Of a stretch of DNA of 64,000 nucleotides, positions 1 through 64,000 are shown in pieces. This DNA is from Corynebacterium glucuronolyticum DSM 44120 (GTDB taxonomy: Bacteria; Actinomycetota; Actinomycetes; Mycobacteriales; Mycobacteriaceae). Every line of letters begins with the position of its first letter. Positions within the stretch are counted from its first letter, which is position 1. A program made the translations under genes and the position numbers. A model generated the notes under the pieces. It was not told where the DNA came from. It ran no database searches and was given only the letters and a program-made list of their open reading frames with translations. The stretch covers positions 558,001-622,000 of the forward strand of contig NZ_CP047452.1 in the NCBI RefSeq assembly GCF_030440595.1. The letters run 5' to 3'.

Positions 1-3000
1 TTTTGCAGGCGCGTTCCAACACGTTCGATGTCACTCCGTACAACGTGACCACCAACCCCGCCACGGTGGGCGATACTGCCACGGTGCGGGCAACGGATCT
101 CATCCCGGATTACGAGTACAACGTTGTGTGGACCGATTCCGCCGGGAACAGGGTAGGCGAGTGCAAGGTTTCCTCCGATAGCCTGGGCAACATTCCGGCC
201 AATACTTGCCCGCTGACGGTTCCGGATACCATCGGCACCGCCGAGACCTACACCGCGAGCCTCTACGCCGGTCGCACGCTGGTGCAGGCCGACTCGTTCC
301 TCGCCACCCGCAACGATCAGGCCAACCCTTACGGCTCCGTGGGTGATCCCTACACCGGCCACTACAAGCAGGAAGCTGCCGATGGTCGCACGATGGAGTA
401 CGAGGCCGAGGGCCTCCCCGAGGGCCTGAGCATCGACCGGAAGACGGGCGAGATCACCGGTATCCCGACCAAGGCTGGCACCACTGTAGCCACGATCAAG
501 GCCAAGCAGATGAAGGGCGGCAAGGTCGAGCAGACCTTCCCCAAGGAGATCCCCTTCACCATTACCGATACGCCCCTGCCCAAGGGTAAGTCGCGCGTGC
601 CATACACCCACAAGCTCGCAACCGAGGGCCTTCCCGAGGGAGCTGAGATCTCCAACTACATCGTCAACGGCGCCGAAGGTCTGACCGTCAACGAGAAGGG
701 CGAGCTCACCGGTCTCCCGGCCGCCGCCGGCGAGTACAACGTGATTGTTCGTTACACCGTCAAGGACGGCGAGCGCACGTTCACCCACCTGGACCGCGTC
801 AAGTTCGTCGTCGATCCTTCCCAGGCTACCGAGACGAACGCCGAGTACCCCAAGGTTGTTGTCCAGCAGGGCACCACCAAGACTGCTAAGGCGGATAAGG
901 ACTTCCCGGCTCGCACGAAATTCAAGCTCGCCGAGGGCACCCCGGATTGGGTCTCCGTCGACGAGAACGGCATTGTCACCTACAAGCCGGGCCCGGATGA
1001 GAAGGTAGGCGAGCGGCTCTTCAACGTCACCGCTTCCTTCCCGGATGGTTCCACCCGCGATTACCGCCTGCCGGTCGAGGTCACCCCGTCCGACACGCAC
1101 ACCTACACCCCCGAGTATGAGGGTCTGGAACTGCGCCAGGGCAAGACGGGCTTCATCCCCGCCCCGGTGGACGCCGCCACCAAGCAGGCGCTGCCTGAGA
1201 AGAGCTCCTTTGAAAAGGTCTCCGGTGAAGAATGGATCACTGTTGATCCCACCACCGGTGTGATCAAAGCTGTCGTTCCCGTTCACCAGAAGGTTGGTGA
1301 TTACCCCGTCACGGTGAAGGTCACCTTCCCCGATGGCTCCACGGGTGAGGCGAAGACCACCGTTAAGGTGGTCGATTCCTACGACAAAAAGTTCGATCCC
1401 TACTACAAGGATATGGAAGCGGTCGCCGGTGGAGCGAAGGTCTACGGCGAGCTCCCAGAGAACGCCCCTGCGGATGCCACCTACGAGCTCATTGATCCAC
1501 TTGGATGGACAAGCGTTGATCCTGACAATGGTCAGGTCACCGCCCAGCCGCCGGTAGACGTCAAGCCTGGCGAATACTCCCAGAAGATTCAGGTCACCTA
1601 CTCGGATGGCACCAAGGAAACCAAGGAGGTCGCCCAGAAGATCACCGTCACCGCCAACAACGCAGACTCCGTCGAGCTTGCTTATGGCGATGAGGTTACG
1701 GTTCGCCAGGAGAAGGAAGCTAAGGTTCCTGCTCCTCAGGTGACCAAGGGTGAGCTTCCCGCCAACACGCTGTTCACCCTGGACAACCAGTATGACTGGT
1801 TGACCATCGACGGTAAGACCGGCGAGATCACCGCTAAGCCCACCAACAACACGGCCGCTGACAGCTACGAGATCCCCGTCACGGTAACCTTCCCGGATAA
1901 GTCCACCAAGGCTCTTTCGGCCAAGGTGAAGGTTGTTGCTTCCGATGTCACCACCTACGGCACGCCACAGTACAATTCCGTCAGCGTCAAGCCCGGCGGG
2001 ACCGCGAAGGTTGATCGCCCGAAGACGACAGAGGGTGAGGCGCTGCCAGAGGGCACGACCTTCGAACGCGTCGGCACCACGCCTGAGTGGGCCACCCTCA
2101 ACGAGGACGGCTCCATCACGGTTGCTCCTGGTGGTTCTGTTTCCAACGGCTCCTACGAGGTGCCGGTGACGGTTACCTACCCGGATGGCACCAAGGCCAA
2201 CGCCGTTGCCACCATCCAGGTTGGCGATACCCGCGCAGCCGAGGATGAGAAGAACGGTGTTACCGAGTACGAGCCCAAGACAGTGAAGCAGGGCGAGACT
2301 GAATCCGCCACGGCTAAGTCGTCCGACGAGGCCAGCTACGAAAGTGTTGCCGAGCTTCCCGAGTGGGTCAAGCTGGACAAGGAATCGGGCACCCTCTACT
2401 ACGCTCCCGGTTTTGAGGTAACGCCTAAGGAGTACCAGATCCCGATCCGCGTTACCTACGACGTAGACAAGTCCTTCCGCATCGTCAACGCGGTAGTGAC
2501 CGTCCAGGCCACGGACAAGGGCAGCTTCGATCCGAAGTATGCGGACACCACGGCTCGCCAGGGTGACACTCTGAATATCGATACCCCGAGGGACACCGAG
2601 GGCAAGGTACTGCCGGAGGGCACCACCTTCACCAAGGAAGGCGGCCCCAGTTGGGCTACCGTCAACCCCGATGGCACCATCACCGGCACCGTTCCGGCCG
2701 ACGCGCCTCTGAAGGATTACACCATTCAGGTGAAGGCACACTACCCGGATGGCACCACTGATGATCTCGATGCCGCGGTCAAGGTGACCAAGTCTTACAA
2801 GGACGAGTTCAACCCCGCCTACGAGCGTATCACGGTTGCCGCCGGCGACAGCAAGCTTGGCAAAGAGCCGACGGACGTTCCCGCCGGCTCGACCTTCAAG
2901 CTTGTCGACGCCCCCGCGTGGGTTACGATCGGTGAAAAGTCTGGACAGGTCTTCGTCAGCCCTGGTAAGGACGTGGCGCCGAAGGTGTACAAGCAGCGGG

Positions 3001-5090
3001 TAGAGGTCATTTACCCCAGTGGTCCCTCCGAGGTCGTCACCCAGGAGATCGAGGTCACTGGAAACTACGCTGACCGCTTCGACGGCAAGATCAACTACGA
3101 GAAGGTTGCCGAGGTTGCCCAGACAAAGTCTGAGACGATCGACCCGACCGTACAGGGTGACCTGCCCAGTGGTACCTACTACACGCTGAGGGAGGAGTCG
3201 GACTGGATCACGGTTGATCCGGTGACCGGCGCTGTCACCTTCTCGCCTGGCGCCAACCAGGAGGTCAAGACATACGACGTTCCGGTTATCGTCCACTTCC
3301 GCGATGATTCCGAGCTGGAGATCACCGCTCAGGCCAAGGTTGTTGAAAGCGACTACTCCAAGCACGGCGACCCGAAGTACGATGACATCGACACGGTCAC
3401 GCCTGGTGAAGATGTCCACGTCAACCCGCCGAAGGATAAGAACGGCAACGAGCTGCCCGACGGCAGCAAGTTCGAGAAGGACGGCACCACCCCGGATTGG
3501 GTTGTTGTTAACCCTGACGGCTCCCTCGACATCGATGGCAAGGATGCCGTTCCTGGAACCCACGAAATTACCGTCAAGGTCACCTACCCCGACGGTACGA
3601 CGGGTACCGCAAAGACCACGGTCACTGTCGATGGCAAACTCGCCGATAAGCTTGACCCGCAGTACGATTCGCTGACACTCCGCCAGGGCAAGACCGGCAC
3701 CATAGAGCGCCCGGCAGCCCTCAAGGACGTTGACGCTACTTTCGAGGTCATCAGCAGCCTGCCGCAGGGTGCATCGCTGAACGAAGACGGCTCCATTTCG
3801 GTGGATGCCACGAACGTGAAGCCGTACACCCAGGACATCCTGGTGAAGATTCACTACACCAAGGATGGTTCTGAGGACACCGCGGTTGCCAAGGTGACGG
3901 TGACGGAATCCCAGAGTAACGAGTACCAGCCGATCTACAAGGATAAGGACGTTCAACAGGGCGGCAAGGTCACTTTCGATGCTCCGAAGGATGCCAACGG
4001 CAAGACCATTCCGTCCGGCACTACTTACGCCCCGGGCGAAGGTAACCCCGACGGAGTGTATGTCAATCCGAACACCGGTGAGATCACCTACGAGCCTGGT
4101 GCCAATGAGACACCCGGCAAGAAGATGATCGACGTCGTTGTGACCTACCCCGATGGCACGAGTGAAACCATCACGGCCGAGGGCAACGTCACGGAATACA
4201 CCACCGCTGACTCCAGCAAGGTCACCTACCCGTCGCTGGTTCCTGACCGTGGCACCACGGTGAAGAGCAAGCCGTACATCGACCTGGTTGAGACCCCCGG
4301 TATCGAGATGAACGAGATTCCGGAGGGCACCACCTTCCAGGTTGATCAGTCCAAGGTTCCGGCCGGCTGGACCGTAAAGGTCGTCGACCAGACCACTGGT
4401 GAGGTTGAAGTCACTGTTCCTGAAAATGCCGTCACCGGTGTCGGCCAGGACATCCCCGTGAACGTCACCTTCAAGGATGGCTCCAAGCAGGCCTCCAAGG
4501 TCACGGTCACGCCGAAGGTTGCCTCCATCGCGAAGGAGACTACGTTCTCTATACAGCGATGCTTCGAGGACAACGATGACTGGTACACCAACCCGCTGCT
4601 CTACCTCATCCCGCTGGGTATCATCGGTCTGCTCACCCAGATCGAGCTGCCCCTCCCGGAGAGTGTCAAGCAGCAGCTGGATGCGCTGCGCCCGGCCAAC
4701 CCCGGTGAGCAGCCACAGTTCATCAAGGACCTCAACGCCCAGTTCGCTAACTCGGGCATCAAGGTCAACGCCGGCGGTATCCTCACCATCCTCGGCCTGA
4801 CCGCTGCGGCCGGCTTGGTTGGTGCTTACTACCTGTCCAAGTGCACCTCCGGCAAGGGCTGGGACTTCAGCGCCATCGAGACCGACGAGACCGGCAACAT
4901 CTTCTCCTCCGACGGCAACAAGACCCAGACGGGTGAGAAGACCACCGAGCTCGACCAGAATGGCAAGCCGAAGACCGGCGGCACCGCTAACCGCGCTGCC
5001 AGCGATGCCGAGACTGAGGCTCAGGAGGACACGGAGTACGCGGAGGAATCCGAATACACCGAGGAAACCGACACAACTGAATCCGAGTAA
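1..5090 (+). CDS. Giant Rib/YPDG-repeat surface protein, 5' end outside the window
   Basis: At least 1695 residues are visible and the gene continues upstream of base 1, so neither start nor signal peptide can be judged. From the N-terminal side I see about 100 residues of Ig-like sequence, two He_PIG/cadherin-like units (residues about 100-280, with GLPEGLSIDRKTGEITGIP), then 13 Rib/alpha-like units of about 90 residues, most ending in YPDGT or FPDGS followed by a V-x-V strand. A C-terminal region (about 1529-1612) holds two hydrophobic stretches, and the last 83 residues are acidic and Thr/Glu-rich. No LPXTG motif is present. Family knowledge: such repeat stalks are extracellular adhesin-like fibres. 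Attachment through the C-terminal hydrophobic region is inference. It converges on the FGGY kinase across a shared terminator. Confidence 0.85.
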   Translation, partial: LQARSNTFDVTPYNVTTNPATVGDTATVRATDLIPDYEYNVVWTDSAGNRVGECKVSSDSLGNIPANTCPLTVPDTIGTAETYTASLYAGRTLVQADSFLATRNDQANPYGSVGDPYTGHYKQEAADGRTMEYEAEGLPEGLSIDRKTGEITGIPTKAGTTVATIKAKQMKGGKVEQTFPKEIPFTITDTPLPKGKSRVPYTHKLATEGLPEGAEISNYIVNGAEGLTVNEKGELTGLPAAAGEYNVIVRYTVKDGERTFTHLDRVKFVVDPSQATETNAEYPKVVVQQGTTKTAKADKDFPARTKFKLAEGTPDWVSVDENGIVTYKPGPDEKVGERLFNVTASFPDGSTRDYRLPVEVTPSDTHTYTPEYEGLELRQGKTGFIPAPVDAATKQALPEKSSFEKVSGEEWITVDPTTGVIKAVVPVHQKVGDYPVTVKVTFPDGSTGEAKTTVKVVDSYDKKFDPYYKDMEAVAGGAKVYGELPENAPADATYELIDPLGWTSVDPDNGQVTAQPPVDVKPGEYSQKIQVTYSDGTKETKEVAQKITVTANNADSVELAYGDEVTVRQEKEAKVPAPQVTKGELPANTLFTLDNQYDWLTIDGKTGEITAKPTNNTAADSYEIPVTVTFPDKSTKALSAKVKVVASDVTTYGTPQYNSVSVKPGGTAKVDRPKTTEGEALPEGTTFERVGTTPEWATLNEDGSITVAPGGSVSNGSYEVPVTVTYPDGTKANAVATIQVGDTRAAEDEKNGVTEYEPKTVKQGETESATAKSSDEASYESVAELPEWVKLDKESGTLYYAPGFEVTPKEYQIPIRVTYDVDKSFRIVNAVVTVQATDKGSFDPKYADTTARQGDTLNIDTPRDTEGKVLPEGTTFTKEGGPSWATVNPDGTITGTVPADAPLKDYTIQVKAHYPDGTTDDLDAAVKVTKSYKDEFNPAYERITVAAGDSKLGKEPTDVPAGSTFKLVDAPAWVTIGEKSGQVFVSPGKDVAPKVYKQRVEVIYPSGPSEVVTQEIEVTGNYADRFDGKINYEKVAEVAQTKSETIDPTVQGDLPSGTYYTLREESDWITVDPVTGAVTFSPGANQEVKTYDVPVIVHFRDDSELEITAQAKVVESDYSKHGDPKYDDIDTVTPGEDVHVNPPKDKNGNELPDGSKFEKDGTTPDWVVVNPDGSLDIDGKDAVPGTHEITVKVTYPDGTTGTAKTTVTVDGKLADKLDPQYDSLTLRQGKTGTIERPAALKDVDATFEVISSLPQGASLNEDGSISVDATNVKPYTQDILVKIHYTKDGSEDTAVAKVTVTESQSNEYQPIYKDKDVQQGGKVTFDAPKDANGKTIPSGTTYAPGEGNPDGVYVNPNTGEITYEPGANETPGKKMIDVVVTYPDGTSETITAEGNVTEYTTADSSKVTYPSLVPDRGTTVKSKPYIDLVETPGIEMNEIPEGTTFQVDQSKVPAGWTVKVVDQTTGEVEVTVPENAVTGVGQDIPVNVTFKDGSKQASKVTVTPKVASIAKETTFSIQRCFEDNDDWYTNPLLYLIPLGIIGLLTQIELPLPESVKQQLDALRPANPGEQPQFIKDLNAQFANSGIKVNAGGILTILGLTAAAGLVGAYYLSKCTSGKGWDFSAIETDETGNIFSSDGNKTQTGEKTTELDQNGKPKTGGTANRAASDAETEAQEDTEYAEESEYTEETDTTESE
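831..4518. repeat. 13 tandem protein-level repeats (Rib/YPDG type)
   Basis: Each unit of about 250-290 bp begins with an aromatic, (F/Y)-x-P-x-Y-like segment, then a [RQ]-Q-G-type turn, an [AP]-x-[DE]-W-[VIA]-x-[VIL]-[ND] strand and a YPDG/FPDG hairpin. The copies differ clearly at both protein and DNA level, so this is an old array and not a recent slippage product. Unit starts can be placed near residues ETNAEY, HTYTPEY, KKFDPYY, SVELAY, YGTPQY, GVTEYE, SFDPKY, EFNPAY, KINYEK, GDPKYD, LDPQYD, EYQPIY and SKVTYP. Confidence 0.8.
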
Positions 5091-5160
5091 TAAATAGGGA
5101 GGCGCGCCACACGGCGTGCCTCCCTCACCTCGCGGTGGTAACTGGTCCCACCACCGCATG

Positions 5161-5187
5161 GCGCCACCTCCGGGTGGCGCTTTTTTA
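5161..5187. terminator. Bidirectional rho-independent terminator
   Basis: A perfect stem (gcgccacc, loop tccg, ggtggcgc) is followed by six T on the + strand. It sits between the convergent repeat protein and FGGY kinase genes and touches the kinase stop codon. A second inverted repeat (agggaggcgcgcc against ggcgtgcctccct) lies just upstream at about 5096-5126 and may add strength. Confidence 0.85.
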
Positions 5188-6681
5188 TTTCACTAGAGCC
5201 TTGTATAAGGCCTCAAAATTCGCCCGCAGCTCCCGGTAGTACTCGGCGTTCGCCTCAGTGGGGCAGATGCGCTCCCCAAACGGTGGCACGGCCCGATCGA
5301 CACCCGGGGCGATGATATTCAAGGCGATAAGCGCGGTGCCACGCAGCGTCGCCCGCTTCATGGCTAGGGGCACCACGTCGCAGCGCAGCGTGTCCGCGAG
5401 AATGTGGAGCCACGCCGGGTGGTCGGTAGTCACGCGCCCCGAGGCGATCACCCTCTCGGGCTGGGCACCGGCCTCGTCCAGCTCGTCGTAGATGCGACCG
5501 TAGGATACCGCGATGCCTTCGATGATTCCCCGCCACAGCCCCAGCGGTGTGGTGTCGTCGGTGATTCCCACCAGCGATGCCTTTGCTCCCGAGGCCCACC
5601 CCGTCGCCCGTTCCCCGGAGAAGAACGGCAGCACCTCGGGCGCGTGGTCCGACGGTGCGCCCGCCAGTGTTTCCTCGATGTCCTCGTGGGGGAGCGCTAC
5701 AACGGTGCGTTCCAGCCAGCTGATCGCGCGACCCACATCGTTGAGCGCCCCGCCGAGGATGACCTGGTCGCTCGAGACGCGATAACACCACAGCCCCTCG
5801 GGGATGTGCTCGGGTGCCTGGGGCAGCAAGACGCGCATGGCTCCCGACGTCGCCGCCGCCACCGCGATGGTGGAGGCATCGGTGGCTCCCGGGCCGACGT
5901 TGGATGGCCAGCCGTCGGGAATGCCATGGAACCAGGGGATGGCGTCGAGGGCGGGCCAGTCGAGCGAGGTGGGGAACGCGGGTTCGGTGGGGAGGTGGAG
6001 GGGCGAAATCAGGGAGGCCGGCACGTTGCACGCTGAAAGGATCTCCGTGTCGAGCTCGCCGGTGTGGGCGTTGACGATGCCGCTCCACGCGCCGGTGGAG
6101 GTGGCGAGGCCTTCGATTCCGGCGAGTTTCAGGTAGACGTACTCGCCGATGGTCATGACGCGCCAGGTCTTCTCCCACAGGTCGGGGAATTGGTCTTGTA
6201 TCCATAGGAATCGCGCGGGGTGGTAGCTGGTGTGAACGCGCACGCCGGTGCGCTGGTGGTATGCCCCCACATCGGTCTTCTGTTTGAGCTCCGCGACGTA
6301 GGCTGCGCACCGGGAGTCCGCATACGTTGCGCACGGTGTCAGTGCTCGTTTTTGCTTGTCGACGAGGAGGAGGCTCGACGCAAACGAATCGAAACACACC
6401 CCGGAGATCTGCAGGCCTTTGTCCTCTGCGAAGGCGACGATGGCGGTGACGATCTCCCGGCACTCATCGGCGACCTGGTCGGCATCGATGGTGCTGCGTC
6501 CGTCGTGCCCGGTGGTGAACTCGTGGGCGATGCGCTGTTTGGAGCCTTTGACGGGGCACCCGGTGGCGTCGTAGAGCCCTCCGCGGGAGGCCGTGGATCC
6601 AACGTCCATGGCGAGCACGTAGGGCGCGGTAGAGTCCTTGAGCTTGATGGACATAGTCGGGATCTTCGGGGTAGCTGCCAT
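5185..6681 (-). CDS. FGGY-family carbohydrate kinase
   Basis: 498 residues, the usual FGGY length. The N-terminal phosphate-binding segment reads LAMDVGSTASRGGLYD. The GVCFDSFASSLLLVD segment and the C-terminal half with ASGRVTTDHPAWLHILADTL and RGTALIAL fit the two actin-like lobes. The family phosphorylates pentoses, gluconate or glycerol with ATP in the cytoplasm. Gluconate or xylulose are possible substrates but none can be chosen from sequence. The first ATG is preceded by GGAGGG at only 2 nt, and an in-frame ATG (MSIKLKD) lies nine codons in, so the start is uncertain. No transporter or regulator adjoins it. Confidence 0.8.
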   Translation of the reverse strand: MAATPKIPTMSIKLKDSTAPYVLAMDVGSTASRGGLYDATGCPVKGSKQRIAHEFTTGHDGRSTIDADQVADECREIVTAIVAFAEDKGLQISGVCFDSFASSLLLVDKQKRALTPCATYADSRCAAYVAELKQKTDVGAYHQRTGVRVHTSYHPARFLWIQDQFPDLWEKTWRVMTIGEYVYLKLAGIEGLATSTGAWSGIVNAHTGELDTEILSACNVPASLISPLHLPTEPAFPTSLDWPALDAIPWFHGIPDGWPSNVGPGATDASTIAVAAATSGAMRVLLPQAPEHIPEGLWCYRVSSDQVILGGALNDVGRAISWLERTVVALPHEDIEETLAGAPSDHAPEVLPFFSGERATGWASGAKASLVGITDDTTPLGLWRGIIEGIAVSYGRIYDELDEAGAQPERVIASGRVTTDHPAWLHILADTLRCDVVPLAMKRATLRGTALIALNIIAPGVDRAVPPFGERICPTEANAEYYRELRANFEALYKALVK

Positions 6682-6842
6682 GCCCTCCAGTGTATTGGGA
6701 GGGGTATTTTCGGGGGGAGAAATGAGCCCATGGGGTTAACCGACGGTGAATTAATGGTGACGGTTAGCTTTCATCTGGTGCTTTCGGGGTGCAAAGCCAA
6801 TACCCTTAGTAGCGGTTTAGATAGAAAGATGGGGAGCACACC

Positions 6843-7271
6843 ATGACACGTGGATACCTAGTTCAACCTGATCTGACGGCAAAGGCCATCGAGTTTGATA
6901 TTGACAACGCCGCCGAATACATCGGTGGCACTGCGGAGGATCGCGTGGCTGTAGCCTTCCAGCAGCGCGAGAATGCGACACTCGCTGCATTGCACATGAC
7001 GCACGAGCAAGGGGACGGTGTGGAACCGAACGCCGTGGCATCGATGGCGAAGAACGAAGCCGCTACGGGCAACTCCGCTTTCTTTACTGATCCGACCACC
7101 GCCGTCATCGGCCCTGTTATTTTCGTTGGCCCGGAGGGGGAAGACATTTCCTTCGCCCAGATTGCGCTTGTCGACGACGGCATCCGCGCCGTCAAGAACT
7201 ACATGGAGGACGAGCCGGAGGATTACGCCCTGTGGCGCGCGGCTGCCCTCAACCTTCCTGAGACCCAGTAG
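6843..7271 (+). CDS. Conserved hypothetical protein, 142 residues
   Basis: I do not recognise the family. The protein is soluble and acidic, with no signal peptide or membrane segment. It has a central segment VIGPVIFVGPEGEDISFAQI and ends in an acidic helix (NYMEDEPEDYALWRAAALNL). The ATG has a ggggag motif about 5 nt upstream. It stands alone between the divergent FGGY kinase and the downstream TehA-like gene. Codon use matches its neighbours. Confidence 0.6.
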   Translation: MTRGYLVQPDLTAKAIEFDIDNAAEYIGGTAEDRVAVAFQQRENATLAALHMTHEQGDGVEPNAVASMAKNEAATGNSAFFTDPTTAVIGPVIFVGPEGEDISFAQIALVDDGIRAVKNYMEDEPEDYALWRAAALNLPETQ

Positions 7272-7332
7272 CTGCCCGGAACCGGGCAAGAATGTAGTGA
7301 TTATGGCCACACTGCGGGTACTATGATCGTTC

Positions 7333-8289
7333 GTGACTGAGAAATTCCGCCAACTCCCTCCGCCCGGCCCAGCCTGGGGCGGAAGCCTCATGGGGACATC
7401 CATTGTGGCCCGCCTCCTCGTCGAGGAGCACCTGCTATTTCTCGCCGGCATCTTTGTCGCCATAGCCTGCGTCATTCTCGCGGAGCTTACTGTCGGCTTC
7501 GCCCGCTTCCGCGAGCCTAGTTTTCGACGCACAACTATGGCCGAGTGGTCGATGTACTTCATCGGCATCCTGGCCCTCGGCGCGGCGCTATCCGGGATCA
7601 CCGGCAACAATCTCTTCCGGCTTATCGGCTTTTGGATCGGTGGACCCGTAACCGTGATCACGTGGGGGATTCAGCTCACGCGTTTCCATGGCGATCCCAA
7701 GTTCACGTGGGGCTTGCCGCTTGTGGGGCCGATGATCTCCGCGTCGGTCGCCGGTTGGCTCGCTCGCGACTACGGCAGCACGTACCACGTCATGGGCACG
7801 GTGTTGTTCTGTATGTCCCTGTTTACTGCTGTTCCCACGTTTGCCCGTGTGTATTGGGCTGCATGGCACGGCAAGGTGGATTTCACGGGTGCCAAGTCTG
7901 CGACGGCGTGGGTGCCGCTTGGCGTCGTTGGCCAGTCGACCACCGCCATGCAGATTCTTTACCCCGGTCCTTTTTCCATCCTGTATGGGCGGGTTGCCCT
8001 CGTCATCGCCATCCCCCTGGCGATCTACGCTATGACAATCTTCTACCCCAATGCTGCCCGGTGGGTTGCCTACTCACCTGCGTGGTGGTCATGCACGTTC
8101 CCGCCGGGAACCGTCAGCATGGGTGGCCACCAGGTCGCGCTCGTCAGCGGTTCGCATTGGCTCGACGTGGTGGCGCTCAGCATCCCCGTGGTGCTCATCG
8201 CCCACTGGGGATTATGTGCCAGCCGGTTTATTAGCTGGGTTACAGACCGAGGGCGGCCTGAATCGCGGGTGTTAGACCCATCGCGCTGA
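7333..8289 (+). CDS. TDT/TehA-family membrane transporter
   Basis: 318 residues with about 9-10 hydrophobic segments and the N-terminal PPPGPAWGGSLMGTSI segment typical of the tellurite-resistance/dicarboxylate transporter (TDT) family. These proteins move anions such as C4-dicarboxylates, sulfite or chloride across the inner membrane, and tellurite resistance is only one reported phenotype. The substrate here is unknown. The start is GTG at 7333, with tactat 8 nt before it, so a leaderless mRNA is possible. The 3' end overlaps the convergent 173-residue gene by 50 bp. Confidence 0.7.
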   Translation: MTEKFRQLPPPGPAWGGSLMGTSIVARLLVEEHLLFLAGIFVAIACVILAELTVGFARFREPSFRRTTMAEWSMYFIGILALGAALSGITGNNLFRLIGFWIGGPVTVITWGIQLTRFHGDPKFTWGLPLVGPMISASVAGWLARDYGSTYHVMGTVLFCMSLFTAVPTFARVYWAAWHGKVDFTGAKSATAWVPLGVVGQSTTAMQILYPGPFSILYGRVALVIAIPLAIYAMTIFYPNAARWVAYSPAWWSCTFPPGTVSMGGHQVALVSGSHWLDVVALSIPVVLIAHWGLCASRFISWVTDRGRPESRVLDPSR

Positions 8290-8761
8290 CGAGTGCTGCG
8301 ATGCCGCCGAGGAGCGCACCGACGGCGGCAATCGAGAAGCCAGCGGTGACGCCGGGGTTCTCGGAGAGCTTTGAGGAACCGAGGACGTCTGCGACGACGA
8401 CCCGCAGTGCACCGTCGTTAACGTTCACCATGCCGGGTGCACCAACGAGGGCGTTGACCCCATCCTTTTCGATGCCCTTGAAGGCACCCTCGTGAATGTT
8501 GGCGTTTTCGATGCCGTTGGCCTTGATGCCGTCTTTTTCGATGCCCTTAATGGCTCCTTCTGCGACGGTTGCGTTCTCGATTCCATTGACCTTGACGGCG
8601 TCCTTTTCTACGCCGACAACCTTGTTGTTAGATACAGCATCTTTCTGTACGCCCGTGATCGGGTTGTCGTGGATATCTGCAATGGCGGCGGAGGCGGGCA
8701 GTGCCTGGAGCGCCAGACCAAGAGCGAGAACGGGGGCGAGGGTGCGGGTGATCTTCTTCAT
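8240..8761 (-). CDS. Exported repeat protein with C-terminal hydrophobic helix, 173 residues
   Basis: The N-terminus MKKITRTLAPVLALGLALQALPASA is a clear Sec signal peptide. Residues about 35-110 hold a 23-residue repeat made of alternating 10- and 13-residue subunits that each begin G-[IV]-[EQ]-[KN]-[DA]: GVEKDAVKVN, GIENATVAEGAIK, GIEKDGIKAN, GIENANIHEGAFK. The repeat ends near GIEKDGVNAL. A long hydrophobic helix (about 140-165) then ends the protein in TPAIQAALGL. I do not recognise the family; the regular spacing could suit a solenoid. It lies 15 bp downstream of the 193-residue exported protein, probably in the same operon, and overlaps the TehA-like gene tail to tail. Confidence 0.7.
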   Translation of the reverse strand: MKKITRTLAPVLALGLALQALPASAAIADIHDNPITGVQKDAVSNNKVVGVEKDAVKVNGIENATVAEGAIKGIEKDGIKANGIENANIHEGAFKGIEKDGVNALVGAPGMVNVNDGALRVVVADVLGSSKLSENPGVTAGFSIAAVGALLGGIAALVSAMGLTPAIQAALGL

Positions 8762-8776
8762 TGTGGAAACCTTTCT

Positions 8777-9358
8777 TTACTTGCCAAGTTTTTCGAGCTG
8801 CTTCTCCAGCTCCCTGGCATATTCCATGTAGTACTTTGTGTTTTCAGAGACAGTCGAGGGGTCGGGGTTGCCGGGTGTCAGGCTGATTCCAGACGACAGC
8901 AGTGAGCTTGTCGACGCATCCGGCTCCGGCTCCGGCGGCGGTGCCTGCTGCACGCGGGTGCTGGCTTGTGCTGTGCCGAGGACGGTGCCATCGTCGGCGG
9001 TCGCCGTGAACTCGAGTGTGTGCGCCTCGGTAGATGGCGTGTCCCACGTGATGCTCTTGAAGATGGCAAATCCGTGGTTGAAACGGGCGGTGTAGGCGGT
9101 CTTCGCCCCGTCAATGGTGACGGTTACGTTGCCGTGGATCCTGTCTGCTCGCTCCCCATCGGCGCCGACGTACTGCAGTGAGTACCCGGCTTTCTGCCCG
9201 GTGAGGACATCGGTATCGGAGTACAAGAGGTGGAGTCCCTGCGGCTGGACCTGGTTCGCGGTTGCGGGGGCCGGCTCGGCGAGGGCGACTGGCTGAGTGA
9301 AAGTTAAAGGCACAAGAGTGGAGACGCATACGAGGAGTAAAGCGGATCTCTGGTGCAT
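8777..9358 (-). CDS. Exported protein of unknown function, 193 residues
   Basis: I start it at the ATG giving MHQRSALLL because GGGAGAA lies 7-8 nt upstream; a longer ATG/TTG version exists. A signal peptide ends near LAEPAPA. The mature part has one predicted beta-sandwich-like region (YSDTDVLTGQKAGYSLQYV to LEFTATADDGTVLGTAQAS), a Pro/Glu linker (QQAPPPEPEPDAS) and a short charged C-terminal helix (YMEYARELEKQLEKLGK). There is no membrane anchor. It is first in a two-gene unit with the 173-residue repeat protein and is divergent from feoA. Confidence 0.65.
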   Translation of the reverse strand: MHQRSALLLVCVSTLVPLTFTQPVALAEPAPATANQVQPQGLHLLYSDTDVLTGQKAGYSLQYVGADGERADRIHGNVTVTIDGAKTAYTARFNHGFAIFKSITWDTPSTEAHTLEFTATADDGTVLGTAQASTRVQQAPPPEPEPDASTSSLLSSGISLTPGNPDPSTVSENTKYYMEYARELEKQLEKLGK

Positions 9359-9510
9359 GGGCGATTCTCCCATCAAATTTGAGTTGACCTGTAGTGTAGC
9401 AACAACTCTATCCGAGGTTCACCCCCTAGTTTGTGGACCCAAAGTACCGGCGTGTCGCTTTTGTGAAAAAACTCACAGCCCCAGGCTTAGGATATTTTAA
9501 ACTCGCCTAG

Positions 9511-9529
9511 TAAGGTGAGACTTGCCTAG
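9511..9529. promoter_or_regulatory. DtxR-type iron box
   Basis: TAAGGTGAGACTTGCCTAG matches the DtxR/IdeR consensus (TWAGGTTAGSCTAACCTWA) at 14 of 19 positions. It lies 57 bp before feoA, just downstream of a possible -10 (TAAACT, 9498-9503), where a bound repressor would block transcription. Iron repression of feo by DtxR is established in corynebacteria. Confidence 0.75.
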
Positions 9530-9586
9530 CAAATACCTAGTCCAGGATAACTATCACTGGAGCCAGCTTTTGAAAGGAAGTTGACC

Positions 9587-9772
9587 ATGACAGCGATCAC
9601 TTCGATGCCTACCCGCCCCGAGGTTTCACGGCGCCTTGCTGAACTCGGTCTGCGTCGCAACGTTGACGTTCAGCTTGGTGGCAAGACCTCCGGCGGTGGC
9701 CGTGTGGTCAGCGTCGGCAAGAGCCGTTACGCGCTGGATAAAGCGACCCTTCGCTCGCTCGGTCTCATCTAA
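9587..9772 (+). CDS. feoA: FeoA, small SH3-like partner of FeoB
   Basis: 61 residues, at the short end for FeoA. RRLAELGLRRNVDVQLGGKTSGGGRVVSVGKSRYALD contains the RLxELGL segment and the closing A/S-R-Y-ALD strand of the FeoA SH3-like fold. FeoA acts at the cytoplasmic face on the FeoB ferrous iron channel. I use ATG 9587, with GAAAGGAAG upstream, over the in-frame TTG six bases earlier. It is first of feoA-feoB-feoC, with the DtxR-type box upstream. Confidence 0.88.
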   Translation: MTAITSMPTRPEVSRRLAELGLRRNVDVQLGGKTSGGGRVVSVGKSRYALDKATLRSLGLI

Positions 9773-9847
9773 TTTTCTTTCCTGTGGCGGCGTGCGGGGT
9801 GGGGTCCGGTGCCGTCTTTCCGTTTTTACACTAAGGGATTATTTACC

Positions 9848-11794
9848 ATGTCTGAAACCCAATCTGCGTCCACGGTAGCGCAGGCACCTAGCTGTGCGCA
9901 CTGTGCGGCAGAGACATCTCCTGCTCCCAAGGGGTCACCGTCGGTGGCTCTTGTTGGAGCCCAGAACTCCGGCAAGTCTACACTCTTTAACGCGTTGACT
10001 GGGTCCAAGGTGCGTACAGGTAACTGGCCGGGGACCTCTATTGAGGTGTCCCGTGGCGCCTGGGCCTTGTCCGACGGCGTTTACGACCTCATCGATTTTC
10101 CTGGCACCTACTCATTGGATCCGATGAGCCCAGATGAGGCGCTCACTCGCGATCTCCTCCTTAATGTTCCGTTTGAGGAGCGTCCCGACGTGGTTGTTGC
10201 CACAGTGGACGCGACGGCGCTCGGCCGCAGTCTCTACATGGTTACGCAGCTTGCCGAGCACGGTTTCCACCTGCTTGTCGCCCTGACCAAGTGCGATTTG
10301 GCGGAGAAGCACGGCACGGAGATCAATGCGGCGCAGCTGGAGAAGGAGCTCGGGTTCCCCGTTATTCCCGTTGATGGTCGCCACCGCACGGGTCTCGCTG
10401 AGATCGAGGCCGCCGTCCGCGCCGCACTCATTGGTCCGACAACGAGCTGGCCGCAAAAGGACATCGAGGAACGATTCGAGATCATTGATCGCCTCGTCTC
10501 TGCGGCGGCTAGCGAGCATGAGACCGAACCAGGTTTGACGGAGAAGATCGACGCCGTCGCCCTGCACCCGGTTGGTGGTCCGATCGTGTTCCTCGCCGCG
10601 ATGTTCGCGGTATTCCACATCACCATTACTCTTGCCGCACCCCTCCAGGATTGGGCCGAGGGCGTTATCACCGGCCCCGTTGCCGACGGCGCACGTTGGC
10701 TCCTGGAACAGGTCGGCTTGGATCATCCGCTCGTCACTGGCTTGCTTGTCGACGGCATCATCGGCGGTGTTGGCATGGTTGTCAGCTTCCTTCCGCTCAT
10801 GGGCCTCATGTTCCTCTGCCTCGCCATCCTTGAGGATTCCGGCTATATGGCTCGCGCCGCCGTGGTGACGGACCGCACCATGCGCGCCATCGGCTTGCCC
10901 GGCAAGGCGTTCATCCCCATTGTTGTCGGCTTCGGCTGTAACGTGCCGGCAATTTCGGCGACGCGCGTGCTGGGTTCCCCTCGCCAACGGATCTTGACCT
11001 CCCTGCTCATTCCGTTTGCCTCGTGTTCGGCCCGGCTCGTCGTGTTCCTCATGTTGGCCACCATCTTCTTCCCTGACCACGCGAGCCTCGTGGTATTCAC
11101 GATGTACGTCATTTCGATCCTGCTCATCGCCCTGACTGGTCTCATCCTGCGGCATACCCTGTGGCGCACGATGCCCGATGAGCCACTGATTATTGACCTC
11201 CCCGAATACCAGCTGCCCACGGCTCGCCTCGCCGGCACCGTGACGTGGACCCGTCTCAAGGGCTTCCTCCACGATGCCGCTACCGTAATTGTCGCCACCG
11301 TCACCGTCGTGTGGCTCCTCATGGCGATCCCAGTGAACGGAACGACGGAGCTTAACCCGCCACCGGAGGAGTCCGTCTATGGAGCTGTCTCGCGCACCGT
11401 CGCTCCGGTCTTCGCCCCCGCTGGGTTTGGTTCCTGGACCCTATCTGGGCCGCTGATCACAGGCTTCGTGGCCAAGGAAGCTGTCATCTCCACGTGGGCG
11501 CAGATGTACGCCGTGGAGGATGTTACCGACGAAGATCCCGAGGAGCAGGCGGAGAGTTCGCTGGCAAAGTCTGTTCGTGCGGACTTTGACGAATCCTCTA
11601 ACGGCCATGCGCTTGCAGCCGTCTGGGCATTCATGCTCTTCATGCTCGCGTACACCCCGTGTGTCGCGACACTTGCCGCTCAACGCAGAGAGATTGGCTG
11701 GAAGTGGACTATGTTCGGCTTCGGCGTGCAGCTGGTTTTCGCCTGGCTTCTCGCTGTGGGCGCGTTCAACCTGTTGAAGGTGTTTGGTCTGTAA
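9848..11794 (+). CDS. feoB: FeoB ferrous iron transporter
   Basis: 648 residues. An unusual N-terminal extension with CAHCAAETSP precedes the G domain: G1 GAQNSGKST, G3 DFPGTYSL and G4 TKCD. The membrane part carries the two Gate motifs, including GFGCNVPAISATRVL and LIPFASCSARLVV. It imports Fe(II) using its GTPase domain. I start at ATG 9848 (AAGGGA upstream), not at the longer in-frame start at 9809, because the extra residues look like leader DNA. FeoC-like follows with its ATG overlapping the feoB stop by one base, so the two are translationally coupled. Confidence 0.93.
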   Translation: MSETQSASTVAQAPSCAHCAAETSPAPKGSPSVALVGAQNSGKSTLFNALTGSKVRTGNWPGTSIEVSRGAWALSDGVYDLIDFPGTYSLDPMSPDEALTRDLLLNVPFEERPDVVVATVDATALGRSLYMVTQLAEHGFHLLVALTKCDLAEKHGTEINAAQLEKELGFPVIPVDGRHRTGLAEIEAAVRAALIGPTTSWPQKDIEERFEIIDRLVSAAASEHETEPGLTEKIDAVALHPVGGPIVFLAAMFAVFHITITLAAPLQDWAEGVITGPVADGARWLLEQVGLDHPLVTGLLVDGIIGGVGMVVSFLPLMGLMFLCLAILEDSGYMARAAVVTDRTMRAIGLPGKAFIPIVVGFGCNVPAISATRVLGSPRQRILTSLLIPFASCSARLVVFLMLATIFFPDHASLVVFTMYVISILLIALTGLILRHTLWRTMPDEPLIIDLPEYQLPTARLAGTVTWTRLKGFLHDAATVIVATVTVVWLLMAIPVNGTTELNPPPEESVYGAVSRTVAPVFAPAGFGSWTLSGPLITGFVAKEAVISTWAQMYAVEDVTDEDPEEQAESSLAKSVRADFDESSNGHALAAVWAFMLFMLAYTPCVATLAAQRREIGWKWTMFGFGVQLVFAWLLAVGAFNLLKVFGL

Positions 11795-12027
11795 TGGCTG
11801 CCCCTGTTCAGTCCGTCATCAGTGCCCTGAAGAGCGGTGTCACGACGCGGGCGGGTCTCGCCCACGAGTGCGGCCTGCAGCCGGTCACCGTCGATGCGGT
11901 GTTGGAGTTTTTGGAGCACTCAGGGCGACTCAGCCGCGAGGAGATGAAGTCCTGCGTGGGGCGCTGCTCGTCGTGTGCCGTTGCCGGGACCTGCGGCAGC
12001 GGTCCGGTGTTACTCACCCTGACTTGA
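11794..12027 (+). CDS. feoC: FeoC-like winged-helix protein with Cys cluster
   Basis: 77 residues. Residues 1-50 look like a winged helix-turn-helix (VISALKSGVTTRAGLAHECG, then VDAVLEFLEHSGRLSREEM). The tail has four cysteines spaced C-x3-C-x2-C-x5-C (CVGRCSSCAVAGTC), as expected of the FeoC-like family, where such a cluster may bind iron or an Fe-S centre. The ATG overlaps the feoB TAA (taATG). It ends three bases before the CIRCE element of groES. Confidence 0.75.
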   Translation: MAAPVQSVISALKSGVTTRAGLAHECGLQPVTVDAVLEFLEHSGRLSREEMKSCVGRCSSCAVAGTCGSGPVLLTLT

Positions 12028-12030
12028 GTG

Positions 12031-12057
12031 CTAGCACTCTCGGGGGTAGAGTGCCAA
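12031..12057. promoter_or_regulatory. CIRCE operator (HrcA binding site)
   Basis: The arms ctagcactc and gagtgccaa are separated by nine bases (tcgggggta). They match TTAGCACTC-N9-GAGTGCTAA at 16 of 18 positions. HrcA bound here represses groESL, with relief on heat shock. It stands 95 bp before groES. Confidence 0.92.
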
Positions 12058-12151
12058 AAGAGGTTGTTTTTGGATCTGGTTGTCCACCCGCGACGGCGGC
12101 CACCCGGAAACGAACCCACACAAATTCAACCACAAAGCATGGAGGATTACC

Positions 12152-14031
<1,880 letters not shown>

Positions 14032-14040
14032 AAACCCATA

Positions 14041-14076
14041 AAAATTGGGGAGCAGCGACCTGCTCCCCAATTTTTT
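14041..14076. terminator. Bidirectional terminator between groEL1 and the WhiB gene
   Basis: Arms attggggagcag and ctgctccccaat (loop cgac) are flanked by an A run and a T run, so it works on both strands. It ends at the stop codon of the convergent WhiB gene. Confidence 0.9.
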
Positions 14077-14377
14077 ATACCTTCGCCATGGCGTGCCTGC
14101 GCTTACGCGGATGCAGGATCGAGTCCCGCTCCGCTTCGCTCAGCCCGCCCCAGATGCCGTAGGGCTCCGCCACTTTCAGCGCGTGATTCCTGCACTGCTC
14201 GAGCACCGGGCAGACGTTGCAGATTGCCTTAGCTCGAAGCTCCCGGCGAGTGCGAGCGCGTCCCCGCTCGCCCTCTGGGTGGAAGAAGAAAGAGGAATCT
14301 TTTCCTCGGCAGGAACCGTGGACCTGCCAATCCCATACATCCAGCTGTGGTCCGGGCAACTTCTTCGGCTGTGGCAC
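14075..14377 (-). CDS. whcD: WhiB-family iron-sulfur regulator (WhcD/WhiB3 type)
   Basis: 100 residues. Four conserved cysteines (GSCRG, then AICNVCPVLEQC) ligate the [4Fe-4S] cluster of Wbl proteins. The turn GIWGGLSEAER and a basic tail (HPRKRRHAM) follow. I choose GTG 14377 because AAGGAG sits 8 nt upstream; a TTG two codons earlier is unlikely. Wbl proteins bind sigma region 4 and change promoter choice. The position beside groEL1 and divergent from sigD is the one held by whcD in C. glutamicum and, more loosely, whiB3 in mycobacteria. Confidence 0.85.
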   Translation of the reverse strand: MPQPKKLPGPQLDVWDWQVHGSCRGKDSSFFFHPEGERGRARTRRELRAKAICNVCPVLEQCRNHALKVAEPYGIWGGLSEAERDSILHPRKRRHAMAKV

Positions 14378-14622
14378 TGTCAAACTCCTTTTGTATGGCT
14401 TTCAGATACCACAGGAGTCTTGTAGGTTTTGGTGAACGCTGAGTAGCACGACGGTTACTGCAATGTGGCTACCACAATAACGCTGGGTTAAAAACCTCGT
14501 TTGAACTGGTGTAAATCCGACAGGTTAACCCTTGGTGAATTTTTGCACGCACCATTACTGAATACGTTAATGCAAAAACAATGAGATCGCAGGGTAAGGT
14601 TTCAGTACATGAAAGGGGAGCG

Positions 14623-15198
14623 ATGAGCGATATTGACCAAGAACTAGCGCCGCTTGTCCCTCGCGCCGCGCGGGGAGACGCTAAAGCACTGCGCTCGATC
14701 ATTCGTATCATCCACCCCGCCATCGTCCGCTATACGCGTGCTCGCATCTCCGGTGGTCGCATCCCCAATGCAGAGGATGTGGCCCAGGAGATTTGCCTAG
14801 CCGTGGCCCAGTCTATTGGTCGCTATCAAGATCAGGGGCGCCCGTTCATGGCATTCGTGTATGGCATCGCCTCAAACAAGGTCGCCGATGCGTACCGCTC
14901 GATGGGGCGCGACAAAACAACCCCCACCGACACCATTCCCGAATCATCTGATGAGGGGCTTACCCCCGAGGGATACGCCCTGGTAGCAGATGGTAGTAAC
15001 AGAGTGCGGGAGATTCTCGATTGTTTAAGTGACAGGGCTCGCGAAATCATTATTTTGCGTGTGTTTGTTGGCTTATCCGCCGATGAGACGGCGGAGATTG
15101 TAGGTTCTACACCCGGCGCGGTTCGCGTCGCCCAGCATCGGGCGCTCGCTACCATGCGGCGGATGTACGAGAATGAAGGTGCGATTGCAAATGAGTGA
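14623..15198 (+). CDS. sigD: ECF RNA polymerase sigma factor SigD
   Basis: 191 residues from ATG 14623, with AAAGGGGAG upstream. Region 2 is seen in AEDVAQEICLAVAQSIGRYQ and region 4 in ILDCLSDRAREIIILRVFVG to GSTPGAVRVAQHRALATMRR. SigD in corynebacteria and mycobacteria directs cell-envelope (mycolate-related) genes. The 3' end overlaps the downstream anti-sigma gene by 8 nt. The approximately 245-bp gap to the WhiB gene must hold both divergent promoters; I could not assign them with confidence. Confidence 0.92.
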   Translation: MSDIDQELAPLVPRAARGDAKALRSIIRIIHPAIVRYTRARISGGRIPNAEDVAQEICLAVAQSIGRYQDQGRPFMAFVYGIASNKVADAYRSMGRDKTTPTDTIPESSDEGLTPEGYALVADGSNRVREILDCLSDRAREIIILRVFVGLSADETAEIVGSTPGAVRVAQHRALATMRRMYENEGAIANE

Positions 15199-15907
15199 TG
15201 ATCTTTTCACCACCGATGCTTTCCTGACGGCATTGTCTAAGGGCGAGGTTTCCGCCGATGACGATTTTGCGTCTGACTTTGCTGGGCTTGTCGACGAAGT
15301 GGGGCGCGACATTCCGCCCGCCCCGCTGTTCCTCGCCACCGGCGAGCAGAAGCGTGCCACCAACTGGCGTGGGCTTATCGGTTCCGGTCTCGTCGGTGCC
15401 GCCGCCTCCGCCCTTGTCATCGCCGGGGTCGGTGGCGCCATCTTCAACTCTCAGCCTGGCGACGCCCTGTGGTCGGCCAACCAGTCTCTCTTCGGCGACC
15501 ACGCCACTGTGGTTGAGCTTGCCTCCACTCTCCAGGAGGCCGACGCTGCCCGTACTCGCGGCGACACGGACGGGGCGCTCGCCCTCCTCCAGCAGGCGCA
15601 CGTGCTTGCCGCGGCTTTGGGGAATACGCAGCAGCAAGCGGACGTCGAGAAGCCAGAAGAGCAACCGACGCACACCGTGACCGTCACGGAAAGTCCTGCC
15701 ACGCCCCCCACAGAGAAGCCCGCACCGACATCGACGGAACCACAGCCCACCGTCACCGTGACGGAAACAGTAACGGTGACCGCTGGACCCGCGCCGACGC
15801 CGACCATGAACGTGGCACCGACGCTGGAGACGGGAACCGTCGCCCCCGCGCCGACGACCACCCCGTCGCACACCCCCGAAATAGGCGCACCCCCGATTCT
15901 CGATTAG
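15191..15907 (+). CDS. rsdA: Anti-sigma-D factor RsdA
   Basis: 238 residues from ATG 15191 (MSDDLFTTDAFLTAL), overlapping the sigD stop by 8 nt. The acidic N-terminal part (about 1-55) is the expected sigma-binding region. One membrane segment follows (GLIGSGLVGAAASALVIAGVGG). The outer part has a helical Ala/Gln-rich region and then a Pro/Thr tail with VTVTE-type repeats. RsdA holds SigD at the membrane until released by regulated proteolysis. An in-frame ATG 18 bp earlier is possible. Confidence 0.88.
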   Translation: MSDDLFTTDAFLTALSKGEVSADDDFASDFAGLVDEVGRDIPPAPLFLATGEQKRATNWRGLIGSGLVGAAASALVIAGVGGAIFNSQPGDALWSANQSLFGDHATVVELASTLQEADAARTRGDTDGALALLQQAHVLAAALGNTQQQADVEKPEEQPTHTVTVTESPATPPTEKPAPTSTEPQPTVTVTETVTVTAGPAPTPTMNVAPTLETGTVAPAPTTTPSHTPEIGAPPILD

Positions 15908-16263
15908 CGGGCGTGAATCCCATCCACGTAGCCCAAGCAGTAATCCCACGGCAGGTAGTCCTCCGGGCGCACGCTTACCCCGGGCTCGTGGACGGGGGAG
16001 AGTTCTCCGTCCAGCATCGCCCGGTAGTGATCGACGAGGATATCCCAATCGTAAAAGTGGTTCTCGCGGCAATCCTCACAGAAGAAGAAAATCCCCCTGT
16101 AACCCAGTGGGGCGATGTGCTTTTTGAACTCATCAAGCCAGCGCAGATCCTCCATCAAGCTCGCTCTCTGCTCCATGGACAGGGGCGGCTGCTTATCCGC
16201 GTCATCATCCTCGATGAAGGACGCGGGGTCGTTCGGATCGCCAGCAAAAGGATCAAGAGGCAT
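15904..16263 (-). CDS. DUF5319 protein, 119 residues
   Basis: MPLDPFAGDPNDPASFIEDDD and the CEDCRENHFYDWDILVDHY segment fit the actinobacterial DUF5319 family, found next to guaB in many relatives. The C-x2-C pair and nearby His could bind a metal, which is inference. The function is unknown. The open frame continues far upstream antisense to guaB, but only this part has family-like sequence. Its stop codon shares the four bases TTAG with the rsdA stop. Confidence 0.8.
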   Translation of the reverse strand: MPLDPFAGDPNDPASFIEDDDADKQPPLSMEQRASLMEDLRWLDEFKKHIAPLGYRGIFFFCEDCRENHFYDWDILVDHYRAMLDGELSPVHEPGVSVRPEDYLPWDYCLGYVDGIHAR

Positions 16264-16278
16264 AGTCACAACGATTAG

Positions 16279-17889
<1,611 letters not shown>

Positions 17890-17899
17890 GGAGAAAACA

Positions 17900-19024
17900 T
17901 TGCGCGAACATAAGGAAATCGGCATCGGCCGCGAGGCCCGCACGACCTACCACCTAGACGACATCGCCGTCGTCCCTTCCCGCCGCACCCGCAGCTCCAA
18001 AGACGTGGACACCCGCTGGAAGATCGACGCCTACGAGTTCGAGACCCCGTTCCTCTCCCACGCCACCGACGCCCTGGCCACACCCGAGTTCATCATCGAG
18101 ATGGACAAGCAGGGCGGACTCGGCGTCATCAACGCGGAGGGCCTGTGGGGCCGCGAGACCGACCTCGGTGCCGCCATTGAGCAGATCCGCGAGGCGCTTG
18201 AAGACGAAGACGACGAGTGGGCAGCCACCCGCGTCCTGCAGCAAATGCACCAGAAGGAGCTCGACCTCGATCTCCTCGGCGAGCGCATCGCCGCCGTGCG
18301 GTCCGCAGGTGCCATCGTCGCCGTCCGCGTCTCCCCGCAGCACGCCCGCGAGCTCGCCCCCGTCCTCCAGGAGGCTGGACTGCACCTCCTCGTGGTGCAG
18401 GGCACGGTCGTCTCTGCGGAGCACGTGACCAAGGAAGGCGAGCCACTGAACCTAAAGGAGTTCATCGGCTCCCTCGACACCCCGGTCATCGCCGGTTCCG
18501 TGTCGGATTACCACACGGCGCTGCATCTCATGCGCACGGGCGCCGCCGGCGTCATCATCGGCGCAGGCGACACCACCAACTGGGCGACCAGTGGCATCAA
18601 TACGCCGATGGCCACCGCGATCGCGGATGCCGCCGCCGCGCGCCGGGATTACCTGGACGAGACCGGCGGCCGCTACGTTCACATCATTGCCGACGGCGAG
18701 ATCGAGCTCACCGGCGATGCCGTCAAGGCCATCGCCTGTGGCGCCGATGCCGTCACCCTCGGTGCTCCGCTGGCCAAGGCCAAGGAGGCCGCAGGCGAGG
18801 GCCTCTACTGGCAGGCATCGGCTGCGCACCCCAAGTTCCCCCGCTCCATGGTGGAGCAGGTGGCCAACCGCGACGAACTGGTCAGCCTCGAGCACGTACT
18901 GCACGGCCCGAGCTCCAGCCCGCTTGGCGAGTTCAACTTCAACGGGGCGTTGCGCCGCAGCATGGGTAAGTGCGGCTACACGGACCTGAAGAGTTTCCAG
19001 AAGGTTCAGCTAGACCTCGTATAA
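17900..19024 (+). CDS. guaB3: IMPDH-family paralogue GuaB3
   Basis: 374 residues, TTG start with AAGGAG 7 nt upstream. It has the IMPDH barrel (YHLDDIAVVPSRRTRSSKDVD, SLDTPVIAGSVSDYHTAL) but no CBS domains. At the catalytic loop it reads GAGDTTNWATSGI, with no cysteine in the GSxCxTR position. The actinobacterial GuaB3 family is conserved beside guaB. Recent work on the wider family reports GMP reductase-like activity in some members, but loss of this Cys makes the activity here doubtful. It overlaps the convergent HNH gene by 19 bp. Confidence 0.9.
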   Translation: MREHKEIGIGREARTTYHLDDIAVVPSRRTRSSKDVDTRWKIDAYEFETPFLSHATDALATPEFIIEMDKQGGLGVINAEGLWGRETDLGAAIEQIREALEDEDDEWAATRVLQQMHQKELDLDLLGERIAAVRSAGAIVAVRVSPQHARELAPVLQEAGLHLLVVQGTVVSAEHVTKEGEPLNLKEFIGSLDTPVIAGSVSDYHTALHLMRTGAAGVIIGAGDTTNWATSGINTPMATAIADAAAARRDYLDETGGRYVHIIADGEIELTGDAVKAIACGADAVTLGAPLAKAKEAAGEGLYWQASAAHPKFPRSMVEQVANRDELVSLEHVLHGPSSSPLGEFNFNGALRRSMGKCGYTDLKSFQKVQLDLV

Positions 19025-20091
19025 CGCATGGCCCCCAGCAGCGCGACGGGATGTTCGTTGCGCTGCAGTGGCCCGCCCCCGGGCGGTGGCCTGCGGTATG
19101 TGATGCCCCGGATCTTCACGATCGTCCCGTGCCGCGCGTCGTTCGCCCACCCATTGTGGAAGCGGCACAGGGGTGAGAGGTTTTTAATGTTGGTCGGCCC
19201 GCCGGCTTTCCACGGCTGGTTGTGGTTGATTTCGCAGACATCGGCGGGCTGGTTGCAGCCCGGCCAGCCACACATTGGGGATTCAGCAGCGCACATGATG
19301 CGCTGCTTTTTTGTTGCGCGGCGCTCGAAGCGGTAGGCATCCACCGCACCTTCCACAGGATGGACGAGCACGACGTGCCCCGCGTCGAGGAACGCCTGCC
19401 GTGCGAGTTCCGCACCGCGTACCCGGGAGCCGTCGGTAAGCCCGACAATGATGTCGTCGCCCTCGCCCCGCTCGATCCTCGTCGCCTCGTCGAGCCCCAC
19501 GATGATGGTGGTCCGGGCAGGCGCGACCGGCCCGCTTCCCTCTAGGAGTAGCTTTTCGACGGCTTGTCCCAGCGTCACCCCATTCTTGCGTGCATACTCC
19601 CGCGCCTGCAGTTCCTTCTGCTTCAGCGTGTGCTCATCGGCCTCGAGGACGAGTTTGCGGCGCAGCGTCCCCTTCACATCGCTGAACCGCGCCAGGGCCG
19701 TGGTGTCGGTGTCCTCCGGCGAGGTGGGATTCCATTCGTCGAGAAGCCGCCGTGCCTCCCGCGAGATATCACCGTCGTGGCCCCGCACCCGACACAGCAC
19801 CTGCCGCATCGGCCACGCATTCCGCTTGTTCTTCAGCTTCTTCACGTGCTTCTCGATGAGCAGCAGCTGCCCCACTGACTTCCCCGTCTCGCGCGCACAC
19901 GCAACCGCCGCTGCCTGCATCCTTGACGACCTCGTCCTCTCGCAATACACCCCCGCGAGCCTCTCCAAATTCTTCGCCTGCGCGCGCGAAAAACCATGCC
20001 GCATGATCTCGACGTACGTCATGCCGGCTCCACCCTGCACGATCTCCATTCCGCGAGATTGCAGGGCCCCCAAGGTTTCAAATGCCCCCAT
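19006..20091 (-). CDS. DUF222-type protein with C-terminal HNH domain
   Basis: 361 residues from ATG 20091; a TTG 36 bp upstream is open but unlikely. The N-terminal half is helical and charged (RAQAKNLERLAGVY, LLLIEKHVKKLKNKR). The C-terminal HNH nuclease domain has CGWPGCNQPADVCEINHNQP, then NIKNLSPLCRFHNGWAND: two Cys pairs, His-Asn-His and the closing Cys/His. DUF222/13E12-type HNH proteins are multicopy in actinobacteria, with no settled role. A paralogue lies at 59431-60567. Confidence 0.82.
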   Translation of the reverse strand: MGAFETLGALQSRGMEIVQGGAGMTYVEIMRHGFSRAQAKNLERLAGVYCERTRSSRMQAAAVACARETGKSVGQLLLIEKHVKKLKNKRNAWPMRQVLCRVRGHDGDISREARRLLDEWNPTSPEDTDTTALARFSDVKGTLRRKLVLEADEHTLKQKELQAREYARKNGVTLGQAVEKLLLEGSGPVAPARTTIIVGLDEATRIERGEGDDIIVGLTDGSRVRGAELARQAFLDAGHVVLVHPVEGAVDAYRFERRATKKQRIMCAAESPMCGWPGCNQPADVCEINHNQPWKAGGPTNIKNLSPLCRFHNGWANDARHGTIVKIRGITYRRPPPGGGPLQRNEHPVALLGAMRYTRSS

Positions 20092-20156
20092 GCGCCCGAT
20101 GATAGAACCGCCCGCACTACCCCGCAACAGGAAGCGAATCCTGCCCGGTCACGCGG

Positions 20157-20468
20157 TTAAGAATTTTTTCGGGCGAGTGTTCCGATTGCGCAGCTGCGAT
20201 GTGCAGCGACGAAGCGATAAACCGGCGCGAATACCGGCCAGCACAGCATGCGCCCTGCGAGCCGGATAGCGACGCAGCGGCCGTGGTGCGCGAGCGCCCT
20301 GCCAATCGACTCGTTGAGCTCGTATGTCACACCGGCGGGGGAGCGGTAGACGGCGGTGTCAGCAAGTGGTGCAGGCTCGACGGTGAGGCCTTGCGTGAGG
20401 CGTACAAGGACGCGGGCGCTGCGCGCGCAGAATCGGCAGTTGCCGTCGAAGTAAAAGGTAGAACTCAT
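20157..20468 (-). CDS. DCC-family thiol-disulfide oxidoreductase-like protein
   Basis: 103 residues. [14 protein letters not shown] is the YxDGxCxxC motif of the DCC (DUF393) thioredoxin-like family. The hydrophobic segment [17 protein letters not shown] is typical of its C-terminal half. The precise role of these small redox proteins is unknown. ATG 20468 is divergent from guaA, 18 bp from the guaA start, so the promoters of the two genes must overlap. Confidence 0.78.
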
Positions 20469-20473
20469 TACGT

Positions 20474-20479
20474 TAGAAT
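20474..20479 (+). promoter_or_regulatory. Probable -10 element of a leaderless guaA transcript
   Basis: TAGAAT ends seven bases before GTG 20487. No clear -35 at 16-19 bp. No Shine-Dalgarno motif precedes the start. Confidence 0.5.
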
Positions 20480-20486
20480 GTTAGAC

Positions 20487-22028
20487 GTGACTCAAGGCCC
20501 AGTATTAGTTGTAGATTTCGGCGCTCAGTACGCGCAGCTGATTGCTCGTCGCGTGCGCGAGGCGCGCATGTACTCTGAGGTTATTCCTCACACGATGCCG
20601 GTGGAAGAGGTGAAGGCGAAAAATCCCGCAGCGCTTATTTTGTCGGGTGGCCCCTCGTCGGTGTACGAGGATGGCGCACCGGCGTTGCAGGAGGGGCTCC
20701 TGGAGCTTGGAGTTCCGGTGTTCGGTATCTGTTACGGCTTCCAGGCGATGACGAATGCGCTGGGTGGCACGGTGGCTGCGACGGGGGATCGCGAGTACGG
20801 CCGCACGAAGCTCACCGTCGATGGCGGTGTCCTGCACGAGGGACTCAGTACGCACAACGTGTGGATGAGCCACGGCGATTCGGTTAGTGAGGCTCCGGAG
20901 GGCTTCACGGTGACGGCGACGTCGGCGGGCGCGCCGGTGGCGGCGTTTGAATGCCCGGCGAAGAAGATGGCGGGCGTGCAGTACCACCCGGAGGTCATGC
21001 ATTCTGAGCATGGCCAGGAGGTTCTCACCAGGTTCCTTACCGACATTGCTGGGCTTGCCCAGGATTGGACTCCTGCGAATATTGCTGATGAGCTGATTGA
21101 GAAGGTTCGCCAGCAGATCGGCGATGGGCGTGCGATTTGTGGCCTGTCCGGTGGCGTGGATTCGGCGGTTGCGGCGGCGATCGTGCAGCGCGCGATCGGC
21201 GACCGCCTGACGTGTGTGTTTGTTGATCACGGCCTGCTGCGTGCAGGGGAGCGCCAGCAGGTGGAGGAGGACTTCGTCAAGGCGACGGGCGCGAAGCTCG
21301 TGACCGTCGACGAGTCGGAGGCGTTCCTCAGCAAGCTCGCGGGCGTGACGGAGCCGGAGGCGAAGCGCAAGGCGATCGGTGCGGAGTTCATCCGTTCCTT
21401 CGAGCGCGCGGTCGCCGGCGTCCTCGATGGCCAGGATGTCGGCTTCCTCGTCCAGGGCACGCTGTACCCGGATGTTGTGGAGTCGGGCGGAGGCTCCGGC
21501 ACCGCGAACATTAAGAGCCACCACAACGTCGGTGGACTTCCCGACGATGTCGAGTTCGAGCTCGTCGAGCCGCTGCGCCTCCTGTTCAAGGACGAGGTCC
21601 GCGCGGTGGGCCGCGAGCTTGGTCTCCCGGAGGTCATCGTCGGCCGCCAGCCGTTCCCCGGCCCGGGTCTCGGCATCCGCATCATCGGTGAGGTTACCCG
21701 CGAGCGCCTCGATATCTTGCGCGCCGCCGACCTCATCGTCCGCACGGAGCTTTCCGACGCCGGGTTGGACAGCGAGATCTGGCAGTGCCCGGTCGTGCTC
21801 CTGGCTGATGTTCACTCCGTCGGTGTGCAGGGCGACGGCCGCACGTACGGCCACCCGATCGTCCTGCGTCCGGTGAGCTCCGAGGACGCGATGACCGCAG
21901 ACTGGACCCGCGTCCCCTACGACGTGCTGGAGAAGATCTCCACGCGCATCACCAACGAGGTGCCGGAGATCAACCGCGTTGTTCTCGACGTCACCTCGAA
22001 GCCCCCGGCTACGATTGAGTGGGAATAA
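20487..22028 (+). CDS. guaA: GMP synthase (glutamine-hydrolysing)
   Basis: 513 residues from GTG 20487; an ATG three codons earlier overlaps the -10 element and is less likely. The class I amidotransferase domain has the nucleophile in [10 protein letters not shown] and the His/Glu pair near VQYHPEV. The ATP pyrophosphatase domain has the P-loop LSGGVDSAV, and the C-terminal dimerisation domain ends [15 protein letters not shown]. It converts XMP to GMP. Its last 20 bp overlap the convergent PLP decarboxylase gene. Confidence 0.96.
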
Positions 22029-23400
22029 TCTCCAGAGCCTTTCGGATGTCCTTCACCAGTGCCTCCATATCCTCCGGCGTTTCGTCGGGGGAGATGGTGC
22101 ACAGGCGGAGGACATTTTTGTCGTTGAGGGTCGTTGTCCAGATGCCGGCGATGTTGTGGCGGCGCAGGTACTCGGCAAGCTGAACGTTGCGCTTTTCACT
22201 ACCCGTGGTGAACGTGACAATCGCGTTGCAGGCCGGCGTGACGATGCTGATGCCGTCGACGGCAGCAATTTCCTTTTCAAACAGTTCAGCAACAGCGATG
22301 GAGCTGTCAATCATCTGCGTCAGGTGCTCGGTGCCCACCGTCTGCAGCGTGAGCCACAGCCGTGGCGCGCGGGCAGGGCGGGTGAGTTCGGGGCCCATGT
22401 CCCACCAGTCGGGGTTGTGGGAACCTCCCTCTACATCCTGCAGGTATTCGCCGCCGGCGCTAAACGCCCGGACGAGGTCGGCGCGGTCTTTCACCAACAG
22501 CATCGCAAGTCCATAGGTTTGGTACAGCCACTTGTGCCCGTCCCAGGCCATGGAGTCGCAGCGCTCGACCCCGTGCGCGTTGTCGCGGTGGGAGCTGAGC
22601 ACCACGGAGCCGCCGTAGGCACCGTCGACGTGGAACCACAGGTTGAACTCTTCGCAGATATCCGCAATCGCGTCGAGGGGGTCGATGGCGCCGGTGTTCG
22701 TCGTACCGCAGGTGCCAACCACGGCCAGTGGGAGGAGGCCGTCAGCAATGTCGGATTCAATCGCTGAGCGCAACAATTCCGGCTGCATGCGGAAGTGCTC
22801 GTCGACAGGCAAAATGCGCGGGCGAACACCGATGATCTGCAGCGCCTTGTTCACCGACGAGTGCGTCTGCTCCGTGGTGTAGACGCGCGCGCGGGGGATG
22901 TCGTCCAGGCTGATGCGGGACTCGCGGGCTGCCATGAGACCCGTGAGGTTCGCCATCGATCCGCCGGAGACAAGGATGCCGCCGCGATTCGGGTTACTGA
23001 TGCCGACCGCCTCGCACGCCCAGTCAAGAACCTGCTTCTCCAGCGCGCTCGCGCCGGGTGACTGCGCCCAGTTGGAGGCGTGCGGGTTGTATGCCGTGGC
23101 GATGACATCGCCGAGCCAGGAGACAGACTGGGCGGGGCCGGGGATGAAGCCAAAGAACCGTGGGTGACGGAGGTTGGAGTCGTGCTCCAGGACGTCGACA
23201 AGCTCCTTGGTGGCCTCGGTGAGGGGGCGGCCAACTGCGGGGATAGCAGCGGGGGAGACCTTCTTGCGGTCCTCCTGGCGGGTGAGGAAGTCGGCACCGG
23301 GGGCGTACTCGCGAGGGTCGTAATCGTTGAAGATCGAACCGATGAATTCCGTCGCCAGATCGGGCACACGGGGATTGAAAGTTACAGGATTACTTGTCAT
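22009..23400 (-). CDS. PLP-dependent group II amino acid decarboxylase
   Basis: 463 residues from ATG 23400. [17 protein letters not shown] contains the His that stacks on [20 protein letters not shown] and [10 protein letters not shown] the Asp that binds the pyridine nitrogen, and [17 protein letters not shown] the Schiff-base lysine. The family decarboxylates aromatic or acidic amino acids; the substrate cannot be fixed from sequence. It starts 5 bp after the small membrane protein gene, so the two are probably cotranscribed. The 3' end overlaps guaA. Confidence 0.88.
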
Positions 23401-23405
23401 GTGTT

Positions 23406-23837
23406 CTAGTCTAAGAACGCCGCCAACCGCGTGCCATCGATGTGCGGGAAAGTGATCCATACGCCCGCCATACCGGCCACAAACATAAGCCCGGTGAGGA
23501 CCGGGTGCGCGGGGGCCATGAGGGGGCTGAGCATGATGAGAAACCACAGGGGGAACAGTGGGAGGAGGAACTGGATCTTGCTGCGGCCGGTGGCGGCGAA
23601 GCCGCCGTGCGCCTCGTAGTACGCGCGCAGTTCCCGCCGGTAGGGGTGGGTAAAAGTGAGCATGACAGCGGCGATGATGGCAAGGAGCGCAACGGGTGCG
23701 GAGATGGCAAACGGCAGGCGCGTCGTCATGACAGCGGTGGCGATGCCGGCCAGGGCGCTGGCGCCGATGCGGACGATGGCAGGGGTGTCGATCGGGGTGT
23801 GGTAGGAGCGCATTGTGCCGTAATACATGCTCACCAT
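23406..23837 (-). CDS. Small membrane protein, 143 residues
   Basis: Four hydrophobic segments are visible (IVRIGASALAGIATAVM, APVALLAIIAAVMLTF, IQFLLPLFPLWFLIMLSPL, PVLTGLMFVAGMAGVWITF), with a charged loop PYRRELRAYYEAHGG between the pairs. I do not recognise the family. ATG 23837, GTG 23834 and ATG 23828 are all possible starts; the rest of the open frame upstream is antisense to imuA'. It precedes the PLP decarboxylase by 5 bp. Confidence 0.6.
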   Translation of the reverse strand: MVSMYYGTMRSYHTPIDTPAIVRIGASALAGIATAVMTTRLPFAISAPVALLAIIAAVMLTFTHPYRRELRAYYEAHGGFAATGRSKIQFLLPLFPLWFLIMLSPLMAPAHPVLTGLMFVAGMAGVWITFPHIDGTRLAAFLD

Positions 23838-23842
23838 GGTAC

Positions 23843-23872
23843 TTGACGGGGTGGTTTGGGCGGGACTAGATT
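23843..23872 (+). promoter_or_regulatory. Strong promoter of imuA'-imuB
   Basis: TTGACG and TAGATT are separated by 18 bp. The -10 ends seven bases before ATG 23880, so transcription should begin at or next to the start codon. Confidence 0.75.
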
Positions 23873-23879
23873 GGGGGTC

Positions 23880-24530
23880 ATGGTTGGAACGAGCGTTCGA
23901 AATGAGGAGGTGTTCGAAAATGGGCGCCTGGCGCAGATCGCGGAGCTGCGCGCGCGGATGGAGGCGATGGGCGCCACCGCCCCTGGTCATGCGGTTATTG
24001 AATTGCTTGCCGGCGTTCCGGGGCTTCCTCGTCGCGCCGTCACCAGTATGAACGAATGCCCCGCCCTTGCGGTTGAGCTTATCGCACAAGCGTCCGGTTC
24101 CGGTTTGTTCGTGGCGGTGGTGGGGTGGCCGGAGCTCGTCCTCACCTCGGCGCTGGAGGGGCGCGGCGCTGCTGACAATGTCCTCATTATTCCCGATCCG
24201 GGCCCCGATCCGCTGCATGTGGTGGGGCTCCTTGCCGAGCACATGGACCTTGTCATGTACCACACGGCGGCGGTGACGGTATCGCCCACGCGTGCCCGCC
24301 CCCTCATGGCGAAGGTGCGCGAGGGAACGGCGGCGCTTGTCACCGTCGGCACGCGGCTGCCGTCGCCGGCGCTGACTTTGGCTGGGCGGGTCGTTGGCTT
24401 CCGTGGTATCGGGCGGGGCAGTGGGCGGATCACGAGCGTGGTGCTGGATGTGCGCGCGGAGACGAAGACGCGCCGGGATAGGGCAACCACGCTGTACCTC
24501 GGTGAACAGCCGACGCTGCGGGCGGTATAG
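23880..24530 (+). CDS. imuA': ImuA'-like mutasome accessory protein
   Basis: 216 residues; weak RecA-like character (AELIAQASGSGLFVAVVGWPEL, VLIIPDPGPDPLHVVGLLAEHMDLVMYH). The family call rests on its place directly before imuB, the SOS-type box at its start and this pattern. In mycobacteria ImuA', ImuB and DnaE2 together carry out damage-induced mutagenesis. I use ATG 23880 since the promoter places the transcript start there. The 3' end is 3 bp from imuB. Confidence 0.75.
   Translation: MVGTSVRNEEVFENGRLAQIAELRARMEAMGATAPGHAVIELLAGVPGLPRRAVTSMNECPALAVELIAQASGSGLFVAVVGWPELVLTSALEGRGAADNVLIIPDPGPDPLHVVGLLAEHMDLVMYHTAAVTVSPTRARPLMAKVREGTAALVTVGTRLPSPALTLAGRVVGFRGIGRGSGRITSVVLDVRAETKTRRDRATTLYLGEQPTLRAV
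23885..23900. promoter_or_regulatory. LexA-type SOS box in the first codons of imuA'
   Basis: TGGAACGAGCGTTCGA matches the actinobacterial LexA consensus TCGAAC-N4-GTTCGA at 11 of 12 fixed positions. It begins 5 nt after the probable transcription start, a good place for repression. Confidence 0.8.
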
Positions 24531-24533
24531 CGC

Positions 24534-26075
24534 GTGCGCGTCATGGCGCTGTGGTTTCCGGATTGGCCGATTCATGCGGCGGAGCTGGACGGGGACCCGG
24601 CGGTAATCACAAAAAACGGCGCGGTGTGGGTGGCCAACGGCGCGGCCCGTGCCCGTGGCATCCGGCGGGGCATGCGGTTGCGGCATGCGCAGGCGCTGGA
24701 CCCTGGTTTGCGCAGTGTGGCGCACGACCCGGATCGCGATGCCCGCTACTTCGAGTCCATCGCCTGCGGGCTTGACGATGTCGTCTCCACCATCGAGGTC
24801 ATCCGCCCTGGCCTCCTCGTCGTGGATATGCGTGCGGCGGCGAAATTCTATGGTGGGGAGGACACCGCCGCCGAAAAGATCCTAGATGCCGCGGCCCGCA
24901 GCGGTGTTGACTGCCTGGTCGGCATTGCCGACGAAGTCACCACCGCGTTCCTCGCCGCCCGCGCGGGTGCCATCGTGCCCCCCGGAGGCTCAGCGCAGTT
25001 CCTCTCCTCCCAGCCCCTGGGGCAGCTGGTGGCGGAGGAGGCGCTGCACTGCGACGCGGAGGTGGTACAGAAGTTTGCCGATCTCGGCGTGCACACCCTC
25101 GGCGAGCTCGCCGCCCTCCCCTCCACGGCCGTGACCACACGGTTCGGCACCGCGGGGGAGCGCTGTCACGCCATCGCCCGCGCCGCCCCCGGCAAGAAGG
25201 TCTCCTCCGCCATCGACGCACCCGACCTCAGCGTGACGATGGTCCCGGACGAGCCCATCACGCGTGTCGACGCCGCAGCCTTCGCCGCCCGCCACCTCGC
25301 CGCCCGCCTCCACACTGCCCTTTCTGCCGCCGGCCTCACGTGCGCCCGCCTCCTCGTCACCGCCGTGTTCGGTGGCGGGAAGGAGGTGCAGCGTGCATGG
25401 CGCACCCGCGAGGACCTGACGGAAGAGGCCACCGCCGACCGTGTGCGCTGGCAACTCGACGGCTGGCTCACCTCCCGCGGGCCGGCAGACGCCGTCGACG
25501 GCGAGGGGATCGTCGAGTTCGCGCTCACCCCGCTCGAGTGTCATGTCCCCGAATCCACCGGCTTGTGGTCCACGGGGAGTGCCCAGCAGAAGAAGGCACG
25601 CCAGGTGGCGATGCGACTACAGTCCACGCTGGGCACGGATCGCGTTCTCACCCCCGTCGAATCCGGCGGTCGTGGTCCCACGGAGCGCGTGCGCCTCGTG
25701 CCGTTTGGGGAGGATGCCTTGCCCCCGCGGCCGGTGGAGGGGCCGTGGGCGGGGCGGATCCCCGCGCCCTACCCGGCCAGCCATCACCCGGCCTCGCGGG
25801 TACAGATCGTCACCAGTGAGGGTGCCCTCGTCGCCCTCGATGCCGAGGCGCAGCTGACCGGCGAGCCGTTCGCACTGGCCTGGGGAAAGAGACGGTTCGT
25901 TGTGACTGCCTGGGCGGGACCGTGGGCGGTGGATGGACGCTGGTGGGCGTCGACAAGCCCGGGGCAGCATGCGCGGATGCAAGTGGTGGGTCGGCAGGTG
26001 CACACGGACGATGAATATGCGTGGCTCGTGCTGTGGCGCGAGGGGCGGTGGAGTGTCGAGGCGGAGTACGGCTAG
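24534..26075 (+). CDS. imuB: ImuB, Y-family polymerase-like mutasome hub
   Basis: 513 residues from GTG 24534; GTG 24540 and ATG 24543 are alternatives. ALWFPDWPIHAAEL, the GIRRGMRLRHAQAL finger segment and the HhH-like LGVHTLGELAALPSTAV fit the Y-family fold. The catalytic acidic residues of DinB are replaced (LWFPDW, VVDMRAAAKFYGG), as in ImuB, which is a non-catalytic adaptor linking the beta clamp to DnaE2. The region expected to hold the clamp motif reads ESTGLWSTG. It shares the four bases CTAG with the convergent lipoprotein stop. Confidence 0.88.
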   Translation: MRVMALWFPDWPIHAAELDGDPAVITKNGAVWVANGAARARGIRRGMRLRHAQALDPGLRSVAHDPDRDARYFESIACGLDDVVSTIEVIRPGLLVVDMRAAAKFYGGEDTAAEKILDAAARSGVDCLVGIADEVTTAFLAARAGAIVPPGGSAQFLSSQPLGQLVAEEALHCDAEVVQKFADLGVHTLGELAALPSTAVTTRFGTAGERCHAIARAAPGKKVSSAIDAPDLSVTMVPDEPITRVDAAAFAARHLAARLHTALSAAGLTCARLLVTAVFGGGKEVQRAWRTREDLTEEATADRVRWQLDGWLTSRGPADAVDGEGIVEFALTPLECHVPESTGLWSTGSAQQKKARQVAMRLQSTLGTDRVLTPVESGGRGPTERVRLVPFGEDALPPRPVEGPWAGRIPAPYPASHHPASRVQIVTSEGALVALDAEAQLTGEPFALAWGKRRFVVTAWAGPWAVDGRWWASTSPGQHARMQVVGRQVHTDDEYAWLVLWREGRWSVEAEYG

Positions 26076-26674
26076 TCGGTGATGATGTCGATGGCGAGGC
26101 GCGTGGGGTTGTCCAGAACCTTCACAGCGAACGGTTTTTTCGGACCGTTGATGCCGATGATGTACTGGCTGCGCCCCTCAAATGTGCCGCCGTCGGCAAC
26201 ATCCTTCACCACCGGCAGGTCGGGGGTTGTGGCGAGCGACTCGGGCTGAGCGCCCACCTCGAATGGGTACGTTGTGCCGTCGATGGCTACCTCCAAGTAG
26301 GAGTCGCCTGCGGGGACGAGCGGGTAACCGCTGGCCTGCTGTGTAGGCGCATCGGTGTAGGAGACGAAGTAGCCGGGGGTTCCCGTGCCGGAAAAGTCGA
26401 CGACAACCCGGTCGAAGCCCTGATGGTGCCCGACGCGTATGTCCGTCGCCACGAGATCCCACTCGCCGTCCGCGCGCTGCGACTTTTCATCCATGTCTGC
26501 CTCGCCGATGGGAGAGGCATCCGTGATGGCACTCTTGGTGTCCACAGTGGATTGCTTCGTTTCCACCGAAGTGACAGTGGTGGTTGACGTGACCTCTTCA
26601 GCGGGTTCCTGGGAACAGCCAGCAAGAACGAGGGCGGAGGCGATACAGGCGGTGGCGACGGCACGATGTCTCAT
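26072..26674 (-). CDS. Lipoprotein with AMIN-like domain
   Basis: 200 residues from ATG 26674, with GGTGGGA upstream. The signal peptide ends in a lipobox (LVLAGCSQ). A Thr/Ser-rich linker follows, then a beta-rich domain with GFDRVVVDFSGTGTPGYFVSY and a closing TRLAIDIITD strand, as in the AMIN-like domains of actinobacterial lipoproteins. These may bind cell wall material. It is divergent from the sucrase/ferredoxin-like gene, with 76 bp between starts. Confidence 0.75.
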   Translation of the reverse strand: MRHRAVATACIASALVLAGCSQEPAEEVTSTTTVTSVETKQSTVDTKSAITDASPIGEADMDEKSQRADGEWDLVATDIRVGHHQGFDRVVVDFSGTGTPGYFVSYTDAPTQQASGYPLVPAGDSYLEVAIDGTTYPFEVGAQPESLATTPDLPVVKDVADGGTFEGRSQYIIGINGPKKPFAVKVLDNPTRLAIDIITD

Positions 26675-26737
26675 ACGTCCCACCGTAGCGGGCGTGGGTG
26701 AGGCCATGCCATGGATGTGACCAAATTGTTGTAAAAG

Positions 26738-26743
26738 TACAAT
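26738..26743 (+). promoter_or_regulatory. Probable -10 of a leaderless transcript
   Basis: TACAAT ends exactly seven bases before ATG 26751. A weak -35-like TGTGAC lies 16 bp upstream. An in-frame ATG at 26742 overlaps the -10 element. Confidence 0.6.
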
Positions 26744-26750
26744 GCAGGTC

Positions 26751-27641
26751 ATGACAATAAGGTGCTCAGATGTGGCCGTGGAGTCCCTACCGGGAACCGC
26801 GAAGACGGGCCGCGGGCTCGTGCTGTTCGAGCGGCTCAGCGGCTGGGGGCACGATGTCCTAGATGGAACGGCGCTGGGGGAGAAGACAGCGGGGGCGTTG
26901 AAGCGGCATGTGGAGGCGGTGGGCTATGGCTTCCAGTTCATCCGCAAGCCGGAGATCCACGCGTACCTGTACGGTGCGCCGTCGGTGTACGTGGTGCGGT
27001 TCGACCCGGCACCGCGGATTGAGCGCCTGGCGGTGACCCGTGCGGAGGACATCCTGGACATCGATCTGGCGCGGCCACAGGGCACGCCGGTGGAGGGGCC
27101 GATGGGGCTTATTTGCACCCATGGCAAGCGGGATATGTGTTGTGCGATTAAGGGGCGGCCGCTGGCGAAGGCGCTGGATGATCGGTTCGGTGGTGAGGTC
27201 ATCTGGGAGACGTCGCATAACAAGGGGCACCGTTTTGCGCCCGTGTTTCAGCTGTTGCCGTGGGGGTATTCCTATGGTCGCCTGAATGCGTCGGCGGCGG
27301 CTGCGGCGTTGTCTAGCCCGACGCTTTTCGTTCCGCAGCTTCGTGGTCGTTCCATTTACGGTTCTGCGGCCCAGGTGGCTGAGGTTGCCGTCGCCGCGCG
27401 GTTTTCTGTTGCTCCCGGTGAGTTGGAGCTTGTCGACGCCCGTGGGGACCATGTGTGGTTCCGTGGGCGTTCCGGGAGCTACCTCGTTCACCTGGAAAAG
27501 GTTCACCGGGAGGGGGTCGTCGCCTCGTGCGGGAAGCCGGGGAAGGCCGCCGAGCAGTGGGTGGCGCTACGGGATAGCGTCGAACTTCTTCATGGCAGCG
27601 CGGACGGAGGCGACGGGGTCGGCGCGGTCCACGAGGGCTGA
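26751..27641 (+). CDS. Sucrase/ferredoxin-like protein
   Basis: 296 residues. CTHGKRDMCCAIKGRPLA and WETSHNKGHRFAPVFQLLPWGYSYGRL are the signature segments of the sucrase/ferredoxin-like family, a thioredoxin-fold [2Fe-2S] ferredoxin group. The redox partner is unknown. I choose ATG 26751 because the upstream ATG would lie inside the -10 element. The last 25 codons overlap the convergent HAD gene by 75 bp and may be an extension beyond the conserved domain. Confidence 0.82.
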   Translation: MTIRCSDVAVESLPGTAKTGRGLVLFERLSGWGHDVLDGTALGEKTAGALKRHVEAVGYGFQFIRKPEIHAYLYGAPSVYVVRFDPAPRIERLAVTRAEDILDIDLARPQGTPVEGPMGLICTHGKRDMCCAIKGRPLAKALDDRFGGEVIWETSHNKGHRFAPVFQLLPWGYSYGRLNASAAAAALSSPTLFVPQLRGRSIYGSAAQVAEVAVAARFSVAPGELELVDARGDHVWFRGRSGSYLVHLEKVHREGVVASCGKPGKAAEQWVALRDSVELLHGSADGGDGVGAVHEG

Positions 27642-28160
27642 CATGAGGCCGACTTCGCGGGCGGCGGTGACGTTCGCCTGCGTGTCATCGAAGAAGAGCG
27701 TGTCCTCCGCGTCTGCGCCGAGGTCCGCCAGTGCGTGGGCGTAGGCGCGCGGGTCGGGCTTATTCACGCCGATGCGGCAGGAAAACGTGAGGGAGTCCAG
27801 GTGGGTAAACCACGGGTGGACGGTGAGGAGATTATCCGCAAGGACGTAGGGGAGGTTGCTGAGCACGCCGATGCGGAAGCCTGCCTCCTTGAGGGTGGAG
27901 AGGAAGTCGACCATGGCGGGGTAGGCGTGGCTCAGTGTTTCTGCCTCGATGCGCAGCGCGGTGTCGAGGTCGATGCTGGGGTCGAGGGCGCGCCACCAAT
28001 CGGCGTCGGAAATTGCGCCGGCATCGTAGGGTGGGCGGGTGCGCTCGTAGGTCTCCCAGAAACCGTCCGTAACCCCCAGCTGGTCGGCCACGCGGGCGCG
28101 ATCGGCGGGGGTGCGGTGCTGAATGACGACACCGTAGAGGTCAAACAGCAGTGCGGTCAT
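27567..28160 (-). CDS. HAD-superfamily hydrolase
   Basis: 197 residues. Motif I is FDLYGVVIQ (the second Asp position is Tyr-Gly-Val, so a DxxG variant), motif II is GVLSNLP, the lysine is in GVNKPDPRAY and motif IV is LFFDDTQANV. It is a cytoplasmic phosphatase-like enzyme with an unknown substrate. The start codon overlaps the metI stop by 4 nt, so it is the translationally coupled last gene of metQ-metN-metI-HAD. The DxxG motif I resembles a few phosphatase-like members with low activity; this is only an observation. Confidence 0.8.
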   Translation of the reverse strand: MTALLFDLYGVVIQHRTPADRARVADQLGVTDGFWETYERTRPPYDAGAISDADWWRALDPSIDLDTALRIEAETLSHAYPAMVDFLSTLKEAGFRIGVLSNLPYVLADNLLTVHPWFTHLDSLTFSCRIGVNKPDPRAYAHALADLGADAEDTLFFDDTQANVTAAREVGLMSALVDRADPVASVRAAMKKFDAIP

Positions 28161-28834
28161 CGACGCATCACCTTCTTGGATAGCCAGTTACCAAACAACT
28201 GGGCGATTTGCACGATGATAATGATGATGAACGTGGCCACGTAGGTAACTTCCAGGTCGAAGGCCCGGTAGCCGTAGACGATGGCGAAGTCGCCGAGCCC
28301 GCCGCCGCCGATGTAGCCCGCCATGGCGGACATATCGACAATCGCGATGAAGATGAACGTGAAGCCGAGGATGAGTGGTCCGAGTGCCTCGGGGAGGATA
28401 ACGGTGCGGACGATCGTCCAGGGGCCAGCCCCCATGGAGCGGGCGGCCTCGATGACACCGGGGTCGATGGCGACGAGGTTTTGCTCGACGATGCGGGCGA
28501 CGGCGAAGGTGGCCGCCACGCTCATGACGAAGATTGCCGGTGTCGTGCCGATGGTGGAGCCGACCACCGCCTTCGTCACAGGTGCCAGGAAACTGACGAG
28601 GATGATGAAGGGGATCGGGCGGATGAAGTTCACCAGGAAGTTGAGGATGAAGTACGCCGGCTTAGACTGCATGATGCCACCCTTGCGGGTGGTGTATAGC
28701 AGCGTGCCGATGGCGAGGCCGGCAATGCCGCCGATGATGATCGTGGTGATCACCATGAACAGGGTTTGTTGGATGGATTCGAGGAAGGTGTCGCCGAGGC
28801 GGTTCCAGTCGGCTGCTAGATACGTAGTGGTCAT
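28157..28834 (-). CDS. metI: Methionine ABC transporter permease MetI
   Basis: 225 residues with five hydrophobic segments. The MetI coupling sequence EAARSMGAGPWTIVRTVILPEALGPLI includes the EAA loop that docks on MetN. It forms the membrane channel for D/L-methionine import. It lies 2 bp after metN and overlaps the HAD gene start. Confidence 0.93.
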   Translation of the reverse strand: MTTTYLAADWNRLGDTFLESIQQTLFMVITTIIIGGIAGLAIGTLLYTTRKGGIMQSKPAYFILNFLVNFIRPIPFIILVSFLAPVTKAVVGSTIGTTPAIFVMSVAATFAVARIVEQNLVAIDPGVIEAARSMGAGPWTIVRTVILPEALGPLILGFTFIFIAIVDMSAMAGYIGGGGLGDFAIVYGYRAFDLEVTYVATFIIIIIVQIAQLFGNWLSKKVMRR

Positions 28835-28836
28835 GG

Positions 28837-29874
28837 TTAGAGTTCTCCTCGGATCTCAGTAATCTGGGTGGTGCGCTCGAGGCGGTGGGCGAAGGCCGCG
28901 ATGGCGTCTTCGGGGCCCGTCAGGCGCACGGTGATCTTGCCAAACGAGTGGGTTTTGAGCGTGGTCACGCCGCCGTGGACGATGCTGATGCCCACGCCTG
29001 CTGCGCGGGCATCGCCGACGGCATCGAAGAAGCCCGAGTGTTCGGTGAGTTCGATGGTGAAGAGGCGGCCGTCGTCGGCGAGGAGGGATTCGGATTCCAC
29101 CTGGTCGGGCTCGTTGCGCAGCGTCGTCTGCACGAAGCGGCGGGCGACGGCGGTCTGGGGGTCGGAAAAGACGTGGTAGACATCGTTGTATTCGACCACG
29201 CGCCCGGCCTCCATGACGGCGACCTTGTCGGCGATGGCGCGGACGACCCCCATCTCGTGGGTGATGACGACGATGGTGATGCCCAGCTCGCGGTTCACCC
29301 GGCGCAGCAGGTTCAGTACGTCGAGGGTGGTTTCGGGGTCGAGAGCGGAGGTCGCTTCGTCGGCAAGCAGGAGGGAGGGGTTGGTGGCGAGGGCGCGGGC
29401 GATGCCAACGCGCTGCTTCTGGCCGCCGGACAGCTGCTCGGGGTAGTTGCCACCCTTGTCGGAGAGGCCAACGAACTCGAGCAGTTCCGCCACGCGGCGC
29501 TTCCGTTCCTCCTTGGGCACGCCCGCGAGTTTGAGGGGATACTCGATGTTCGCGGCCGCCGAGCGGGAGTTAAACAGGTTGAACTGCTGGAAGATCATGC
29601 CGATGGAGCTGCGTAGGGTGCGCAGCTTGCGCTCGGGCAGGGGGACGATGTCCGTGCCGTCGAGAAGTACTTCACCGGAGGTCGGCGTATCGAGTCCGTT
29701 GATCATGCGGACGAGGGTGGACTTGCCGGCACCTGAGTAGCCGATAACGCCCAAGACCTCGCCGGGTTCGACGGTGAGATTGACGTTATCGAGCGCCTTC
29801 GTGTCCTTTCCTCCGTTGGAAAAGATCTTGCTGACGTTGCGGAACTCAACGCGAGTTCCCTCTGTGTGGGTCAC
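28837..29874 (-). CDS. metN: Methionine ABC transporter ATPase MetN
   Basis: 345 residues from GTG 29874, with GGGAGA upstream; TTG 29886 is also open. Walker A GYSGAGKSTLV, Q-loop IFQQFNLF, signature LSGGQKQRVGIARAL, Walker B LLLADEATSALD and switch H-loop VVITHEMGV are all intact. The C-terminal NIL domain (about 265-345) is the methionine-sensing site that inhibits uptake in this family. metQ lies upstream past a terminator-like hairpin. Confidence 0.95.
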   Translation of the reverse strand: MTHTEGTRVEFRNVSKIFSNGGKDTKALDNVNLTVEPGEVLGVIGYSGAGKSTLVRMINGLDTPTSGEVLLDGTDIVPLPERKLRTLRSSIGMIFQQFNLFNSRSAAANIEYPLKLAGVPKEERKRRVAELLEFVGLSDKGGNYPEQLSGGQKQRVGIARALATNPSLLLADEATSALDPETTLDVLNLLRRVNRELGITIVVITHEMGVVRAIADKVAVMEAGRVVEYNDVYHVFSDPQTAVARRFVQTTLRNEPDQVESESLLADDGRLFTIELTEHSGFFDAVGDARAAGVGISIVHGGVTTLKTHSFGKITVRLTGPEDAIAAFAHRLERTTQITEIRGEL

Positions 29875-29887
29875 ATGTTCTCCCAAG

Positions 29888-29913
29888 GTAAAAACCGCCC
29901 CGAGGGGCGGTTT
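29888..29913 (-). terminator. Terminator or attenuator between metQ and metN
   Basis: On the reverse strand aaaccgcccc pairs with ggggcggttt, followed by five T. It lies after the metQ stop and before metN, so it should reduce metNI expression relative to metQ, giving more binding protein than transporter. Confidence 0.75.
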
Positions 29914-29930
29914 GTGTGTGCAAAAGTTAC

Positions 29931-30806
29931 TTACTTGCTGGCCTTTTGCGCCTCTTCGAGGCGGTCAAGGATGGCCTGAAGCTCATCGGCGGAGCGCTCA
30001 ACCGGAACGGAGGTGCCGTTGGAGTCATCGGCAACAGCTGCGGTGACCTCCGGGTCGTGCCAGATCTTGACCAGCTTCTGGATGGTCGGATCGTCCTTGT
30101 CCTCAGCCTTGGTCACGAACGCGTTGATGTACGGCTCGGCCTCGGTGGAGTTCGGGTCATCCTGGAAGACCGAGGTGGTCGGGTCGATGCCCGCGCGGTC
30201 GAGGAAGGAGTTGTTGATCACAGCGGGCTTGCCCTCGCCGTAAGCGGCGGTGGTCTGTGCAGCGTCAACCGGCTGGACCTTGACCTTGGAGGCATCCTGG
30301 TCGATATCCGCAGGTGTCGGGGTAATGAGTCCCTCGGTCTTCAGCTTGACCAGGCCGGCCTGGACGAGGACGTTAATCGCGCGACCCTGGTTGGAGGGGT
30401 CGTTCGGGATGGCGATCCCCTGGCCCTCAATGCCATCGAGGGAGGTGTGGTCCTTCCAGAAAATGGCTAGCGGAACAATCTCGGTAGCGCCCACGGGGGT
30501 GAGGTTGTCGCCGGCACCCACGTTGTACTCGGCCAGGAACTTGAGGTGCTGGAAGAGGTTAACGTCGAGCTGATCCTCGCTGAGGGCGGTGTTCGGGGTG
30601 GAGTAATCGCCAAAGTTCTGGATGTCGAGCTTGATGCCCTCTTCCTTGGCTTTCTCCTCGAATACCTTCCACGCCTTCTTGGAGGCATCGGTGGTGCCGA
30701 TGCGGATCGTCGTGGTATCTGCGGAGGTCTCCTCGTTGCTGCAGGCGGTAAGGCCGGTGGTGGCGATAACAGCAGCCGCAGCCAGGGCGGTCAGTTTCTT
30801 CAACAT
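29931..30806 (-). CDS. metQ: Methionine-binding lipoprotein MetQ
   Basis: 291 residues from ATG 30806, with AAAGGAG upstream. Signal peptide with lipobox GLTACSNE (lipidated Cys 22). The domain has TIRIGTTDASKKAWKVF, GDYSTPNTALSEDQLDVNLFQHL and AIPNDPSNQGRAINVL, as in the NlpA/MetQ family. It captures methionine outside the membrane and delivers it to MetI. First gene of the operon, with an McbR-like site about 60 bp upstream. Confidence 0.94.
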   Translation of the reverse strand: MLKKLTALAAAAVIATTGLTACSNEETSADTTTIRIGTTDASKKAWKVFEEKAKEEGIKLDIQNFGDYSTPNTALSEDQLDVNLFQHLKFLAEYNVGAGDNLTPVGATEIVPLAIFWKDHTSLDGIEGQGIAIPNDPSNQGRAINVLVQAGLVKLKTEGLITPTPADIDQDASKVKVQPVDAAQTTAAYGEGKPAVINNSFLDRAGIDPTTSVFQDDPNSTEAEPYINAFVTKAEDKDDPTIQKLVKIWHDPEVTAAVADDSNGTSVPVERSADELQAILDRLEEAQKASK

Positions 30807-30864
30807 GATTAATTTCTCCTTTACTGGTGTTGTTGGAACGTAACGGTAGCAGTCCAAATAAAAA

Positions 30865-30880
30865 TGTACAACTCGGTCTA
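30865..30880. promoter_or_regulatory. McbR-like operator upstream of metQ
   Basis: Read on the reverse strand, TAGAC-CGAGTT-GTACA fits TAGAC-N6-GTCTA at 8 of 10 fixed positions. It overlaps a possible reverse-strand -10 (TACATT, 30863-30868). Confidence 0.5.
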
Positions 30881-30976
30881 GAAAAAATTTTATAAAACCT
30901 GCAAAACCCTGCATCTATCCAGGTAGGGAAATAAACAGCTTGGTTCAAATTGCGGGGAAAGAACAGGTGTGCGAAA

Positions 30977-33900
30977 ATGGTACACATGTTCGGTGGGATA
31001 AATGCTTCGGTGTTGAGTTGGAAGATGCTTGAGGCCGTCATGAGTGGCCGCGATGTGCCCGACCTTGTACCCGCACCGGATACGCACCGGCATTCCGCGC
31101 ACGTCCACCCTGCTGCCACTGCCTTCGCGGAGCTTCATTGTACAAGCTCGTACTCTTTCCTCGGTGGGGCGAGCGACCCGGAGGAGCTCGTCGAACGCGC
31201 CGTTCAGCTGGGGCTTACGGGCCTCGCCCTGACAGACCGCGACGGTTTCTACGGCGCGGTGGCGTTTGCCGAGGCAGCGCGTGACACCGGCCTGGAAACA
31301 GTATTCGGTGCGGAGCTGTCGCTGGAACCGGATCGCGCCCTGACCGTTTTGGCGATTGGCTACGAGGGCTACGTCACGCTGTCCCACCTCATCACCGATG
31401 CCCACATGGCCAGCGGGGAGAAAGACGTGCTGTACTACCCGCCTCTTGAGACGATCGCCGCCGCCGGTGGCCTCCATGTCCTCGTCGATCACGCCTGGCT
31501 GCCCGAACTCGACCGCATTGTCGACTGCTTCGGCGCTCAGAACGTGAGTCTCGAGTACCAGGTCCGCGGGCTTCCCGAGGATGCCGACCAGTTTGCCGAC
31601 CTAGACCGCGCCGACCCGCGGCTGAGCCGCATCCTCTCGGGTGCGCCACGCGCCGCCACCATTGACGCCGGCCACCTCGCCGCCGCCAAAGCGGCCCTCG
31701 CACGCCGAGAATCGCTCAGTCAGGCGGAACCCCACCTCCATCCGTTGGGCGCAATGTGGTTGCGTGGTGCCGATCGCCTGCTGCGCGCCGCCCCCGGCAG
31801 GGAGCGGCTTGTGAAGGAGACCGTGCGCGTCGCCCACCGCTGCGCGTTTGCCTTCGACCTCGTCTCCCCGAACCTCCCCCTGTGGGACGTGCCGGAGCCC
31901 TACGGAAACGAGATGGACTACCTACGGGGGATCGTCGACAAGCGGACACCTGTGCGGTACCACAGCCGACCGGAAAGCATCAAGAAGAAGGCGCGGGAGC
32001 AAATCGAGCGGGAGCTTGCCGTCATCGAGGAGCTGGATTTTCCCGGATACTTCCTCATCGTCAATGACATCGTCGACTTCTGCCACCATGAAAACATCTA
32101 CTGCCAGGGGCGCGGATCGGCGGCCAACTCCGCCGTGTGCTTCGCGCTGGGCATCACCGCCGTTGAACCCATCCACGCGAAGCTCCTGTTCGAACGGTTC
32201 CTATCGCCCGACCGCGACGGCCCACCCGACATTGACCTCGACATCGAGGCCGGCCGCCGCGAGGAAGTCATCCAATACGTCTACCAAAAATACGGCCGCG
32301 ACAACGCCGCCCAGGTGGCCAACGTCATCACCTACCGCACGAAAGGTGCCGTCCGCGACGCCGGCCGCGCCCTCGGCTACCCCCAGGGCACCATCGATGC
32401 CTGGTCACGTGGCGTGGAGGAGCCACCGGAACCTGTTGTCGCGCTCGCCGCGCAGTTCAAGGGCCAGCCCCGGCACCTTGGCATCCACTCCGGTGGCATG
32501 GTCATCTGCGACCGCCCCATCGCTGACGTTGTCCCCACCGAGTGGGCACGCATGGAAAACCGCAGCGTCATCCAGTGGGACAAGGACGCCGCCGCCTACG
32601 GTGGCCTGGTCAAATTCGACCTCCTCGGCCTCGGCATGCTCGGCGCACTGCACCACATGGTGGACCAGGTGAAAACCCACCGTGGCACCGACGTCCACCT
32701 GTGGGAAATCCCCCTCGACGACCCACACATCTACGAGATGCTGCAGCGCGCCGACACCGTCGGTGTCTTCCAAGTAGAATCCCGCGCCCAAATGTCGACC
32801 CTGCCCCGCCTTAAACCCCGCCGCTTTTTCGACATCGTGGTGGAGGTCGCCCTCGTCCGCCCCGGCCCCATCCAGGGTGGCTCCGTCCACCCCTACATCC
32901 GCCGCCGCAACGGCCAGGAGCCCGTCACCTACGACCACCCGTGCCTGGAAAACGCCCTGGGAAAAACGCTTGGCATTCCGCTCTTCCAGGAACAACTCAT
33001 GCAGATGGCCAAGGATGCCGCAGGTTTCACAGGGGCTGAGGCCGACGAGCTGCGCCGCGCGATGGGCTCCAAGCGCTCGCCGGAACGAATGGCCAAGCTG
33101 AAGGAGCGGTTCTTCGACGGGCTGGCCGCCACGCACGGGATCACCGGCGACGTTGCGCAGAAGCTATGGATGAAGATGGTCGCCTTCGCGGCCTACGGCT
33201 TCCCCGAGTCGCACTCGCAATCGTTTGCCGGCCTCGTCTACTTTTCCGCTTGGTTCAAGTACTACTACCCGGCGGAATTCACCGTTGGCCTGTTGCGCGC
33301 CCAGCCGATGGGCTTCTACTCCCCGCAGTCTTTGATCGCCGACGCGCGCCGCCACGGCATCACCATCCTGCCCATCGACGTGCAGGTTTCCGGTGAAGAG
33401 GCGGACACTGCCGACGGTGGGCGCGCGATCCGCCTGGGGCTCAACCTCGTCCGTGGCCTGGGGGAGGAGGCCGCCACGCGGGTGGAGGCCGCCCGCCCGT
33501 TCACCTCCATTCCAGATCTCGCGCGCCGGGCCGATCTCACGGTGTCGCAGGTGGAGGCGCTTGCCCGCGCGGGGGCCCTCGACTCGTTCGGGGTGGACCG
33601 CAGGCAGGCCCTGTGGCAGGCAGGGGTTGCAGCGACGGAGAAGCCCGGCATGCTCCCGGGGCTGAGTGCGGTGTCGGCGCCGGCGCTGCCCGGCATGTCC
33701 GCGTTTGAGCTGCTTGCCGCAGATGTCGCCGCCACCGGGGTAACTCCCCACGCACAGCCGATGGCGTTCCTGCGCGCCCAGCTTTCCGCCCACGGCATCG
33801 TCCCCGCGTCCCAGCTTTTATCGCTTGTCGACGCCACCCGCATCACCGTCGCCGGCATCGTCACCCACCGCCAACGCCCCGCCACCGCCGGTGGGGTCAC

Positions 33901-34114
33901 CTTCCTTGGGGTGGAGGACGAGACGGGGCTCATGAACGTGGTGGTATCCGTCGGCCTGTGGAAGCGCTACAAGAAGGTGGCGCTCACCGCCAAGGCCCTG
34001 CTCATCCGTGGCATCATCCGCAACGCCAACGGTGCCGCCACCCTCGAGGCCGACAAGCTGGAGCCCCTGGCCATCGGCGAGTTCCTGTCCCGGGGCTCGC
34101 GGGACTTTAGATGA
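30977..34114 (+). CDS. dnaE2: Error-prone DNA polymerase DnaE2
   Basis: 1045 residues. PHP domain starts ELHCTSSYSFLGGASDPEELV. The polymerase core has GRGSAANSAVCFALGIT and the catalytic Asp pair in PDIDLDIEAGRREEVIQYV. The tandem HhH and OB-fold regions are in the C-terminal third (ITVAGIVTHRQRPATAGGVTFLGVEDETG). It is the translesion polymerase of the ImuA'-ImuB-DnaE2 mutasome. I start at ATG 30977, with AGGTG 7 nt upstream; ATG 30986 is possible. It stands alone, about 5 kb from imuB. Its end overlaps the convergent HAD gene by 8 bp. Confidence 0.95.
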   Translation: MVHMFGGINASVLSWKMLEAVMSGRDVPDLVPAPDTHRHSAHVHPAATAFAELHCTSSYSFLGGASDPEELVERAVQLGLTGLALTDRDGFYGAVAFAEAARDTGLETVFGAELSLEPDRALTVLAIGYEGYVTLSHLITDAHMASGEKDVLYYPPLETIAAAGGLHVLVDHAWLPELDRIVDCFGAQNVSLEYQVRGLPEDADQFADLDRADPRLSRILSGAPRAATIDAGHLAAAKAALARRESLSQAEPHLHPLGAMWLRGADRLLRAAPGRERLVKETVRVAHRCAFAFDLVSPNLPLWDVPEPYGNEMDYLRGIVDKRTPVRYHSRPESIKKKAREQIERELAVIEELDFPGYFLIVNDIVDFCHHENIYCQGRGSAANSAVCFALGITAVEPIHAKLLFERFLSPDRDGPPDIDLDIEAGRREEVIQYVYQKYGRDNAAQVANVITYRTKGAVRDAGRALGYPQGTIDAWSRGVEEPPEPVVALAAQFKGQPRHLGIHSGGMVICDRPIADVVPTEWARMENRSVIQWDKDAAAYGGLVKFDLLGLGMLGALHHMVDQVKTHRGTDVHLWEIPLDDPHIYEMLQRADTVGVFQVESRAQMSTLPRLKPRRFFDIVVEVALVRPGPIQGGSVHPYIRRRNGQEPVTYDHPCLENALGKTLGIPLFQEQLMQMAKDAAGFTGAEADELRRAMGSKRSPERMAKLKERFFDGLAATHGITGDVAQKLWMKMVAFAAYGFPESHSQSFAGLVYFSAWFKYYYPAEFTVGLLRAQPMGFYSPQSLIADARRHGITILPIDVQVSGEEADTADGGRAIRLGLNLVRGLGEEAATRVEAARPFTSIPDLARRADLTVSQVEALARAGALDSFGVDRRQALWQAGVAATEKPGMLPGLSAVSAPALPGMSAFELLAADVAATGVTPHAQPMAFLRAQLSAHGIVPASQLLSLVDATRITVAGIVTHRQRPATAGGVTFLGVEDETGLMNVVVSVGLWKRYKKVALTAKALLIRGIIRNANGAATLEADKLEPLAIGEFLSRGSRDFR
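30978..30993. promoter_or_regulatory. LexA-type SOS box at dnaE2
   Basis: TGGTACACATGTTCGG fits TCGAAC-N4-GTTCGA at 9 of 12 fixed positions and lies over the start codon region, as in the imuA' case. Confidence 0.6.
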
Positions 34115-34952
34115 GCCCTACCTGGGAGAATCCGGCTGCGAGCCCGTCAGCGGTGACATCGTCGGTGAAATACGATGCTTGGGTTTTTACCTCATCAGTT
34201 GCGTTGCCCATGGCGACGGACACATCGCAGGCTTCAAACATGGGTAGGTCAGGCACAGCATCTCCAAATGCAACGGTGGTGGGGGCGGGCTCGTTCGTGT
34301 CCGCGAGGTACCCAAGTAGCGTATGGATGGCGTGGGCTTTGGTGATTCCTGCGGGCCGCACATCGCCAAACAGTTTCTTGCCCTCATGCCCGCCCCACGT
34401 GCCGTGGTAGAGGTCTGGGAAGTTAGCCTGCAAAGAAGCGAAGAATCCGTCCCCATCCGGCGGAAGCACGTAGGAGATCTTGTTTACGCCGTTGCGGGTG
34501 TCATCCTGGCCCAGGATGAGACCCGTGAAAACGTCCGTCACTTGGAAGTCTTCTGTGATTTTCGCGCGATCTGCTGGTGGCAAGTAGGCCAGTACAGCAT
34601 CGCGAGCTTTGTGCTCGAATCGGTCCGAGGAAAATAATCCAGAATTGCACTCTAAGTAGTAGGCAACCTCATTCGCGATGAAGTGCTCTCGAAGAAGCGC
34701 CACGGTATCGGTGGGGATATTTTCGTGGTAGATAACCTTGCCCTGGTACTCCACGTAGCCACCGTTGGCACCGATCATTCCATCGATTCCGATATCCCAA
34801 ATGCGCCCGGAAATTTCAGCCTTTGAGCGGCCAGTATTGACTAGGACCTGGTGCCCGTTTTCGCGTGCGAGATGTATTGCTTCCACTGCTGAACTGGGAA
34901 TTTCATTTGCATACGTGACCAGGGTGCCATCGATGTCGAGAAACACAATCAT
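34107..34952 (-). CDS. Cof-type HAD phosphatase
   Basis: 281 residues from ATG 34952. Motif I is FLDIDGTLV, motif II LVNTGRS, and the C-terminal motif IV GDAVPDLPMFEACDVSVAMGNA. Cof-type HAD enzymes hydrolyse sugar phosphates and other small phosphates. Being divergent from the bgl operon suggests a sugar phosphate substrate, which is inference. TATTCT at 34960-34965 (reverse strand) ends seven bases before the start, so the mRNA is probably leaderless. Confidence 0.85.
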   Translation of the reverse strand: MIVFLDIDGTLVTYANEIPSSAVEAIHLARENGHQVLVNTGRSKAEISGRIWDIGIDGMIGANGGYVEYQGKVIYHENIPTDTVALLREHFIANEVAYYLECNSGLFSSDRFEHKARDAVLAYLPPADRAKITEDFQVTDVFTGLILGQDDTRNGVNKISYVLPPDGDGFFASLQANFPDLYHGTWGGHEGKKLFGDVRPAGITKAHAIHTLLGYLADTNEPAPTTVAFGDAVPDLPMFEACDVSVAMGNATDEVKTQASYFTDDVTADGLAAGFSQVGLI

Positions 34953-34974
34953 AAAGCCAAGAATAGAGAGAAAT

Positions 34975-35003
34975 TTGCAAATCTGCGGCAATGGATTTAT
35001 ACT
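34975..35003 (+). promoter_or_regulatory. Promoter of the bgl operon
   Basis: TTGCAA and TATACT are separated by 17 bp. Predicted transcription start near 35010, just before the RAT element. Confidence 0.75.
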
Positions 35004-35014
35004 GATGGCAAATC

Positions 35015-35044
35015 GGCTTGTAACTAAGAAGATTAGGCAAGACC
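35015..35044 (+). promoter_or_regulatory. RAT element (ribonucleic antiterminator)
   Basis: The element begins GGCTTGTAACT and ends AGGCAAGACC, as in BglG/LicT-type RAT sequences. Its 3' end overlaps the 5' arm of the next terminator, so bound antiterminator protein excludes terminator folding. Confidence 0.88.
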
Positions 35045-35086
35045 TAAGCAACATCACGATGCGTGATGGGGCTTAGGTCTTTTTTC
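35039..35086 (+). terminator. Leader terminator of the bgl operon
   Basis: aagacctaagc (35039-35049) pairs with gcttaggtctt (35071-35081), with an inner stem catcac/gtgatg and a T run. It stops transcription before bglF unless BglG binds the overlapping RAT. Confidence 0.88.
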
Positions 35087-35111
35087 ATTTTTAGGGAAAG
35101 GATGAATCCAC

Positions 35112-36971
35112 ATGGCAACAAAAGTGGATTTCCGGCCACTAGCCAAAGACGTGGTCGCGGCCCTTGGTGGCCCAGAAAACATCGCCTCTTTTACGCACTG
35201 CGCCACGCGACTGCGCTTTGTGGTCAACGATAAGACCCGTGCTGATCTAGATCTTGCCAAGAAAATCCCCGGTGTCATTACCGCTATCAACTCGGGTGGC
35301 CAACACCAGATCGTCATTGGGAATGATGTACCGCAGGCATACGAAGCGGTTGCTGAACTGAATGGGATGGGAGGGAAATCCGTACGCGCCGGTGTCGTCG
35401 AAGATACTGATACGAGAAAAGGTGGAGAAAAGAAGAGCCTGTTGGATCGTTTCATCGATCTCGTTTCGGCACTCATTACCCCTCTGATTTGGCCTTTGGC
35501 TGGCATTGCGCTGGGCAAGGCCGCACTGGCCCTGGCAGTGACGCTCGGGTGGAACGCGGAAAACACCACGTATCAAATCTTTTCCGCCATCTTTGATTCG
35601 CTCTTTTACTTTCTGCCGGTATTCCTGGCCGTCACCGCCGCTAGGAAATTTAGGTGTAATGAGTTCGTCGCGATGGCTAGCGCTGCAGCCTTGGTTCATC
35701 CCACCATCGTGGGGTTGGTTGACGTAGATTCGGTTACGTTCTTTGGGATTCCCGTGGCGATGATGTCGTACGCCTCGTCAGTAATCCCGATTATCTTCAC
35801 TATCTGGCTTCAGAGTTACCTTGAGCGCTGGCTGACTAAGGTCTTGCCCTCGTCCATTCGTAGCTTCGTGACACCATTGGTGACAGTCACGATCATGGTG
35901 CCTCTCACGCTACTCACCGTGGGACCTGCAACGGTGACCCTTGCCAATTGGATTTCTGCTGGCGTCGGTTTTGTTTTTGACCACGTTCCGTGGGTAGCCG
36001 GGGCCATCCTCGGTGCCTTGTGGCAAGTGTTTGTCATCTTCGGCCTGCACTGGGGTTTCGTCCCGATCATGCTCAATGATCTTGCTAATCAAGGATTCAC
36101 CTTCTTCACGGCACCACTGATGGCGGCTGTGTTTGGCCAGTCTGGTGCTGTTCTGGCTGTCGCCCTGCGTACGCGTAATGCCCAGCGCAAGAAGGTCGCT
36201 GGACCAGCGGCTCTGTCCGCTTTTCTCGCCGGTGTGACAGAACCTGCAGTCTATGGAATCAACCTGCCACTGCGGCTACCGTTCTACATCGGTGTTGGAG
36301 CGGGTGCCGTTGGCGGTGCAATCATCGGTGCCGGGCGTAACGCTTTTGATGCGTTCGTTTTCCCGTCGTTGCTGGCGTTCCCAGCGGGACTCAATCACGG
36401 TAGCTTCTTAGCGCTGGTCATTGGTTCCGTGGTCGCGGCGGTGTTGGCATTCATCGGTACATTTGTGCTACTACCACGCCTTGAGCGTCAAGAAGAGACA
36501 CCGGAATCTACCAAGACTACGGAAATTGTTTCTCCCTGTGGTGGGAAGTTGGTTTCGCTTTCCTCCGTCGAGGATCCCATCATCTCATCGGGAGCGCTCG
36601 GCAAGGGCGTGGGAATTGACCCGGTCAGCGGGGAAATTCTGGCACCAGTTACCGGCACCGTTATCTCGGTGGCAAAGAGCAAGCACGCCTACGGCCTGAA
36701 AACCGATGATGGCGTTGAGGTTCTGGTTCATGTGGGTATCGACACCGTGAAAATGAACGGCGAAGGCTTCGCTGCGAAGGTGGAGCGTGGACAATCGGTG
36801 AAGAAAGGACAAGTGCTCGGGCACGCTGATCTGGATGCGATAAAAGCTGCCGACTACGCCGCAACAACCTTCGTGTTGATCACAAACGCTAAGAAGCTCA
36901 GCTCGGTTGAGCCTATTGATGGTATCTCTGAAGTGAAAGCACAAGACCGCGTCATCGCGGTGCAAGTTTAG
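35112..36971 (+). CDS. bglF: Beta-glucoside PTS enzyme IIBCA
   Basis: 619 residues in the order B-C-A. EIIB at about 1-85 has the phosphorylated Cys in FTHCATRLRF. EIIC at about 105-450 is the membrane sugar channel, with GVTEPAVYGINLPLR. EIIA at about 475-610 has the phosphorylated His in VLVHVGIDTVKMNG. It imports and phosphorylates beta-glucosides and, in related systems, phosphorylates BglG to switch it off when no sugar is present. ATG 35112 follows AAAGGATG. bglA follows after 18 bp. Confidence 0.95.
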   Translation: MATKVDFRPLAKDVVAALGGPENIASFTHCATRLRFVVNDKTRADLDLAKKIPGVITAINSGGQHQIVIGNDVPQAYEAVAELNGMGGKSVRAGVVEDTDTRKGGEKKSLLDRFIDLVSALITPLIWPLAGIALGKAALALAVTLGWNAENTTYQIFSAIFDSLFYFLPVFLAVTAARKFRCNEFVAMASAAALVHPTIVGLVDVDSVTFFGIPVAMMSYASSVIPIIFTIWLQSYLERWLTKVLPSSIRSFVTPLVTVTIMVPLTLLTVGPATVTLANWISAGVGFVFDHVPWVAGAILGALWQVFVIFGLHWGFVPIMLNDLANQGFTFFTAPLMAAVFGQSGAVLAVALRTRNAQRKKVAGPAALSAFLAGVTEPAVYGINLPLRLPFYIGVGAGAVGGAIIGAGRNAFDAFVFPSLLAFPAGLNHGSFLALVIGSVVAAVLAFIGTFVLLPRLERQEETPESTKTTEIVSPCGGKLVSLSSVEDPIISSGALGKGVGIDPVSGEILAPVTGTVISVAKSKHAYGLKTDDGVEVLVHVGIDTVKMNGEGFAAKVERGQSVKKGQVLGHADLDAIKAADYAATTFVLITNAKKLSSVEPIDGISEVKAQDRVIAVQV

Positions 36972-38396
<1,425 letters not shown>

Positions 38397-38423
38397 TTTC
38401 TTCCCACTTAGGCTTTGGAACTC

Positions 38424-39242
38424 ATGAAGATTCTGCGCATTTTGAACAATAATGTGGTGCTCGCCCAGCAGGCTGGGGAGCCCGTCATCCTCACTGGCCT
38501 GGGCATCGGGTTTAATAAGCGTGTTGGCGATTCGATCACCGCCGCTGATGCAAATGAGGTGTTCGTGCCAGAGACGAATCGGGATACCGATCACCTAGCG
38601 GAGATGGTGGCCGCTGTACCGCTGGAGTTCCTGGAGCTTGTGAAAGAAGTTGCTCCGGAATATAAGGAAACCGCAACGGTGGTGGCGCTTGCCGATCACC
38701 TCCACATGGCGAGCGTTCGCACCGTTAAAGAAAAATCCCATCCTCTGACAGCTGAGGTGGAGAACCTTTATCCGGAGGAGTATGCGAGAGCTAAAGAAAT
38801 TGTCGCTGCGGCAAATTCATGGTTGGCAGACAAAAGTGTGGAGCCACTGCCAGATTCTGAGGCAACTTCTGTTGCCTTGCACCTGGTCAACGCTGGGTTT
38901 ACAGAAGGTAACCTGAGAGATACGTATCTCTTGACGGGCGCTCTTGACCAGATTTTCGACATTATCGATGCTGCTTTTCACGCCACGATTAATCGACATA
39001 GCATCAATGCTGCTCGTTTCATCACCCATATGCGGTATTTCTTTACCCGTGTTTCCAAAAGTCAGCAGATCAACGGAGAGATCTCGGCTTTACGTGATTC
39101 GTTGATGGAGGAGAGGGCAGATGCAATTCATTGTGCAGAGCATATGGCAGACGTACTCGAATTGCGTCTGGGAGACATTATTACGGTCGATGAGCGCACA
39201 TACCTGGCGTTGCATGTGGCCCGGTTGGTTAAAGAAAGTTAA
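38424..39242 (+). CDS. bglG: BglG/LicT-family transcriptional antiterminator
   Basis: 272 residues from ATG 38424. The RNA-binding CAT domain (about 1-60) begins MKILRILNNNVVL and contains LTGLGIGFNKRVGD. PRD1 (about 65-165) has ADHLHMA and PRD2 (about 170-272) ALHLVNAGF, with His residues at positions phosphorylated in this family. It binds the RAT at 35015-35044 to prevent termination ahead of bglF. Being the last gene of the operon it controls, it makes a positive loop. Confidence 0.93.
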   Translation: MKILRILNNNVVLAQQAGEPVILTGLGIGFNKRVGDSITAADANEVFVPETNRDTDHLAEMVAAVPLEFLELVKEVAPEYKETATVVALADHLHMASVRTVKEKSHPLTAEVENLYPEEYARAKEIVAAANSWLADKSVEPLPDSEATSVALHLVNAGFTEGNLRDTYLLTGALDQIFDIIDAAFHATINRHSINAARFITHMRYFFTRVSKSQQINGEISALRDSLMEERADAIHCAEHMADVLELRLGDIITVDERTYLALHVARLVKES

Positions 39243-39284
39243 TTGCTGGGTAATTGCACGGCCGCTATAGGGCCGCAATACGGA

Positions 39285-39315
39285 AATGCTCCCCATGCCT
39301 TGGCAGGGGAGCATT
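39285..39315. terminator. Hairpin between bglG and the 191-residue exported protein gene
   Basis: Perfect arms aatgctcccc (39285-39294) and ggggagcatt (39306-39315). Neither side has a good T run, so it is only a possible terminator. The arm sequence ggggagcatt recurs at 39337-39346 in the end of the neighbouring gene. Confidence 0.5.
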
Positions 39316-39333
39316 ACTACGTGCGCTTAACGC

Positions 39334-39909
39334 TTAGGGGAGCATTGCAGCGATCTCTGCGGGGAGCAGGGGCTTGATCTGCGGGAGCAGAGCGATGATG
39401 AGAGCGAGGCCGACGAGCACGGAGCCACCGGCGATAACGCCGATGCCGACCTGGTTCGGCTGGCCCTCCATCGTGGAGAAGATGCCGGCGAGATCGTAGT
39501 CAGTCTTGGAAAGGTTCTTGCCGTCGGCGCAGGCCTGGTAGGCGGCAGCGACGGAGGAGTAGGCAACCGACTCCTTCTTGAACTTGTCCTGCTCTTCCTT
39601 CACCTTCTGCTCGGTGACCTTCTTGTCCTTGAGCTGCTGGTCAAGGCCCTTGATGATGGTCTCGCGCTTGGTGAACGCCTTGATGAGTTCTTTCTTCGCG
39701 GTCTTGGCATCATCCTTCTTGATTTCCTGCTGTGCCTTGAGTCCCAAGAGGGTGGCATCATCCTTGTTCAGAACGATGGTGCAGACGTTGTCCTTAACCT
39801 TAACGCCGACGGGGGTAGCTGTTTCCTCTGCGAATGCCGGGGTGCACATGCCAGCGGCAACGGCGATGGCGGTGACGGAAGCGATAGATGCCTTCTTGAA
39901 TCCCTTCAT
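39334..39909 (-). CDS. Exported protein with C-terminal hydrophobic module, 191 residues
   Basis: ATG 39909 follows AAGGGA. The signal peptide ends near GMCTPAFAEE. The mature part has two Cys (NVCTIVL, YQACADG) that may form a disulfide, with a Lys/Glu-rich helical, possibly coiled-coil stretch between them (KKDDAKTAKKELIKAFTKR and KKVTEQKVKEEQDKFKKE). It ends in a hydrophobic helix and IALLPQIKPLLPAEIAAML, closely like a segment of the giant repeat protein. The family is not recognised. It stands alone between bglG and the PH-domain pair. Confidence 0.7.
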   Translation of the reverse strand: MKGFKKASIASVTAIAVAAGMCTPAFAEETATPVGVKVKDNVCTIVLNKDDATLLGLKAQQEIKKDDAKTAKKELIKAFTKRETIIKGLDQQLKDKKVTEQKVKEEQDKFKKESVAYSSVAAAYQACADGKNLSKTDYDLAGIFSTMEGQPNQVGIGVIAGGSVLVGLALIIALLPQIKPLLPAEIAAMLP

Positions 39910-40150
39910 GGGAGTCCCTTTCTTATGCGGATTATTCGGAAGCAGAAAAACGAACTGCTTTGCCTTGATAGTAATCTCCATGCCGCCTGAAAATCAGCTC
40001 CGAAGATGTGTAAATGCTGAGAAACTGCTGCACGTGCGCTGACCATGAGTTTTATCGAGAGGCGTTACCCCCTTTTGTGTAGAAAAGGACATGTCAACAG
40101 TCCGGTGTCGGTGCTGTGGAGGGGAATTCGCCGCTAGTACCCTGGTGCGC

Positions 40151-40612
40151 ATGAACGAATCGATGAATGCTGTTTCGAGCAAGCTGGCACTGTCGCGGGT
40201 GCTTTCGGCCGCCGTGTGGTGCCTCGTGCCGGCCGTCGCCTGCGCTGTTGCGGGATACCTGTGGTGGACATGGTTGTACGTGGGGGCGGTGGCGTTCGTC
40301 GTGTTGTTTGCGTACCTGTGTTGGTTGCTGCCGGCCCAGGTGCGCTACCTGGGGTGGCGGGAGGCCCCGGATGAGCTCATGATCACCCGCGGGAAGTTCT
40401 TCCACACGTTTACGGTGGTGCCCTACGGCCGCATCCAGTACGTCGATGTGACGCAGGGGCCGTTCCAGCGCCTCTTTGGCCTCAAGGTGGTGGCGGTGAA
40501 GACGGCGAGTGCGTCGACGGATGCGTCGATCCCCGGTCTGCCCGCAGTGGGGGCGGATGCGCTGCGTGACCGGTTGGCTGAGCGGGCGCGGGAGAGGATG
40601 AGTGGGCTGTGA
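40151..40612 (+). CDS. PH-domain membrane protein (YdbS-like)
   Basis: 153 residues from ATG 40151. Two hydrophobic segments (ACAVAGYLWWTWLYV, AVAFVVLFAYLCWLL) are followed by a bacterial PH (bPH2) domain with DELMITRGKFFHTFTVVPYGRIQYVDVTQGP. Membrane location is supported; the ligand is unknown. The stop overlaps the GTG of the partner PH gene by 3 bases (GTGA). TACCCT lies 7 nt before the start, a weak sign of a leaderless mRNA. Confidence 0.78.
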   Translation: MNESMNAVSSKLALSRVLSAAVWCLVPAVACAVAGYLWWTWLYVGAVAFVVLFAYLCWLLPAQVRYLGWREAPDELMITRGKFFHTFTVVPYGRIQYVDVTQGPFQRLFGLKVVAVKTASASTDASIPGLPAVGADALRDRLAERARERMSGL

Positions 40613-41928
40613 ACCAGTCGATTGAGTGGCGGCACGTCCACCGCCTCACCCCGTTTTTGCACTTTTGGACGGCGATTTTTGCGTTCCTCGCGGTCATGCT
40701 CGTCAATGTGAGTGACGAGCTGGTGGGTGCTGCCGGCGATATTGTCCATGAATCGGGCCCCTACCTGCGCTACATCGGCATCGGTGTGGGCGTAACTATG
40801 GTGTCTTGCCTGGTGTTGTGGGCGTTGTCTATGGTGTGGTGGCGGGCGCTCGGCTTCCGCTTCACTGCCGACGAGGTGCAAACCAAGCATGGCCTCATCC
40901 ACACACAGGTGCGCAGCGCTCGCTATGACCGCATCCAGGCCGTGGACATCAAGGAGTCGGTGATCGCCCGTCTCTTTGGGCTTGCTGCGGTGAACGTCGA
41001 GGTCGCCGGTGGTGTCGGTTCGTCCCTGCGGATCGAGTTCCTGACAAGGTCGGAGGCGGAGGCGGTGCGTGCGGAGGTCCTCCGGCTCCGGGATTCCTCT
41101 ACTCTTCCCTCGCTTGTCGACGATCGGGGCGACGTGATTATTCCCACTATCCCGGTCTCCACCACATTCGGTGCGGCGGCACTGCGCGTGGGCAACCTGT
41201 TCGCCGCCGGTTTTATGGGGCTCTCGCTGTGGGCCACGGGACTCGCCGGTGCGCTGCCCATTCTCCTCGGCATCGTCGTGGCGCTGTGGGGCGTGATCGA
41301 CCGCGCCTTCCACTACACGGCGTGGTTCGACGGCACTAACCTGTCCATTTCCTATGGCCTGGCCGATCTGCGCCGCCAGACGATTCCCGTCCACCGAGTC
41401 CACGGCGTGCGTGTCATCCAGCCGTGGGCGTGGCGCCTGACCGGCTGGTGGCGGGTGGAGTGCTCCGTCGCGGGTTACGGCCAGGGGGACAAGGAAAAGC
41501 CCACGCAGATCCTGCCGGTCGGCTCGTACGAGCAGGCGTGCCACGTGGCGCGCATCCTTGCCAAGTTCGGCCCGGATGAAGATTTCTCCGTCGCCGATCC
41601 GCGCGGTGCCACCGCCCCCACCTACGTCAGCCCCAAGCGGGCCATCTGGGCGAGCCCGCTCGACCGCGACCAGCAGGCCGTCACCCTTACCGGTGGCCGC
41701 GCCATCACCCACGAGGGGCGCTTCCACCGCGAGGTGAAGATCGTGGAGCTCGCGCACATTCAGGAGCTCACCGTCAAGCGTGGCCCGTTGAACCAGGCGT
41801 GGGATCTCGCCACCGTCCGCTTCGATCTTGTTCCTGGCCCGGTTTCTATGGCGGGCCACAATCTTTCTACCGAGGATGCCTTCGAGCTCACCGATCTGCT
41901 AAGAAAACGGGAGCTGCCTGCGTTATAG
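40609..41928 (+). CDS. PH-domain membrane protein (YdbT-like)
   Basis: 439 residues from GTG 40609. Membrane segment pairs lie near residues 15-75 and 195-225, with three PH-like domains between and after (ADEVQTKHGLIHTQVRSARYDRIQAVDIKES and SISYGLADLRRQTIPVHRVHGVRV). The YdbS-YdbT pair is common in Gram-positives, with roles in envelope or peptide resistance reported in Bacillus. Tightly coupled to the 153-residue partner. Confidence 0.8.
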   Translation: MNQSIEWRHVHRLTPFLHFWTAIFAFLAVMLVNVSDELVGAAGDIVHESGPYLRYIGIGVGVTMVSCLVLWALSMVWWRALGFRFTADEVQTKHGLIHTQVRSARYDRIQAVDIKESVIARLFGLAAVNVEVAGGVGSSLRIEFLTRSEAEAVRAEVLRLRDSSTLPSLVDDRGDVIIPTIPVSTTFGAAALRVGNLFAAGFMGLSLWATGLAGALPILLGIVVALWGVIDRAFHYTAWFDGTNLSISYGLADLRRQTIPVHRVHGVRVIQPWAWRLTGWWRVECSVAGYGQGDKEKPTQILPVGSYEQACHVARILAKFGPDEDFSVADPRGATAPTYVSPKRAIWASPLDRDQQAVTLTGGRAITHEGRFHREVKIVELAHIQELTVKRGPLNQAWDLATVRFDLVPGPVSMAGHNLSTEDAFELTDLLRKRELPAL

Positions 41929-41937
41929 CCGTATCTG

Positions 41938-41966
41938 TTGCGGGGGTGGGGGAGCCGTTTTATGAT
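41938..41966 (+). promoter_or_regulatory. Strong promoter of the 401-residue orphan gene
   Basis: TTGCGG and TATGAT are separated by 17 bp. The start codon lies 53 bp downstream, so this transcript has a normal leader, with ggggga before the ATG. Confidence 0.7.
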
Positions 41967-42019
41967 GGCGACAAGGCGCATAAGAAAGCGCACAATCTAA
42001 CTACATTTTGGGGGGATTT

Positions 42020-43225
42020 ATGGCTCAATCGGCCACCACAAAACAAGGTGATTTTTTCGTCTCACTGGTAAAGGAGACGGAAATTCTGGACGGTCCTGTG
42101 GATCTCGGAAGTTTTGGTGAGACGACCATCCAATTGCACTCGTTCGAGGATCTGTGTCTCGCAATGATGCCACTGGTGTGTGATCCGGATGCCCGTCTGG
42201 AGGAATTCAATGCGGCCTTTTCGGCCACCGCAGACTGGGACAGCGTAGAAGATCTCCTGGGGGGAGTCGCCGATGATCTCGAGATTCTGGAACCAGAAGA
42301 AGAGATGCTGCTGCGCACCATCGTGCTGGGAAACATGGGCGAGATGATGCTGAAGAACTCCCAGCCGGAACCCAAGTACCAGCAGCGGATGAGTGTCGAT
42401 GCGGACGGTGCCGGCGTGTATACCACGGCCGTGGAGGTGCTCAACGAGCCGGAGAAGTTCGGCTGGGAAAAATCCTGGCCCACCCGCTTCGGGCCGATGC
42501 TCTTCACCCTTATCGGGCTGTGCAATTTCACGCAGGAGCACCACACGTTCTTCGACGGCGACGCAGAAGAAATCGGGGAATTCCTGGCCAAGCGTTTCGA
42601 CCCTTTCCTACGGATGGTGCAGCTCGAAGCGCCACACTTGAAACTCCACTCGAAGCACCCGTTCCCACAGCAGGTACGCCAGTGGGTGAAAGACAACGTC
42701 CGGGGAGTTGCCCGCTTCGACGATGAGGAGGTTATGAGCATCGTCCTCGATGTCTTCCACAACATGGGGCTCATCAATATTGACCCCGGCTGTGGCGGGA
42801 TTTGCTGCAACAGTTACGCCTGGGAGGTTCTCGTCGAGCCACAGATGTACGCCACCCTCATGTGGCAAACGCTCCCCAGCTTCGTGAGCGACAGCGATCG
42901 CCCCATTGCGCTACTCGATGCCCTCGTCTCCTACCTCGGGGGCCCCGCCGTCGCCGAGCAGCTCGAGGTAAAACCCATTGAGCTGTACTCCAGGCTGCGC
43001 ACCCTCGCCGCGGAGATGGGGGACAAAGATGCCCGCGAGGCCCTCAAGTACAACTACATCGTCCGCTGCATTTTCGGCATCCAGAAAGCCAACTTTAAGC
43101 GATTGGGGGACAAGGCTCAGCTCACCGAGATGGGCCAGAAAGTGATGCGATACGCGCTGGCCAAGAACGTGGACACCGAGGCGGAATCGTGGGTGACCAT
43201 GAGGCAGGACCGTCGCGCCAGTTAG
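42020..43225 (+). CDS. Conserved hypothetical protein, 401 residues
   Basis: I do not recognise the family. It is soluble and acidic, with no signal peptide. N-terminal half is strongly acidic (LEILEPEEEMLLRTIVLGNMGEMML). It contains a Cys cluster CGGICC in NIDPGCGGICCNSYAWEV and an AT-rich codon tone no different from the neighbours. The ATG at 42020 has ggggga 4 nt upstream. It is transcribed alone from a strong promoter and shares TTAG with the trmL stop. No function is assigned. Confidence 0.65.
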   Translation: MAQSATTKQGDFFVSLVKETEILDGPVDLGSFGETTIQLHSFEDLCLAMMPLVCDPDARLEEFNAAFSATADWDSVEDLLGGVADDLEILEPEEEMLLRTIVLGNMGEMMLKNSQPEPKYQQRMSVDADGAGVYTTAVEVLNEPEKFGWEKSWPTRFGPMLFTLIGLCNFTQEHHTFFDGDAEEIGEFLAKRFDPFLRMVQLEAPHLKLHSKHPFPQQVRQWVKDNVRGVARFDDEEVMSIVLDVFHNMGLINIDPGCGGICCNSYAWEVLVEPQMYATLMWQTLPSFVSDSDRPIALLDALVSYLGGPAVAEQLEVKPIELYSRLRTLAAEMGDKDAREALKYNYIVRCIFGIQKANFKRLGDKAQLTEMGQKVMRYALAKNVDTEAESWVTMRQDRRAS

Positions 43226-43707
43226 ATGCCCTCCGGACAGCCAAGCTGCCGCCACGCCTCGTAGGTGGCCACAGCTGCGGCGTTGGAGAGGTTCATGGAC
43301 CTTCTGCCTTCCAGCATGGGGATGCGCACCTTGCTGGTGATGCGCGGGTGGGTCATCGCCTCGTCGGTAAGCCCCGTGGGCTCGGTGCCGAACAGGAGGA
43401 TGTCACCGAAGCGAAAGGAGACGTCGTACAACATCGAGGTAGTGTGACCTGTAAAAGCGAAGACACGCGCGCCGGGGAGCGTCGACAAGCAATCCTCCAG
43501 TGAATCGTGGACGGTGACGCGCGCGAGATCGTGGTAGTCCAGCCCAGCGCGACGCAGGTGCCGATCCTCCAAGTCGAACCCGAGGGGGCGGATGAGGTGG
43601 AGGTGCGCGCCCGTTCCCGCACACATTCGGATGGCATTTCCCGTATTCGGGGGGATAACGGGGTGCTCGAAAACAACATGGGCGAAAGGAGACGGGATTT
43701 TTGGCAT
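43222..43707 (-). CDS. trmL: tRNA (cytidine/uridine-34-2'-O)-methyltransferase TrmL
   Basis: 161 residues, standard SPOUT length. Motifs are NTGNAIRMCAGTGAHLHLIRPLGF, ILLFGTEPTGL and RIPMLEGRRSMNLSNAAAVATYEAWRQ, the last forming the knot that binds SAM. It methylates the wobble ribose of tRNA-Leu in related bacteria. Start codon is 9 bp from the divergent folD ATG. Neither gene has a clear Shine-Dalgarno. Confidence 0.92.
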   Translation of the reverse strand: MPKIPSPFAHVVFEHPVIPPNTGNAIRMCAGTGAHLHLIRPLGFDLEDRHLRRAGLDYHDLARVTVHDSLEDCLSTLPGARVFAFTGHTTSMLYDVSFRFGDILLFGTEPTGLTDEAMTHPRITSKVRIPMLEGRRSMNLSNAAAVATYEAWRQLGCPEGI

Positions 43708-43719
43708 ACTTAGATTATG
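43705..43719. promoter_or_regulatory. Compact divergent trmL/folD promoter region
   Basis: CATACT ends six bases before the folD ATG, and CATAAT on the reverse strand ends six bases before the trmL ATG. With only 9 bp between starts, each -10 overlaps the other gene's start. Both may be leaderless. Confidence 0.45.
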
Positions 43720-44583
43720 ACTGCTCTCAAGCTAGATGGAAAAATGTACCGCGACGAAATCTTCGTCGACCTGGAAAAGCGCGTCAAGGCGCTGAAGGAC
43801 AAGGGCATCACCCCCGGGCTTGCCACCGTGCTCGTCGGCGAGAACCCCGCCAGCCAGTCCTACGTCAAGATGAAGCACAAGGACTGCGAGAAAATCGGCA
43901 TCAACTCGATCCGCAAAGACCTGCCTGAGGACATCACGCAGGAGGAGCTGTTCGCCGTCATTGACGAGCTGAACGAGGATCCCGCCTGCACCGGCTACAT
44001 CGTGCAGTTGCCGATCCCCAAGCACCTCGACGAAAACGCCGTGCTTGAGCGCATTGACCCGGCCAAGGATGTCGACGGCCTGCACCCGGTGAACCTGGGC
44101 AAGCTCGTCCTCAACGAGCCGGCACCGCTGCCGTGTACCCCGAATGGCTGCATCCACCTCCTGCGTCGCTTCGATATTCCGCTGGAAGGCGCGAAGGTCA
44201 CCGTCATCGGCCGTGGCGTGACTGTCGGTCGCCCGATCGGCCTCATGCTCACCCGTCGCAGCGAAAACTGCACAGTGACGCTCTGCCACACCGGCACGAA
44301 GGACCTCGTCGCCGAGACCCGACAGGCGGACATCATCATCGCTGCCTCCGGCCAGCCACACATGCTCACCCCCGACATGATTAAGGAAGGTGCTGCGCTT
44401 CTCGACGTCGGTGTCTCCCGCAAGGATGGCAAGCTCCTCGGCGATGTCCACCCGGACTGCTGGGAGAAGGCCGGTGCTATCTCGCCGAACCCGGGCGGTG
44501 TTGGCCCGCTGACTCGCGCGTTCCTCGTGCGCAATGTGGTGGAGACCGCTGAGCGCCAGGCGGGGATCACCCCGAGTGAGTAA
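43717..44583 (+). CDS. folD: Methylene-THF dehydrogenase/cyclohydrolase FolD
   Basis: 288 residues. [14 protein letters not shown] has the catalytic Lys, and [24 protein letters not shown] and [18 protein letters not shown] the substrate and NADP sites. It interconverts methylene- and formyl-tetrahydrofolate. It supplies the substrate pool used by MetF, encoded 3 kb downstream. The 3' end overlaps the DUF3017 gene by 8 nt. Confidence 0.96.
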
Positions 44584-44908
44584 TACTCCAGCTGTTGGCC
44601 TCGACAACCCGCATGACGTCGACCTGCCGCCCTCCCGCCTGCCTCAGACGTGGCAGAAGGCGGGGGTAGCGCTGTTCTGCGTCGTCTTGGCGCTGGTGCT
44701 GGTGTTCCTGTTCACTGACCACTGGCGTCGTGCGACGTTTGTCCTCGGTGCGGACTTCATGTTCCTCGCCGTTTTGCGCCTGACCTGCGATTCGCACATA
44801 CTCGGTGTGCTTGCCGTACGGTCTCAGCGTTTCGACGCCCTGTTCACGGCATCTGTCGGAACGGTGATGATGATCCTCGCGTCCTCGGTCGACGCGCTTG
44901 GCAGCTAG
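44576..44908 (+). CDS. DUF3017-like small membrane protein, 110 residues
   Basis: GTG 44576 overlaps the folD end by 8 nt, so translation is coupled. Three hydrophobic segments ([46 protein letters not shown]) fit the DUF3017 family found after folD in actinobacteria. The role is unknown. A strong terminator follows the gene. Confidence 0.7.
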
Positions 44909-44913
44909 ACACG

Positions 44914-44951
44914 AAAAATGAGACGGGTTTTCGGACCCGTCTCATTTTTTT
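44914..44951. terminator. Terminator after folD-DUF3017
   Basis: Arms aaatgagacgggt and acccgtctcattt with a T7 run on the + strand and an A run on the other side, so it serves both convergent genes. Confidence 0.9.
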
Positions 44952-44959
44952 GTTGCGCT

Positions 44960-45235
44960 CTAGCGCGCCTTTTTTACTTCGTATGCTGCCTCGGCGACAC
45001 CGACGCCGGGGTGTTCCTCGCGGTACTTCTTTACCTCGGCTGTGTCGGCGCTCGGACCATTCAGCTTGCGGTATTTCTGAGCGAACGCGAGGTCTTTGTT
45101 TGTGGGGAATCCTGTGATAATGAAGTACACGGGAATGGCCAGCAAAAATATGGCCCACGTGGGGTTGTTTACGAGGCAATATACCCACGCAACGCCGAAG
45201 ACTATAAGACCTGCATATCGGATCGTGGAATTCAT
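44960..45235 (-). CDS. Small membrane protein, 91 residues
   Basis: ATG 45235 follows AGGAGG at 9 nt. Two hydrophobic segments (YAGLIVFGVAWVYCLV and WAIFLLAIPVYFIITGF) and a charged cytoplasmic tail (FAQKYRKLNGPSADTAEVKKYREEHP). I do not recognise the family. It lies downstream of metX by 97 bp on the same strand and may be read through from it. Confidence 0.6.
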   Translation of the reverse strand: MNSTIRYAGLIVFGVAWVYCLVNNPTWAIFLLAIPVYFIITGFPTNKDLAFAQKYRKLNGPSADTAEVKKYREEHPGVGVAEAAYEVKKAR

Positions 45236-45332
45236 TTCAATGTACCTCCTGGTCCAATGTGTGCCCCAGCCTACGAAAAGGAGTGTGGGCTGCGCAACGA
45301 AATGCCGGCATTCCCAGCAAACTGTTAGTTGT

Positions 45333-46385
45333 TTACACGTGGAAGAAGTTTCGGAATATGCGGTCGAGCTGGCGGGTCTCGGCAAGGAACGCGTCGTGGC
45401 CGATGGGGGAGACGATCTTATGCATGCCGATCACGTTTCCTAGATTGCGGGCGAGGTGCTCCTGCTGGTGGTAGGGGTAGAGGATGTCGGTGTCCACACC
45501 GGCGACCATCGTCGGCACGTCGGTGGAGGCCAGCGCCTTGATGAGGCCACCGCGGCCACGGCCCACATCGTGCCGATTGAGGGCCTCCGTAAGGGCCACG
45601 TAGGAGCCCGGGTCAAACCGCAGGACGAGTTTTTCCGCCTGGTGGTCAAGGTAGCTTTGCACCTGGAAGCGCTGCTTGGGGTCGCGGTAGGGGCCGAGTG
45701 GATTCTCCCGATCCTGAGCGCCCACGCCGAAGCGTTCGTCGATTTCCTGCTCACCGCGGTAGGTGAGGTGCGCGACGCGCCGGGCAGCAGCCATGCCGTT
45801 CGACGGCGAAACCCCGTGGGAGTAGAAGTCGCCGCCGTACCAGTGGGGATCCTGTTCGATGAACTGGATCTGCGCGGTCTGGATACCGATCTGCCAGGCG
45901 CTGGCGCGGGCGGAGACGGCGAGGAGGAAGGCGCGGTCAAGAAGCTCGGGGTGGGAGACCTCCCACTCGAGCGCGCGAGCCCCGCCCATGGAGCCGCCCA
46001 TGACGGCAAACAGGTGCTCTACGCCGATTGCTTTAAGGAACTGGTATTCCACCTCTACCTGGTCGCGGATGGAAATGGCGGGGAAGCGGGAGCCGTAGGC
46101 TGCGCCGTCGTCGGGGTGGGGGCTCGATGGCCCGGTTGTGCCCTTGCAGCCGCCGAGGACGTTCGTGCAGATGACGAAGTATTGGCGGGTGTCGATGGCC
46201 AAGCCTGGTCCGATGAGTCCCGGCCACCACTCGTCGGCGTGCTGGTCGCCGGTGAGGGCATGCTCGACCAGGACGGCGTTATCGCCACGGAAGGTGCCCC
46301 ATGTGCGGTAGGACACCTCCACATTGGGAATACGCGCGCCGGCCTCTGTCACGAATTCCCCGATGGAAACGTGATAGTTGGTCAT
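45333..46385 (-). CDS. metX: Homoserine O-acetyltransferase MetX
   Basis: 350 residues from ATG 46385, with AAAGGA at 7 nt; ATG 46391 is too close to that site. The alpha/beta-hydrolase nucleophile is in AVMGGSMGGARALEW, the acid in GVDTDILYPY and His in GHDAFLAE. It makes O-acetylhomoserine for MetY. Last gene of metY-metE-metF-metX. Confidence 0.95.
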   Translation of the reverse strand: MTNYHVSIGEFVTEAGARIPNVEVSYRTWGTFRGDNAVLVEHALTGDQHADEWWPGLIGPGLAIDTRQYFVICTNVLGGCKGTTGPSSPHPDDGAAYGSRFPAISIRDQVEVEYQFLKAIGVEHLFAVMGGSMGGARALEWEVSHPELLDRAFLLAVSARASAWQIGIQTAQIQFIEQDPHWYGGDFYSHGVSPSNGMAAARRVAHLTYRGEQEIDERFGVGAQDRENPLGPYRDPKQRFQVQSYLDHQAEKLVLRFDPGSYVALTEALNRHDVGRGRGGLIKALASTDVPTMVAGVDTDILYPYHQQEHLARNLGNVIGMHKIVSPIGHDAFLAETRQLDRIFRNFFHV

Positions 46386-46408
46386 GAGCATGTCCTTTCG
46401 GCTACTGG

Positions 46409-47317
46409 TCAGGCAAAGGCGAGCACCTTGCGGTGCGCGGCCCGGGCTGGTGTGACGGAGATGAGGTTACTCACCGCATCATTGATCCGGCGTGCGATGA
46501 ACGGGTTGTTCATGGTGTACAGGTGGATGCCGTCAACGCCCTGTGTGATGAGGTCGATGATCTGGTCCACGGCGTAGGCGATGCCTGCATCGCGCATGGC
46601 GCGTGGGTTGTCGCCGAAGCGATCCATCATGCGACGGAATTTCGGCGGGATATCCGCCCCGCACAGGGACGTGATGCGCTCGATCTGCGCCTTGTTCACC
46701 ACGGGCATGATACCGGCCTCGATGGGCACGTTGATGCCAGCGAGGTCGCAGCGCTCAAGGAAGTCGTAGAAGTGCGCATTGTTGAAGAACAGCTGCGAGA
46801 TGAGGTGGTTGGCCCCTGCATCTACCTTTCGCTTGAGATTCCGGATATCGTCCACGCGGTTGGGGCACTCGGGGTGTTTTTCCGGGTAGCATGCGGCAAT
46901 GATGTTGAGGTCCGTGTGCTCCTTCACAAAGGCGATGAGGTCGCTGGCGTGGGGGAAGTGTCCGGAGGGGGCTTCGCCGCCGACAGGGAGGTCGCCGCGC
47001 AGGGCAAGCACGTTTTCAATGCCGTAGGATTCCATTTCGTGCAGACGCTGTAATACCTGGTCCCGCGTCAGGCTGATGGCGGGGAGGTGGGCGACGCCTT
47101 CGATCTGGTAATACTTCTTGATCGTGGAGGCGATAGGGAACGTGTGCGTGTTGTCGCCGGCGCCGACAGCGCCAAAGGTAACGGAGATGAAGTCGGGGTG
47201 GGTGCCTTCCAGGCCGTCCAGGGTGTCGTAGATGGTTTTGATGGACGATGTCTTCTTCGGGGGAAAGATCTCGAGAGAGAAGACCGTCTTCTTTTCAAAA
47301 AGTTCTGTTGTTTTCAT
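46409..47317 (-). CDS. metF: 5,10-Methylenetetrahydrofolate reductase MetF
   Basis: 302 residues from ATG 47317 (MKTTELFEKK). A GTG 30 bp upstream is open. VFSLEIFPPKK, PDFISVTFGAVG and NVLALRGDLP are FAD and folate site segments. It supplies methyl-THF to MetE, encoded just upstream in the transcript. The 74-bp metE-metF gap holds an 11-bp hairpin. Confidence 0.94.
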   Translation of the reverse strand: MKTTELFEKKTVFSLEIFPPKKTSSIKTIYDTLDGLEGTHPDFISVTFGAVGAGDNTHTFPIASTIKKYYQIEGVAHLPAISLTRDQVLQRLHEMESYGIENVLALRGDLPVGGEAPSGHFPHASDLIAFVKEHTDLNIIAACYPEKHPECPNRVDDIRNLKRKVDAGANHLISQLFFNNAHFYDFLERCDLAGINVPIEAGIMPVVNKAQIERITSLCGADIPPKFRRMMDRFGDNPRAMRDAGIAYAVDQIIDLITQGVDGIHLYTMNNPFIARRINDAVSNLISVTPARAAHRKVLAFA

Positions 47318-47351
47318 GATGTGGGGCTTCTCTTTTTTATGGTGCACGTGT

Positions 47352-47380
47352 GCCAGTGGGAGACGTGGCCTCCCACTGGC
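47352..47380. other. 11-bp perfect hairpin in the metE-metF gap
   Basis: gccagtgggag (47352-47362) pairs with ctcccactggc (47370-47380). On the transcribed (reverse) strand no T run follows, so it is unlikely to be a simple terminator. An mRNA processing or stabilising role is possible. Confidence 0.5.
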
Positions 47381-47390
47381 GGTGGTTTTT

Positions 47391-49625
47391 CTACGCGAGT
47401 TCCTCGCGTGCCTGTCGCGCGGCGGCGACGAGGTTGATCAGGCTGGCGCGGGTTTCCTCCTCGCCGCGGGTCTTCAGGCCGCAGTCGGGGTTGACCCACA
47501 GTTTGGATACGTCGATTTTGTCGGCGATGCGCTTGATCTGGGCGACGATCTCTTCGGTGGAGGGGACGCGCGGGGAGTGGATGTCGTATACGCCGGGGCC
47601 GATGTTGGTGCGGAAGTCGCATTCAACGAGGGCGTCGAGGATTTCCAGGTCGGACCGGGATGCTTCGAAGGTGATGACATCTGCGTCCAGGGCGTCGATG
47701 GCCGGGAGGATATCGGTGAACTGGCTGTAGCACATGTGCGTGTGGATTTGCGTCTCGGCTGCGACGCCGCTGTGCACGAGGCGGAAGGCGGGGATGGCAA
47801 AGTCGAGGTATTCGCTGAACCAGTCGGAGCGGCGCAGGGGCAGCTTCTCGCGGAGCGCGGCCTCGTCCACCTGGATGATCCGGATGCCGGCCTTCTCCAG
47901 GTCGAGGACCTCGTCGCGGATGGCGAGGGCAATCTGCAGGATGGATTCCTTGATCGTGATGTCCTCGCGGGGGAAGGACCAGTTGAGGATAGTCACAGGC
48001 CCGGTGAGCATGCCCTTGACAGGCTTGTCGGTGAGGGATTGCGCGTAGGCTGACCAGTCCACTGTGATGGCGTCGGGCCGCGAGACATCGCCCCACACGA
48101 GTGGCGGTTTGACGCAGCGGGTGCCGTAGGACTGGACCCAGCCGTTGCGGGTGAAGAGGAAGCCGTCGAGGTGCTGGCCGAAGTATTCGACCATGTCGTT
48201 GCGCTCGTACTCGCCGTGGACAATGACGTCGAGTCCGGTGTCGTCTTGCCAGGCGACGCATTCGGCGATCTTCTTCTTGTTGAAGTCGGTGTATTCCTCG
48301 ACGGTGATGTCACCCTGTTTGTACGCCTTGCGCGTCGCCTTGACGTCTTTGGTCTGAGGGAAGGAGCCGATGGTGGTGGTGGGGAGCGGCGGGAGGTTGA
48401 ACTCGCGGCGTTGGATCGCGTCGCGTTCCTCGCGGGCTGGGCTGCGCGTGTAGTCGTTGTCGGCGATGGCGGCGACGCGTTCTTGTACCTTGCGGTTGGT
48501 CACGTCCTCGCGTGGGCCGAGGCCGTTGTCGGTCGCTCCCTCATTGAGGGCCACGAGTTCTCCGAGCTTTTCGACGGCGAATGCGAGGTGAGCGACATAG
48601 GCCGGGTCGAGATCGGTTTCGGCTGCAACGGTGTACGGCACGTGGAGTAGGGAGCAAGAGGTGGTGAGGACAACATTTTCTGTTACGCCACGAATAGAGG
48701 AGAGAAGCTCCTGGGTGCGGGCGAAGTCGTTACGCCAGATATTCTTGCCGTTAACAACGCCAGCGTAGAGGACCTTGTCTTCCGGGAACCCATACTCGTG
48801 GAGAAGCTCGAGAGAGCGGCGACCTTCCACAAAGTCCAACCCAATGCCGTCGATAGGCAACGAGGTGAGAGCGGTGTAACTGTCGCGCACGTTTCCGAAG
48901 TACGTCTGGACGAGGACTTTGAGCCCACCCTTGTGGGCGAGGAGAGCCTCATAGAGGCGGGTGAAGCGGGCGAGGTCATCGTCGGTGAGATCGACGACCA
49001 GGGACGGCTCATCGAGCTGCACCCAGCTGGCGCCCACCTCGGTGGCGCGTTCGAGGAACTCCCCGTACGCAGCGGCGAGCTGGTCGAGGACTGCCTCCTC
49101 GTCGACACCGTCTTCCTTCTTCGCCAGCTGGAAGAGAGTGAACGGGCCAACGATGACCGGCCGGGTGTCGATGCCGAGTTCCTTGGCCTCGCGGTACTGG
49201 TCGAGAGGTCCGGTTCCAGTCAGCGCGATGGTTTCGGAAGGTTCGATCTCCGGCTCGATGTAGTGGTAGTTCGTGTTGAACCACTTCTTCATCGGCAGGG
49301 CCTTCACATCGCCCTTGTTGCCCTGGTAGCCGCGGGCCTGCGCGAAGTAGGTCTCGAGAGAATCGAGGCCAAGGTCACGGTAGCGCTTCGGGGCGAGCCC
49401 GAAGAGGGCAGCAGCATCGAGGGTCTGATCGTAGAAGGAGAAGTCACCGGAGGGGATCTGGTCAATTCCCGCATCCTTGATGAGCTTCCACTGGTCGGCG
49501 CGCAGCTCGGCGCCGGTGGCGCGCAGCTCGTCGGCGGTGATCTCTCCACGGAAGAATTTCTCGGTGGCGAACTTCAGTTCGCGGTGGGCACCCACGCGGG
49601 GGAAGCCGATGATTGTAGTCGTCAT
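47391..49625 (-). CDS. metE: Cobalamin-independent methionine synthase MetE
   Basis: 744 residues. The N-terminal half has [19 protein letters not shown] and the folate-binding region. The C-terminal catalytic half has HTHMCYSQF (Zn ligands His and Cys), [14 protein letters not shown] and [12 protein letters not shown] (last Zn Cys). It transfers the methyl group of methyl-THF to homocysteine. It lies 18 bp after metY. Confidence 0.97.
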
Positions 49626-49643
49626 GGCAGTAAAGGAATCTTT

Positions 49644-50969
49644 CTAGCGGTTCTTCAGTGCTTCGAAACCGAGTTCAAGGTCGGCGATGATATCGCGGAC
49701 GTCCTCGATTCCGACGGACAGGCGGATGGTGGACTCGCTGATGCCGGCGCGCTCGAGGCCGTGGGCATCGGACTGGGAGTGGGTCGTCGTCGCCGGGTGG
49801 ACGACGAGCGAGCGCACGTCGCCGATGTTGGCCACGTTGGAGTGCAGCTTGAGGGCATCGATGAAGGCCCAGGCCTCATCCTTGCCGCCCTTGATGTCGA
49901 AGGAGAGGACGGAGCCGGTGTACTTCAGGCCGAGCTTCTCCTTGACGGAGTACCACGGGGAGGACTCGAGGCCGGCGAAGTTGACCTTGGTTACCAGGTC
50001 GTGGCCTGCGAGGTACTCGGCGACCTGCTTTGCGTTCTCGTTGTGGCGTTCGACGCGGAGGGTGAGGGTGTCCAGGCCCTGTGCGAGGACCCAGGCGTTG
50101 AACGGAGACGGAGCTGCACCGGTGTCGCGGAGGAAGCTGGCGCGAGCGCGCAGGCCGAAGGCCGGTGCACCGAGGTCGGCGTACTTCAGGCCGTGGTAGG
50201 CCGGGTCCGGGGTGACGAAGTCGGGGAAGACAGGCTTGCCGTCGCGCTCGACGGTCCAGTCGAACTTTCCGCCGTCGACAAGCACACCACCGAGGGCGGA
50301 ACCGTTACCGGTGTAGAACTTGGTGGTGGAGGCGACGACCACGTCGGCGCCGAGCTCCAGCGGGCGGACAAGCGCCGCAGTGGCGATGGTGTTGTCCACG
50401 ATGAGCGGCACCTTGTTGTCGTGGGCGATCTGCGCCACGGTGGGGATATCGAGAACGTCTGCCTGCGGGTTGCCGAAGGTCTCGGCGTAGAAGGCGACGG
50501 TATTGTCCTGCACTGCTGCCTGCCAGGAGGCCGGGTCGTCCGGGTTCTCTACGAAGGTGGTCTCGATGCCGAGACGGGCGAGCTGCACCTGGAAGAGGGT
50601 TTCCGTGCCACCGTAGAGGCGCGGGGAGGTGACAATGTGGGAGCCTTCGCGGGCAACCGTGAGGATGGCTGCGGTCTCGGCGGCGAGGCCGGAACCGAAG
50701 AGCACGGCGTAGACGCCGCCTTCGAGGCTTGCGAGGCGATCCTCGACTGCTGCCACGGTGGGGTTGGTGAGGCGGGAGTAGATGGGGCCCTCGTCCTCGA
50801 GTGCGAAGCGCTGCTTGGCATGCTCCGCGTTGTTGAAGACGTAGGAAGTGGTCAGGTAGATGGGGAGGTTTCGTGCACCCGTCTGCGAATCGACCGGCTG
50901 GCCGGCGTGGATTGCGCGGGTGTTGAAGTCCCAGTTGTTTGCGTTGCTGTTGTCGTATTTCGTCGTCAT
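49644..50969 (-). CDS. metY: O-acetylhomoserine sulfhydrylase MetY
   Basis: 441 residues. The PLP lysine is in VVASTTKFYTGNGSALGG and the FYAETFGNPQADVLD and PLIVDNTIAT segments bind PLP. It makes homocysteine from O-acetylhomoserine and sulfide. First gene of the methionine operon, with a perfect -10 and McbR-like sites upstream. Confidence 0.96.
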   Translation of the reverse strand: MTTKYDNSNANNWDFNTRAIHAGQPVDSQTGARNLPIYLTTSYVFNNAEHAKQRFALEDEGPIYSRLTNPTVAAVEDRLASLEGGVYAVLFGSGLAAETAAILTVAREGSHIVTSPRLYGGTETLFQVQLARLGIETTFVENPDDPASWQAAVQDNTVAFYAETFGNPQADVLDIPTVAQIAHDNKVPLIVDNTIATAALVRPLELGADVVVASTTKFYTGNGSALGGVLVDGGKFDWTVERDGKPVFPDFVTPDPAYHGLKYADLGAPAFGLRARASFLRDTGAAPSPFNAWVLAQGLDTLTLRVERHNENAKQVAEYLAGHDLVTKVNFAGLESSPWYSVKEKLGLKYTGSVLSFDIKGGKDEAWAFIDALKLHSNVANIGDVRSLVVHPATTTHSQSDAHGLERAGISESTIRLSVGIEDVRDIIADLELGFEALKNR

Positions 50970-50981
50970 GTTGAGCTACCG

Positions 50982-51001
50982 TACAGACCGCTTTGTCTGT
51001 A
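50982..51001. promoter_or_regulatory. Palindromic McbR-like site, leader of metY
   Basis: TACAGAC-CGCTTT-GTCTGTA is a perfect inverted repeat with 7-bp arms. It fits TAGAC-N6-GTCTA at 8 of 10 fixed positions, 12 bp before the metY start. Confidence 0.6.
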
Positions 51002-51016
51002 GGCAATAGACGTGGT

Positions 51017-51053
51017 TAGACCACTTGGTTCATTATATAGACAGCTCAGTTCA
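51017..51053. promoter_or_regulatory. Two McbR-like sites flanking the metY -10
   Basis: TAGAC-N6-GTTCA occurs at 51017-51032 and again at 51038-51053, 21 bp apart, each fitting TAGAC-N6-GTCTA at 8 of 10 positions. On the reverse strand a perfect TATAAT (51032-51037) lies between them. A further TAGAC half-site is at 51007-51011. Confidence 0.65.
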
Positions 51054-51174
51054 TATTTTTGAGGTGTGGGCGGGGGTAATTTACGGGGGTGGAATGTCTC
51101 ACATAGTGGGATTTTGCCCTCGTTCTGCAGCGGGTGTACGTTGTGAAAGCTGCCTATTTGAAGGAGGAAAAGCC

Positions 51175-52410
51175 ATGCTTGCAACACGTAAACCCCTGCC
51201 GCGGCAGACGGAGATCACGCCTCGGCGGCATCGCGTCATCCTGCTCCTTGTCGCGCTCGGTGGTTTCGGCATCGGCATTACCGAGTTTGTCTCCATGGGG
51301 CTTTTGCCGCTCATCGCCGCGGACTTTGGCGTGACCGAGGACGTTGCCGGCCATGTCATCACCACGTACGCCTTGGGCGTGACCGTCGGCGCGCCACTCA
51401 TCACGGTGTTCACCGGCAAGCTGCCACGGCGCCGGCTCATCATCCTCCTCATGGCGGCGTTTACCGTGGGCAACGCGCTGACACTCGTCGCGTGGGATAT
51501 GCCCTCGCTCCTCGTCGCCCGGTTTATCGCCGGCTTCCCGCATGGCGCGTACTTCTCCGTTTCCACGCTGTGCGCAGTGTCCATCACGCCCAAGGGCCAG
51601 CGCGGTCGCGTTGTGGCCTTGACGAGCCTCGGCTTCTCCGCCGCCACACTCGGTGGCGTGCCCGTTGTGCAATGGCTCGGCCAGGTCACCCACTGGTCGG
51701 TGGCCTACGCCGTCGTTGCTGCCGTGGGGCTTGTCGCGTTTACCGGCTTCTATGTGTTCATGCCCCACATGACGGAAATGCCCGCAACCAGTCCGTTGAC
51801 GGAACTGAGCGCGCTAAAAAACGTCCAGGTGATCCTCACCGTGCTGATCGCCATGGTTGGCTTCGGCGGCATGTTCAGCGTCTATACGTACATCGGCTGG
51901 ACGATGACGGATCCCGCGCGCGCAGCGATGCCGCCGGAATTCCTGCCACTGGTTCTCATGGCATACGGCTTTGGTGGGGTCGCTGGCAATATGCTCGGCG
52001 GTTGGATTTCGGACCGCAACATCGACTGGGGTCTCATCATCGTGCTTGGTTGCATTGCGCTGGCATTGGCTGGATTCTTCTTTGCCTCGGCGAACCCGTG
52101 GATTGGCACGGTGGTGTTCTTCATCATCGGCACCTTCGGCACGGCCCTCGTCCCGCTTTTGCAGATTCGTCTCATGGATGTCGCCGGTGAGGCGCAGACG
52201 CTTGCCGCTGCGTTGAATCAATCGGCGCTGAACCTCGCCAACGCGGGCGGCGCAACGATTGGCGGTGCCGTTATCGCGGCGGGCTTCCCGTACCATTACA
52301 CGGCGCTAGCGGGCGTCACCCTTGCCACGCTGGGTATGGTGGTGTGGGTGCCGATGATGCTCACGAGGCCGGGACGGAAGCGTCGCGTGGTCATCAAGAG
52401 CCAGAGCTAG
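51175..52410 (+). CDS. MFS efflux transporter (DHA1, AraJ-like)
   Basis: 411 residues with 12 hydrophobic segments from ATG 51175 (AAGGAGG upstream). GFGIGITEFVSMGLLPLIAADFGV is the DHA1 N-terminal signature, and VSTLCAVSITPKGQRGRVVAL is loop 4-5. The family exports sugars or drugs; the substrate is unknown. Divergent from metY and sharing its upstream region, so McbR control is possible, and a role in export of a sulfur metabolite cannot be excluded. Confidence 0.8.
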   Translation: MLATRKPLPRQTEITPRRHRVILLLVALGGFGIGITEFVSMGLLPLIAADFGVTEDVAGHVITTYALGVTVGAPLITVFTGKLPRRRLIILLMAAFTVGNALTLVAWDMPSLLVARFIAGFPHGAYFSVSTLCAVSITPKGQRGRVVALTSLGFSAATLGGVPVVQWLGQVTHWSVAYAVVAAVGLVAFTGFYVFMPHMTEMPATSPLTELSALKNVQVILTVLIAMVGFGGMFSVYTYIGWTMTDPARAAMPPEFLPLVLMAYGFGGVAGNMLGGWISDRNIDWGLIIVLGCIALALAGFFFASANPWIGTVVFFIIGTFGTALVPLLQIRLMDVAGEAQTLAAALNQSALNLANAGGATIGGAVIAAGFPYHYTALAGVTLATLGMVVWVPMMLTRPGRKRRVVIKSQS

Positions 52411-52418
52411 GCGTTGAG

Positions 52419-52447
52419 AAAAGCCCCGCGCATTCGTGCGCGGGGCT
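52419..52447 (-). terminator. Terminator of icd
   Basis: agccccgcgca and tgcgcggggct, loop ttcg, with a TTTTC tract on the reverse strand. It ends 16 bp from the icd stop and also lies after the MFS gene. Confidence 0.85.
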
Positions 52448-52462
52448 GGGGGACAGCGATGA

Positions 52463-54586
<2,124 letters not shown>

Positions 54587-54657
54587 GGTTTCACCTTTTC
54601 TTAAATAGTACGAGCGTTTGGTTAGCTGCCTCTTACCGTACCCGTAAAGTTAAAGGT

Positions 54658-55542
54658 ATGTCTCACAAAATAGCTTCGGTAAACGTCAACGGTATCCGCG
54701 CCGCCGCCTCCAAGAGCCCCGGTTTCCACGATTGGCTGCGCACGGCCGATGTGGATATTGTGCTGCTGCAGGAGGTCCGTGCTACCCCTGAGCAGGCGGA
54801 AAAGGCCTTGGCCCCGGCGCTAGCGGAGGGCTGGCACCTGACCCTCCACGATTCTGCGGCGAAGGGGCGCGCGGGGGTAGCGATTCTGACCACCCGCCCG
54901 GTCACCGATGTGCGCACGGGGGTACCCGGGTTTGAGGATTCTGGTCGCTTCGTTTCTGCGCTTGTCGACGACCTCTTCGTCGCGTCCCTCTATCTGCCCA
55001 CGGGGGCTGCTGGTACCGCAAAGCAGGACGAGAAATACCGGTTCCTCGACGCGTTGGAGATCCAGCTCGCGGAAATCGCCGCCAACCATGAAAAGGCCGT
55101 CGTCGCCGGCGACTGGAACATCTGCCACGCGCCGAACGATTTGAAGAACTTCAACTCCAATAAGAAGAAGGCGGGGTGCCTGCCCGGCGAGCGTGCCTTC
55201 ATGGATGCGATTTTTGGCACCTTCCCGTTCGCAGAGAGCCAGGTCGACTCCCACGGCATCTTCGAGGGTGCCGTCGACTACGTCCGGGAGGGCAGGAGAG
55301 AGGCGTCGACAAGCCCCCAATGGTTCGACGTTGCGCGACGGCTGCACCCAGAAGATGCACCGTACACGTGGTGGACCTACCGCGGGAAGGCCTTCGACAC
55401 CAACGCCGGCTGGCGCATCGATGTCCAGGCTGCGACGAAGGCGATGATGGAACGCGCCGAGTCCACCCGCGTCGACCGCGCCGACGAGTGGGGAACCCGC
55501 TGGTCCGACCACGCGCCGCTGGTGGTGACCTACCGTGACTAG
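54658..55542 (+). CDS. xthA: Exodeoxyribonuclease III
   Basis: 294 residues from ATG 54658. KIASVNVNGIRAA, DIVLLQEVRATPEQ, VVAGDWNICHAPNDL and the C-terminal RWSDHAPLVVTY hold the metal and catalytic residues of the ExoIII/AP endonuclease fold. It repairs abasic sites. TAAAGT ends seven bases before the ATG, so the mRNA is probably leaderless. The 3' end overlaps budA by 8 nt. Confidence 0.94.
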   Translation: MSHKIASVNVNGIRAAASKSPGFHDWLRTADVDIVLLQEVRATPEQAEKALAPALAEGWHLTLHDSAAKGRAGVAILTTRPVTDVRTGVPGFEDSGRFVSALVDDLFVASLYLPTGAAGTAKQDEKYRFLDALEIQLAEIAANHEKAVVAGDWNICHAPNDLKNFNSNKKKAGCLPGERAFMDAIFGTFPFAESQVDSHGIFEGAVDYVREGRREASTSPQWFDVARRLHPEDAPYTWWTYRGKAFDTNAGWRIDVQAATKAMMERAESTRVDRADEWGTRWSDHAPLVVTYRD

Positions 55543-56248
55543 AGTCCGCCACCCGTTCTTCCAAAACTCACTCATGAGCGCGCTTCTCGACGGCATCTAC
55601 GACGGTGAGATGACAATCGGCGAGCTCCTCGGCCGTGGCAACTTCGGCCTCGGCACCTTCGACGGCCTCGACGGAGAAATGGTCATCCTCGACGGCGTGT
55701 GCTGGCAGCTGCGTTCCGACGGCACCGCCACCCGCGCAGACCTCGACGCGCGCACCCCGTTTGCCGTGGTCACCAACTTCGTCCCCCACATCACGGCGAA
55801 AGCACCCGACAACCTTGCGCGTAAAGACGTGTCGGCGTTCATCGACTCGCTCATCCACTCCCAGAATTACATGTACGCGCTGCGGATCACCGGCGACTTC
55901 GCCGACGTCACCACCCGCACTGTGGTGAAGCAGGAAAAGCCGTACCCAAAGATGGTGGAAGCCACGCAATCCGATGCCGTCGTCCACATGGATCACGTCT
56001 CCGGAACCATCGCCGGCTTCCGCACGCCCGTCTACGAGCAAGGCATCTCCGTCCCCGGCTGCCACGTCCACTTCCTTGATTCTGAGCACAGCCACGGTGG
56101 CCACGTCCTCGACTTTTCTTTGCTTTCGGGCACCATCGAGCTGTGCGTGGGCACGGATCTGCAGCTCCGCTTGCCCCTCACCGACGAGTTTTCCCGCGCC
56201 GAGCTTGCGCCCGATGACTTGCAGCAACAAATCGAAACGACCGAGTAA
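55535..56248 (+). CDS. budA: Alpha-acetolactate decarboxylase
   Basis: 237 residues from GTG 55535, coupled to xthA. FQNSLMSALLDGIYDGEMTIGELL, RTPFAVVTNFVP and HVHFLDSEHSHGGHVLDF (metal-binding His residues) fit the family. It converts acetolactate to acetoin. It lies between a DNA repair gene and trpS, away from any acetolactate synthase, and is 11 bp before trpS. Confidence 0.93.
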   Translation: MTRVRHPFFQNSLMSALLDGIYDGEMTIGELLGRGNFGLGTFDGLDGEMVILDGVCWQLRSDGTATRADLDARTPFAVVTNFVPHITAKAPDNLARKDVSAFIDSLIHSQNYMYALRITGDFADVTTRTVVKQEKPYPKMVEATQSDAVVHMDHVSGTIAGFRTPVYEQGISVPGCHVHFLDSEHSHGGHVLDFSLLSGTIELCVGTDLQLRLPLTDEFSRAELAPDDLQQQIETTE

Positions 56249-56253
56249 GGTAA

Positions 56254-57273
<1,020 letters not shown>

Positions 57274-57321
57274 GCATGATTAAATAGGTCTGTTAAGGAA
57301 GTAGATCTTTAGGAGGCCTCG

Positions 57322-58407
57322 ATGACTGCCCGCACGGCGCCAACAGAAAAAGATATCGACCAGTACGGTATCGAACGAGCAACAGACGACGAGCAGTCCG
57401 TGGTGGACAAGCTCCGCGATAAGTGGGGCTGGTTCGACCACATCATGCGTATGAACGAGCGCTACGGAGAAATGGGTGGCAACCAGTACGCTGCCGGCAT
57501 TACCTACTTCTCCGTGCTCTCGCTCTTCCCGCTCCTCATGCTCGCCTTCGGCCTTGCCGGCTTCTTCTTGAAGAACCGGCCCGAACTACTGGCACAGATA
57601 GAGGAGCAAATCACCAGCTCGCTGTCCGGAGAGTTGGGAGAAACCGTCAACCAGGTCGTCTCCACCGCTATCGACCAGGCCGGTGCTGTGTTCTCCATCG
57701 GTGCACTGACCGCCCTCTGGTCCGGCCTCGGATGGATGAATAACCTCCGCTTCGGTGTCAGCCAGCAGTGGAAGATCGACCCCACCGGCGGCAACTTTGT
57801 CATGAACAAGCTGCGGGATCTCCTCGGCCTTCTCGGCCTCATGCTCACACTCTCCCTCGCCTTCGGCGTGACCGCCGTTGGCAGTTCCGGGCTCACCCAC
57901 CGCATTCTCGAGCTCCTGCAGCTCGAGCAGGTTCCCGGTATCGGTGCCATTACCACCATCGTGGCGATCATTCTCGGTATTGGCGCCAACTTCCTCGTCT
58001 TCTTCTGGCTCATCAAATACATGCCACGCGGTAAGACCCCCGTGAAGTCCGCAGCCCAGGGCGCGCTCATCGGTGCACTCATTTTTGAGGTGTTCAAGCA
58101 GCTCGGATCCATGTTCTTCTCCAACGCGCTGAGCAACCCCGCAGGAGCCACCTTCGGGCCGATCATCGGCATCATGGTGCTCCTGTACTTCATCTGGCGC
58201 ATCCTTCTTTACTGTTCGGCGTGGGCTGCCACCACCGAAGAGTCGCTTGCCCAGGTGAAACTCAAGGCTCCGACTCCCGCTGTCATCCGCGTCCGCCAGG
58301 ATGTCACCCCAGCCACCTCACGCCCCGACACCGGTGCCGTTTTGGGGATCGGCGCGGCCCTCGGCGCCGTTGGTTCGTGGGCTGTGGGACGGCTGTTCAG
58401 GCGGTAG
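57322..58407 (+). CDS. YihY/UPF0761 family membrane protein
   Basis: 361 residues from ATG 57322, with AGGAGG upstream. Six hydrophobic segments; GNQYAAGITYFSVLSLFPLLMLAFG and AALWSGLG-like TALWSGLGWMNN and FVFFWL-like LVFFWLIKYMPRG are family-like. Often called ribonuclease BN by old error. Role unknown. Confidence 0.85.
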   Translation: MTARTAPTEKDIDQYGIERATDDEQSVVDKLRDKWGWFDHIMRMNERYGEMGGNQYAAGITYFSVLSLFPLLMLAFGLAGFFLKNRPELLAQIEEQITSSLSGELGETVNQVVSTAIDQAGAVFSIGALTALWSGLGWMNNLRFGVSQQWKIDPTGGNFVMNKLRDLLGLLGLMLTLSLAFGVTAVGSSGLTHRILELLQLEQVPGIGAITTIVAIILGIGANFLVFFWLIKYMPRGKTPVKSAAQGALIGALIFEVFKQLGSMFFSNALSNPAGATFGPIIGIMVLLYFIWRILLYCSAWAATTEESLAQVKLKAPTPAVIRVRQDVTPATSRPDTGAVLGIGAALGAVGSWAVGRLFRR

Positions 58408-58443
58408 ACTAAAAAGGTACACGTTAACGAGGGAGTAACGACA

Positions 58444-59286
58444 ATGGTTTTGGATCTGTACCAGCTCTATGGACTCGATCGCGAGGCTGACGAACGCGAC
58501 CTAGGCTGGAAGCTTTCCCGCATTGACAGTGAGATGCGGATTGAAAAGAAAGCTCACAACGATCCGCAGCGTAAAGCCTGCGAGGTTGCTTACGGCATCC
58601 TTTCCGATGCAGAAAACCGCAAAGTTTACGACGAGAGCCTCGCCCGTGGAGAGGTAAAGTCCTGGCACGAACTCGAGTTCCTCTCCGATTTCGGTCGCTT
58701 CCCCCGACCCGAGGAAAACATTCCGCGCGACCAGCCGCAACGTGAGCAAGCGGCACCATCGTCCGCACCGCGCTACACGGCCACAAAGCAGCAACAGCCG
58801 ATGTTCTTCTCAGCGCCGACCTCGTCATCGGCGGTGCAGCAGGCGCGTGAATACAGCACCACCCTCGGTGTGAATCGAAAGCTCCCGACGGCTAAGGAAC
58901 GCCAGCACGTTAAAATCCTCGATTTCATCATCTATGCCGTGATCAGCGGGGCCTTGATCGGCGGAGGAGATGAGGCAGGATTCGGTATCGCATTGTCCGC
59001 ACTGGTGCTCTTCCTTTACTTCGTTGGCTGCGAGGCGTGGTTCGGTGCGACTCCCGGCAAGATGCTCAATAACATGGAGGTAAAGAAAGCGGATACAGGC
59101 GCAAACCTCACCCTCGCGGAGTCCGCGCGTCGCAATCTTTGGACGCTCTGCAGCATCGTGCCAGGTTTTGGCTACCTCGTTACCCTTATCTGGGGTCTCG
59201 ATCTTTCCAAGTCCATTGAGAAGGATCCCGAAGGCAGGGGCAATCACGACAAAGAAGTCGGTGCCATTGTGATTAAGAAGAAGTAG
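58444..59286 (+). CDS. J-like/RDD fusion membrane protein
   Basis: 280 residues. Residues 1-75 resemble a J domain (DLYQLYGLDREADERDLGWKL, then ACEVAYGILSDAENRKVYDESL), but the HPD motif is HND. A Pro/Gln/Ser linker (about 85-140) follows, then an RDD domain (about 150-265) with two or three membrane segments. RDD domains are transport-like, and J-like parts bind Hsp70. The pairing is not familiar to me. It starts 36 bp after the YihY-family gene. Confidence 0.65.
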   Translation: MVLDLYQLYGLDREADERDLGWKLSRIDSEMRIEKKAHNDPQRKACEVAYGILSDAENRKVYDESLARGEVKSWHELEFLSDFGRFPRPEENIPRDQPQREQAAPSSAPRYTATKQQQPMFFSAPTSSSAVQQAREYSTTLGVNRKLPTAKERQHVKILDFIIYAVISGALIGGGDEAGFGIALSALVLFLYFVGCEAWFGATPGKMLNNMEVKKADTGANLTLAESARRNLWTLCSIVPGFGYLVTLIWGLDLSKSIEKDPEGRGNHDKEVGAIVIKKK

Positions 59287-59311
59287 CTCGTTCGCCGTAT
59301 ATCGCTTTTCA

Positions 59312-59378
59312 ATCCACAGGCCAGGTTTGTGTTCTTGGCCTGTGGATAACTTTTGTGGGTCTGGTCGGGTTATCCACA
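59312..59378. other. DnaA-box-like cluster with 12-bp hairpin
   Basis: Perfect DnaA boxes TGTGGATAA (59341-59349) and TTATCCACA (59370-59378) face each other. A third, partial box is at 59311-59318. atccacaggcca (59312-59323) pairs with tggcctgtggat (59336-59347), a perfect 12-bp stem with a 12-nt loop. No ORF is present between 59287 and 59430. Confidence 0.65.
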
Positions 59379-59430
59379 GTTTTGTTGCTTCCCCTTTAAT
59401 AGGGCGTTGCGCCGCTTTATTGTGTGTGGC

Positions 59431-60567
59431 ATGACCGCTTTAACGGATTGTGCTTCCCTCCTGTCGCAGGCGATGGTGATCGCCGGGGAGGCGTTTGGCA
59501 TGTCCAAAAAAGCTTTGGTCCGCCTGGGGTATGATCCCACAACTGCCCACGATATTAAGAATCTTGCTGGTATCTACTTTGGGCGCGCCAGCGCCCCACG
59601 TAAGCAGGAGCTAGCCCGTGAAAAGGCCACCGTGGCCGGGTGTAGTTTTGCTTCATTGAAGGCTATTGAGCGGTTTGTGGTGAAGCTTCCGAAGAAGCAC
59701 GCCTGGACGATTAGGGAGGCTCTTGTTCCCTACGGGCGGGATATCACCACCATTAACGCCGAGGGCGCGCGTCTTATCCAGGAGCTTTCGACCCACCGGG
59801 CCGATAACCCGGATAAGAAGCTCACGTATCGGGCGATCAAAAACTCCACGTTCGCCACCTTGACGCTCACAGCAGAATCCTCCCGGGTGAAGCAGATTTA
59901 TGATCGTGCGAAAGCCACGGACAAGACGTGTCCTGCTGATGGGTTGGTCAAGCTGGCTTTGTCTGAATCCGATGGGTCGCTTCCCACTGTTGGCAAGCCT
60001 TTGTTTGTGCTCCCGTTCACTATGGACTTTATGGGGTACACGGAGGAGGAACGAAACAAGTTCGTGTTCTCGGCTACCAACGGTGCGACTATTACGGGTA
60101 AGGAGATTGTGGAGGCTGAGCTTGAAAAAGAGGGGATTATTGCTCTTGTCAGTCCCCTTGCTCCTGAAAACTTCGGTTTGTATTCGTTTGAGATGACGGA
60201 GGAGTCCCGGTTTGCGGATGTGTTGGAGTTTATTAACCAGTCGATTCGTAATCCGGTGTGTCCGCATCCGGGGTGTTCGACTCCTGCCAGTGAGTGCCAG
60301 GTGCACCACATTTGGCCAGTCAAACTCGGCGGGAAGACTGTGTCGTCGAATTTGATGTTGTTGTGTAAGTTCTTCAACGGCCGCAATGATGATGATCCGG
60401 ATACACCCATGTACGGTCGGATGGTGCGTATAGACGGGTTGGAGTATTGGAAGCCCGCGTTCGGCGGACCCCTCCAGTTGAATATGCACCCGTGTGCCCA
60501 AGGCGGGGCCGTGCGCCTTGCCCGGATGCAACTCGGCATGCCCATCGACCCCAGCCCGCCGGGCTGA
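59431..60567 (+). CDS. DUF222-type protein with C-terminal HNH domain, second copy
   Basis: 378 residues from ATG 59431. TATTGT ends seven bases before it, so it may be leaderless. N-terminal half (KKALVRLGYDPTTAHDIKNLAGIYFGRASAPRKQELAREK) is clearly similar to the 19006-20091 protein. The HNH domain has CPHPGCSTPASECQVHHIWP and NLMLLCKFFNGRNDDD. Probably a nuclease; role unknown. Confidence 0.8.
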   Translation: MTALTDCASLLSQAMVIAGEAFGMSKKALVRLGYDPTTAHDIKNLAGIYFGRASAPRKQELAREKATVAGCSFASLKAIERFVVKLPKKHAWTIREALVPYGRDITTINAEGARLIQELSTHRADNPDKKLTYRAIKNSTFATLTLTAESSRVKQIYDRAKATDKTCPADGLVKLALSESDGSLPTVGKPLFVLPFTMDFMGYTEEERNKFVFSATNGATITGKEIVEAELEKEGIIALVSPLAPENFGLYSFEMTEESRFADVLEFINQSIRNPVCPHPGCSTPASECQVHHIWPVKLGGKTVSSNLMLLCKFFNGRNDDDPDTPMYGRMVRIDGLEYWKPAFGGPLQLNMHPCAQGGAVRLARMQLGMPIDPSPPG

Positions 60568-60582
60568 CAAGTCAGCCTGCAC

Positions 60583-60607
60583 GATAGCCCGACGAAGTCG
60601 GGCTATC
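60583..60607. terminator. Hairpin after the DUF222-HNH gene
   Basis: gatagcccgac (60583-60593) and gtcgggctatc (60597-60607), loop gaa. No T run follows on either strand nearby, so terminator activity is uncertain. Confidence 0.5.
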
Positions 60608-60615
60608 CGGCATGC

Positions 60616-61824
60616 CTACTTCCTTTTCGCACCCCCAATGAGCGACATGAGGCTTGCCACGATGACGGCAAGGAGAAGGACAGCGATGGGGATAACGATG
60701 CCCCATGCCGCGAGATGAGCATTTGATCGTGGGGGATCCGCAGGTGGTGCAGGTTGCGCGGTGGTGGCCGGCTGCTCGCTCGGTTTTTCTTGGGTGAGTG
60801 TGCCGACGGGAGTCATCGTTTCCGGATCGGTGGCTTCAATAAGTTCTTCCGCCATCTCCCACGCGCGCTTTTTCGAGGCTTCAGCGTCGAGGATGACGGC
60901 TGCGAGTCGGTGGCCTTTATGGTTCATCGCACCGACATACGTGTGGCGGGCATCGTCTGTGAAACCGGTCTTGCCGCCGAGCGCGTTCTCGTTGACAAAT
61001 AACATTCGGTTGTCGTTCCACATCTCGAACCCAGGGTTGTCTTTGAAACCCGGAAAGTCGTATTTCTCGGTGCCGAGGATCTCTCGGAACGTGGGTTTGG
61101 ACCAGGCATCGGTGAAAAAAAGAGCCATGTCGTAGGCGCTGGTCTGCATGCCGGCGCTGTCCAGACCGGAGTACGTGGCCACACGGGTGTCAGTGGACCC
61201 CAGATCGAGAGCGCGGGCGTTGACCATGCGGAGGGCTTCCTCATCGCCACCAAGCAGCTGAGCTATCGCGTGAGCGGTGTCGTTGCCACTGGCCATGAGG
61301 AGACCGTGAAGAAGGTCATCGACGGTGTATCGGCCACCGGGGCCGATGCCTGCGGAGGATCCTTCTTGGTCGGACGACTCTGCGGTGACCTCCATTGAAT
61401 CGGTGAGAGAGAGCCGGTCGATGGCCACACTGGCGAGCAGTACCTTGATGATGGATGCTGGACGGTAACGGCCGTGCGGATCCTTAGCAGCGTATATGTC
61501 GCCAGTATCCAGGTCGAAGACGAGGAAAGAGTGGGCCAACAGACCGTCGGGAAGCGAAAAACCCTCCGGAACCGACACCCCACAGTGGCTCATGGCGGGT
61601 CCACCGGGGGCAGGAGTGGGGGCGGGGAGGGGCGTGGGTGTAGCCATTCCTGGCTTTGGCTCCTCCGAGTGGTCGACCGGCGGCGGTGGCGCGACGGCGT
61701 ACGGGCAGCTATCCGTGTTTGGCGTCGTCGGTGGTGGCGGCGTGGTCGTTGTCTGGGCGATGGCGGGCGCACTCGCAAGGAGGAGCGCGCACGTCGCTGC
61801 TGACGCAAGTAAGCGGGAGGGCAT
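60616..61824 (-). CDS. D-alanyl-D-alanine carboxypeptidase (PBP5-like)
   Basis: 402 residues with a signal peptide (LLLASAPAIAQ). Active-site Ser-x-x-Lys is RYRPASIIKVLLA, SxN is MASGNDTAH and KTG is LGGKTGFTDDARH. A Pro/Thr/Ser linker and a C-terminal membrane segment (AWGIVIPIAVLLLAVIVASL) anchor it. It trims peptidoglycan stem peptides. Starts 7 bp after the 413-residue gene. Confidence 0.92.
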   Translation of the reverse strand: MPSRLLASAATCALLLASAPAIAQTTTTPPPPTTPNTDSCPYAVAPPPPVDHSEEPKPGMATPTPLPAPTPAPGGPAMSHCGVSVPEGFSLPDGLLAHSFLVFDLDTGDIYAAKDPHGRYRPASIIKVLLASVAIDRLSLTDSMEVTAESSDQEGSSAGIGPGGRYTVDDLLHGLLMASGNDTAHAIAQLLGGDEEALRMVNARALDLGSTDTRVATYSGLDSAGMQTSAYDMALFFTDAWSKPTFREILGTEKYDFPGFKDNPGFEMWNDNRMLFVNENALGGKTGFTDDARHTYVGAMNHKGHRLAAVILDAEASKKRAWEMAEELIEATDPETMTPVGTLTQEKPSEQPATTAQPAPPADPPRSNAHLAAWGIVIPIAVLLLAVIVASLMSLIGGAKRK

Positions 61825-61831
61825 TGAGTAG

Positions 61832-63073
61832 TTAGAATTTGCTGAAGCGCTCAGTCAGAGTGTTTTCCAGCAGCTTCCAGCCGTTGACCTCGTCAGTGAA
61901 CGGGGCGGAGGGAACGTAGCCGCCCTCGTTGCCGAGCATGTATTTGATGTAACGGTCGAAGGTGGGGTTGGCCAGGAGCGTGGCGTTCATTGAGTCGTCG
62001 CGCGCCCAGTCCGCGGTGTCGGCGAAGAGTTCGACTGCGCGACCCATTTGCTTGACGTCGACGGAGTCCGGCCCCTTGGCGATGTCCTCCTTGATGCCGG
62101 TGAGCACGTAGGTGTTGTCGTCGTGGACAAGGACATCGAGGTTGCCCACGGAGGCCTCGTCCTTGATGATCTGCCACGTCGACAGCTTGGCAATATCGTG
62201 ATCGTCGTGGTCCATAAGCCAGCGGGCGAGCGACTTACGGTTGTTGAACGTGAAGATCTTTCCAAAGCTGCCGAGGAAGACCGGTTGGTTCTCGACGAAG
62301 CTGCGGAGTGTGTACACCGTCTTGCCGTCCACAGTGATCTGAATGGGATCGATGCCGGCGTGCGCCCACACGGAGGCATCGTACGGATCAATGTTTTCCG
62401 CTTCCTGCGCAGTCGCGACAGACCCTTCTTCCTTTGCAGCAGCTGCTGCAGTCGCTGCGGCCACGGCGGCATCCACCCGTGACTGCGCGGATGCTACAGC
62501 GTCAGCGTCGCTGTCCGGGATGACGACAGCCTCGTCAATTGCGTCCAGAACTTTTTCCCAGTTATCGAGGACTACCGCACCGATGCCCGTCCACTCGCCA
62601 GCGGTTTCCTCCGAGGCGTAGTGCTCGTGGCCACGCCGCAAGTTGCCCAAAATAGAGTGGGAAGCGAAGAAGGTATTAACAGGTGCCAGCGAGCCGACGT
62701 TGCCGAGCGCCTTAGCTACCTCCATGCAGCGCTGCGTGGCGGTGACGTTTTCATAGGAGGCGCGATCTGCCAGGTATGCGGGCACCTCGATGAGGCTGTA
62801 GATGTGCCGCTCGTCGGGAACTACGCGATCGTCTCCGCGCGCGGAGAAGCGTGGCCACGCGGGGTGCTCAGTGAGCTCATTTTCCGGGTTCGCTTCCAGC
62901 CAGGCGAGGATTTCGGCGGGAGACCTAAAGACGAAGATGTGGGCATCGTCGCCGGCGAACGCCTCCCACTGCGCGCCGTGCTGTTTCCACGCCGGCGCGT
63001 ACAGGGTGTAGACATCGCCCTCAGTGAGCCGGAGCTTGATGGGGACAATAGCGGAATTCTTTGTAGCTGCCAT
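61832..63073 (-). CDS. Conserved hypothetical protein, 413 residues
   Basis: Soluble, no signal peptide. Two similar-looking globular halves flank an Ala/Glu-rich helix (about 195-235, VDAAVAAATAAAAAKEEGSV). Each half has VYTL (residues about 17-20 and 265), then a FxFRSP or FTFNNRKSLARW segment, so it may be an internal duplication. The function is unknown. TATCAT is 8 nt before the ATG. The DD-carboxypeptidase follows by 7 bp. Confidence 0.65.
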   Translation of the reverse strand: MAATKNSAIVPIKLRLTEGDVYTLYAPAWKQHGAQWEAFAGDDAHIFVFRSPAEILAWLEANPENELTEHPAWPRFSARGDDRVVPDERHIYSLIEVPAYLADRASYENVTATQRCMEVAKALGNVGSLAPVNTFFASHSILGNLRRGHEHYASEETAGEWTGIGAVVLDNWEKVLDAIDEAVVIPDSDADAVASAQSRVDAAVAAATAAAAAKEEGSVATAQEAENIDPYDASVWAHAGIDPIQITVDGKTVYTLRSFVENQPVFLGSFGKIFTFNNRKSLARWLMDHDDHDIAKLSTWQIIKDEASVGNLDVLVHDDNTYVLTGIKEDIAKGPDSVDVKQMGRAVELFADTADWARDDSMNATLLANPTFDRYIKYMLGNEGGYVPSAPFTDEVNGWKLLENTLTERFSKF

Positions 63074-63098
63074 GCCTACAGATGATAACGCACCTGCC

Positions 63099-63980
63099 CT
63101 AGGCAGTAGGCCTAAAGAACCCCTTAAACGGCATCCCCATGTTTGTCGTGCGAACTGGGTTGATCTGAACAGGGTCGCCGGCTTCGATCATCTTGCCATC
63201 CCCGATGCACATTGCCACGTGGCCGGACCACACTGCGAGGTCACCTGGTTGGAGCGCGCTTTGAGGCACGCTCGAGCCCATAGCCATAGCGGCAGCTGTG
63301 CGTGGAAGTTCCACGCCAGACTCCCTGTAAGCCCACTGGACGAGGCCGGAGCAGTCGAAGCCACGGCCAGGCGCTTGTCCGCCCCACACATAGGGGGTAC
63401 CGAGCTGTGATTTGGCCTTTTCGACGGCTTGGAGGGCCTTCGGTGCAGCGGCAGTGGAGGAGGAGAGTTCCATAGCGACCGTGCGCGGTTTCTCAGCCGT
63501 CGTCGCGTCACCATCATGAACTGGGGTTCCATGGAACTCCAGCGGAGTCGTGCCCACGGTACGCAGGAGCGCAGTGGCTGGTGCGAGCTCGGTTTCTAGC
63601 TGTGCAGCCCGGGCGAGCGCAGCTGAGATGTACTTTCCCGGCAGTGCCGCCAGCTGTGCAAGGGCGGCCGCGGCTGTCGCCGGGTTGGGGACGAGCGCTT
63701 GCGCGATGAGCCGCGCGGCCTCAGCGATGAAGCGCTGGACAAGGGCAATGAGGTCTTTCAACGCGGAGGCGAGGAGCGGTGTAGCCATCTGCACGGCTTT
63801 GGCTATCGTGCCCACATCCTTAGCGATAACTTTCCCCAAGGTGAGGAGGGGGCCAGCGTCCGCGCCAAAGATCTTTGCCAGCTGCGGCGCAGCAGAGAAA
63901 TCAGGGGGCGTACCCGCGCCGGTAAGAACGTTCTGTGGTGGGGCGAGGCTGGAGATGCGCTCGGCGGTTTCGGCAATCAT
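63099..63980 (-). CDS. NlpC/P60 (C40) peptidase without visible signal peptide
   Basis: 293 residues. N-terminal 150 residues are helical and Ala-rich (LLASALKDLIALVQRFIAEAARLIAQAL). The catalytic domain has Cys in GRGFDCSGLVQWAYRESGV and His in WSGHVAMCIGDGK. The family cleaves peptidoglycan peptides. The lack of a Sec signal is unusual; a type VII (WXG-like) route is possible. The upstream ATG near 63980 is the only long frame start. The first gene of a possible NlpC-413-DD-carboxypeptidase group. Confidence 0.85.
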   Translation of the reverse strand: MIAETAERISSLAPPQNVLTGAGTPPDFSAAPQLAKIFGADAGPLLTLGKVIAKDVGTIAKAVQMATPLLASALKDLIALVQRFIAEAARLIAQALVPNPATAAAALAQLAALPGKYISAALARAAQLETELAPATALLRTVGTTPLEFHGTPVHDGDATTAEKPRTVAMELSSSTAAAPKALQAVEKAKSQLGTPYVWGGQAPGRGFDCSGLVQWAYRESGVELPRTAAAMAMGSSVPQSALQPGDLAVWSGHVAMCIGDGKMIEAGDPVQINPVRTTNMGMPFKGFFRPTA

Positions 63981-64000
63981 AGTGCCACCTCTAGTGCGTG

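Follow-up and report, generated by a model that had tools for sequence, protein, structure and literature searches.

The window analysed here is a 64,000-nucleotide stretch (positions 558001-622000) of the single 2,866,769-base contig of Corynebacterium glucuronolyticum DSM 44120 (NZ_CP047452.1). The nearest named relatives met in the searches, a C. pyruviciproducens protein at 52% identity and a C. glucuronolyticum MAG, agree with a place in that group of Corynebacterium. The window contains the C-terminal part of a giant repeat protein and, on the opposite strand, a small exported protein, both of which end in hydrophobic regions (Table 1). The frame of the giant has 2184 codons and begins about 1.4 kb upstream of the window; its signal peptide was recognised by eye. 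An earlier note on this DNA had proposed that the two tails share one C-terminal module acting as a sortase-independent retention signal. The strings on which the proposal rested are present as given, with IGLLTQIELPLPESVKQQL starting at base 4623 (+) in the frame of the giant and IALLPQIKPLLPAEIAAMLP closing the small protein, and the second hydrophobic segment and acidic tail ascribed to the giant are both seen in the sequence. Neither protein carries a sortase motif: L[PA]xTG has no occurrence over the whole frame of the giant, and none was found by eye in the small protein. The interval 4588-5090, to which the module had been assigned, misses its first cysteine.

Table 1. Features of the window (coordinates count from its first base)
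Feature	Position	Strand	Description
Giant repeat protein, part within the window	3..5090	+	repeats of the RibLong/YPDG, Rib and He_PIG types, followed by module A
Module A of the giant	4548..4856	+	Cys, hydrophobic segment 1, amphipathic stretch, hydrophobic segment 2, Cys
First Cys of module A	4560..4562	+	
Hydrophobic segment 1 of module A	4590..4640	+	NPLLYLIPLGIIGLLTQ
Hydrophobic segment 2 of module A	4779..4832	+	ILTILGLTAAAGLVGAYY
Second Cys of module A	4842..4844	+	
Tail of the giant past the second Cys	4845..5087	+	81 residues: 22 D/E, 6 K/R
173-residue exported protein	8240..8761	-	hydrophobic C-terminus; by profile outside modules A and B
Small exported protein	39334..39909	-	191 residues; N-terminal signal peptide, C-terminal module B
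Likely signal peptide of the small protein	39829..39909	-	MKGFKKASIASVTAIAVAAGMCTPAFA; cleavage site by eye
Module B of the small protein	39337..39480	-	hydrophobic helix and terminal LLPQIKPLLPAEIAAMLP

The tail of the giant belongs to a family that we call module A. Using its last 196 residues as a query, we found four more places in the same genome with 42-46% identity, and the five copies align across two hydrophobic segments flanked by cysteines. The architecture is a cysteine, a hydrophobic segment, an amphipathic stretch (QPQFIKDLNAQF in the giant), a second hydrophobic segment, a second cysteine and a tail, and the window giant shows the arrangement that defines the family: cysteine, helix, amphipathic stretch, helix and cysteine, close to where an exported repeat protein ends. 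A profile built from the five copies has matches in 27 of 231 Corynebacterium genomes, and a profile of 25 diverse members in 75 of them at E<=0.001, where the module terminates giant repeat proteins. Matches to the larger profile number up to 15 in any one genome, with E as low as 1e-43, and seven places in the C. glucuronolyticum genome reach E<=0.001. The distribution within the genus is patchy, with 156 of the 231 genomes having no match. Between 4 and 81 residues follow the module in 32 proteins, which places it near the C-terminus. The only invariant columns of the 25-row alignment, which excludes near-duplicates and locus L042, whose frame had been misread, are two cysteines and two prolines. 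The cysteine pair occurs in all 25 rows; rows were trimmed around the cysteines, and no candidate row was discarded for the absence of cysteine. One giant of 1540 codons has no cysteines other than the two of its module, which suggests that they form a disulfide. Locus L013 (5550-14195) holds a tandem pair of module A giants with frames of 1551 and 1159 codons.

The repeats that precede module A are diverse. Among the Pfam domains in the C-terminal part of the 32 proteins are RibLong (18), G5 (8), Rib (7), TSP3 (7), CarboxypepD_reg (6) and SdrD_B (6), and NCBIfam returns matches to MSCRAMM and LPXTG-anchored families. Even within the C. glucuronolyticum genome, proteins with a common module have wholly different repeats, such as RibLong, G5 and pAdhesive_10 in one case and TSP3 only in another. 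Repeats of the Rib, G5, TSP3 and SdrD_B types commonly terminate in LPXTG in other Gram-positive bacteria. The module A proteins resemble sortase-anchored adhesins in these repeats and differ from them at the end, where the module stands in the place that the LPXTG sorting signal would occupy. The last 60 residues contain LPxTG in none of the 32 proteins, and L[PA]xTG is absent from the whole frames of all five giants of the C. glucuronolyticum genome, which encodes two sortase genes. Matches on plasmids are to the repeat domains only. When the C-terminal region of one module A giant was used to search proteins, nothing was returned at E<=0.01, in contrast to the many matches of the genome searches. 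The PDB matches of a module A alignment (A3) are coiled coils and designed bundles, which we take to be compositional. A structure model computed from three rows had a mean pLDDT of 46.6 and was rejected as unusable, so that the hairpin and the disulfide considered below are without structural support. In the literature searched, which included few subscription papers, module A is apparently undescribed.

Two paralogues in the same genome match the small exported protein almost end to end, and one of these is broken by a stop; other relatives share its C-terminus. Two relatives, at L008 1501-2085 (-) and L011 1501-1647 (-), near 82.9 kb and 1266.4 kb of the genome, carry an in-frame stop ahead of the hydrophobic end. 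The mature part of the protein is predicted as a confident domain (pLDDT ~90, residues 35-140) with two conserved cysteines. It is unmatched in Pfam, NCBIfam or, by fold, the PDB; a Foldseek search with the model gave nothing at E<=0.001, the best match having E 0.33. The anchor region is modelled at low confidence (pLDDT blocks 46-57) as helices at 153-181 and 184-187.

This C-terminus defines a second family, module B, which occupies the extreme C-terminus of proteins with signal peptides and consists of a single hydrophobic helix and a short tail like LPQIKPLLPAEIAAMLP. A profile from six C-termini has matches in 44 of the 231 Corynebacterium genomes at E<=0.001. With a 29-member profile the number rises to 127 (E<=0.01), of which 92 pass 0.001 and 71 pass 1e-5, the two stricter counts including G078 and G118; matches within the genus are as strong as 1e-20; members of alignment A4 match by construction, since A4 was made from the hits of A2. 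In 28 of 28 loci the stop codon lies 0-5 residues past the match (among 33 stop distances, the value of 301 is an artefact of locus L074 being cut at a contig end). The small protein of the window shares this layout, with a signal peptide and a profile match that ends within a few residues of its stop. Equal occurrence in cytoplasmic proteins had been named as something that would refute the proposal. As an approach to this question, a crude signal-peptide rule was applied; it is passed by 31 of 33 module B frames, the failures being L066 and L070, and by 12 of 46 long control frames of the window, a proportion that makes the rule a loose one. The 33 frames are those with their 5' end within the locus, excluding near-duplicates and open frames. 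The tails end in proline in 12 of 34 proteins and in phenylalanine in nine. They contain on average 1.2 lysines and arginines in about 16 residues, and three or more in only one of the 34. The domains attached to module B (31 proteins) include DUF4185 in eight, a family described as cleaving D-arabinan (PMC10115798), and HtaA in two. A PDB search with alignment A4 found no chain below E 0.38.

The idea of a single module common to both tails did not survive these comparisons. By eye, the local alignment of the two tails has some appeal, with a 20-residue match of 45% identity and a hydrophobic helix followed in both by Q-I-x-x-P-L/P-P. Its score of 34, however, was equalled in 86 of 2000 one-side shuffles. 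Profile-profile comparison with hhalign gave a probability of 1.1% (A3 versus A4), and 5.4% over a different stretch (A1 versus A2); when only hydrophobic segment 1 of module A was set against module B, it was 1.6%. Among the matches listed, a module's members score 60-150 bits with their own profile; with the profile of the other module, scores stay at 9 bits or less. When all 842 window frames of at least 40 codons were scanned with both profiles, profile A matched no frame but the giant at E<=1, and profile B matched the protein at 39337 at 1.7e-17, together with two frames at chance level (0.17 and 0.45). Homology between module B and the first segment of module A is thus very improbable, and by sequence comparison the two tails are copies of two separate modules, each recurring across Corynebacterium.

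The protein at 8240-8761 (-) had been put forward as a weaker copy of the same module. It ends in TPAIQAALGL, as described, but it is unmatched by either profile at E<=1 among the 842 window frames, and its alignment with the giant scores 17, under the shuffle mean. We therefore reject it as a module copy. It lies in a region (8240-9376, -) with two adjoining small exported proteins, the first of which contains KGIEKDGIKANGIENAN-type repeats in its interior and has a hydrophobic C-terminus that does not belong to module B.

Both modules are nearly restricted to the genus Corynebacterium. A survey of the order covered 219 genomes of 63 genera, two of them Corynebacterium genomes. In the remaining 217 we found one match to module A (0.0066) and 27 weak matches to module B at E<=0.01, the best at 5.5e-5 and most of them to the helix only; no strong match to either module was found in the other genera surveyed. 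The weak matches to module B would be expected if any Ala/Leu-rich helix scored against the profiles, and the within-genus matches near 0.001-0.01 equal them in strength. That composition accounts for the families as a whole is nonetheless hardly credible, given matches within the genus that reach 1e-20 (module B) and 1e-43 (module A) at the C-terminus of exported proteins, against the best values of 5.5e-5 and 0.0066 outside it.

Mycomembranes extend beyond Corynebacterium, and the near-restriction of the modules to this genus therefore counts against a mycomembrane role, as does the patchiness of module A inside it. Within the genus, the mycolate gene for Pks13 has no good match in 14 of 231 genomes (5.8e-18 or weaker). 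FadD32 is weak in all 14 (best 6.1e-45), as against matches of at least 1e-159 strength in four Pks13-bearing genomes; its curated cut-off is reached by no genome, the C. glutamicum control included. We compared the presence of the modules in 12 Pks13-less genomes and 217 others, excluding G078 (77% complete) and G118 (53% complete). At E<=0.001 module A is found in 0 of 12 against 74 of 217 (p 0.010) and module B in 0 of 12 against 90 of 217 (p 0.004), p-values that overstate the contrast because the 12 genomes form about three lineages in a GroEL tree. For module B the contrast holds at 1e-5 (0 of 12 against 69 of 217, p 0.02), is not significant at 1e-8 (0 of 12 against 47 of 217, p 0.13) and is gone at E<=0.01 (5 of 12 against 120 of 217, p 0.39). 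G078, which has both modules with Pks13 absent, was discarded as a counter-example because it is incomplete and the GroEL tree places it next to G049, which bears Pks13.

Module B resembles the anchor of the PS2 (CspB) S-layer protein. As described in PMC12021427, this anchor is a hydrophobic helix and a short amphipathic helix with a final phenylalanine, and several C. glutamicum proteins have PS2-like anchors whose last residue is F, P or K; PS2 is released once its last 27 residues are lost (cited in PMC12337289). Like module B proteins, PS2 has a signal peptide, a low-complexity linker and a terminal hydrophobic helix; its short amphipathic helix may have a counterpart in module B, modelled at low confidence in the window small protein. 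PS2-type anchors also share with module B the absence of a sortase motif, and a final P or F occurs in 21 of 34 module B proteins. PS2 homologues differ from the window small protein in having an invariant final phenylalanine; its final proline falls under the F/P/K rule of the PS2-like proteins and outside the Phe rule of PS2 alone. The likeness is to the published descriptions of PS2 rather than to its sequence, and the two module B proteins closest to PS2 in layout matched no solved PS2 chain. With PS2 and PS2-like anchors in print, module B can be regarded as foreshadowed. The same anchor descriptions (PMC12021427, PMC12337289), in the parts consulted, contain no counterpart of module A, with its two segments, two cysteines and tail. 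Another protein of similar design is ZnuF of C. diphtheriae, described as a cell-wall protein independent of sortases SrtA-F (PMC12445094): by that description it is exported and cell-retained, with a C-terminal helix and no sortase motif, and differs in the positive residues past the helix, which are mostly absent in module B.

Taken together, these observations suggest that the hydrophobic C-termini hold the proteins in a membrane. Anchoring of some kind is highly probable. The notion of a sortase-independent signal stands in that each tail belongs to a genus-wide C-terminal hydrophobic family of exported proteins without a terminal LPXTG, and falls in that there is not one module. We lean towards the view that the two tails are different membrane anchors replacing LPXTG in exported corynebacterial proteins, most likely in the mycomembrane. 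A protein of this kind would be exported by Sec, after which its hydrophobic C-terminus would hold it. Module A would probably form a two-helix hydrophobic hairpin, with its ends clasped by a disulfide of the two conserved cysteines, and hold long repeat adhesins. Module B, with one helix and a short amphipathic helix at the extreme end, would act in a PS2-like manner and hold smaller proteins and enzymes. What the data show are the modules and their families, their C-terminal position, signal peptides by a crude rule, the lack of a terminal LPXTG and the near-confinement to Corynebacterium; the membrane embedding of the helices, the disulfide, the retention and the membrane concerned are features that we infer from sequence.

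The choice of membrane is less certain than anchoring itself, and the mycomembrane is only somewhat favoured. That both modules are ordinary plasma-membrane anchors, tethering exported proteins to the inner membrane by their C-terminal helix or helices, is the less likely reading, though one of some weight. The segments have ordinary transmembrane length and hydrophobicity, with the best 19-residue Kyte-Doolittle windows mostly at 2.0-3.0. The plasma membrane is also where the authors of a study of HtaA-type heme proteins presume the C-terminal helices of HtaA, ChtA and relatives to reside (PMC12494546), and ZnuE of C. diphtheriae, which has a C-terminal helix, was found in the membrane fraction (PMC12445094). 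The ends of module B, however, are nearly devoid of basic residues, unlike the usual end of a stop-transfer sequence, and both the precedent of PS2 (PMC12337289, PMC12021427) and the absence of the two modules at E<=0.001 from the 12 Pks13-less genomes point to the mycomembrane.

Sorting of proteins to the mycomembrane and their retention in it are poorly understood. If the mycomembrane reading is true, scanning sequences with a pair of short profiles would be enough to list a large share of the Corynebacterium surface proteome. It would also account for the sortase-free retention of giant adhesins on the cells of commensal corynebacteria, and the modules would serve as portable anchors when proteins are displayed on the surface of C. 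glutamicum.

The flanks of module A, taken as the 40 residues ahead of the first cysteine and everything past the second, are enriched in the triplet GSS. Across the 32 proteins there are 93 GSS in 2546 flank residues and 4 in 14794 residues of the rest of the upstream parts, counts that are not independent as many of the proteins are related. The permuted triplets SGS and SSG occur 8 and 9 times in the flanks, and shuffled flanks contain 11.7 GSS (SD 3.0, maximum 23 in 500), so the excess is not compositional. Flank GSS is present in 30 of the 32 proteins, the window giant being one of the two without it. The linkers of module B show a weaker bias (GSS 16, SGS 6, SSG 1), with GSS in 11 of 34 proteins.

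The position of GSS ahead of the helix in many members, together with the C-terminal location of the modules, would suit signals removed by a dedicated peptidase or transpeptidase of the exosortase or rhombosortase kind. We consider this improbable: module B has no basic end, and past module A come a further 4 to 81 residues that carry GSS of their own. We conjecture instead that GSS marks sites of O-mycoloylation and that its clusters make these proteins candidates for the modification, although we know of no module A or B protein that is mycoloylated. The clusters in the module A flanks suit the Ser/Gly-rich flexible sites described for envelope proteins that are O-mycoloylated in C. glutamicum (PMC11066868). 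Differences are that the sites in that account lack a strict consensus, and that GSS is absent by eye from the module of the window giant and from the small protein. A doubtful extension is that corynebacteria have a mycomembrane sorting route of their own in place of LPXTG, in which anchor A or B is combined with GSS mycoloylation by a mycoloyltransferase, and giant adhesins would be held by both the hairpin and lipids. The GSS pattern makes a protein modification so far lacking a consensus testable. Separately, a Rib-type giant of the same genome (L192, 2891-4999, -), with RibLong repeats, lacks module A and ends in a GSS-rich linker and a single helix.
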